Virus record (IMG/VR): IMGVR_UViG_3300030430_004705
Span: 4,279 to 36,753 of that record
DNA from: a virus
Reading direction: 5' to 3' (one strand)
Length of the DNA stretch: 32,475 nucleotides
In this document: positions 1 through 32,475 of the stretch, piece after piece
How positions within the stretch are numbered: the stretch's first letter is position 1
How the letters are laid out: each line of letters opens with the position of its first letter
Notes under the pieces: generated by a model
What the model saw: only the letters and a program-made list of their open reading frames with translations
The model's database searches: none
What the model was told of the DNA's origin: nothing
Position numbers and translations under genes: made by a program

Positions 1-22
1 AATCTTTCTTTTTATCTCTCAT
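1..22 (-). CDS. Possible start of a leftward gene running off the left edge
   Basis: On the minus strand an ATG at positions 22-20 opens a frame reading MRDKKKD to the edge. A purine-rich leader with AAAGG lies about seven bases upstream, a plausible ribosome binding site. Only seven codons are visible, so function cannot be judged. If the genome is circular or permuted, this could be the missing beginning of the leftward exonuclease operon seen at the right edge. Direct joining of the two window ends puts this frame out of phase with that exonuclease, so the link is unproven. Confidence 0.25.
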
Positions 23-78
23 CTGTCAACCTTTCTTTCTTTATCTATCAAACTTATATAGATTGTTTATTTAATTTT

Positions 79-93
79 CAGGCCCCTTGCCTG
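79..93. other. Small GC-rich hairpin in the leader
   Basis: CAGGC (79-83) and GCCTG (89-93) form a perfect 5-bp inverted repeat around a CCCTT loop. It stands out because its surroundings are nearly all A and T. It could be a weak terminator, part of a packaging site, or chance. No run of T follows on either strand, so a classical terminator is not supported. Confidence 0.3.
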
Positions 94-150
94 TTATCTA
101 AATTTACTATGAGTATAGGCATAATACCTACATATTTGGGGGATATCTAG

Positions 151-266
151 ACCCACATTTGGCATATACAGTAACCCACAATCATAAATTATTATCGTTA
201 AACATAAAAAATAAAAAAAATATCGTTAATCTATTTGCTTTGACTATAATTATCGTAAATTATCGT
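151..266. promoter_or_regulatory. Repeat-rich region before the terminase genes (possible packaging or operator site)
   Basis: Two direct copies of ACCCACA lie at 151-157 and 174-180. Four copies of TATCGT start at 193, 221, 251 and 261, mostly within a longer ATTATCGTWAA context. The TATCGT spacings are 28, 30 and 10 bp, close to whole helical turns, so a protein could bind them on one face of the DNA. They sit immediately before the small terminase gene, where packaging sites (pac or cos) and late promoters often lie. A TTGACT at 240-245 could be a -35 element, but I see no convincing -10. The function is inferred. Confidence 0.4.
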
Positions 267-267
267 C

Positions 268-975
268 ATGAAAATAATGAAAAATGAAAAAAAGAGAGTT
301 ATTGAAACTTATTGCAAATCGCCACACATAAGTATGAAAGAATTAGCAATTAATTCAAATATAGCTTATCCTACATTAATGAAATGGATGCATGATCCTG
401 TATTCATAGATCAGATATATAAAAGATATATGGAAGTTGCAGGAATTGAATTACCTAATGTTATTAGTGCGATGATAAGAGAGGCTAAAACAGGAAATGT
501 ACAAGCAGGTAGACTAGTCTTAGAACATTTTGGAAAACTAGAAAACAAGATAAAGATACAGGTTGAAAGTCCTTTTGAAAAATTTGTAAAAGCAAAAGAA
601 ATTCAAGCAGAGGAGGCTGAATATATTGAAGAAGATAATGCAGAAATGGATAGCGATAATAGAGATTTCATTAATAAACTTTATGTCGAAAGCGAAGATA
701 CAATATCTACTTTACCAAAAAGAGATACTGAGTCTAAAACTAAGAGAGAAGCTAGAGAAAAACAGCAAATTGAATATCAAACTCAAAAAGAAATTAAAAA
801 AGCTAGATACTCTTCTAATAGCCAAACAAGATATCAGCTCAGAAAAAGGGCAAAAGCAGTAGGTCTACCATTAATGACCACTTCAGGAAGACCATTAAAA
901 TCTGAAAGAGAAGAGTGGTTAAGAGAATTAGAAAGATTAGAAATAGAAAGATTTGGTGAAATTCAGAACTTGTAA
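268..975 (+). CDS. terS: Probable terminase small subunit
   Basis: The 235-residue protein opens with a helix-turn-helix-like segment (about residues 12-50: a KELAINSNIAYPTLMKWM stretch), then a helical region of the kind seen in small terminases and related DNA-recognition proteins. The C-terminal half is highly charged and probably coiled or disordered. Small terminase subunits bind the packaging site and hand the DNA to the large subunit. The assignment rests mostly on position: it is first in the late block and directly before an unmistakable large subunit. The ATG at 268 follows the TATCGT repeats. A second in-frame ATG at 277 is possible. No clear Shine-Dalgarno precedes either start. 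Confidence 0.65.
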   Translation: MKIMKNEKKRVIETYCKSPHISMKELAINSNIAYPTLMKWMHDPVFIDQIYKRYMEVAGIELPNVISAMIREAKTGNVQAGRLVLEHFGKLENKIKIQVESPFEKFVKAKEIQAEEAEYIEEDNAEMDSDNRDFINKLYVESEDTISTLPKRDTESKTKREAREKQQIEYQTQKEIKKARYSSNSQTRYQLRKRAKAVGLPLMTTSGRPLKSEREEWLRELERLEIERFGEIQNL

Positions 976-1043
976 ATAAAATAAATAAAATAAAATATAA
1001 TATATATAATATATATAATATATATATATAATATATATATATA
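973..1043. other. 71-bp tract of only A and T, largely alternating TA
   Basis: From 973 to 1043 there is not a single G or C. The first part is AAATA-type repeats and the second is nearly pure alternating TA. It fills the gap between the two terminase genes. Such DNA melts easily and can extrude cruciforms, and it may supply promoter-like sequence. A similar TATATATTATATATA tract closes the window at its right edge. Confidence 0.8.
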
Positions 1044-1057
1044 GAAAATAACTCATT

Positions 1058-2386
1058 TTGACAAAAAAACAAGAACTTTTTTTAGAACATAAGAGAAATT
1101 GGTATGAATTTACAAAATACCAACCTCATAATGGTCAAGAAAAATTACATTTTCCTGATAAAGAGGCTCGTTTCACAGTTTCAGTTTGTGGTAGGCGATG
1201 GGGCAAGTCTATAGGAGCATCAAAAGAGATTGAGCCTCTCCTCCTCCAACCAAATAAAAGAGTATGGGTTGTTGCTCCAACATATTCAGGTGCAGAAAAA
1301 GTCTTTAGAGAAGTATGGCGAGAGCTTATAATGAAACAAGGTCAGCCTACTAGAAGAGCATCATACAAAGATATGTATATTGAATTTGAGTGGGGATCAG
1401 TCTTTGAAGGAAAATCAGCAGATAATCCTAATTCTTTAGTTGGAGAAGGTTTAGACTATTTGGTTCTTGATGAGTGTGCCAAAATGAAAAAAGTTATTTG
1501 GGAGATGTATTTAAGACCTACACTATCAGATAGAAAAGGTAAAGCCTTATTTATTACAACTCCTGAAGGCTATAATTGGATTTATGATTTATATTTATTA
1601 GGACAAGATAAAAATGAAAAAAATTGGAACAGCTTTAATTCACCTAGTTGGGAAAATCAATATGCATACCCTGATGGGCAAAGTGATGAAGATATACAAG
1701 AAGTTAGAAAGAACATTGACAAAACTGTTTTTGATCAGGAATATGGGGCAAAATTCACTTCGATGGCAGGTAGAGTTTATCCTTTTGATAGGAATTTGGA
1801 TTGTGGCAACTACCCTTATAATCATTCTTTGCCAACTTATTGTGCAATAGACTTTGGATACAGGATGCCATCTGCAGGATGGTTTCAAGTAGAAATAAGG
1901 AATGGAAAACCTCATATTTACATTATAGACGAGATCTGCCATAAAAAAAATGTAAAAACTGATGAATTTGCTAAAATGATTAAACAAAGACCATATAAAA
2001 TAGTAGCATATTTTGGAGATCCTGCAGGTAAAAATGTTCAAGCACAAAGTGGTTTGGGTGATATAGATATTTTTCGTAGATTTGGCATATCTGTAAGATC
2101 TGTAAGAGATAAGACTAGTAGATCAATAAATGCAGGAATCTCTCATGTAAGATCTTTTATAGAGAATGCAGATAAAGAAAGATACCTTCATGTAGATTAT
2201 AAATGCAAAGGCTTATCTGAGGATTTAGAAAATTATAGATATCCCCCTGAAAAAGAAGGAATGAACTTAAAACTTGATCCAATTAAAGATGGCTATCATG
2301 ATCATGGTTGCGATATGATTAGATATTTTTTTATAAACAGGTTTCCTATTAGACAACAAGGAATAAATATAGTGAGAAATAAATGA
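1058..2386 (+). CDS. terL: Terminase large subunit
   Basis: This 442-residue protein is the ATP-driven motor and nuclease that packages DNA into the prohead. The ATPase has a Walker A motif GRRWGKS (45-51), a Walker B LDYLVLDEC (132-140, with D138 and E139) and a coupling motif ITTPEG (166-171). The RNase H-like nuclease shows acidic positions at AIDFG (D265), FGDPAG (D321) and near HGCDMIRY (D419). The start is unusual. The frame opens after a TAA at 1049-1051, and the only reasonable starts are TTG at 1058 or ATT at 1055, with no Shine-Dalgarno in sight. The next in-frame Met lies beyond Walker A. It ends in an ATGA overlap with the portal gene. Confidence 0.95.
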   Translation: MTKKQELFLEHKRNWYEFTKYQPHNGQEKLHFPDKEARFTVSVCGRRWGKSIGASKEIEPLLLQPNKRVWVVAPTYSGAEKVFREVWRELIMKQGQPTRRASYKDMYIEFEWGSVFEGKSADNPNSLVGEGLDYLVLDECAKMKKVIWEMYLRPTLSDRKGKALFITTPEGYNWIYDLYLLGQDKNEKNWNSFNSPSWENQYAYPDGQSDEDIQEVRKNIDKTVFDQEYGAKFTSMAGRVYPFDRNLDCGNYPYNHSLPTYCAIDFGYRMPSAGWFQVEIRNGKPHIYIIDEICHKKNVKTDEFAKMIKQRPYKIVAYFGDPAGKNVQAQSGLGDIDIFRRFGISVRSVRDKTSRSINAGISHVRSFIENADKERYLHVDYKCKGLSEDLENYRYPPEKEGMNLKLDPIKDGYHDHGCDMIRYFFINRFPIRQQGINIVRNK

Positions 2387-3660
2387 CATATTTGGCAGAA
2401 GATATAATCAAAGAATCTATAAAAGAATTTAAAGCTGAACAAAGCAGAAGAAGAAGACATCATGTAGAAAAGATGATAAATTACTACATGGGGCAGAATA
2501 CTGATCAGTATATTGATGAATACTTTTCAGCAGATACTTTTAGAGAAGTTCCACTATATAAAATTAATGTTACTAAAAAATTTATAGACAAGTTAGCAGG
2601 AGTATACAGAAATGCTCCTAGAAGAAAAGTTGGTGGTACTTATGACAATCCTAGATATGAAGGATTGATACATAAGAAGAATCTAAGACTAAAGCACGTT
2701 GAAAGGATGACTAGACTCTTAGATGTTATTGCACTAAATGTTAGTTTTGATGAGCAGACAGAAAAAATAAATTATCAACCAATTTATTATTTTGATGCTT
2801 ATTTTGATCAATTAAATCCTAAAGATCCTATAGCTGTTATATACCCAATGCTACAGCCTACAGATGATTTATCATATGCTGATGATGTAATGTTCTGTTA
2901 TTTTGATAGTGAGAGAAAAGTAATTTATGATAGTGATGGTAATATTATAGAAGAAATTCCTCACTCATATGGTGTCTTACCCTTTGTATTCCCAAGAAGA
3001 ATAGAGCAAATTGATGATTTCTTTGGAGAAGGTGCTATTGATATTGTTTCTGTCAATGAACATATAAATATTACAATGACAGAACTTCAATTAGGATTAA
3101 GATTTCAAATGTTTGGACAACCATTTGCTACAGGAGTTTATGAAGATACCCCTATAACAAGAACAGGTTCAGACACAATAATTAACTTACCTGAAGGTGC
3201 TAATTTTGGTATAACCTCACCAAATGCAAAAATAAGAGAAGTCATAGATTCTATTAAGTTTCAAGTAGAAATGTTAGCCATGACTAATCATCTTTCTGTT
3301 TCTTTTGAGTCCAATCAAGATAGACCTAGTTCAGGACTAGCTTTAATGATAAAAGATCATGATAGGATAGAATATTACAAAGATGATGTTGAACTTTTTA
3401 GAGATTTTGAACACAACCTTTATAACCTTGAGCGTACTATTGCTGACACTAATGGTATTTTTCTTCCTGACGATTTTTCTATTGATTTCTTTGAGCCTGA
3501 CTATCCTATTTCTATGCAAGAGCAAATTGCAAAAGATACTTGGGATTTAGAGCGTAATCTTACAACACTTCCTGAAATAATGATGAGATATAAAAAAGAT
3601 ATTAGTATACAAGATGCAAAGAAATTAATAGGAGAAAATTCAGAAATAAATAATGTCTAG
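2383..3660 (+). CDS. Portal protein
   Basis: The 425-residue protein has the pattern of phage portals of the SPP1/HK97 type. There is a basic, helical N-terminus (RRRRHH, residues 22-27), a motif around NVTKKFIDKLAGVYRNAP, a central mixed segment, a NHLSVSFESN-like stretch and an acidic C-terminal helical part. Portals form the twelve-subunit ring at one head vertex through which the terminase pumps DNA. Position directly after the large terminase, with a 4-base ATGA overlap, strongly supports the call. The C-terminus overlaps the next gene by eight bases. Confidence 0.85.
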   Translation: MTYLAEDIIKESIKEFKAEQSRRRRHHVEKMINYYMGQNTDQYIDEYFSADTFREVPLYKINVTKKFIDKLAGVYRNAPRRKVGGTYDNPRYEGLIHKKNLRLKHVERMTRLLDVIALNVSFDEQTEKINYQPIYYFDAYFDQLNPKDPIAVIYPMLQPTDDLSYADDVMFCYFDSERKVIYDSDGNIIEEIPHSYGVLPFVFPRRIEQIDDFFGEGAIDIVSVNEHINITMTELQLGLRFQMFGQPFATGVYEDTPITRTGSDTIINLPEGANFGITSPNAKIREVIDSIKFQVEMLAMTNHLSVSFESNQDRPSSGLALMIKDHDRIEYYKDDVELFRDFEHNLYNLERTIADTNGIFLPDDFSIDFFEPDYPISMQEQIAKDTWDLERNLTTLPEIMMRYKKDISIQDAKKLIGENSEINNV

Positions 3661-4126
3661 AGATGAAAAGATTGAACAAAGGGCAATGCCTAGAGTATTA
3701 AAGGTTCTAGAAAAGTACAGAAAAAAATGCTCTAAAGATATGAGGATAAGACTTCTTTCTAGTTTAAGAAGTGATAATGGTGATCCACAAGAGCCATTAA
3801 CATATAAAGGTAGAAAGTATCCTAATCTGCCAATTTTAATTCAAAGTGGAAATTTAAAAGATTCTATAAAAGTTAGTGCTAGTGAAAATCTTGTGAAAGG
3901 ATCATTTTTTGTTGCTAGTGGATCAGATTTAGCACAACAACATAATGATGGATATACTTACACGATGAGGAATGGTAAACAAAATACTGTTCCTGCTAGA
4001 CCATGTTTAGATATACCTGAACAATATAAAGTAGATGGAACTCAGTTAAATCTAATGTTAGATGATATGATAGATATATTTGATGAAGAAATTGATAGAG
4101 AATATGGTAAAGAATTTGGTAGATAA
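3653..4126 (+). CDS. Phage virion morphogenesis / head-tail completion protein (Mu gpG- or HK97 gp10-like)
   Basis: The 157-residue protein has a helical, basic N-terminal third, then IQSGNLKDSIKV (about 62-73), a QQHNDG element and PARPCLDIP. This order (SG.L..SI, then H..G, then PARP.L) is the signature of the virion morphogenesis family that includes Mu gpG and HK97 gp10-like proteins. These help complete the tail or join the tail to the head. Here it sits between portal and scaffold, which also occurs in other phages. The start overlaps the portal stop, so translation is likely coupled. Confidence 0.7.
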   Translation: MSRDEKIEQRAMPRVLKVLEKYRKKCSKDMRIRLLSSLRSDNGDPQEPLTYKGRKYPNLPILIQSGNLKDSIKVSASENLVKGSFFVASGSDLAQQHNDGYTYTMRNGKQNTVPARPCLDIPEQYKVDGTQLNLMLDDMIDIFDEEIDREYGKEFGR

Positions 4127-4172
4127 TAAAATATAAATATATTTAAATTAAATACAACAAAAAGGAGCAGTA

Positions 4173-4709
4173 ATGCTAGAAGATAATAGTCAGTTGACTA
4201 AAGAAACACAAGAACAGAATGTTCAAACTACAAATTCAGAAGAATCTGTTGATTATAAAAGCCTCTACTTGCAGGAAGTGCAGAATGCAAAAAAACTTCG
4301 CAAGAGATCGCAGGATGTAGAGAAAAAACTCACCTCTTTCGAGAAAAAAGCAGAAGAGGGTAGATTAGCACAACTTAAAGAGAATGAACAGTATAAAATT
4401 TTGTCAGATGAATTACAACAAAAACTAGATGCTGTTAATCCTTATAAAGAAAAGTGGGAATCTTATGAATCTCAGAAAAGAGAATCTTTACTTTCTCAGA
4501 TACCTGAGGCTGATAGAGAAATGTTAGCAACTAAAGACTTGCAAACATTAGAATACATTGTGAAAACACAAAGTAATATTACAACTAATAATCCTTCATC
4601 ATCTGTTGGGGTATCTAGAAATATCTCTACTCAAAAATCTTGGTCAGAAATGAATGAGCAAGAAAGAAGAGAATATTATAATTTTGCCTCTAAGGGTGGT
4701 AGGGTATAA
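4173..4709 (+). CDS. Probable capsid scaffolding protein
   Basis: The 178-residue protein is highly charged and almost entirely helical. A Glu/Gln/Thr-rich N-terminus leads into a long coiled coil (about residues 35-110), followed by a flexible Ser/Asn-rich stretch and a short C-terminal helix ending KGGRV. This composition and its place right before the major capsid gene are typical of scaffolds, which shape the prohead and then leave or are digested. An AAGGAG ribosome binding site precedes the ATG. No protease motif is visible here or nearby. The assignment is mainly positional and compositional. Confidence 0.75.
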   Translation: MLEDNSQLTKETQEQNVQTTNSEESVDYKSLYLQEVQNAKKLRKRSQDVEKKLTSFEKKAEEGRLAQLKENEQYKILSDELQQKLDAVNPYKEKWESYESQKRESLLSQIPEADREMLATKDLQTLEYIVKTQSNITTNNPSSSVGVSRNISTQKSWSEMNEQERREYYNFASKGGRV

Positions 4710-4731
4710 ATTTAAATAAAAGGAAAAAATT

Positions 4732-5808
4732 ATGAGTTTAAATCCAACAGCAAAACCATTTCTCTCAGGAGGACTTGGACTTGATCATACATCAGATAAT
4801 GCAGATGCACCATTAGGAGTATTTGTACCTGAAGTTTGGGGTGCATCAATTAAAGATTATATGGAAAAGAATCTTGTTTTTGGTTCATTAGCCAATGACT
4901 TATCTGCTATGGTAGCAAATGGTGGTGATGTCATTCATTTGCCAAAGCATTCTGAAATAGTTGCTGAAGATCTGTATGGATCAACAGAGGCTAGTAAATT
5001 AAATGGTAGTCCTATTAGTTTTACAGATATGGCAAATAGTGGAATGGAAACTGATCATCAGTTAATTGTCAATCAGTCTTCTTATTCAGCAGTAGCAATA
5101 AGTGATATAGCACAAGCTCAAGCTAGTTATGATGTAATGAATATTTATACAGAAAAGCTAGGTTATGCTTTAGCTAAAAAGATTGATTTTTATTTAGCTC
5201 AAAAGCTATATCAAGCAGTTACTTTTAATGATCCTTTAAATACTGATGCAGATGGAGTTTCAACTAATGCAGTAGTGTTTACATCACAAAATTCATATAA
5301 TATTGATACATCAGGTTTAGCTAATTTAGTACAAGCTATATATGAGGCTGATGCTAATATTTCTGATTTTGCATTAGTATTAGCTCCTGCAACTTATGCT
5401 AGTCTATATAAGTTAGATGCATTTCAAAAATATGAAGGTACAGGTGTAGCAGGTGATTCTAATTTACTTATAAATGGATTTGCAGGTAAACTAGTTGGTA
5501 TGGATGTTATTATATCTAATAACTTTGTTCATGCAGTAAATGGAGGTTCATACACTCAAACAGCATCTCCAACCTTTAATAAGGTAACAGGGAATACTAG
5601 TGATACTGACCAATTAGCAGGATATGCAATACATAAAGATGCATTACATATTGCTTATGCTAGTGGTATGAAAGCTAGAGTTCAAAGTGATTATAACTTA
5701 GAATCATTATCTACAAGATTTGTTGCAGATAGTGTTTATGGTTGTTTAGTTACATCTAATATAACTACAAATAAAAAGTTATTTGCTTTAACAGATGCTG
5801 ATGCTTAA
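4732..5808 (+). CDS. Major capsid protein
   Basis: The 358-residue protein is a major capsid protein of the HK97-fold type, forming the icosahedral head. The region around residues 28-75 reads GVFVPEVWGASIKDYMEKNLVF, then GGDVIHLP. This is the common N-arm and E-loop-type start in this broad family. The middle holds a long helix (QAQASYDVMNIYTEKLGYALAKKID is the area) and the end is beta-rich. It follows the scaffold gene at 22 bp with an AAAGGA ribosome binding site, and it is followed by the strongest terminator on the plus strand, as expected for a highly expressed gene. Confidence 0.88.
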   Translation: MSLNPTAKPFLSGGLGLDHTSDNADAPLGVFVPEVWGASIKDYMEKNLVFGSLANDLSAMVANGGDVIHLPKHSEIVAEDLYGSTEASKLNGSPISFTDMANSGMETDHQLIVNQSSYSAVAISDIAQAQASYDVMNIYTEKLGYALAKKIDFYLAQKLYQAVTFNDPLNTDADGVSTNAVVFTSQNSYNIDTSGLANLVQAIYEADANISDFALVLAPATYASLYKLDAFQKYEGTGVAGDSNLLINGFAGKLVGMDVIISNNFVHAVNGGSYTQTASPTFNKVTGNTSDTDQLAGYAIHKDALHIAYASGMKARVQSDYNLESLSTRFVADSVYGCLVTSNITTNKKLFALTDADA

Positions 5809-5823
5809 ACTAATTGTAGTTTA

Positions 5824-5862
5824 ATAATAATAAGGGGAGGATAACCCCTCCCCTATTATTTA
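5824..5862 (+). terminator. Hairpin terminator after the major capsid gene
   Basis: GGGGAGG (5834-5840) pairs with CCTCCCC (5847-5853) around a six-base loop. Flanking A/T bases extend the stem by about eight more pairs with one bulged A, and TATTATTT follows. A 7-bp G/C core is conspicuous in such A+T-rich DNA. The T run is broken, so termination is probably partial, leaving capsid transcripts more abundant than downstream late genes. Confidence 0.8.
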
Positions 5863-5882
5863 TAATAAAAGGATAAAATATA

Positions 5883-6407
5883 ATGGCAGAAACAAATTTA
5901 GTAGGAAGAACATCTCAAACAAAACTCAACTCAATGGCTGTTGATTTAATTGATGTAACACTTCTAACGACTATTGATACTCATGCTGATGGTGATGTTA
6001 TCTCTCAATCTATTGAAATACCTAACGCTGTTGCAGTAGAAGGTGGTACAGCAATTATTCAATCTATTTATTTACAAAATCAAGATAACGATGTAGAATC
6101 CCCTGCTTTAGAATTGGTATTTGCATCAAAAAATACAAATATTACTTCTGATATTGGGGATGGAGTAGAGGTAAATGATACTGATTTAATTACAGCAACA
6201 CTTTTAGGTAGCTCTACTGTTAGTAATTGGAGTTTATTAAAACCATCTGAAAATGAAATAGCAACTAAAACTAATATAGGTTTAGTTGTAAGAGCTGATT
6301 CTAATTCAAAAAGTATTTTTGTTCATACTATAAATAGAAGTGGGGCAAACTATACTCCATCAGGTACAGCAGTCTTAAAAGCTAAAATTGGTGTAGTAAA
6401 AGATTAA
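5883..6407 (+). CDS. Virion structural protein, possible capsid decoration protein
   Basis: The 174-residue protein is beta-rich with an alternating hydrophobic pattern and no catalytic motif. Segments such as HADGDVISQSIEIPNA and GTAIIQSIYLQNQ resemble a family of small structural proteins found next to the capsid gene in many marine phages. These probably decorate or stabilise the head. It sits just downstream of the capsid terminator with its own AAGGA ribosome binding site, and its stop overlaps the next start as TAATG. The family match is from memory of its pattern, so the role is inferred. Confidence 0.55.
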   Translation: MAETNLVGRTSQTKLNSMAVDLIDVTLLTTIDTHADGDVISQSIEIPNAVAVEGGTAIIQSIYLQNQDNDVESPALELVFASKNTNITSDIGDGVEVNDTDLITATLLGSSTVSNWSLLKPSENEIATKTNIGLVVRADSNSKSIFVHTINRSGANYTPSGTAVLKAKIGVVKD

Positions 6408-7537
6408 TGTTTCCTTCAAGACGAGCAACATTAGGTGGCGATGTATTCAGAGATGAATTTTCTGTATCTTTTGATGGTACTGATGAATTTATAGATACTA
6501 CTTTTGTGCCTAATTATGATGTCTTCACAATTTCAGCTTGGATAAATGTAAATACAGGTGGTAATAGAATTATTTTTGATGGTAGGGATAATGTTAATGA
6601 TGGTATGTTATTTTTTATAGGTTCAGATGAAAAAATTTCATTAAGAGTAAATAGTGTACAGGTTAATGCTCCATCTACAATAATTCCAAATGTTTGGCAT
6701 CATGTTGTGGGTACAAGTGATGGCTCTACAGGAAAACTATATTTAAATGGTGTTGAAATTAAAAAAAGAGAAGCATTAGGAACAACTATATCAAATATAA
6801 CAAGCGATGCTATGATTGGTGCTAGAAATCCATCAACTCCTGTATCTTATTTTAATGGAGAGATTTCTGAAATTGCTTTTTATAATAAAAGTTTATCAGC
6901 ATCAGAAGTAAAAACTATCTACAATGGTAGAGAGCCTTATAATCATAAAGAGGGTGTTTGTTATAACAATTTAGTAGCATGGTACAGGATGGGCGATGGT
7001 GCATTAGATAGATTTGGAATAACAGGATCTACAAGTTATCAAAATGGTGTGATAACAGATGTAGTCAATGCAAAGCTAGGTAATAATTTAGTTACGAATG
7101 GAGATTTTTCTAGTTGGACAAGCGATACACCTGATAGTTGGACTTTATATTCAGTTTCAACTGATAATACATATCATCGAGTAGGTAATGCTATAAGATT
7201 TAATAATACTACAGGTCAATTACAGGAAATAAGTCAAAATATTCTTACAGCAAATAAAATCTATAGAGTAACTATTGATTGCATAGCTTTTGATTCAGGT
7301 ACAGGTTTTAGAGTTCAGTCAGGTGATGATGGTACTAATCGACCCATTAACATATTAAGTAGTTCAGGTCTAGGTACTTTTGTGGGTTATTTTAAGGCAG
7401 AAGATCATAGATTTAGAATTATAAGAAATTCAGCAGTAGATGCTACATTTACAAATGTTACTTGTAGAGAAGTGTTAGGTAATACAGGAATAGTGCGTAA
7501 TATGACACCTACAAATATTATAGGTAATACTCCATGA
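6407..7537 (+). CDS. LamG-like lectin domain protein with C-terminal carbohydrate-binding-like domain
   Basis: Residues about 18-165 form a laminin-G/concanavalin-type jelly roll. Visible marks are the opening FDGTDEFID, FTISAWINV, NVWHHVVGTSDGSTGKLYLNGVE and the closing GEISEIAFYNKSLSASEVKTIY. A second module follows at about residues 227-360. It begins NLVTNGDFSSWTSD and looks like a galactose-binding (CBM4/9-type) sandwich. Both fold types bind sugars, so the protein probably displays glycan-binding surfaces on the virion. Its place next to head genes suggests a head fibre or decoration, but a tail fibre is equally possible. It has no signal peptide. Confidence 0.8.
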   Translation: MFPSRRATLGGDVFRDEFSVSFDGTDEFIDTTFVPNYDVFTISAWINVNTGGNRIIFDGRDNVNDGMLFFIGSDEKISLRVNSVQVNAPSTIIPNVWHHVVGTSDGSTGKLYLNGVEIKKREALGTTISNITSDAMIGARNPSTPVSYFNGEISEIAFYNKSLSASEVKTIYNGREPYNHKEGVCYNNLVAWYRMGDGALDRFGITGSTSYQNGVITDVVNAKLGNNLVTNGDFSSWTSDTPDSWTLYSVSTDNTYHRVGNAIRFNNTTGQLQEISQNILTANKIYRVTIDCIAFDSGTGFRVQSGDDGTNRPINILSSSGLGTFVGYFKAEDHRFRIIRNSAVDATFTNVTCREVLGNTGIVRNMTPTNIIGNTP

Positions 7538-7785
7538 TTTTTCAAAACAGAAAATGGGTTATAATTACTTTGGCAGATCACGATTCTACTACATTAGAAA
7601 CCTTTATTGAGAATTCAATTCAACAAAGTATAGAATTTGCTAGAAAATCTTTAGATGGTACTAAGGCATTATTAAAGTGGGAAGGTGATACACCCTCATG
7701 TTTTGATGGAATGACTGTGTATAATCATGCAGAGATATTAGCAATATTAGCAACATCAGAATGGAGTGACCCTGAAGATGCCTAA
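7534..7785 (+). CDS. Small conserved phage protein of unknown function
   Basis: The 83-residue protein starts with an ATGA overlap on the LamG gene. It has a pattern (RKWVIITLAD, SLDGTKALLKWEGDTP, HAEILAILATSEW) that resembles small proteins found directly after fibre genes in marine phages. No catalytic motif, membrane segment or zinc site is visible. Tight coupling to the LamG gene suggests a partner, chaperone or assembly helper for it, but this is inference. It overlaps the next gene by a few bases. Confidence 0.6.
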   Translation: MIFQNRKWVIITLADHDSTTLETFIENSIQQSIEFARKSLDGTKALLKWEGDTPSCFDGMTVYNHAEILAILATSEWSDPEDA

Positions 7786-8182
7786 ATTTGGAAAAACATC
7801 TAAAAAAAATTTATCTACTTGTCATAAAGACTTGCAGAAACTATTTAACGAAGTGATCAAGCATTGGGATTGCTCAGTAGTAGAAGGATATAGAAATGAA
7901 GAAAGACAAACAAGAGCCTATAAGTCAGGAAATTCAAAAGTTAAATATCCCAATGGAAAACATAATAGAATACCAAGTAATGCAGTTGATGTTGCTCCAT
8001 ATATTCTTGGAAAAGGAATTGTGTGGGATGAGCGAGAATGCCTCGCTTTTGGAGGATTTGTTCTTGGAATTGCAAGTCAATTGGGCATATGCATAAGATG
8101 GGGTGGAAATTGGGATGGAGATAATAGTGTCAATGATCAATCTTTTAATGACTTAGTTCACTTTGAGATAAAAAAGAAATGA
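7778..8182 (+). CDS. Endolysin: M15-type peptidase (L-alanyl-D-glutamate or D-Ala-D-Ala type)
   Basis: This 134-residue protein is a zinc peptidase of family M15 that cuts peptide cross-links of the cell wall. VVEGYRNEERQ (35-44) is the typical opening. KHNRIPSNAVDVAPY supplies two zinc ligands, H62 and D71, and DLVHFEI supplies the third, H128, with D125 nearby as a catalytic acid candidate. A frame from GTG at 7766 adds four residues, but ATG at 7778 overlaps the upstream stop in the usual way and has GGAG upstream, so it is preferred. No signal peptide is seen, so it needs a holin, which the next genes supply. Confidence 0.85.
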   Translation: MPKFGKTSKKNLSTCHKDLQKLFNEVIKHWDCSVVEGYRNEERQTRAYKSGNSKVKYPNGKHNRIPSNAVDVAPYILGKGIVWDERECLAFGGFVLGIASQLGICIRWGGNWDGDNSVNDQSFNDLVHFEIKKK

Positions 8183-8406
8183 ATAATAAAGAAAAATTTA
8201 GACAGCACATGGTTGTTAAGTTAGCAGAACATTCTACTAGCATAACAAATATATATAAAAACACAGAAAGAATTTTAACACATCTAGATATTCTAAATGG
8301 TAGAGTTGGAAAGACTGAACAACAATTATCATTATGGAAGGGAATATCAACTATGCTCTTTGGAGCATTTGGGATTTTAATATCATTAATATTTTATTTA
8401 AACTAG
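8179..8406 (+). CDS. XhlA-like lysis-associated membrane protein
   Basis: The 75-residue protein has an N-terminal helical heptad region ending LNGRVGKTEQQLSLWKGI, then a single hydrophobic C-terminal membrane segment (about 57-74). This layout and the NGRV.KTEQ motif match the hemolysin XhlA family, membrane-anchored proteins linked to holins and host lysis. It overlaps the endolysin stop by four bases. The role in lysis is supported by that neighbour. It has no cleavable signal peptide and ends immediately after the membrane helix. Confidence 0.7.
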   Translation: MNNKEKFRQHMVVKLAEHSTSITNIYKNTERILTHLDILNGRVGKTEQQLSLWKGISTMLFGAFGILISLIFYLN

Positions 8407-8418
8407 AAAGAAGGTATA

Positions 8419-8724
8419 ATGGGAGATCTAACCTATCTCATATCTGAAGAAGGTATATCAGTATTTGTAATAGTTGTACTGTTAATGGGTATAGCTGTAT
8501 TTGGGAGATGGTTTGCTAATCATTATATCAAGAAGAATGATGAAAATTTCTCTGAACTTTTAAGAGAAATAATAGAAATAAAAGATGATGTTGAAAAATC
8601 TAATAATAAACTATATTCTATAGTTGAAAGTTTAATATCTAATTCTAGAAAAACAGGTGAAAACATAAAAGCTATTGAAAGTAGTTTAGATACTCTTTTA
8701 AAATACATAGACAAAAAAGGATAA
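8419..8724 (+). CDS. Putative holin (BhlA/UviB-like topology)
   Basis: The 101-residue protein has one N-terminal membrane helix (about 13-32, rich in V, I, L), then charged residues RWFANHYIKKN and a long coiled-coil tail. Small one-helix proteins with a charged cytoplasmic coil are typical of BhlA/UviB-type holins and of holin accessory proteins. It lies two genes after the endolysin and directly after the XhlA-like gene, with an AAGAAGG ribosome binding site. Which of the two membrane proteins is the actual pore former cannot be decided from sequence. Confidence 0.6.
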   Translation: MGDLTYLISEEGISVFVIVVLLMGIAVFGRWFANHYIKKNDENFSELLREIIEIKDDVEKSNNKLYSIVESLISNSRKTGENIKAIESSLDTLLKYIDKKG

Positions 8725-8726
8725 AA

Positions 8727-8909
8727 ATGTTAGCAGAACTAATAGCAAAACAAATATTTTCAAAAGAAAATAAAGATAAGATTATATCTCAAATCAATAA
8801 AAATGTAAATATTCCTATGATTGGGGAAGATACTGAGGCTAAGGTGTTTGAGGCACTTTTTGAAGTAATAGAAGAAGCAACACTACAAGTATTAAAAAAG
8901 AATGCCTAG
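8727..8909 (+). CDS. Small helical protein of unknown function
   Basis: This 60-residue protein is mostly helical and mixed-charge, with a central NIPMIGEDTEAKVFEALFEVIEEA segment. I do not recognise a family with confidence. It lies 2 bp after the putative holin and overlaps the first basic small protein, so it is part of the same transcript. There is no membrane segment, cysteine cluster or catalytic motif. It could be a lysis regulator or a small structural protein. Confidence 0.6.
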   Translation: MLAELIAKQIFSKENKDKIISQINKNVNIPMIGEDTEAKVFEALFEVIEEATLQVLKKNA

Positions 8910-9099
8910 AAAAAAAAGAAAGAAAAGAGCAAAAAGCAGAGTTAATGAAGCAGGTAACTATACTAAACCTACACTAAGAAAAAGATTATTTTATAGAATA
9001 AAAGCAGGAACAAAAGGTGGTAGGGCAGGGCAATGGTCTGCAAGAAAAGCTCAGATGTTAGCTCGTGCTTATAAAAAAGCAGGTGGAGGCTATAAATAA
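8902..9099 (+). CDS. Small very basic protein (marine-phage type)
   Basis: In this 65-residue protein about 35 percent of residues are Lys or Arg. It opens MPRKKRKKRAKSRV and continues with NYTKPTLRKRLF and GGRAGQWSARKAQMLARAYK. The second half resembles small proteins I associate with marine phages and some of their hosts. The charge predicts tight nucleic acid binding. It overlaps the preceding gene by eight bases and is followed directly by another basic gene. A role in condensing packaged DNA or as an internal head protein is plausible but unproven. Confidence 0.75.
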   Translation: MPRKKRKKRAKSRVNEAGNYTKPTLRKRLFYRIKAGTKGGRAGQWSARKAQMLARAYKKAGGGYK

Positions 9100-9344
9100 T
9101 GGCTTTAAAGAAATCACAAAGAAGTTTAAAAAAATGGACTAAGCAAGAGTGGGATTATATAACTAAAGGTGATGCTAAAAAACCTAGAAGAAAGAGAGGT
9201 AGATATCTACCAAAGTCTGTAAGGAAAAGCCTTACAAAATCACAAAAGGCTTATCAAAACAGAAAGAAAAGACAGGCATCTGCTAAAGGAAAGCAGAGAG
9301 CTAAGTATACTAAATCAATAGCAAAAAAAGTCAGGAGAGCATAA
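9099..9344 (+). CDS. Small very basic protein, DUF5872-like
   Basis: Of 81 residues, about 32 are Lys or Arg. The pattern SLKKWTKQEWDY, then RGRYLPKSVRKSLTKSQKAYQNRKKR, then YTKSIAKKVRR resembles the family I know as DUF5872, found in marine phages and algal viruses. Function of that family is not established. The protein likely binds DNA or RNA by charge. It begins on the last base of the previous gene's stop and shares a base with the next start, so the basic genes are translationally coupled. Confidence 0.75.
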   Translation: MALKKSQRSLKKWTKQEWDYITKGDAKKPRRKRGRYLPKSVRKSLTKSQKAYQNRKKRQASAKGKQRAKYTKSIAKKVRRA

Positions 9345-9409
9345 TGTACCATAAAGGCAAAAAAAAGAAGAAAATAAAAAAAGTAAAAAAAGGTAAGAAA
9401 AAGAAGTGA
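9344..9409 (+). CDS. 21-residue lysine-rich micropeptide
   Basis: ATG at 9344 overlaps the stop of the DUF5872-like gene (TAATG) and opens a 21-codon frame ending TGA at 9407-9409. Fourteen of the 21 residues are lysine, with a start of MYHKGKKKKK. Upstream TCAGGAG is a good ribosome binding site. Its place inside a series of coupled basic genes argues that it is translated. It may be a DNA-condensing peptide, like small basic core peptides of other viruses. The alternative is a chance frame in A-rich DNA. Confidence 0.55.
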   Translation: MYHKGKKKKKIKKVKKGKKKK

Positions 9410-9415
9410 AGATAG

Positions 9416-9676
9416 ATGGCTAAATATAAAGGCAAGACAGTTCGTCTAAATAAACCATCTAGAATAAGAAAAGGTCAACCTTCTTATGGCAAGAAAAAGT
9501 CACAAGTATATGTTAAGAATTCTAGAGGTAGAGTTATTAGAGTTACCTTTGGAGATCCAAATATGAAAATAAAAAAATCTAATCCTGCAAGAAGAAAATC
9601 ATTTAGAGCTAGACATAAATGTGCAACTGCTAGAGATAAAACTACAGCAAGATATTGGTCTTGTAAAGCATGGTAA
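9416..9676 (+). CDS. Small basic protein with conserved GDPNM...RARHKC...YWSCKAW signature
   Basis: About one third of the 86 residues are Lys or Arg. The C-terminal half reads FGDPNMKIKKSNPARRKSF, RARHKC, then ARYWSCKAW, a pattern I associate with a small protein conserved across marine T4-like, T7-like and siphovirus phages. Two cysteines (in RHKC and WSC) and nearby His may bind a metal. The function is unknown. It has been seen near head genes in related phages, which would fit an internal head or prohead role. It closes the basic cassette and has an AGATAG leader. Confidence 0.75.
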   Translation: MAKYKGKTVRLNKPSRIRKGQPSYGKKKSQVYVKNSRGRVIRVTFGDPNMKIKKSNPARRKSFRARHKCATARDKTTARYWSCKAW

Positions 9677-9690
9677 AGGAGTAATTTAAA

Positions 9691-11436
9691 ATGGCATCAT
9701 TTAAAGTAGCATTTAAACAAGGATTTAATCTTATAAGTATTCCTTTAGATATGACAGGAGCAAGTTATGAAGATGATCCAAGAGAGCTTTTCCCTGCATA
9801 TTTACAAACATCCTATATTCCAAATCAGGGTTTTACAGGTAATTATGTTTTTATGGCTATAAGTAATGGTATTAATAGTTATCAAAATGAAGATGGAGTA
9901 TGGAGAGCATCAGGTGATTCAACAAATCCATGGACTAGTATAACTACAAATCAAGCATTAAGTGTTCTTGTAAATGTTTCTGAACCTAATGGGATGCTTA
10001 AAAAAACTTTTCATGGAGATACAATATCTTCTCCACAAAATATTCAGTACAATTTGACTCAAGGATATAATCTTATAAGCTATCCATATGAGATAGATCA
10101 AGAATTTGGAACAGGGCCTTATGATATATCTTCAATAGATTTTTGTATAAATACAAATTATTTAAAAGGATCAGGACATTCTGATGCCTGTATAACTAAA
10201 ATAATTACCAAAAAAGGACAATTACAAAATCCTAAATTTACATTTGGTTTAAATTACGATGGATCAGGATCAAATTCAAGTGATTGGGGTAAGCCTGAGA
10301 ACATTCAAAAGCTTGAAAAATTTTTCGCAGGTAGTGCTGTTTTTATATTTTCAGATTCAGATAAAAGTAATGCTACAATTTGGGATAATACTAGTCAAGA
10401 TAATAATGATAATTATAATTTTTTATTAGGAACTACAGGTGTAACTACTGCACAGACTGATGGAAATAGAGGTATGAATGTTCCTGCTAGAGGAGGTACT
10501 AACCATCCTTTATTTCCTGATCATATGGATCATGTTCGTCTATGGGTAGGAGGTTGGCCTTTTTTTGATAACAATAGAGAACATGAATTTAAAATAAAAG
10601 ATGCATCAGGGAATGATATATATAAGGTAACAGGAACAGGGCCTGATGTAAATAGAACAGTTGTTACAACATCTACAGAGTATGTTATGGGATTTTTTGT
10701 TGATAGACTTTTTAATAAAGATCCTAATAGACCAAATTGGGGTAATAGAGGTTTTTTATGGCAATTCTGTACTCCTTATAATGGTAATCATGTTCCTGCA
10801 AATAGTACAGTAGGATATCCTAATACAGATATAAGTGGATATGGTTTAGAGCATACAACTACAGCAAATCTAGAAAATAGTGAATTTTTTGGATATCCTG
10901 AAGATGATGTTCCTAGACTTGAAATGATGTCAAATGGAACTCTTGCAGATATGAATAATCAACCATTAGGGCCAGGAAATAGATTTATTGTTCTTAGAAT
11001 AGATTCTTATAATTCAGGTATTTCAGGATATCCTTCTATTAATTCTCCATTTTTTGGTGTAGATGATAGAAAAAAGACAACAGGCTTTAGAGTTGGAGAT
11101 CACATAGTTCCTATTATATATGATCCAACTGCTACTGATGGTGAAAGATATAGATTTTGTAAATACTATCCTCATAAAAATGATTTTTATAATGCAAGAA
11201 CTCCTGATGGGCCTTCAACATATGCAAGACGATACTTTTCAGATTTAGAAGAGTATAGTCATATTTTTCGTGATGAAGATGGAAATTTAAAATTTGATCC
11301 TGTTCTTGGAGATCCTTTCATAGAGCCTGTATATAAAACATTTCCTTATGAGATAAGAGATCCTTCTGTAGATGCTTATAATAATTGGTATGCTTCTAAT
11401 ATAATGCATATAAATGGAATATTTCAAATGTTGTAA
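9691..11436 (+). CDS. Large virion appendage/fibre-like protein with two NLISxP repeats
   Basis: The 581-residue protein is Asn/Gly/Ser/Tyr-rich and beta-rich, typical of exposed virion proteins. A motif recurs: KQGFNLISIPLDM (9-21) and TQGYNLISYPYEI (123-135). This 'G(F/Y)NLISxP' strand is also common in bacterial surface proteins. The C-terminal half carries many Tyr, Pro and Asp residues (for example VYKTFPYEIRDPSVDAY near the end). I do not recognise a named family. It is probably a fibre or spike subunit. The start has AAAGGAG upstream. No membrane segment or signal peptide is seen. Confidence 0.65.
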   Translation: MASFKVAFKQGFNLISIPLDMTGASYEDDPRELFPAYLQTSYIPNQGFTGNYVFMAISNGINSYQNEDGVWRASGDSTNPWTSITTNQALSVLVNVSEPNGMLKKTFHGDTISSPQNIQYNLTQGYNLISYPYEIDQEFGTGPYDISSIDFCINTNYLKGSGHSDACITKIITKKGQLQNPKFTFGLNYDGSGSNSSDWGKPENIQKLEKFFAGSAVFIFSDSDKSNATIWDNTSQDNNDNYNFLLGTTGVTTAQTDGNRGMNVPARGGTNHPLFPDHMDHVRLWVGGWPFFDNNREHEFKIKDASGNDIYKVTGTGPDVNRTVVTTSTEYVMGFFVDRLFNKDPNRPNWGNRGFLWQFCTPYNGNHVPANSTVGYPNTDISGYGLEHTTTANLENSEFFGYPEDDVPRLEMMSNGTLADMNNQPLGPGNRFIVLRIDSYNSGISGYPSINSPFFGVDDRKKTTGFRVGDHIVPIIYDPTATDGERYRFCKYYPHKNDFYNARTPDGPSTYARRYFSDLEEYSHIFRDEDGNLKFDPVLGDPFIEPVYKTFPYEIRDPSVDAYNNWYASNIMHINGIFQML

Positions 11437-11438
11437 TT

Positions 11439-12044
11439 ATGAAAAACTTAATAACTGAACAACCTATAGATAAACATTTAAAACCTGTAAAAGATACAGA
11501 TAACAATATTAGTTCTTTAGAAATTTCTACAGAAAAAGTTAGAGTAAAGGATTTAGAAGTTACAGGCACAACTACAGGTGTATCTGTTCCTAGTAGTCCT
11601 ATTATTAAAGATGTAAAAGCAAGTGGTTTTAATTACAGTACCACAGCACCAACAAGAGTGTTCATACCTTTAGGTGCAACAACAAGTGAATTTTCAAGTT
11701 TATCTAATTCAAACGAGTTCAGAAGTTTTGTTGTTCCATATGATGGATATTTAGAGCAAATTATTGTTAGAAGCGAGGAAGCGTGTGGTACAACTACGAT
11801 GGGATTACATACAAGTGGAACAGGTACAGAGATACCAAATAGCAATAGTCAGGCAAATGTTGCAGTAAATATATCAGCAGATGATACAGCATTTAAGTTT
11901 GATTTTGTTAATAATGCTCAAGCAGGAAGTGATAATACATTTAGTGCAGGAGATATAATAGCGATAAGTTTTACACCTACAAATGATGCTAATGATACAA
12001 ATGCAACAATTATATTAGTTTATGATGGGGTAAATGGTGTTTAA
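11439..12044 (+). CDS. Fibre-like structural protein
   Basis: The 201-residue protein has an N-terminus SSLEISTEKVRVKDLEVTGTTTGV (about 25-48 region), a start that many marine phage fibre and appendage proteins share and that likely docks to the virion. A beta-sandwich-like remainder includes RSFVVPYDGYLEQIIVRSEE and a TFSAGDIIAISFTPT strand. Such folds often form trimers at fibre tips. It begins two bases after the 581-residue gene. The receptor, if any, is unknown. Confidence 0.65.
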   Translation: MKNLITEQPIDKHLKPVKDTDNNISSLEISTEKVRVKDLEVTGTTTGVSVPSSPIIKDVKASGFNYSTTAPTRVFIPLGATTSEFSSLSNSNEFRSFVVPYDGYLEQIIVRSEEACGTTTMGLHTSGTGTEIPNSNSQANVAVNISADDTAFKFDFVNNAQAGSDNTFSAGDIIAISFTPTNDANDTNATIILVYDGVNGV

Positions 12045-12046
12045 GT

Positions 12047-12136
12047 ATGTTTAATATATTTATAGTTTTATTTAGTTGGTCTGTTTTAATATGCTTATCA
12101 ATATTATTATTTGTAAAATATTTGGAGAAAAGATAA
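12047..12136 (+). CDS. 29-residue single-pass membrane micropeptide
   Basis: An ATG at 12047 starts two bases after the previous stop and reads 29 codons to TAA at 12134-12136. The next gene's ATG follows at once. The product is MFNIFIVLFSWSVLICLSIL followed by LFVKYLEKR: one membrane helix with a positive C-terminus. Its last codons contain the GGAG that serves the next gene. The perfect fit between two genes in an otherwise gap-free region and the clean membrane topology favour a real gene. Possible roles include lysis timing or superinfection exclusion. Confidence 0.55.
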   Translation: MFNIFIVLFSWSVLICLSILLFVKYLEKR

Positions 12137-12931
12137 ATGAGCTTAATAGGCAAAAAGCCATCAAATACATTTAAGGATTTGCTTTACTGTTCTAATAGTA
12201 ATTCAGGACTAACATCTACACCTAACAATATATTATCAGGAAATGGCAATGCCTCATCTGTATACTTATCTACAGATAAGTTAAAAATACAACCAACTAC
12301 AGATAGTACACAAAACACAGTTATCTATGATGCAAATGGCAATGCTATATTTACTGTAGACTCAAGTAATGATGCTATTAAGGCAGGAATAAATCAAAAC
12401 CATATTACAACTCAATATGCACATTTTGGGATCATAGCTTATGATGCTACACAGTTTACTGCAAATACACATTTTGCTATACCTTTTGGAGGTGTAAATG
12501 GTGGTTTAAATTATATTAATGATGTTGATTTTGGAACAGGTACAGATCCTGATGATTCTTTTACAACAGCAAACACAGATTCTCAATATGCAGGACAAAT
12601 AGTTCCAATGATATGGATAATACCTGATGCTATAGTTATTGATTCTGTAAATCATATAGAAGGTGCAATCCAAGCTTCAGGAGATACAACAAGAATGCAC
12701 TTAAAGTCTTATGATTTTACTAGTGATTCAACATCAGCTTTGACTAATGGTACTTTGTTGGCATCTAATGCAGATATAACTAATGATGGTAGAGAACAAA
12801 TATATTCAGGATCTTGGACAGTAAGCTCTTCATCTGTACCTGCAGGTAAAGCAATACTTTGTTTCTTTAGATCAGATTCAGTAAACTCAGATTATTCTAT
12901 CAGCGTAACTATAAAATATCATTTAGCATAG
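12137..12931 (+). CDS. Fibre/appendage-like structural protein
   Basis: The 264-residue protein opens SLIGKKPSNTFKDLLYCSNSNSGL and continues with VYLSTDKLKIQ, a start I associate with marine phage fibre proteins that dock to the virion. A beta-rich C-terminal part contains AGQIVPMIWIIPDAIVIDSV and SVPAGKAILCFFRSDSVN, and it parallels the sandwich of the 201-residue protein at 11439. The two may be partners or diverged copies. It directly follows the membrane micropeptide. No enzymatic motif is visible. Confidence 0.65.
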   Translation: MSLIGKKPSNTFKDLLYCSNSNSGLTSTPNNILSGNGNASSVYLSTDKLKIQPTTDSTQNTVIYDANGNAIFTVDSSNDAIKAGINQNHITTQYAHFGIIAYDATQFTANTHFAIPFGGVNGGLNYINDVDFGTGTDPDDSFTTANTDSQYAGQIVPMIWIIPDAIVIDSVNHIEGAIQASGDTTRMHLKSYDFTSDSTSALTNGTLLASNADITNDGREQIYSGSWTVSSSSVPAGKAILCFFRSDSVNSDYSISVTIKYHLA

Positions 12932-12975
12932 ATATGAAATTATTTATAAATTATAACACAAAATTGGAGATATAA

Positions 12976-14643
12976 ATGCCTAGTCATTACAATAGCACAA
13001 GTACAGCTACAACTACATCATCAAGATTATCTACAGATGGTGGATTAGTAAGTTTAAATATTAGCACAGGAAAAGGATCTTATTTAAAAAGTGTTTCTCC
13101 TGATTTCAAGACTATAATTAACAGAGTATATACTCTTACTCAAGAAGGTGATGGATTTAGAACATTACTTACTTTAGATGGTATAGGCTCAAATACAAAT
13201 TTATATCAATCAACATCCTTAGTTCTCTGTAATGAAGGTACACAAACTATTGAACTTAGATTAGGTTTAGCTAATTTTAATGAAACTGATGATAAAATAG
13301 ATACAAGTACAAGTGCAAGGTTTGTACATACTTTATTAAATGGTGGAGAATTTATCTACTTACCTCATAATTTATTTTTTGTATACGATACATCTTCTAC
13401 TAAATCTGCTACATTTAAATCTAATACAAATGGAGATGGAGTAAAACAGGCTTTTGTTGATCCTGATTCAGCAACTAGATCTGATGGTCAAAATAGATTA
13501 GGAGTAGGAAGAATAACACCAACTACTGATTATACATCATCTACTGATCCTACTATAAAATTAAATGGTGCTATAAGTAGTGCAACTGCTACAACAATTA
13601 CTACTGACAATCATAATCTATCTTATTTTTTTACAAACGATATTATACAAATTGGTAGTGAAAAAATGAGAATTGTTAGTGTTCCTAGCACTACTACTCT
13701 AGAGGTTGAAAGAGGTGTTCTTGGAACAACATCAGCTTCAAGTCATAGTGATAATTCTGTTATTAATTTAGATTACTTGAATGAAAGCAATGATACTGTT
13801 ATAAAAACAAATAGTAATGGTGTTTATCAGTCTAGTACATTTTTTGGATATGGAAGGCATAATACAGGAGATCCAAGAGGACTTCAGAGAGGATCTATAT
13901 CAATTAAAGTAAGAGAACCTGCCTATCAAGAATTTGGACTCACAGGTCAAACAGTAAATACATCTACAGGATTAGCGACAAGCACTTCTTTTGATTTTAA
14001 AATAACAAATGATGGTGATTCTCAACAGACTATTACGATTGTTACAGATAGCAGTAATGTCAATTGGGGTGGAACTAATGGTATTTTAAATAAAATAAAT
14101 GATCAATTTAGAGCTTTATATAAAGCAAATACATTTACTTTTTTACCAAAAATAGCAATAGTAAATGGAGATATTAGAGTAACAAGTGGCAGTAGATTGT
14201 CTACAAGTTCTATAGTTTTAGCAGATGGAACATCAAATAATCTTATAGGTGGATCAGCAGGAAGAATACCAAATGTTGATAATTATATTACACAGGCTAC
14301 TAAAATGCCTAGAAATTATGAAACAGGAAAAATTATCTTTGATGATGGTAAAGGAAATTTAAGTGGTGGTCAGGGAAGTGGAACTATAGATTATACTTCA
14401 GGTGCTGTTGTTCTTAATACATTTCCTGATGCACAATTTGAAATATCATGTGCATTCAATCAAGCATTATCAGGTAGTACATTAATTAATTCTAATCAGC
14501 CTAGAATTTCAACAATACAAGCTCAAAGTATAAATTCATTTAGAGATGCAAATCTAAGAGTTATTTGTTACGATCCTGAGTTTGGTGATGAAAGCGTATT
14601 CACAGCATCAGGCTCATCAGGCTCATCTTCAGGTAAGAGATAA
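12976..14643 (+). CDS. Large Ser/Thr-rich virion structural protein
   Basis: The 555-residue protein is rich in Ser, Thr, Asn and Gly. A recognisable element is IIQIGSEKMRIVSVPSTTTL with ERGVLGTT (about 223-251), a short beta module that recurs in phage tail and fibre proteins. The C-terminus is a flexible SGSSGSSSGKR tail. It may be a fibre or a head-tail junction appendage, as the next gene is the head-tail connector and overlaps it by one base. GGAG sits before the ATG. I cannot name a family for the whole protein. Confidence 0.6.
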   Translation: MPSHYNSTSTATTTSSRLSTDGGLVSLNISTGKGSYLKSVSPDFKTIINRVYTLTQEGDGFRTLLTLDGIGSNTNLYQSTSLVLCNEGTQTIELRLGLANFNETDDKIDTSTSARFVHTLLNGGEFIYLPHNLFFVYDTSSTKSATFKSNTNGDGVKQAFVDPDSATRSDGQNRLGVGRITPTTDYTSSTDPTIKLNGAISSATATTITTDNHNLSYFFTNDIIQIGSEKMRIVSVPSTTTLEVERGVLGTTSASSHSDNSVINLDYLNESNDTVIKTNSNGVYQSSTFFGYGRHNTGDPRGLQRGSISIKVREPAYQEFGLTGQTVNTSTGLATSTSFDFKITNDGDSQQTITIVTDSSNVNWGGTNGILNKINDQFRALYKANTFTFLPKIAIVNGDIRVTSGSRLSTSSIVLADGTSNNLIGGSAGRIPNVDNYITQATKMPRNYETGKIIFDDGKGNLSGGQGSGTIDYTSGAVVLNTFPDAQFEISCAFNQALSGSTLINSNQPRISTIQAQSINSFRDANLRVICYDPEFGDESVFTASGSSGSSSGKR

Positions 14644-15617
14644 TGAATCCTGTTAGATACTGCAATCATTCTGATGTAAAAAATATTTATCCTCATGCAG
14701 ATGAGTTTGATACAAAAACATCTTTATATGGTTGGGTAAAAGATGGGAGCATATATACTTGTTCTGATTCAGGAGCAGTATCTTCTTTATTTAAAGATGG
14801 AAAAGATCTATCAGATAAATTTGTAGATAATGTTTCTGATTTATCTACTGATGATCAATGGTATTATGATTATGAAAAAGATGAGGTATCAATAGTTTCA
14901 AGAACAGATGTAAATAATTTTTTGATGGAAAGTGGAAAAAGTTGGAGTACATATGTTAATAACTTATGTTTAAAAGCTAGTTCTTATCTTGATTCTAGAA
15001 TAGATGGTAATGTTCCAAGAAGACAATTTAAAAATTCTGATGGTACTTATGATTATCTAATTATTAGAACAGCATCTTTAATTACTGTGGCTTTCTTAAT
15101 AAAAGCTCATGATCCAACATCTGCTATTTTAGAAAAATTTGAAGAAGAATATAATTTTAATATAGATCTTATTAATGAAGGCAAAGCTAAACTTAGCTAT
15201 CAAGTTTCAGGCGACTCATCAAAAGGAGTTGTAAAAGAAGTTGATGTTCAAGGATCTTTAAAAATAGTTGATACTAGAGGCAATTATCAAGGTACATACG
15301 ATAGATTGAAAGTTATAGTATCTACTGCAGGTGTTATTGGAACAGCAAGGTATGATGTTTTTGCTAAAAACAGTGATAGTTTGAAAGCTGATAAAATAAT
15401 AAATGCAGAAATTATAAATGGAGATTATCAACAATTAGCTAGTGGATTGCAAATAAGATTTCAGGGTGTAGATGATTCTTCTAAAGCAAATGCAGAGGAT
15501 GAATGGGAAATAGAAGTATTTGGTATGCAAGAATCACTAGATGATAATATAGGTGCTGTTACATATACAAGCATGACTAGAAGTAATAGACCTTTTAGAA
15601 AAAGTTATGGATATTAA
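14643..15617 (+). CDS. Head-tail connector (gp6/gp36-like) with C-terminal extension
   Basis: Residues about 90-185 are helical and hold the pattern WSTYVNNLCLKASSYLDSRI...VPRRQF, then DYLIIRTASLITVAFLIKAHD, which matches head-tail adaptors of the HK97 gp6 / Mu gp36 type. These form a ring beneath the portal. The first 90 residues repeat short 'DGxxY' strands and the last 130 form a separate beta-rich domain (YQGTYDRLKVIVSTAGVIGTARYDVF). The usual adaptor is only 100-150 residues, so at 324 this one has large additions at both ends that may contact the neighbouring appendage protein. Confidence 0.65.
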   Translation: MNPVRYCNHSDVKNIYPHADEFDTKTSLYGWVKDGSIYTCSDSGAVSSLFKDGKDLSDKFVDNVSDLSTDDQWYYDYEKDEVSIVSRTDVNNFLMESGKSWSTYVNNLCLKASSYLDSRIDGNVPRRQFKNSDGTYDYLIIRTASLITVAFLIKAHDPTSAILEKFEEEYNFNIDLINEGKAKLSYQVSGDSSKGVVKEVDVQGSLKIVDTRGNYQGTYDRLKVIVSTAGVIGTARYDVFAKNSDSLKADKIINAEIINGDYQQLASGLQIRFQGVDDSSKANAEDEWEIEVFGMQESLDDNIGAVTYTSMTRSNRPFRKSYGY

Positions 15618-15635
15618 TAATAGTTAATGTAGATT

Positions 15636-16067
15636 ATGGCTACAAACTATACAAATAATTTTAAAAATATACTAGATAGATTAACTTCTATTTTTAGAGA
15701 TGAATTTAAAGGATCTTTACCTGTATATATAGGAAAAGAAGAGCCAACAGGAACTCAACATTTAAGACTAATACCTGTAGGTAGTTCTTTATCTGAGTAT
15801 AATGCATCTTCTGAGTTAAGAGAGTATACAATAAATTTTATTCTAACATTTAAAGATGTCAATACAACACAAAAAGGTTTGGAACAGGTTTTAAGATTAA
15901 TCTCAAGAATAGAGTCTTTAGTAATGGATAATATATCTATGGAGCTTGAAGACAGATCTAATACAATAAATTGTAGAATAGAGTCTACAGATATATCTGA
16001 ACTTCCTGAAACAGGATATAGTGTATTTTTTGTTTATCAATGTCAACATTTAGGAAATTTATCATGA
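15636..16067 (+). CDS. Probable tail completion/terminator protein
   Basis: The 143-residue alpha/beta protein (FKNILDRLTSIFRDEF, then LRLIPVGSSLSEY, then TINFILTFKD, then RLISRIESLVMDN, ending GYSVFFVYQCQHLG) has the strand-helix pattern of tail terminator or tail completion proteins such as the gpU/gp10-11 group. These cap the tail tube and join it to the head. Its place between the connector and the tail tube supports this. No motif is decisive. Its stop overlaps the next start as ATGA. Confidence 0.6.
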   Translation: MATNYTNNFKNILDRLTSIFRDEFKGSLPVYIGKEEPTGTQHLRLIPVGSSLSEYNASSELREYTINFILTFKDVNTTQKGLEQVLRLISRIESLVMDNISMELEDRSNTINCRIESTDISELPETGYSVFFVYQCQHLGNLS

Positions 16068-16240
16068 AGGTAAAATTAAAAAAAGGCGAGAAACTTAGTT
16101 ATTTAAGCAATCATTCAGGTTTATCAATTAAAGATTGGACAGCCTTAAATCAAGGTAAACAAGTAGAATTAGATAAGATTCCAAATCTTATTAAGGATAA
16201 AATAAAAAAAATTAACTCTAAGAAAAAGGATAAAGAATAA
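16064..16240 (+). CDS. Small basic protein in the head-tail junction block
   Basis: The 58-residue protein starts MKVKLKKGEKLSYLSNHSGL, continues SIKDWTALNQGKQVELDKIP and ends in a lysine-rich tail. The start is taken at ATG 16064, which overlaps the previous stop as ATGA. An in-frame ATG at 16040 would add eight residues inside the preceding gene and is less likely. The fold may be a short helix-turn-helix-like bundle. The function is unknown, though its conserved site between tail terminator and tail tube genes suggests a structural or assembly role. Confidence 0.6.
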   Translation: MKVKLKKGEKLSYLSNHSGLSIKDWTALNQGKQVELDKIPNLIKDKIKKINSKKKDKE

Positions 16241-17268
16241 TGGCTAATGCAGTTTTTTCACCAAAAGATTTTAAAGTATTATTAGTTAAAGAAACAACTA
16301 CAGGAAGTACACCTACAATAGATTCAGGTAATGTTTGTAGTCAACTAGATGTAGACTCTGTTGGATTTCCAAGTTTAAATATAAATCAAGTTACAGCAGT
16401 CAGAACTCATGCAAATGGTGGTAGAATATTACATCAAGATGACTTTTTCCAAGATAATACAATGAGAGCTATTGAGCTTTCTATTTCAGGTACTTTCCAT
16501 AAAGATCAAGGTCATGCTATGCTTTTATATAGTTTAACTGATGAGGCTTATATTGCAGAAGATGGAAGTTTAACAAATGCAGTAGTTACAAGTGGGCAAA
16601 CAGGTGATACAGGTAAATATGGCGAGGCTGAGGCAAATAAAACTTTCAGTATTATATTAGCATCTCCTGATACAAATGATGGTAAAAATATTGTTTTATC
16701 AGGATGTGTTTGTACAAACTTTACATTAAGTGCAGACATGGGTACTGATGGTGGCTTATATAAATATAGTGCTACTGTATCAACAGGAAGAAAACCTACT
16801 TTTACAGGAGGTGCAAGTGAGCAAACACCATCTGTAACTGCTTATTCAGGAAATCATATTAGTATGTCAGGCATTGATGTTAGTGAAACAAAAATACATA
16901 GTTTAGCGAGTCCAATTCTTTCTTCTTTTGAAATAGCTATAGACCATCCTGCAGTTTATACAGGTGTAGACGAAACAAATGGATATGCTTGTTTTGGTAG
17001 AGGTGAGGAGCTTTCAATAACTGCCAATGCTACTATAAAGTATGACTCTCTTACTAGAGATTTATTTTCCACATTTGAAACAGGTGCAGTTGATACAGCA
17101 GATGCATTCACAATAAATCAAAATACTGACTCTAATGCATCTATCCAAATACCAAGTGCTGTATTGACAGATGTATCTTTTAATGAGGGAGATGTTATGA
17201 TGTTAAATGTTGCACAAAAAGCAGTTGCAGGTGACTCAGGAGCTGTTCTTACTATTGACCTTACTTAA
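16240..17268 (+). CDS. Major tail tube protein
   Basis: The 342-residue protein has features of siphovirus tube proteins: an N-terminal strand segment (NAVFSPKDFKVLLVKETT), alternating beta strands such as AIELSISGTFHKD, a central helix-poor core, FEIAIDHPAVYTGVD, and ELSITANATIKYD leading to a VMMLNVAQKAV end. These subunits stack as hexamers to form the tail tube. It sits before the chaperone, tape measure and hub genes, exactly where the tube gene is expected. It is longer than a minimal tube protein, so it likely carries an extra domain, perhaps Ig-like, exposed on the tail. Confidence 0.8.
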   Translation: MANAVFSPKDFKVLLVKETTTGSTPTIDSGNVCSQLDVDSVGFPSLNINQVTAVRTHANGGRILHQDDFFQDNTMRAIELSISGTFHKDQGHAMLLYSLTDEAYIAEDGSLTNAVVTSGQTGDTGKYGEAEANKTFSIILASPDTNDGKNIVLSGCVCTNFTLSADMGTDGGLYKYSATVSTGRKPTFTGGASEQTPSVTAYSGNHISMSGIDVSETKIHSLASPILSSFEIAIDHPAVYTGVDETNGYACFGRGEELSITANATIKYDSLTRDLFSTFETGAVDTADAFTINQNTDSNASIQIPSAVLTDVSFNEGDVMMLNVAQKAVAGDSGAVLTIDLT

Positions 17269-17282
17269 TAAATAGGAATAAA

Positions 17283-17600
17283 ATGAAAAAAGATAAAAAA
17301 CCACTTGAATTATCTACAGGCAGAAAGATAGAACTTAAAGAAATGTCTATAGATGATATAGATTATTGTCAAGATTTGACAGTAATAGTTTATGGAGAAG
17401 ATAATAATGTAGAGCATATTAAAAATGTTTCTAAATCAAGAACAGCTTGGATAAGGCATGGATTGATTGGAGGAGATTTTAAGAATTGGTCTACAAATGT
17501 AAAAGGGCAACCTTCTGATTCTGTATTAAAACAATTAAGTGAAACTGAAAAGAATGATCTTATGACTATGATACAGGAATATCAAAAGTTGGGGGAATAG
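17283..17600 (+). CDS. Tail assembly chaperone, short form (gpG-like)
   Basis: The 105-residue acidic-basic helical protein (LELSTGRKIELKEMSIDDID at the start, LSETEKNDLMTMIQEYQKLGE at the end) lies between the tail tube and tape measure genes. That is the conserved place of the gpG/gpGT chaperones that coat the tape measure during tail assembly. Its last codons are TTG GGG GAA TAG, and a long hairpin begins six bases after the slippery stretch. Most ribosomes would stop here and some would shift back one base to make the long form. Confidence 0.8.
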   Translation: MKKDKKPLELSTGRKIELKEMSIDDIDYCQDLTVIVYGEDNNVEHIKNVSKSRTAWIRHGLIGGDFKNWSTNVKGQPSDSVLKQLSETEKNDLMTMIQEYQKLGE

Positions 17601-17649
17601 AATCCCTCGTACTATCTCTAAATATATTGATAGGTGATTGGTGCGAGGG
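17591..17649 (+). promoter_or_regulatory. Predicted -1 programmed ribosomal frameshift element
   Basis: The slippery stretch GGGGGAA (17591-17597) is followed at once by the in-frame stop TAG (17598-17600). After a six-base spacer a hairpin starts. 17604-17620 pairs with 17631-17649 through 17 base pairs (three G-U) with single-base bulges at 17635 and 17638, around a ten-base loop (17621-17630). The outer six pairs (CCCTCG with CGAGGG) are G/C-rich. P-site GGG re-pairs perfectly after a one-base backward shift. The A-site codon pairs less well, so this is not the textbook XXXYYYZ heptamer. The new frame is open into the downstream gene. Confidence 0.75.
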
Positions 17650-18058
17650 TTGCAATTTTCATAGTTTTCCTTATAATGCTCAAATTCCTATTAATACAGG
17701 TAATGGTTATCCTACAAAAACATTTAGAACAGAAGATGATGTATGGCAAGTAGTTAATCTACTTATACAAGAGGTTAAGAATATGAACGAACAAGAGGGC
17801 AAAAGTTTTGATGTTGCTAAAGCAGTTTCACAACAACTGCCCTTTTTTAGTTGCAGAAACATTATTTACAGTTCTGAATTTCAAAAAGATATAGCCAAAT
17901 ATATGTATTGTAAAGAATTTGGTGTATCTCCTTATCAAGGTGATTTTGGTAAACATCCTAATAAATGGATATTAAAATCTCAAATTATAAAGTCTTCTTT
18001 TCATAAATTAGAACAAATGCATTATGATAAAATTAATAAAAAATCTAAGGTAGCTTAA
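17627..18058 (+). CDS. Tail assembly chaperone, T-domain made by -1 frameshifting (gpGT-like)
   Basis: As a separate frame this would be 143 residues from a TTG at 17627, with no ribosome binding site and with its start inside the frameshift hairpin. It is in the -1 frame relative to the short chaperone and stays open back past the slippery site. It is therefore best read as the extension of a fusion of about 258 residues, 17283 to 18058. In phages such as lambda this T-domain recruits tail tube subunits to the tape measure. Residues include WCEGC, KYMYCKE and KHPNKWILK, and the paired cysteines could bind metal. Confidence 0.75.
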   Translation: MIGDWCEGCNFHSFPYNAQIPINTGNGYPTKTFRTEDDVWQVVNLLIQEVKNMNEQEGKSFDVAKAVSQQLPFFSCRNIIYSSEFQKDIAKYMYCKEFGVSPYQGDFGKHPNKWILKSQIIKSSFHKLEQMHYDKINKKSKVA

Positions 18059-18059
18059 T

Positions 18060-20822
18060 ATGTCTGATCTTCGAGATTTGCTGAGGGAAAGAGCTAGGCA
18101 AAGAAAAGAAAGAGATAAAGAAAGAAATTTAGTAGATAAAAATACTTCATCTGAAGATAAAAATACTAGAAGCAGAAAAAAAAATGCAGAAGCTACAAAA
18201 GAGCAGACTAAAGCTATTAAAGAAAAAATAGCTTTAGAAAAAAAAGTAGTTGAACTTAAAGAAAAATTAAAAAAACAAACAGATGATGAAATAAAACTTG
18301 CTCATAGACTTCTTGTAGCAGATCAAAATAGAATAGATGCTTTAAGATTAAAGCAAAGAGAAGATAATAAAAGATTAAATATAGAATCTCAGTTAAGTCT
18401 TCAGCTAGAAAGAGATATAGAGTTATCAAGAAAAATAGAGTTGCAAGAAAAAGAAAGGATTGCTACTCAAAACAAACTTGTAAGAGAGAGAGATAAAAAT
18501 AGAAATAAATTAAAATTATTACAAGAAAGAGTTCATAGCTATGGCTTAGAGCTTAAAAAAACAGCAGGTGGTAGTGAACTTTTAAGAAAAGCATTAAAAG
18601 GTGATGCAATAGCTTTTCAAAAATTATCTAGAGAAATAGAAAAGGCTAGAAAAGAACAAGGTAAATATGATAGAGCAGGGGTATTAACAACTAGAGGAAC
18701 TAGAAATGTTCATGGAAGTTTATCTGTATTAAGAAGTAAATTATTATTAGCATCATTTGCTTTTGGTGGTGCTACTAGAATATCTAGAACATTTACTGAA
18801 GCATCTAAGCAACAAGAGAGTGCAGTTGCAAGAGTAACAAATGTTATAAAAGCTCAAGGATATATTTCAGGAGTTACCACAAATGAAGTTAAAAAATTAG
18901 CCTCTTCATTACAAGAATCAACAGGTGTAACAGATGAACTAACTTTAGAATCATCTGCATTATTATTATCTTTTCAAAACATAGGATCTGAAATATTCCC
19001 AACAGTTCAGAAAGCAGTATTGGATATGACATCTGCTTTAAATGGTGGAAGAATAACAACAGAAACTTTAAAAACTCAATCTATACAATTAGCTAAAGCC
19101 TTAGATGATCCAATAAAAGGATTAAGCAGTCTTGCTAGATCAGGAACAACCTTTGACAAAAAGACTCAAAATCAAATAAAAACATTAGTAAAACAAAATA
19201 AAACTTTAGAAGCTCAAAAGATTATACTAGATGCTGTCAATAGACAGTATGGTGATTCTGCATCACTAGATACATATGAAACTGCTCAAAGAAAATTAGA
19301 TAGTGCAATAGGAGATCTTAACGAAAGAATTGGAGAATTTCTTACCCCCACTCTAAAAGAAACAAATAAACTACTTGCAGAATTTATTAATTCAATAAGT
19401 TTAAAAGATATTGCAGAAACTGCTACATCTATTGGAATTGTTTCAGGATCTATTTTGATATTAAATAAAAGAATGAGAGATTTAATATTTACATCAGCTA
19501 TACTTACAGGGGGATTATCAGCCTTAGCTAAAGTTACATTAGGATTGGGTGCAGTATTTGGTGTTAAAAAACTTTTAGATTATACTGATGCATTTTCATC
19601 TTTAGATGATAGCACAAAAAGTGCTACAGAGTCTACAAATGCATATAGAGAGTCATTAGGAAAACTTACTGATGAAAGATTACAAAATTTATTAGCTTTT
19701 GATAAACAAAGACTTGCAGATATTGATTCTGAGAAAAAAGCTATAGAGGAGGAAATAAGGCAATTATATATAAAAGCAGGTCTTGTAGATGAAAATAATA
19801 ATCTTACAAAAGAGGGTGCTATATATGCAAGAAATAACTTGAAAAACAATGAAACATTAAATCGTCTTCAAGAGAGATATATAGTAATATTAACTAATAT
19901 AAAAGATACTGAATTTGTTATAAACGCTAGAGCAAATGCAAGTGATAGAAATAGAAATGAAAACCTTGAAGAAGTATTAAAAAAGTTAAGAGAACAAGAA
20001 AAAATATTACAAGAGAAGAAAAAGGTTGATCAAGAATTAGTTAAGATTCAAATACAGTTAGGTCTTGTTACTGTAGATACCTCTGATGCATCTATAGAAG
20101 CTATAGAAGAACAGATTAAAGCAAATGATAGACTTGTAAAATCTCAAAAAAGACGAGATGAAATACAAAAACTATCTTTTCAATTAGTGTCTGAACTAGC
20201 AACACTTCAACATACTCTAACTATTAATAGCTTACAAGACATAAATGCTTTAGAAGAGGCAGAACTTAATAGAATTAAAAACACCTCTGAATATAAAATG
20301 GCTGTAGCAATGGGTGATCAGAAAAAAATAGAGTCTTTAGAGAAAAAAGCTAAAAATGCATCTTATGATGAAAGAGTTAAAAAGTTCAATGCAGATCAAA
20401 ATTTAGCAAAAGCAAATATACTTATTTCTTTAGCACAATCTGTAATGAAAGCATACTCTGATTATGGTTTTCCTGCAGGTTTACCTGTTGCAGGATTAAT
20501 GGGAGCGATATCTTTAGCACAACTATCTGCAGTTAACTCTGCTCCTAAACCTGAAAAATATCAATATGGTGGTCTAGTTGGTGGTAATCTACACTCAGGT
20601 GGTGGCACAATAATAGAAGCTGAAAGAGGTGAATTTGTTATGAGTAGAAATGCTGTACAAAACTTTGGTATAGCTAATATGGAAGCTATCAATAATGGAA
20701 GTGCTAGTCCTGTAAATATAACATTTAACAATCCTGTTATGTCTGAAGATTATACAGAAGATGTAATTATACCTCAAATTAAAAGAGCAGTACAGCGTGG
20801 TGCTGATATAGGAGTTAGTTAA
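18060..20822 (+). CDS. Tape measure protein
   Basis: The 920-residue protein sets tail length and guides tail tube assembly. The first ~200 residues are a charged coiled coil. Next comes the conserved region with FGGATRISRTFTEASKQQES, TGVTDELTLESSALLLSFQNI and a following ARSGTTFDKKTQNQIKTL, typical of tail tape measure proteins. Hydrophobic stretches near 450-500 and 790-830 may insert in the host membrane during injection. The end, YGGLVGGNLHSGGGTIIEAERGEFVMSRNA, is the usual C-terminal type. At roughly 0.15 nm per residue, a tail near 140 nm is expected. It overlaps the hub gene by one base (TAATG). Confidence 0.93.
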   Translation: MSDLRDLLRERARQRKERDKERNLVDKNTSSEDKNTRSRKKNAEATKEQTKAIKEKIALEKKVVELKEKLKKQTDDEIKLAHRLLVADQNRIDALRLKQREDNKRLNIESQLSLQLERDIELSRKIELQEKERIATQNKLVRERDKNRNKLKLLQERVHSYGLELKKTAGGSELLRKALKGDAIAFQKLSREIEKARKEQGKYDRAGVLTTRGTRNVHGSLSVLRSKLLLASFAFGGATRISRTFTEASKQQESAVARVTNVIKAQGYISGVTTNEVKKLASSLQESTGVTDELTLESSALLLSFQNIGSEIFPTVQKAVLDMTSALNGGRITTETLKTQSIQLAKALDDPIKGLSSLARSGTTFDKKTQNQIKTLVKQNKTLEAQKIILDAVNRQYGDSASLDTYETAQRKLDSAIGDLNERIGEFLTPTLKETNKLLAEFINSISLKDIAETATSIGIVSGSILILNKRMRDLIFTSAILTGGLSALAKVTLGLGAVFGVKKLLDYTDAFSSLDDSTKSATESTNAYRESLGKLTDERLQNLLAFDKQRLADIDSEKKAIEEEIRQLYIKAGLVDENNNLTKEGAIYARNNLKNNETLNRLQERYIVILTNIKDTEFVINARANASDRNRNENLEEVLKKLREQEKILQEKKKVDQELVKIQIQLGLVTVDTSDASIEAIEEQIKANDRLVKSQKRRDEIQKLSFQLVSELATLQHTLTINSLQDINALEEAELNRIKNTSEYKMAVAMGDQKKIESLEKKAKNASYDERVKKFNADQNLAKANILISLAQSVMKAYSDYGFPAGLPVAGLMGAISLAQLSAVNSAPKPEKYQYGGLVGGNLHSGGGTIIEAERGEFVMSRNAVQNFGIANMEAINNGSASPVNITFNNPVMSEDYTEDVIIPQIKRAVQRGADIGVS

Positions 20823-23800
20823 TGGCTTTTGTAGATGAATTAAAAGGATCTAACACAACATTAGGATGTAGAGTAACATTTAGAGCTGATCCAAATAATC
20901 CTATACAATTATCAATGGCAGATATTGATTCTCCTACATATAATAATTATCCTTTTTTAAAATCTTTTCCTTCTATAAAAGAATCTATAAATATAGAAAC
21001 TAAGAAGTATTCAATATCTTCAGTAAAGTTATCTATATTTAATAGAAAAGTTCATACAAATACTATGTTTAGTGATTTGTTAGATACAGAATCATTTAGA
21101 ATAAATCAAGATGTTGAAATAAGATATTTTGCAAATAATAAAGTTGGTACAGGTGATAGTTATTTAGCATATGTAGGTAAAATAAAATACACAACACATG
21201 ATCAAAATACTGTAACTATAGAGTTAGAGGATATATCTCAGCAATTATTATCTACAAAAATACCTAAAATGTATACACCAACTGATGATTTAATACTTGA
21301 AAAATCTAGAAACATTCCATATCCAATGATTTATGGAACAGTACCTAAAAGTCCTATAGTTTATTTATCTAATCGAGATGGATTTAATGATTCTTATACT
21401 ACAAATAGTGCATTTTATATGGATAATCCATCTTCAACTTTAAAAAGTAACAATTTTTCTAAAATATTTAGAATAAATAATGGAAATAATGTTTATTTTT
21501 CTTCAAAAATTTTTGTAGGTCAAGATGGTCAATACATGGATATATCAAGATATTCAATAAATGGAAGTAGCTATCCTTTTTCTAACAATGAACCTCCATC
21601 AAATATTGATAATGATAATTTTATAATCTCTTCTCCTAATTCTTCATTTATAAATTTAAATTCACTATCATATTCAGAACAAGATGAGGTTGTAGGTTAT
21701 ACAAATTCTTATCAGAGTAATGACGTAAAAAATAAAATATTAAGAGGATTATTAAAAAGAACACCTATTAATTTAGATTTTTTTAGTCATAAAGGAGGTG
21801 ATCTTGATAATTATAACTCTTCATGGGCAATATTAGATGATAATGTAGAGGCAATAACAGTAGAAAGCGATGATTTGGTTTATCAAGACAATAATTATTT
21901 AAAAAATGTTAATGAAGAATTGCCTGATATTATAAACAACAGTAAAACAATAGCTTTATGTTCTAGAAATGGTACTGATTTATCTTCAAGACAAAACATC
22001 ACATATATCACATACGAACTTATTAATGATGCAGAATCTCATGCTTTTAAAATGACTTATAATGATAGTGTTTTTGATTTTCCATGTGAAACATTTTTAA
22101 TTGGAGCAATGAGATTAAAAAATATTGAAGGAGTAGAGGGTGAATTAACTGTTAACAGAGTTTATTTAACATTATCTTTAAAAAATGCACTTGAACCTAC
22201 AGAAAATTATGATTATGGTGAAGGAGATGTAGTTAGTCTAGGTAATGAACCTATTTTATGGGATGAATCTTTAGAAATTGCATCAATTTTTCAAAAAGGA
22301 AAGTCTTTTATATTTTTAACAAACAATCAATCTACAACTTGGAATTCAGATGGACAAAGTAATTGGTATGATTATAATGGAGAAGATAATGATCAATCTA
22401 GCTCTTTATCTAATAATTGGAGTAATATTAATTCATTTAATGAAGTAGGAGTAATATCTCCTCGTTTAAATTCTGTTAGATCTATTGATAATGATCCTCA
22501 ATTTACAGGATTTGATTTTTTCAAAATGAATGGATTTAAAATATTCCAAAATTCTATTATAAGAAATTTTTGGGATAAAGAATATTATGCAGATATAAAT
22601 GGAAGAATAAATAGTTATATTAGTGAATACAGTCCTTCAACTAAAATAATATATGATATCATTTCTACAGAATTGCAAGTTGATTCATTAGATGCTCTTA
22701 GCAATATTAGTAATTTTGATACTACTAAAAAATTTGCTTTTACACAAAATAAAAGTATAGATACAAAAAAATTAATAGAAGAACTTTCTTCTTTTTCTAA
22801 TATATTTCCAATTTTTAAAAATAACAAACTTTCATTTATTAATATTGAAGAATCTTATGAAAGCAATCAATACAATCATATAATTCAATCAGAGGATATT
22901 TTTTCTTATTCATTTTCAAGAACTGATGTAAGAGAAATATTTAGTTCTTTAAAGTTTAATTATTATTATGATTTTTCTAATGAAAATTATACAAAATCAA
23001 TAACAATAAATGCAGAAACAATATTGAATGGAGATAGAAATGATCAGGGATATAGTAATAATTTTTACAATACATCAAATTTAGAAAAGACTTTAGATTG
23101 TAGATTTATTTATGATGATGCAACTGCTGAAAGTGTAGCAAAATATATTCTTTTAAATAATTGTAATCCTCATAATACAATTCAACTAACATTACCTTTA
23201 TCTTACATAAATATAGAATTAGGAGATATTGTAAAGTTTGATAAACTTATAAATGATCTAAAAATATATGGAGAAGATTATACTCAATATGTTTATTCAG
23301 TAAATGGTCAACAAAAATACAATTTGTTTTTAGTTGAATCAGTCGAAAAAAGACAGAAAAATATAAAATTAAAATTATATCAATTGCATAATTTAAAACC
23401 TGAACCCCAAGAACCTCCTGAAGAGGTTCGTTTTTGTCCTGAACCAACTGATAATAACTTTGATCAAGAATCATTTAATATATTTTATGATCCTTCAATA
23501 GATGGAGGTTATGATTCTGTAAACAATATATTGTATATTCCTGATAATTCACAATGTGAGCTTGGAGGTGATCCTGTTGTTACAGGTTGTACTAATCCTG
23601 ATGCAGTTAATTATAACTCTACAGCAAATGTAGATGATGGAACTTGTATCTTAGCAATAGATGAACCAAAAATAGGTAGCTTAATATCAGATGATGTTTT
23701 AAGGTTTACTTTTCAAAGTAATGTACAAGATTATATATCTTTTATTCCATCTGAATTACATGAAAATACATTGAACTATGATGTTAGTATGAATGCTGAA

Positions 23801-25810
23801 TCAAATTATGAAACAATATATCCTAGAATGAGAATTCAATTAAAATTACCACATTTATGGGATGAAAATAATAATTTTATACAAGTTTTAAATGATAGAA
23901 AATTTGAAAGAGTAGGTTTTAATTTAAATACTTTAGGTAAAACGTATAATGTAGAATTCACAATAGATGATATAATAGGATTAGAGCCTAATTTATTTTC
24001 TACTAACCCATCTATAGATCCTTACGACCTTTTTCATAAAAAATTAGTTGAAGATATTATTATTGATGGAGGATTAGAAGAAGTGAGTTATTATGTAAGT
24101 ATAACTTCTGCATCTTCTAGTTTAGATTATTATTTAGGTATATCTATACCAATTTTAAATGCTAGTGACTTTCTTAGTGAAACTAATACTCCTAATCCAA
24201 CATCAGGAGATTTTGCAGTTCCTCATATTAGATATGGATACACAACCCCTGCAATTTTTGAAGATCAGTTTTATGATGAAATAATAACTTTATATGCAAA
24301 TTCTCCTATTCATGGAGCTTATAATATTCTTAATATTGTTGAAAACAATGAAGAAATAAATTTATTTCCTGTTAATACAAGAACTATTGAAAATAATATA
24401 AGTAGTTTTTTTAATATTATTTATCAATTTAAAAATCTTAATGGTCATAGTGATAGTAGCACAAATTTTGATCAAATTAATTTATTTACTGAAAGTAATG
24501 GAGATTTTTTATCTTTACATGATTTTTATAGAGTAAATACAGATCCAACCATTTCAGGACAAAATGCATTTAATGCATTGACAGAAGTTGGTAATGATTT
24601 AAATACTTTTTTTCAAAGCAATCTAAACGATGCAGAAAGAAGAACAAATTATTATATTAGTATTGGATCTACAGATGAAAGTTTTGGAGATAATAGACTA
24701 GTAAAAAATAAAGAAGCTACATTTACTTTTAAAATATCAGAAAAATTTGATTATATTTTTAATGATTATGATAATTCTTATGAAGGAATGCCTCTTCTTG
24801 CTAATGGTTCTAGTCATTCTTTAATTAGAACACCTACTGTTAATTTTGCTATTTCCAATGATCCAATAATACAACAATTTTTTGCACAGGGTAATTTTAT
24901 GAATAATGCTATAAATCAATTAAAAGATTATTCAGGTGCATCTTCTACTAGTTTACTTGAAACAGTTATGATTAATATTAGTATTGTTAAATCAAATTCA
25001 AGTTCATCTCCAAGTTTTACAAGTAGATTAGAACAAGAAGAGGTTATCCCATCAACAATAGTTAACGATGGAAGCTATACTCAGTATACTGATGTAGGTA
25101 TTGAAAGAGAAAGACATAGAATATCTTTAAAAGATTTATCTAACCTATTTCAAAGTGATATTAATGAAGATTTTAAAAAAGAGATATCTATAAAATTTAC
25201 ACCTGATACTGTAACTGATCCTAATTTATCTGATTATTATTTTGTTAAAATAGAAAGAGATTCAATAAAGAAAAATTTTATAAGTACATTTAGTGGAGTT
25301 GACACCTCTTACACTTTATATAGTAGTTCGTTAGTTAATGTTACAAGTCAAAGTCTAAATCAAACTTATTATCGTTTCAGTATTATAAATGGAAATTATG
25401 CATTAAATTTTACAACAACAGGTGGAGAAAACAGTATATTTGATAATCAGTTTGATACCTATTTTGTAACAAATTTACATACATTTAGATTGCATAGTGG
25501 ATCTAAATTAGAACAAAATAGAACATTTACTGAGCCTGTTGAAATTGTTCCTGCAGATGTAGTAACTGTAACAAATAAAATTATGTTTTTTGTTGTAAAT
25601 GATCTAAATATATCGTCTAGTATAAATGAAAATCAGATAGAAGCATTTTTTCTAGGAAATGGACAACTTAATAATAGTGAAGTTGCTATTGATATTAGTC
25701 TTTTTGATAGTATAGCTTATTATGGTATTGCAAATACTTATGGAAAACTTTTAAATATAAAAATACAAGATGATAATCATGCTCTTCCTGATGAAGGAGA
25801 AACAGATTGA
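20822..25810 (+). CDS. Giant tail hub/tip protein with C-terminal host-recognition extension
   Basis: In this 1662-residue protein the first ~850 residues look like a tail hub or baseplate protein. There is an opening FRADPNNPIQLSMADID, an IRYFANN strand, an ELEDISQQLLST segment and IPYPMIYGTVPKSPIVYLS. A Pro/Glu-rich linker (about 861-869, PQEPPEE) follows. Residues 922-942 carry a cysteine-bounded GCTNPDAVNYN...DDGTC element, common in repeats of marine Bacteroidetes surface proteins. About 700 beta-rich, Asn/Ser/Asp-rich residues complete it and probably contact the receptor. It lies directly after the tape measure, the normal place of tail tip genes. Confidence 0.75.
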   Translation: MAFVDELKGSNTTLGCRVTFRADPNNPIQLSMADIDSPTYNNYPFLKSFPSIKESINIETKKYSISSVKLSIFNRKVHTNTMFSDLLDTESFRINQDVEIRYFANNKVGTGDSYLAYVGKIKYTTHDQNTVTIELEDISQQLLSTKIPKMYTPTDDLILEKSRNIPYPMIYGTVPKSPIVYLSNRDGFNDSYTTNSAFYMDNPSSTLKSNNFSKIFRINNGNNVYFSSKIFVGQDGQYMDISRYSINGSSYPFSNNEPPSNIDNDNFIISSPNSSFINLNSLSYSEQDEVVGYTNSYQSNDVKNKILRGLLKRTPINLDFFSHKGGDLDNYNSSWAILDDNVEAITVESDDLVYQDNNYLKNVNEELPDIINNSKTIALCSRNGTDLSSRQNITYITYELINDAESHAFKMTYNDSVFDFPCETFLIGAMRLKNIEGVEGELTVNRVYLTLSLKNALEPTENYDYGEGDVVSLGNEPILWDESLEIASIFQKGKSFIFLTNNQSTTWNSDGQSNWYDYNGEDNDQSSSLSNNWSNINSFNEVGVISPRLNSVRSIDNDPQFTGFDFFKMNGFKIFQNSIIRNFWDKEYYADINGRINSYISEYSPSTKIIYDIISTELQVDSLDALSNISNFDTTKKFAFTQNKSIDTKKLIEELSSFSNIFPIFKNNKLSFINIEESYESNQYNHIIQSEDIFSYSFSRTDVREIFSSLKFNYYYDFSNENYTKSITINAETILNGDRNDQGYSNNFYNTSNLEKTLDCRFIYDDATAESVAKYILLNNCNPHNTIQLTLPLSYINIELGDIVKFDKLINDLKIYGEDYTQYVYSVNGQQKYNLFLVESVEKRQKNIKLKLYQLHNLKPEPQEPPEEVRFCPEPTDNNFDQESFNIFYDPSIDGGYDSVNNILYIPDNSQCELGGDPVVTGCTNPDAVNYNSTANVDDGTCILAIDEPKIGSLISDDVLRFTFQSNVQDYISFIPSELHENTLNYDVSMNAESNYETIYPRMRIQLKLPHLWDENNNFIQVLNDRKFERVGFNLNTLGKTYNVEFTIDDIIGLEPNLFSTNPSIDPYDLFHKKLVEDIIIDGGLEEVSYYVSITSASSSLDYYLGISIPILNASDFLSETNTPNPTSGDFAVPHIRYGYTTPAIFEDQFYDEIITLYANSPIHGAYNILNIVENNEEINLFPVNTRTIENNISSFFNIIYQFKNLNGHSDSSTNFDQINLFTESNGDFLSLHDFYRVNTDPTISGQNAFNALTEVGNDLNTFFQSNLNDAERRTNYYISIGSTDESFGDNRLVKNKEATFTFKISEKFDYIFNDYDNSYEGMPLLANGSSHSLIRTPTVNFAISNDPIIQQFFAQGNFMNNAINQLKDYSGASSTSLLETVMINISIVKSNSSSSPSFTSRLEQEEVIPSTIVNDGSYTQYTDVGIERERHRISLKDLSNLFQSDINEDFKKEISIKFTPDTVTDPNLSDYYFVKIERDSIKKNFISTFSGVDTSYTLYSSSLVNVTSQSLNQTYYRFSIINGNYALNFTTTGGENSIFDNQFDTYFVTNLHTFRLHSGSKLEQNRTFTEPVEIVPADVVTVTNKIMFFVVNDLNISSSINENQIEAFFLGNGQLNNSEVAIDISLFDSIAYYGIANTYGKLLNIKIQDDNHALPDEGETD

Positions 25811-26190
25811 ATATAAAATATGGATTAGGACTTGTTGAGATAGAAAATATAGATTCTATGCAAAAAATAGAAATAAATTTTGTAGGAAATTTTTTTATAA
25901 ATAGACCAAATCTTAGTTTTTTATTACATAGAAAAAGAAATAAACTTATATTTAGTCCTTTAACAAAAATACTTTCTAATAATTTATTATTTAGATATAA
26001 TGGAATAATTAATATAACAAATTGCACTATAGGAAAAAGATCAGTTAAAATTATTAAAAATAATATAGACAGATACAACAAACTAGAATCTACTTGGGAT
26101 ACTTTAAATTCTGAGTGGCATGATTATAACATGGATGATAAAATAAATACAATTAAAAAAAGTAAAATAGAAAAAATGTCAAAAAAATAA
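25807..26190 (+). CDS. Small tail-associated protein of unknown function
   Basis: The 127-residue protein starts at TTG 25807, overlapping the hub stop, with an excellent AAGGAGA ribosome binding site at 25794-25800, which supports the unusual start codon. The first half is hydrophobic and beta-like (KIEINFVGNFFINRPNLSFLLHR is the region), and the second half is basic and helical with WDTLNSEWHDYN. No membrane helix is clear. It is coupled to the hub gene before it and the dockerin protein after it, so it is likely a tail tip assembly or structural factor. No family recognised. Confidence 0.65.
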   Translation: MNIKYGLGLVEIENIDSMQKIEINFVGNFFINRPNLSFLLHRKRNKLIFSPLTKILSNNLLFRYNGIINITNCTIGKRSVKIIKNNIDRYNKLESTWDTLNSEWHDYNMDDKINTIKKSKIEKMSKK

Positions 26191-27341
26191 TGAATTATAA
26201 TAGCTTTTCAAAACCAAGATTTTACATAAACACTTTAGAATTTTTATATAATAAAGGATTAATAAATACAATTCATCCAATATTTTTATCTTCAAATTGG
26301 CATAAACATATAGAGTATACAGGACAAAATTTTGAATTTACTGTATCCAATTCAGGATTATTAAAAGATGTTAATTATATAATGCTTATAGGTGTTGGTG
26401 ATTCTCAAGTAACTACTACTAGCAGTTTTGAAGAAAATCCAATAAATGATAATGTTGGAGATACAAAGATATACACCATATCAGATTTTTCTTCTGATGT
26501 TAATTTAACTACTTTTAGTCTAAGTGTAAGTGGATCTATATCAGGAATATCTATTGGAAATTATTATGATTTACCATATAATCCTGATCTTGGAATAAAA
26601 AAAACAATATCATATGATGGAGTAGAATCCCAAGAAACTATAGGAGGAAAATCATTTTCAACAAACTATGGATCTTCTAAACCATACAATCCTTTCAGAA
26701 CATATAGATCAGAATATGATTCAAATCAACAATCTTTTAGATTAGGAGATATAAATCAGGATGGAGTTCTTAACATAGTAGATATAGTTAATATAGTAGG
26801 TTATGTTTTAAGTCAAGATAATCAAGCATACGATGAAATTCAAAAACAAATAGCTGATGTAAATCAAGATGGGTTAGTAAATATTGTAGACATTGTAACT
26901 ATAGTTGGTGCAGTTCTTAATGAATCAACACTAGGAGATATAATAATTAATGAGGCGATAGCATTATCTAGGTCTTCTAGCAGAACATCTTATCGAGATA
27001 TAGATACTCCTTCAGGAAGAAGATCTTATGATATATCTTATTCATATATTGGAAGTGACTCTAGTGGTCAAAATTATATTTTTCCAAGAGATTTAAATTA
27101 CTCAAATGATTTAAGAAATCTTTCTGATACTTCAGATGCAATATATGATAGTGGTAAATCAAATCTATATACATCTGTTATAAATAAAACAATAGGATCT
27201 CACATACCTTTTGTTTTTTCTCTTGATGGAGAAAATTCATCAGAACTAATGTTAGCAAGATTTAAAGAAAACTCATTTGAATTTACTGAAAAAGCTCCTA
27301 ATGTTCATAGTGTTAACTTTGGTATAAGGGAAGTGTGGTAA
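26190..27341 (+). CDS. Terminal tail protein with two dockerin-type calcium-binding repeats
   Basis: The 383-residue protein holds two dockerin type I-like repeats: GDINQDGVLNIVDIVNIVG (186-204) and ADVNQDGLVNIVDIVTIVG (222-240). In each, Asp/Asn at positions 1, 3, 5, 9 and 12 of the loop (D187, N189, D191, N195, D198; D223, N225, D227, N231, D234) can bind calcium. Around them are segments SYGSSKPYNPFRTYRSEYD-like and RRSYDISYSYI, and an end ARFKENSFEFTEKAP... IREVW that resembles other phage tail proteins. Dockerins bind cohesins in cellulosomes. Here they may join tail subunits or adhere to host surface proteins. It is the last rightward gene. Confidence 0.8.
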   Translation: MNYNSFSKPRFYINTLEFLYNKGLINTIHPIFLSSNWHKHIEYTGQNFEFTVSNSGLLKDVNYIMLIGVGDSQVTTTSSFEENPINDNVGDTKIYTISDFSSDVNLTTFSLSVSGSISGISIGNYYDLPYNPDLGIKKTISYDGVESQETIGGKSFSTNYGSSKPYNPFRTYRSEYDSNQQSFRLGDINQDGVLNIVDIVNIVGYVLSQDNQAYDEIQKQIADVNQDGLVNIVDIVTIVGAVLNESTLGDIIINEAIALSRSSSRTSYRDIDTPSGRRSYDISYSYIGSDSSGQNYIFPRDLNYSNDLRNLSDTSDAIYDSGKSNLYTSVINKTIGSHIPFVFSLDGENSSELMLARFKENSFEFTEKAPNVHSVNFGIREVW

Positions 27342-27379
27342 TATTTTTCAAGTGGTTTTGAATCTATCATTACTTCCCT
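27327..27379. terminator. Hairpin across the convergent gene junction
   Basis: AGGGAAGT (27327-27334) and ACTTCCCT (27372-27379) are perfect 8-bp inverted repeats. Several more pairs (including G37-C68 and A40-T65 in the last two digits) extend the stem with one bulge. It spans the stop codons of the last rightward and last leftward genes, which lie only six bases apart. The T run is within the loop, not after the stem, so it is not a textbook terminator. It could work on transcripts from both sides. Confidence 0.4.
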
Positions 27380-27596
27380 CGATACCTAAAGTAGACATTA
27401 GTTTTACTACATCTAGATACCACTCTTCTAGTGTATTTTCTAATTCATAATCACTCATAATATCTTGCAAATCATTAATATCTTCAAGCTGTAGCTTGTA
27501 TAAATCTAAAATATGTTGATTTCTTGAAACAATTCTTGCTCTTAATAACCCAACATTGGTTATTAACTCATCTGTAATTTTTTTCTTCTTAGCCAT
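27348..27596 (-). CDS. Small protein of unknown function at the end of the leftward operon
   Basis: The 82-residue protein begins with a lysine run (MAKKKKITDELITNVGLL) and is otherwise helical and acidic (YKLQLEDINDLQDIMSDYELENTLEEWYLDVV). GGAGGAT lies eight bases before the ATG, one of the best ribosome binding sites in the leftward block. The start overlaps the previous nuclease stop. It may be a partner of that nuclease or a small regulator of the host. No family recognised. Confidence 0.6.
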   Translation of the reverse strand: MAKKKKITDELITNVGLLRARIVSRNQHILDLYKLQLEDINDLQDIMSDYELENTLEEWYLDVVKLMSTLGIEGSNDRFKTT

Positions 27597-28047
27597 CTAG
27601 ATCCTCCACAGGTATTTTATAATAAGGTTTATTATTATTTTTGTATCTCTCTATTGGATAATTATTTTGCCTTACAAGTCTTAATAATTTATCAAATGTA
27701 AAAATAAAATGTTCGTTTTTACTAGTAGAATATACGAACATTAGTAATCTGACTTCAGGAAAAAGTTTATTATTCCATTTCTTATATATATCTATATCAT
27801 GCATTTTCATTTTAAGATAATCAGCACAAGACTTAACTTCTAAAAAATAAGGAATATCTTTAACTACCATTATAAAATCAGGAGTTCCTGTTAAAACAGA
27901 AGGTATATGATGCCAAACTCTATAAGCATCTTTTACATCTTTAGCGTTTAATCCATATCTAGCAATAAAATAACCTGCTTTAGAAAAATAAGACTCTGCT
28001 CTACTCTCTGCTTTTTCACCAATAGCACCTCTTTCTTTAAAGGTCAT
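27589..28047 (-). CDS. PD-(D/E)XK nuclease (Holliday junction resolvase/VRR-NUC-like)
   Basis: The 152-residue protein has the classic restriction-like nuclease core: an N-terminal helix with E11/E14 (GAIGEKAESRAE), GTPDFIMVV with D57, then FLEVKSC with E70 and K72. The order helix, PD, E-x-K is that of small Holliday junction resolvases and VRR-NUC enzymes, which cut branched DNA. The rest is basic, matching DNA binding. GGAG lies upstream of its ATG. It overlaps the RuvC-like gene by eleven bases, so two branch-cutting enzymes are made together. One may debranch DNA before packaging. Confidence 0.8.
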   Translation of the reverse strand: MTFKERGAIGEKAESRAESYFSKAGYFIARYGLNAKDVKDAYRVWHHIPSVLTGTPDFIMVVKDIPYFLEVKSCADYLKMKMHDIDIYKKWNNKLFPEVRLLMFVYSTSKNEHFIFTFDKLLRLVRQNNYPIERYKNNNKPYYKIPVEDLDG

Positions 28048-28510
28048 AAAAGTTCTCCTTGCAATATAAAGCTATCATACAAGCATCTGCTACATACAAG
28101 TTCATATTAACACTTGGAAACTTTTTTTGTGCCAATGCTTTTATATAGTTTTTTCTATCTCTTTTACTTTTAAATTTAGGTATCTTAAAATATTTCATCC
28201 ATGCTTGAGGCGTTACCTCTTTATAGTATATATCTAAACCACAAAGAAGTCCTTTCCAAAATCCATAGTTTTCACCAAAAGAAAATGTAGACTTAACACC
28301 TTGCTTAGGCATAGAGTGTACTTTTTCTATAAGACAATAAACTTGTGGATATCCATCTACTCCATCAGTAATACTTTCTATAGTATCTCTAAGTATATTA
28401 TGGTCAGGAACATATCTAATGGCTCTCCTACAGGACTTTTTTCCATTATCTATGATAATACCTACACCACCACTTTTACCTATGTCTACGCCAATATAAA
28501 CTTCTTTCAT
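28037..28510 (-). CDS. ruvC: RuvC-like Holliday junction resolvase
   Basis: The 157-residue protein is an RNase H-fold resolvase that cuts four-way DNA junctions. Acidic catalytic candidates are D9 (YIGVDIGKSGG), E62 (LIEKVHSMP) and D142 (VADACMIAL). FSFGENYGFWKGLL and VTPQAWMKYFKIP are typical of phage and bacterial RuvC-type enzymes. A longer frame from 28582 adds 24 residues, but ATG 28510 has AGAGGAAAC directly upstream and begins just before the conserved core, so it is chosen. It likely resolves recombination and replication intermediates before packaging. Confidence 0.85.
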   Translation of the reverse strand: MKEVYIGVDIGKSGGVGIIIDNGKKSCRRAIRYVPDHNILRDTIESITDGVDGYPQVYCLIEKVHSMPKQGVKSTFSFGENYGFWKGLLCGLDIYYKEVTPQAWMKYFKIPKFKSKRDRKNYIKALAQKKFPSVNMNLYVADACMIALYCKENFYDL

Positions 28511-28566
28511 CGTTTCCTCTTTTTTTATTTGTGGAGAACTGCAGACATCTATATCTAAATAATCAT

Positions 28567-28851
28567 CTAATACTCTATACATTCTTTTACTTTTTTTCCT
28601 CTACATTTTGGGCAAGTTAACTTTTTACCATATCTTGGAAAGTGGTCATATATAAATATTTTATAATATTTATATTTACCCCCCATCCAAAAAGCCTCAT
28701 ATACATTATCACAAGACTCACAATATCTTAAAGATGTTTGATCTAGATGAGATTTATCTACATTATTCTTTGGAGTATAATAAAGAAATGGTACTGCATA
28801 CCAACCATGAGTTTCTTTATCCCAATACTCCTTAGTAAATTTATGTGCCAT
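28567..28851 (-). CDS. Small zinc-ribbon protein
   Basis: The 94-residue protein has two CxxC pairs, CESC (C44, C47) and CPKC (C80, C83), which can bind one zinc ion as a zinc ribbon. The pieces in between are aromatic (YEAFWMGGKYKYYKIFIYDHFPRY region). The N-terminus FTKEYWDKETHGWYAVPFLYY is unusual for zinc ribbons. It overlaps the helicase stop by eleven bases, so it may be a helicase or replisome accessory protein. Its function is unknown. Confidence 0.65.
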   Translation of the reverse strand: MAHKFTKEYWDKETHGWYAVPFLYYTPKNNVDKSHLDQTSLRYCESCDNVYEAFWMGGKYKYYKIFIYDHFPRYGKKLTCPKCRGKKVKECIEY

Positions 28852-30172
28852 ATCCTGATTTCCTATAATGATCCTCTGATTGATATATCTTTACTTTGTC
28901 GCCATCAAAGCCTACATCTGATGTGCCTGATACACCATATCTTACTTTACTGCCTATTAGCTGTAGCTTGTTTTTACTATCTTTGTTCTCATCAAGTGAT
29001 ACTTTAAATGGATAGTATACAAATATAACATTTTCTGCTGACTGTTCAATTGATCCTGACTCTGCAAGATCTGACATTTTTGGTTTTGCATCAGCACCTG
29101 TTCTATATTCAACACCTCTGTTAAGTTGAGATACCAATACTGCTACTGAGTTTGTAGATTTTGCTAACCATTTGTAAGTATGAACTATCTCCTCTATCTG
29201 AAATCTTCTATCCTTTGAGGCATTCTTGGGTTTTATAAGCTGAATAAAGTCATCAAATATAATATCAGGCTGAAACTTTTGCACCTCAACACTAGCTTTT
29301 TCAAGAGTCTGTATGTTGTCAAACATCTGAAACTTGTCTTTATTGTACTTTTTCTTTATTCTGTCCATAGTCTTATTGATCTCTGCACTATCATTTAGAT
29401 CACCTATCATACCTCTTCTAATTTTAAGATAAGACAATCTTTCACTTTCAAGGACTAATAGCTTTTTTATCATTTCAACATTTGTCATTTCTCTGTTGAA
29501 AACCATAACCTTTAAACCCTGATCAATACAAGCCTTAATCATATTTATAACTAGCGTTGTCTTTCCATGAGATGGTCTACCACCAATTATAGTGATCTCG
29601 CCCTTAGTCATCCCCCCACATAAATTATCAATACATATAAAGCCTGTAGACACTAAGCTATCTTTTGAGTTAGCAATACTGTCTATAGTCTTATCTACCA
29701 AGTCATCAATAGAATCACTTTTTTCTGAATGAGTGTTCATAAGAAATCCTATTTCCTGATGAGTATCTGTAAGCATTGACATAGCATCTTTCATGCTATC
29801 GTATGATGCATCTGCAATACCTCTGCATTTGTTAATTATATTTCTAAGTAGAAACTTATCTCTTACAATATTAGAGTGAAACTCATAATTCTCAACAAGA
29901 GATTCAGTAACTAAGTTAGAAACAAAATATGGAGTAACACCTGATTCTTTCATACTAGGAGTAATCGCAGAACAAACTGATACCAAGTCGATTGTTATAT
30001 TGTCATCAGACATATCGCTTACTAGTTCGAATAACTTTCTACATGAAGAGTTATAAAACATTGAGGAATCTATTACTGATTTGACTACAGGTATACAGCT
30101 TGAATCTGCGATCATACTACCTATAACAGAGGCTTCAGCTTCTTGAGAGTGTGGGGGAGATTTTATAGACAT
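28841..30172 (-). CDS. dnaB: Replicative DNA helicase, DnaB-type
   Basis: The 443-residue protein has full DnaB architecture. The N-terminal primase-interaction domain opens SPPHSQEAEASVIGSMIAD. The RecA-like motor has Walker A GGRPSHGKTT (197-206), Walker B DIIFDDF (303-309), SQLNRGVE (348-355) and the DLAESGSIEQSAENVIFVYY stretch (about 368-387) typical of DnaB helicases. It forms a hexamer that unwinds DNA at the fork. Length is normal. No primase, loader or polymerase gene is in the window, so it probably recruits host DnaG and polymerase, or missing genes lie outside. Confidence 0.95.
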   Translation of the reverse strand: MSIKSPPHSQEAEASVIGSMIADSSCIPVVKSVIDSSMFYNSSCRKLFELVSDMSDDNITIDLVSVCSAITPSMKESGVTPYFVSNLVTESLVENYEFHSNIVRDKFLLRNIINKCRGIADASYDSMKDAMSMLTDTHQEIGFLMNTHSEKSDSIDDLVDKTIDSIANSKDSLVSTGFICIDNLCGGMTKGEITIIGGRPSHGKTTLVINMIKACIDQGLKVMVFNREMTNVEMIKKLLVLESERLSYLKIRRGMIGDLNDSAEINKTMDRIKKKYNKDKFQMFDNIQTLEKASVEVQKFQPDIIFDDFIQLIKPKNASKDRRFQIEEIVHTYKWLAKSTNSVAVLVSQLNRGVEYRTGADAKPKMSDLAESGSIEQSAENVIFVYYPFKVSLDENKDSKNKLQLIGSKVRYGVSGTSDVGFDGDKVKIYQSEDHYRKSGYGT

Positions 30173-30216
30173 AAACCTTTTCTTTCTTATTTATTGTTTG
30201 CCAAAATATATAGTAG

Positions 30217-30426
30217 CTACTGCTGATTGATACTGTTCGATAATTCATCTTTCAATACCTCCTTGAGTGTATTATCTTTTACATACTCTAGTACAACTTT
30301 ATCTTTGTGTGTGTGATTCTTCAAATATATCTCACCATTTTCATTCCAACCATTTGCTTTTACAAAGCATGAAGGCAACTGTACTCTACCTCTACTATCT
30401 ATTTTTATCTTTGCTATTAACATCAT
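30217..30426 (-). CDS. AbrB/SpoVT-like swapped-hairpin DNA-binding protein
   Basis: The 69-residue protein starts MMLIAKIKIDSRGRVQLPSCFVKANGW. SRGRVQLP is the central signature of AbrB/MazE-type swapped-hairpin domains. The strand pattern after it (GEIYLKNHTHKDKVVLEYV) completes the fold. These dimers bind DNA as transition regulators or antitoxins. No toxin gene neighbours it, so a phage transcription regulator is more likely. Two adjacent ATGs (30426 and 30423) are available. The second has the better distance to GGAGA. It overlaps the upstream gene stop. Confidence 0.6.
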   Translation of the reverse strand: MMLIAKIKIDSRGRVQLPSCFVKANGWNENGEIYLKNHTHKDKVVLEYVKDNTLKEVLKDELSNSINQQ

Positions 30427-30614
30427 TCTCCTTTGTATTTTTCATCTATCTGTTTTTTAATTTTTTTAAATTCTCTTGTACAACAACTATTGCATAACTC
30501 ATATGTGTTTTTAGTTATAGGAGTATTCCAAATATACTTTGCACCATATTTTGTTTCTGTACATTGGTGACACTTAAAACTCTCTTTATCACTTACTTTT
30601 CTTATTTCACTCAT
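30423..30614 (-). CDS. Small zinc-finger protein
   Basis: The 63-residue protein has cysteines in two clusters, FKCHQC (C15, C18) and ELCNSCC (C41, C44, C45), enough for one zinc site. The C-terminus is a basic helix (REFKKIKKQIDEKYKGE). This pattern suggests a nucleic acid or protein contact module. It is the first gene after the strong hairpin at 30628-30687, so its mRNA may be set apart from the genes upstream. Function unknown. Confidence 0.65.
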   Translation of the reverse strand: MSEIRKVSDKESFKCHQCTETKYGAKYIWNTPITKNTYELCNSCCTREFKKIKKQIDEKYKGE

Positions 30615-30627
30615 ATTGTCTTTCTAC

Positions 30628-30687
30628 ATATCACTAGGGAGTAGGAAAGAAAGGTTATAGAAAAACCTACTCCCTCTTTTGTGATAT
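30628..30687 (-). terminator. Strong RNA hairpin between the SSB-like and zinc-finger genes
   Basis: AGGGAGTAGG (30636-30645) pairs perfectly with CCTACTCCCT (30666-30675). An outer 7-bp helix, ATATCAC (30628-30634) with GTGATAT (30681-30687), extends it through a small internal loop. In the leftward transcript, an alternative 5-bp pairing of AGGTT with AACCT inside the loop competes with the main stem. On the leftward strand no T run follows the stem, so classical termination is weak. On the rightward strand CTTTT follows. It may be a processing site, mRNA stabiliser, attenuator or rightward (antisense) terminator. Confidence 0.7.
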
Positions 30688-30724
30688 CAGGATTGCCTAG
30701 CATGGCTCTACTAGACAGCTACAA

Positions 30725-31330
30725 TTAAAAAGGTATATCTGAGTCATCTACCTTTAGTCCACCCTCAGACCATGATTGCCAACCTTTAACATTAGATGTA
30801 GTAACCCATTCTCCATCTCTGTTCTTCCATTTATAATCATCAATGTACGCCATGATTGGTCTACCTTTTATATCATCTTCAGATAGTACAGGGAATTGAG
30901 ATACCTCTCTCTTTTCTCCATTTACATCAATCTGAACTTTTTCAGGCTCATGTCCTATTGCATTACAGAACTCAAGATACTCTTTGTTAGCACCTGAATT
31001 TGCTTTGAAATCATCACCATCTTTTGGTGTTAAGAACATAAAGATCCCTTTCATCTTCACCACTCTACCAACATAATTACTACCATTTATAATTCTACCA
31101 TCTTTAGCAGTATATGTTTCATCACTACACTCTGTAGCAATCTCAACTTTACAGTTATATACTAGAGCCTTGTATTGATGTTTAACTCTAACCTCTTTTC
31201 TAATAACCTCAGTTATGTGGGCAGGATATAACTGCTTTGGTACAAGTATCTCTTTCTTAACATCTTCAAGTGGATCGTATATTCCAACAGTAAAGTCATT
31301 GTCTAAATCAAATGTGCTTACATCAGCCAT
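30725..31330 (-). CDS. SSB-like single-stranded DNA-binding protein
   Basis: The 201-residue protein ends DDSDIPF, nearly the same as the acidic interaction tip of bacterial SSB (DDDIPF), which binds many replication proteins. The body is beta-rich (AHITEVIRKEV, YKALVYNCKVEI, VGRVVKMKGIFMFL) and fits an OB-fold or the phage DUF669-type ssDNA-binding fold. It follows the Rad52-like gene and would coat single strands made by the exonuclease. GGAG sits nine bases before the ATG. The body does not show a clear Pfam SSB pattern to my eye, so the tip and context carry the call. Confidence 0.75.
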   Translation of the reverse strand: MADVSTFDLDNDFTVGIYDPLEDVKKEILVPKQLYPAHITEVIRKEVRVKHQYKALVYNCKVEIATECSDETYTAKDGRIINGSNYVGRVVKMKGIFMFLTPKDGDDFKANSGANKEYLEFCNAIGHEPEKVQIDVNGEKREVSQFPVLSEDDIKGRPIMAYIDDYKWKNRDGEWVTTSNVKGWQSWSEGGLKVDDSDIPF

Positions 31331-31333
31331 TTC

Positions 31334-31951
31334 TTATTTCTCCTTTTTGTGTTTCTCTATTAATGCATCTAATTTCAAACATGATGATTTAAAATTAGAT
31401 TTGTTTATCTTACCATCGTCTATGCTTTGCTGAACTTTGTTTGATATGTCATCTTTATTTAATTCACTCAACTTTTTACATTTATCATCTAGGATAGATA
31501 TATCCTGAGATGTCAAAGTTAGATCCTGAATTTGTTTTCTATAAACATCATCAGCAATATTGCATAGCCTATTTACTGCAACTTTAAAACAATCAGAATT
31601 TGCAGATTTCATGTCATTACCAATATCTACATAATCTCCTGTCTGCCTGTTTGTTGCTATCCTATGAGATGCTACTGCATCAAAATATCTCACTATTCCT
31701 GATTCCTCAATAGTTAGTCTACCTTGAACGATAATCCATTTATCGCCTAACAACTCATAATTCTTGATTTCCCAACTCCAAATTGGAAAATTCTTGTTTA
31801 GCATATGCCTCATATAAGCCTCATCAACATAATCAAATCCTTGTTTCTGCTCAATGTAAGCAGAGGGTGTTTTTGACTCTGATAACAGCGTGTGCTTGTC
31901 AATTATTTTGTCATATGCATTTTTTGTTAATTTCATAATTTCAGTATTCAC
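31334..31951 (-). CDS. Rad52-type single-strand annealing protein
   Basis: The 205-residue protein carries the Rad52/22-type core at about 38-138: YVDEAYMRHMLNKNFPIWSWEIKNYE region, then GDKWIIVQGRLTI, AVASHRI, and VDIGNDMKSANSDCFKVAVNRLC ending DDVYRK. Such proteins form rings that anneal complementary single strands. The C-terminal third is a flexible, lysine-rich helix. The start is GTG at 31951, overlapping the exonuclease TAG stop by one base, with AAAGGG upstream. Exonuclease and annealase in tandem make a typical phage recombination pair. Confidence 0.8.
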   Translation of the reverse strand: MNTEIMKLTKNAYDKIIDKHTLLSESKTPSAYIEQKQGFDYVDEAYMRHMLNKNFPIWSWEIKNYELLGDKWIIVQGRLTIEESGIVRYFDAVASHRIATNRQTGDYVDIGNDMKSANSDCFKVAVNRLCNIADDVYRKQIQDLTLTSQDISILDDKCKKLSELNKDDISNKVQQSIDDGKINKSNFKSSCLKLDALIEKHKKEK

Positions 31952-32445
31952 TATTTCCCTTTCTTGTTATCTTCTTCACATTGCTCATTAAAGGCACAAT
32001 ATTTACATTCCCAATCATATACAGGACTCATACCTTTTTCGAGCTTAGGCAACCCATTACGCTCCTTATTTAGCATTGTTTCCCAATACTCTCTAGCTTT
32101 GTCAATATAGGAGTGGTCAACCTCTTCCAATTTTAGGAATGAATTATCTTTTTTGTAATACAACATAAAGATTTTATCACACCTTCCAAACATATGCTCA
32201 ACGCCTAATGCATAAGTACCAACTTGAAACTTGTGGTGTTCTTGTGCATTTGGATCAAGATTCTTTTTATGTCCAAACTTTTTAGAATACGAATATGTAT
32301 TTATTGTTTTGATGTCTAGTAACATAATTTGCTCTTCGCCATCAACATCTAATTTCAATACTAAATCAGCGTGACCTTTAATTGGATACTTTGGATGTAG
32401 GTCAATAACTAATTCAGAAAACACTTGTTTGATTTTAAAATTCAA
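31951..32445 (-). CDS. Cas4/RecB-like PD-(D/E)XK exonuclease, apparently lacking its N-terminal part
   Basis: The 164-residue protein shows nuclease motifs GHADLVL (D27), LLDIKT (D44 and K46) and HKFQVGTYAL (Q74, Y78), and it ends with C147, C150 and C156 in CKYCAFNEQC. In Cas4- and AddB-type nucleases this CxxCx5C is three quarters of an iron-sulfur site, and the fourth cysteine lies in an N-terminal helical region that is absent here. The frame begins after a TAA, at TTG 32445 with AAAGGGA upstream. The N-terminal part may lie in sequence beyond the window edge, be frameshifted, or be truly lost. Confidence 0.75.
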   Translation of the reverse strand: MNFKIKQVFSELVIDLHPKYPIKGHADLVLKLDVDGEEQIMLLDIKTINTYSYSKKFGHKKNLDPNAQEHHKFQVGTYALGVEHMFGRCDKIFMLYYKKDNSFLKLEEVDHSYIDKAREYWETMLNKERNGLPKLEKGMSPVYDWECKYCAFNEQCEEDNKKGK

Positions 32446-32458
32446 AATGTTCCCTTTT

Positions 32459-32475
32459 TATATATATTATATATA
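32459..32475. other. Alternating A/T tract at the right window edge
   Basis: The last 17 bases are only A and T, mostly alternating. They lie upstream of the leftward exonuclease, so they may contain promoter-like TATA elements. They are also a typical place for an assembly to break. They resemble the A/T tract between the two terminase genes. Confidence 0.5.

Follow-up and report, generated by a model that had tools for sequence, protein, structure and literature searches.

The sequence considered here (the window) is a stretch of viral DNA 32,475 nt long, positions 4,279 to 36,753 of IMG/VR record IMGVR_UViG_3300030430_004705, with a GC content of 29.8%. Within it, two overlapping reading frames, here called G and T, lie between what is presumably a tail tube gene and the gene encoding a tape measure protein, giving the order tail tube, G, T, tape measure (Table 1). 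The first of these genes has no match in PHROGs or Pfam, so its name comes from its place in the gene order. As the original prediction had it, the T frame is exactly -1 relative to G and open across the junction: its last upstream stop lies at 17555, and from 17558 it runs open to 18058, overlapping the end of G by 40 nt. Since the frame opens only at 17558, any slip from G into T must fall within the 40 nt before the G stop. There, frame 0 reads CAA AAG TTG GGG GAA TAG, which places a GGGGGAA heptamer in the phase G_GGG_GAA with the stop of G immediately behind it, also as predicted.

Table 1. Features of the G/T locus, in coordinates of the window.
Feature	Position	Strand	Basis or remark
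Upstream neighbor, presumed tail tube (major tail) protein	16240..17268	+	Position and relatives
G, frame-0 ORF, putative tail assembly chaperone, 105 aa	17283..17600	+	Ends with TAG 17598-17600
T, -1-frame open region	17558..18058	+	In the predicted G-T fusion, read from 17597 to TAA 18056-18058
Slippery heptamer G_GGG_GAA	17591..17597	+	Same place and phase in 92/92 sites
Frame-0 stop TAG	17598..17600	+	Sequence; directly 3' of heptamer
Spacer from heptamer to stem, 6 nt (TAGAAT)	17598..17603	+	Fold; best stem 4-6 nt past heptamer in 91/92 sites
5' arm of conserved 9-bp proximal stem	17604..17612	+	Pairing conserved; see text
Distal half of hairpin: 8 further pairs, two bulges, 10-nt loop 17621-17630	17613..17640	+	Not conserved
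TTG within loop, first start codon of T frame	17627..17629	+	Judged unused; no Shine-Dalgarno sequence; codon-like conservation upstream
3' arm of conserved proximal stem	17641..17649	+	Overlaps codons of the CEGC motif in T frame
Downstream neighbor, tape measure protein	18060..20822	+	PHROG 27166, E 9.9e-27

The predicted structure of G (AlphaFold, pLDDT 91) resembles those of known chaperones. In a comparison with viral models, the highest-placed hits that bear a name (probability 0.96-1.00, E only 0.007-0.03) are all tail assembly chaperones, from Bacillus phages, Gordonia phages, and Mu (FS-gp41), and in a comparison with the PDB the tail assembly chaperone of HK97 (2OB9) ranks first, albeit not significantly (E 1.9). 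By this resemblance, G appears to carry the tail assembly chaperone fold. Neither G nor T of the window has a match in PHROGs, Pfam, or NCBIfam, and their relatives give weak hits only. The chaperone gene changes fast, and a match to a curated family is helpful but not defining. The model of T (pLDDT 90) has no meaningful match in the PDB. The T family (17591-18055 and its relatives) has an invariant C-x-G-C, followed by FPY or YPY, as well as an invariant PFFxC. The family matched nothing in the libraries used; possibly the motifs form a metal-binding knuckle. The codons for CxGC also form the 3' arm of the stem.

Relatives of the locus were gathered in two ways. A search with the tail tube protein led to 45 IMG/VR loci, of which 44 extend to the chaperone gene. 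In every one of the 44, a G ORF adjoins the tail tube gene and its end is overlapped, by 22-67 nt, by a -1 frame that continues for 413-458 nt wherever the contig is long enough. The second query was an alignment of 33 T proteins, from which the best 80 of 322 loci were taken. Removal of duplicates left 92 distinct sites, the window and 91 IMG/VR relatives. The T query started at the heptamer, and one search pattern contained the CxGC motif, so loci without either could be under-sampled. However, this bias cannot affect the 44 loci to which the tail tube protein by itself had led, and these fully agree. No relatives turned up when G and T were each used as a single-protein query against viral contigs, or when G/T was compared with named phages at the DNA and protein levels. 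Species genomes gave no relative of T, and Rfam gave no match.

The mere presence of GGGGGAA says little. The window contains one copy where 1.09 would be expected by chance, and the case must therefore rest on place, phase, and conservation. All 92 sites prove to have a heptamer in phase at the same place (GGGGGAA in 79, GGGGGAG in 9, and GGGAAAC in 4). GGG makes up 4.4% of the Gly codons in the window's genes, yet it is used at 88 of the sites, the exceptions being the four with GGGAAAC. The heptamer is conserved beyond what the protein requires. In seven relatives (L084, L088, L091, L109, L114, L120, and L168), a stop in the -1 frame lies directly 5' of the heptamer, so the entry into T cannot lie further upstream. 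One might suppose that the run of five G's, present in 88 of the 92 sites, causes RNA polymerase to slip, producing mRNA with an altered number of G's and no need for the ribosome to change frame. This is exceedingly improbable, given that the four relatives with GGGAAAC have no such run and that a hairpin is conserved at the spacing appropriate to ribosomal slipping. Upstream of the heptamer there is also an AGGA (17575-17578) reminiscent of a Shine-Dalgarno sequence. Sites of this kind (-5 kcal/mol or below) are only mildly enriched, occurring in 27% of relatives versus 14% of controls, and no claim is made for it.

How, then, is T translated? The alignment of 33 T proteins is conserved from its first codon, with 21 invariant columns. 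Between the G stop and the TTG at 17627, where only T could code, mismatches among the 28 sites with the stop adjacent to the heptamer amount to 0.36, 0.125, and 0.44 at T codon positions 1, 2, and 3, a skew that is the signature of translation. Codon-like conservation upstream of the TTG counts against initiation there. The codon itself, as predicted, lies within the hairpin (in its 10-nt loop) and lacks a ribosome binding site: its duplex energy is +0.9, where nine other starts of genes in the window range from -3.9 to -7.5. So far as can be read from the sequence, the downstream frame of the window has no start of its own.

It could be argued that T is nevertheless a separate gene, initiated at the TTG or by re-initiation past the G stop, with no frameshift at all. 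The TTG does exist, 27 nt past the G stop, and in one subclade of nine of the 92 sites, which does not include the window (L090, L092, L094, L095, L100, L101, L105, L122, and L148), a sequence resembling a Shine-Dalgarno site (GAGGG or GAAGG) stands before T codon 21, which is an ATG (GTG in L148); a shorter, independent T protein is therefore possible in those relatives. But 66 of the 92 sites have no ATG, GTG, or TTG anywhere in T codons 3-22, T is conserved from the heptamer onward, and if T were a separate gene, the in-phase heptamer would have no cause to persist. We consider a separate T gene very improbable. The original prediction had named longer gaps between the frames and a strong ribosome binding site before 17627 as observations that would speak against a frameshift; the frames overlap in every relative, and the binding site is absent.

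When 17598-17655 is folded (RNAfold), the result is the hairpin originally described, which begins after a spacer of six bases and has an energy of -19.9 kcal/mol. In it, 17604-17620 is joined to 17631-17649 by 17 pairs, and there are two single-base bulges. All of 200 dinucleotide shuffles fold less well (z -4.12). To compare sites, a helix was scored if it started 4-8 nt past the heptamer, and the score was set against those of control stretches. The stem lies above the 95th percentile of the controls in 80 of 92 sites; a few relatives (L092, L104, L122) have a weak stem. Among the stop-adjacent sites, the proximal nine pairs are held in 94.7% of cells (40-70% if the partner is slid), while the distal eight pairs, with their bulges, are held in 48.6%. 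The idea of an extended, bulged hairpin thus survives in part: the proximal nine pairs are constrained, but the bulged distal half is not conserved, and it is the 9-bp proximal stem that is the conserved, presumably stimulatory, element.

Some changes in the stem are matched. Three proximal pairs in the stop-adjacent group have changed on both sides, including G-C in place of A-U in the window and U-A in place of C-G elsewhere. In the other groups the stem sits one base out of this register, and a change in one arm goes with a change in the other: GCCUCC is found with GGAGGC or GGGGGC, and CCCUCA mostly with GAGGG (UGAGGG). In L113 and L115, CQGC codons disrupt the usual pairing, and an alternative 3' arm, GUUUGAGGC, pairs with GCCUCAGAC. 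Failure of relatives to conserve the stem had been named as a further sign against the prediction; what is seen instead is a proximal stem that is kept through compensatory changes. The shuffle controls of the stem are favorable but not extreme, because the 3' arm encodes conserved Cys and Gly residues, and the covariation signal is modest because the same arm overlaps the conserved CxGC codons.

The stop adjoining the heptamer had suggested that slipping might be assisted by it. In one group, TAG adjoins the heptamer in 28 of 28 members, and a stop comes immediately behind the heptamer also in Rhodobacter phage RcCronus and Dinoroseobacter phage vB_DshS-R4C (both GGGAAAC-TGA) and in Gordonia phage BetterKatz (GGGAAAA-TAG). 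These three phages have tape measure proteins related to the window's, but they differ in having GGGAAAN heptamers and in being known as annotated sites. Rous sarcoma virus and barley yellow dwarf virus have the arrangement as well (PMC4373837), and from tests in bacteria of the HIV-1 slippery sequence followed by a stop, slippage after translocation has been proposed (PMC4373837). However, over the 92 sites the stop stands at +0 relative to the heptamer in 28, +3 in 1, +15 in 46, and +21 in 17; that is, 64 sites with the same kind of heptamer and stem place it 3-21 nt further on, and so the signal does not depend on the stop. Furthermore, a stop at this position lowered slipping in published tests. 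Behind the HIV-1 slippery site, it reduced frameshifting by about 70% in mammalian cells, and in an earlier bacterial system frameshifting was lowered, and abolished by extra RF2, an effect attributed to competition by release factor (PMC4373837). Reduction is the opposite of assistance. The TAG can also be explained by the coding in the T frame of Ile or Val followed by Glu or Asp. With adjacency confined to 28 of 92 sites, slipping driven by the TAG finds little footing and must be called unlikely.

A different role for the stop can be imagined. Perhaps, though we would not wager on it, the TAG of the stop-adjacent group helps to set the ratio of G to GT through competition between RF1 and slipping, the ratio then tracking the level of RF1, while the sister groups, with stops 15-21 nt away, set their ratio without it. 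If this were so, the family would constitute a natural paired test of slipping before versus after translocation. The stop-adjacent and stop-distant relatives make a ready set for a reporter comparison.

A start at TTG 17627, slippage during transcription, and slipping driven by the stop were each set aside as the main explanation. What was predicted from the window, a -1 frameshift signal in a tail assembly chaperone gene, is supported by the gene order, the fold of G, the in-phase heptamers at all 92 sites, and the stem. From the anatomy of the locus, its conservation, the codon pattern, the stem, and the resemblance in fold, we judge it highly probable (about 0.95) that a programmed -1 ribosomal frameshift yields G and G-T tail assembly chaperones. 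According to this model, most ribosomes would read G and terminate at its TAG, while a minority, held by the hairpin six nt downstream, would slip back one base. The slip would probably be tandem, with tRNA-Gly on GGG and tRNA-Glu on GAA re-pairing on GGG and GGA, the latter by way of a G:U pair. The -1 product, ...QKLGE-IESLVLSLNIL..., would have a total of about 258 aa. A tandem slip should leave a junction peptide of QKLGE followed by IESLVLSLNILIGDW, and a slip in the P site alone one of QKLG followed by GIESL. Presumed likewise are the efficiency of the frameshift and its role in assembly.

The G/GT frameshift is conserved among long-tailed phages (PMC5009743). As with gpG/gpGT of lambda (GGGAAAG; PMC5009743), the locus would produce a short G and a longer G-T by a slip in the -1 direction, the heptamer lies near the 3' end of G, and the genes precede that of the tape measure protein. 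Unlike lambda, the window has GGGGGAA, a stop directly after it, and a G and T without a detectable sequence match to chaperone families. By analogy with lambda, the role of G may be to bind the tape measure protein and that of the T part to recruit the tail tube subunit.

The heptamer had been thought atypical and the poor re-pairing of its A-site GAA odd. Neither holds for a tail chaperone gene. Among about a thousand annotated chaperone sites of actinophages, GGGGGAA is the sole motif of the "fivetwo" type (PRFect, PMC10885494), and it has already been proposed for them that the Glu tRNA re-pairs on GGA with a G:U pair (PMC10885494). These sites from SEA-PHAGES actinophages share with the window the identical heptamer in a chaperone gene and the same expected re-pairing. 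The actinophages, however, are high in GC, whereas in the window, at 30% GC, GGG is a rare codon. Since GGGGGAA is kept even here, high GC alone does not account for the heptamer. GGGGGAA has also been proposed as a -1 site in the tail genes of corynephage phi16 (PMC5506516), and the sequence of that phage (KY250482) reads GTG GGG GAA GAC TAA, matching the window in heptamer and phase, with its stop 3 nt past the heptamer. It differs in that an H-type pseudoknot was proposed for phi16 (PMC5506516), and the window shows only a hairpin. In Arthrobacter phage Wollypog, no clear heptamer of such a kind was found near the G stop. The GGGGGAA site and the adjacent stop are already documented in other phages, and the window, from an uncultivated phage family, is a solid but ordinary example.

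The analysis gives a likely function to a pair of genes that is common in environmental virus contigs and that PHROGs, Pfam, and NCBIfam do not recognize. In annotations, such G/T genes should be given a joined G-T product.

A few other features of the window were noted in passing. Three consecutive genes at 8902-9676 encode small, very basic proteins (65, 81, and 86 aa) with no match in Pfam. The tail protein of 1662 aa encoded by 20822-25810 (Phage-tail_3) carries one GCTNPDAVNYNSTANVDDGTC motif, a repeat familiar from secreted proteins of marine bacteria. A protein of the tail region (26190-27341) has a type I dockerin domain (Pfam PF00404, E 1.5e-6), which seems unusual in a phage structural gene. 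Finally, 6407-7537, two genes past the major capsid gene, encodes a strong Laminin_G_3 / ConA-like lectin domain (E 1.5e-25), and its product is perhaps a carbohydrate binder on the surface of the virion.
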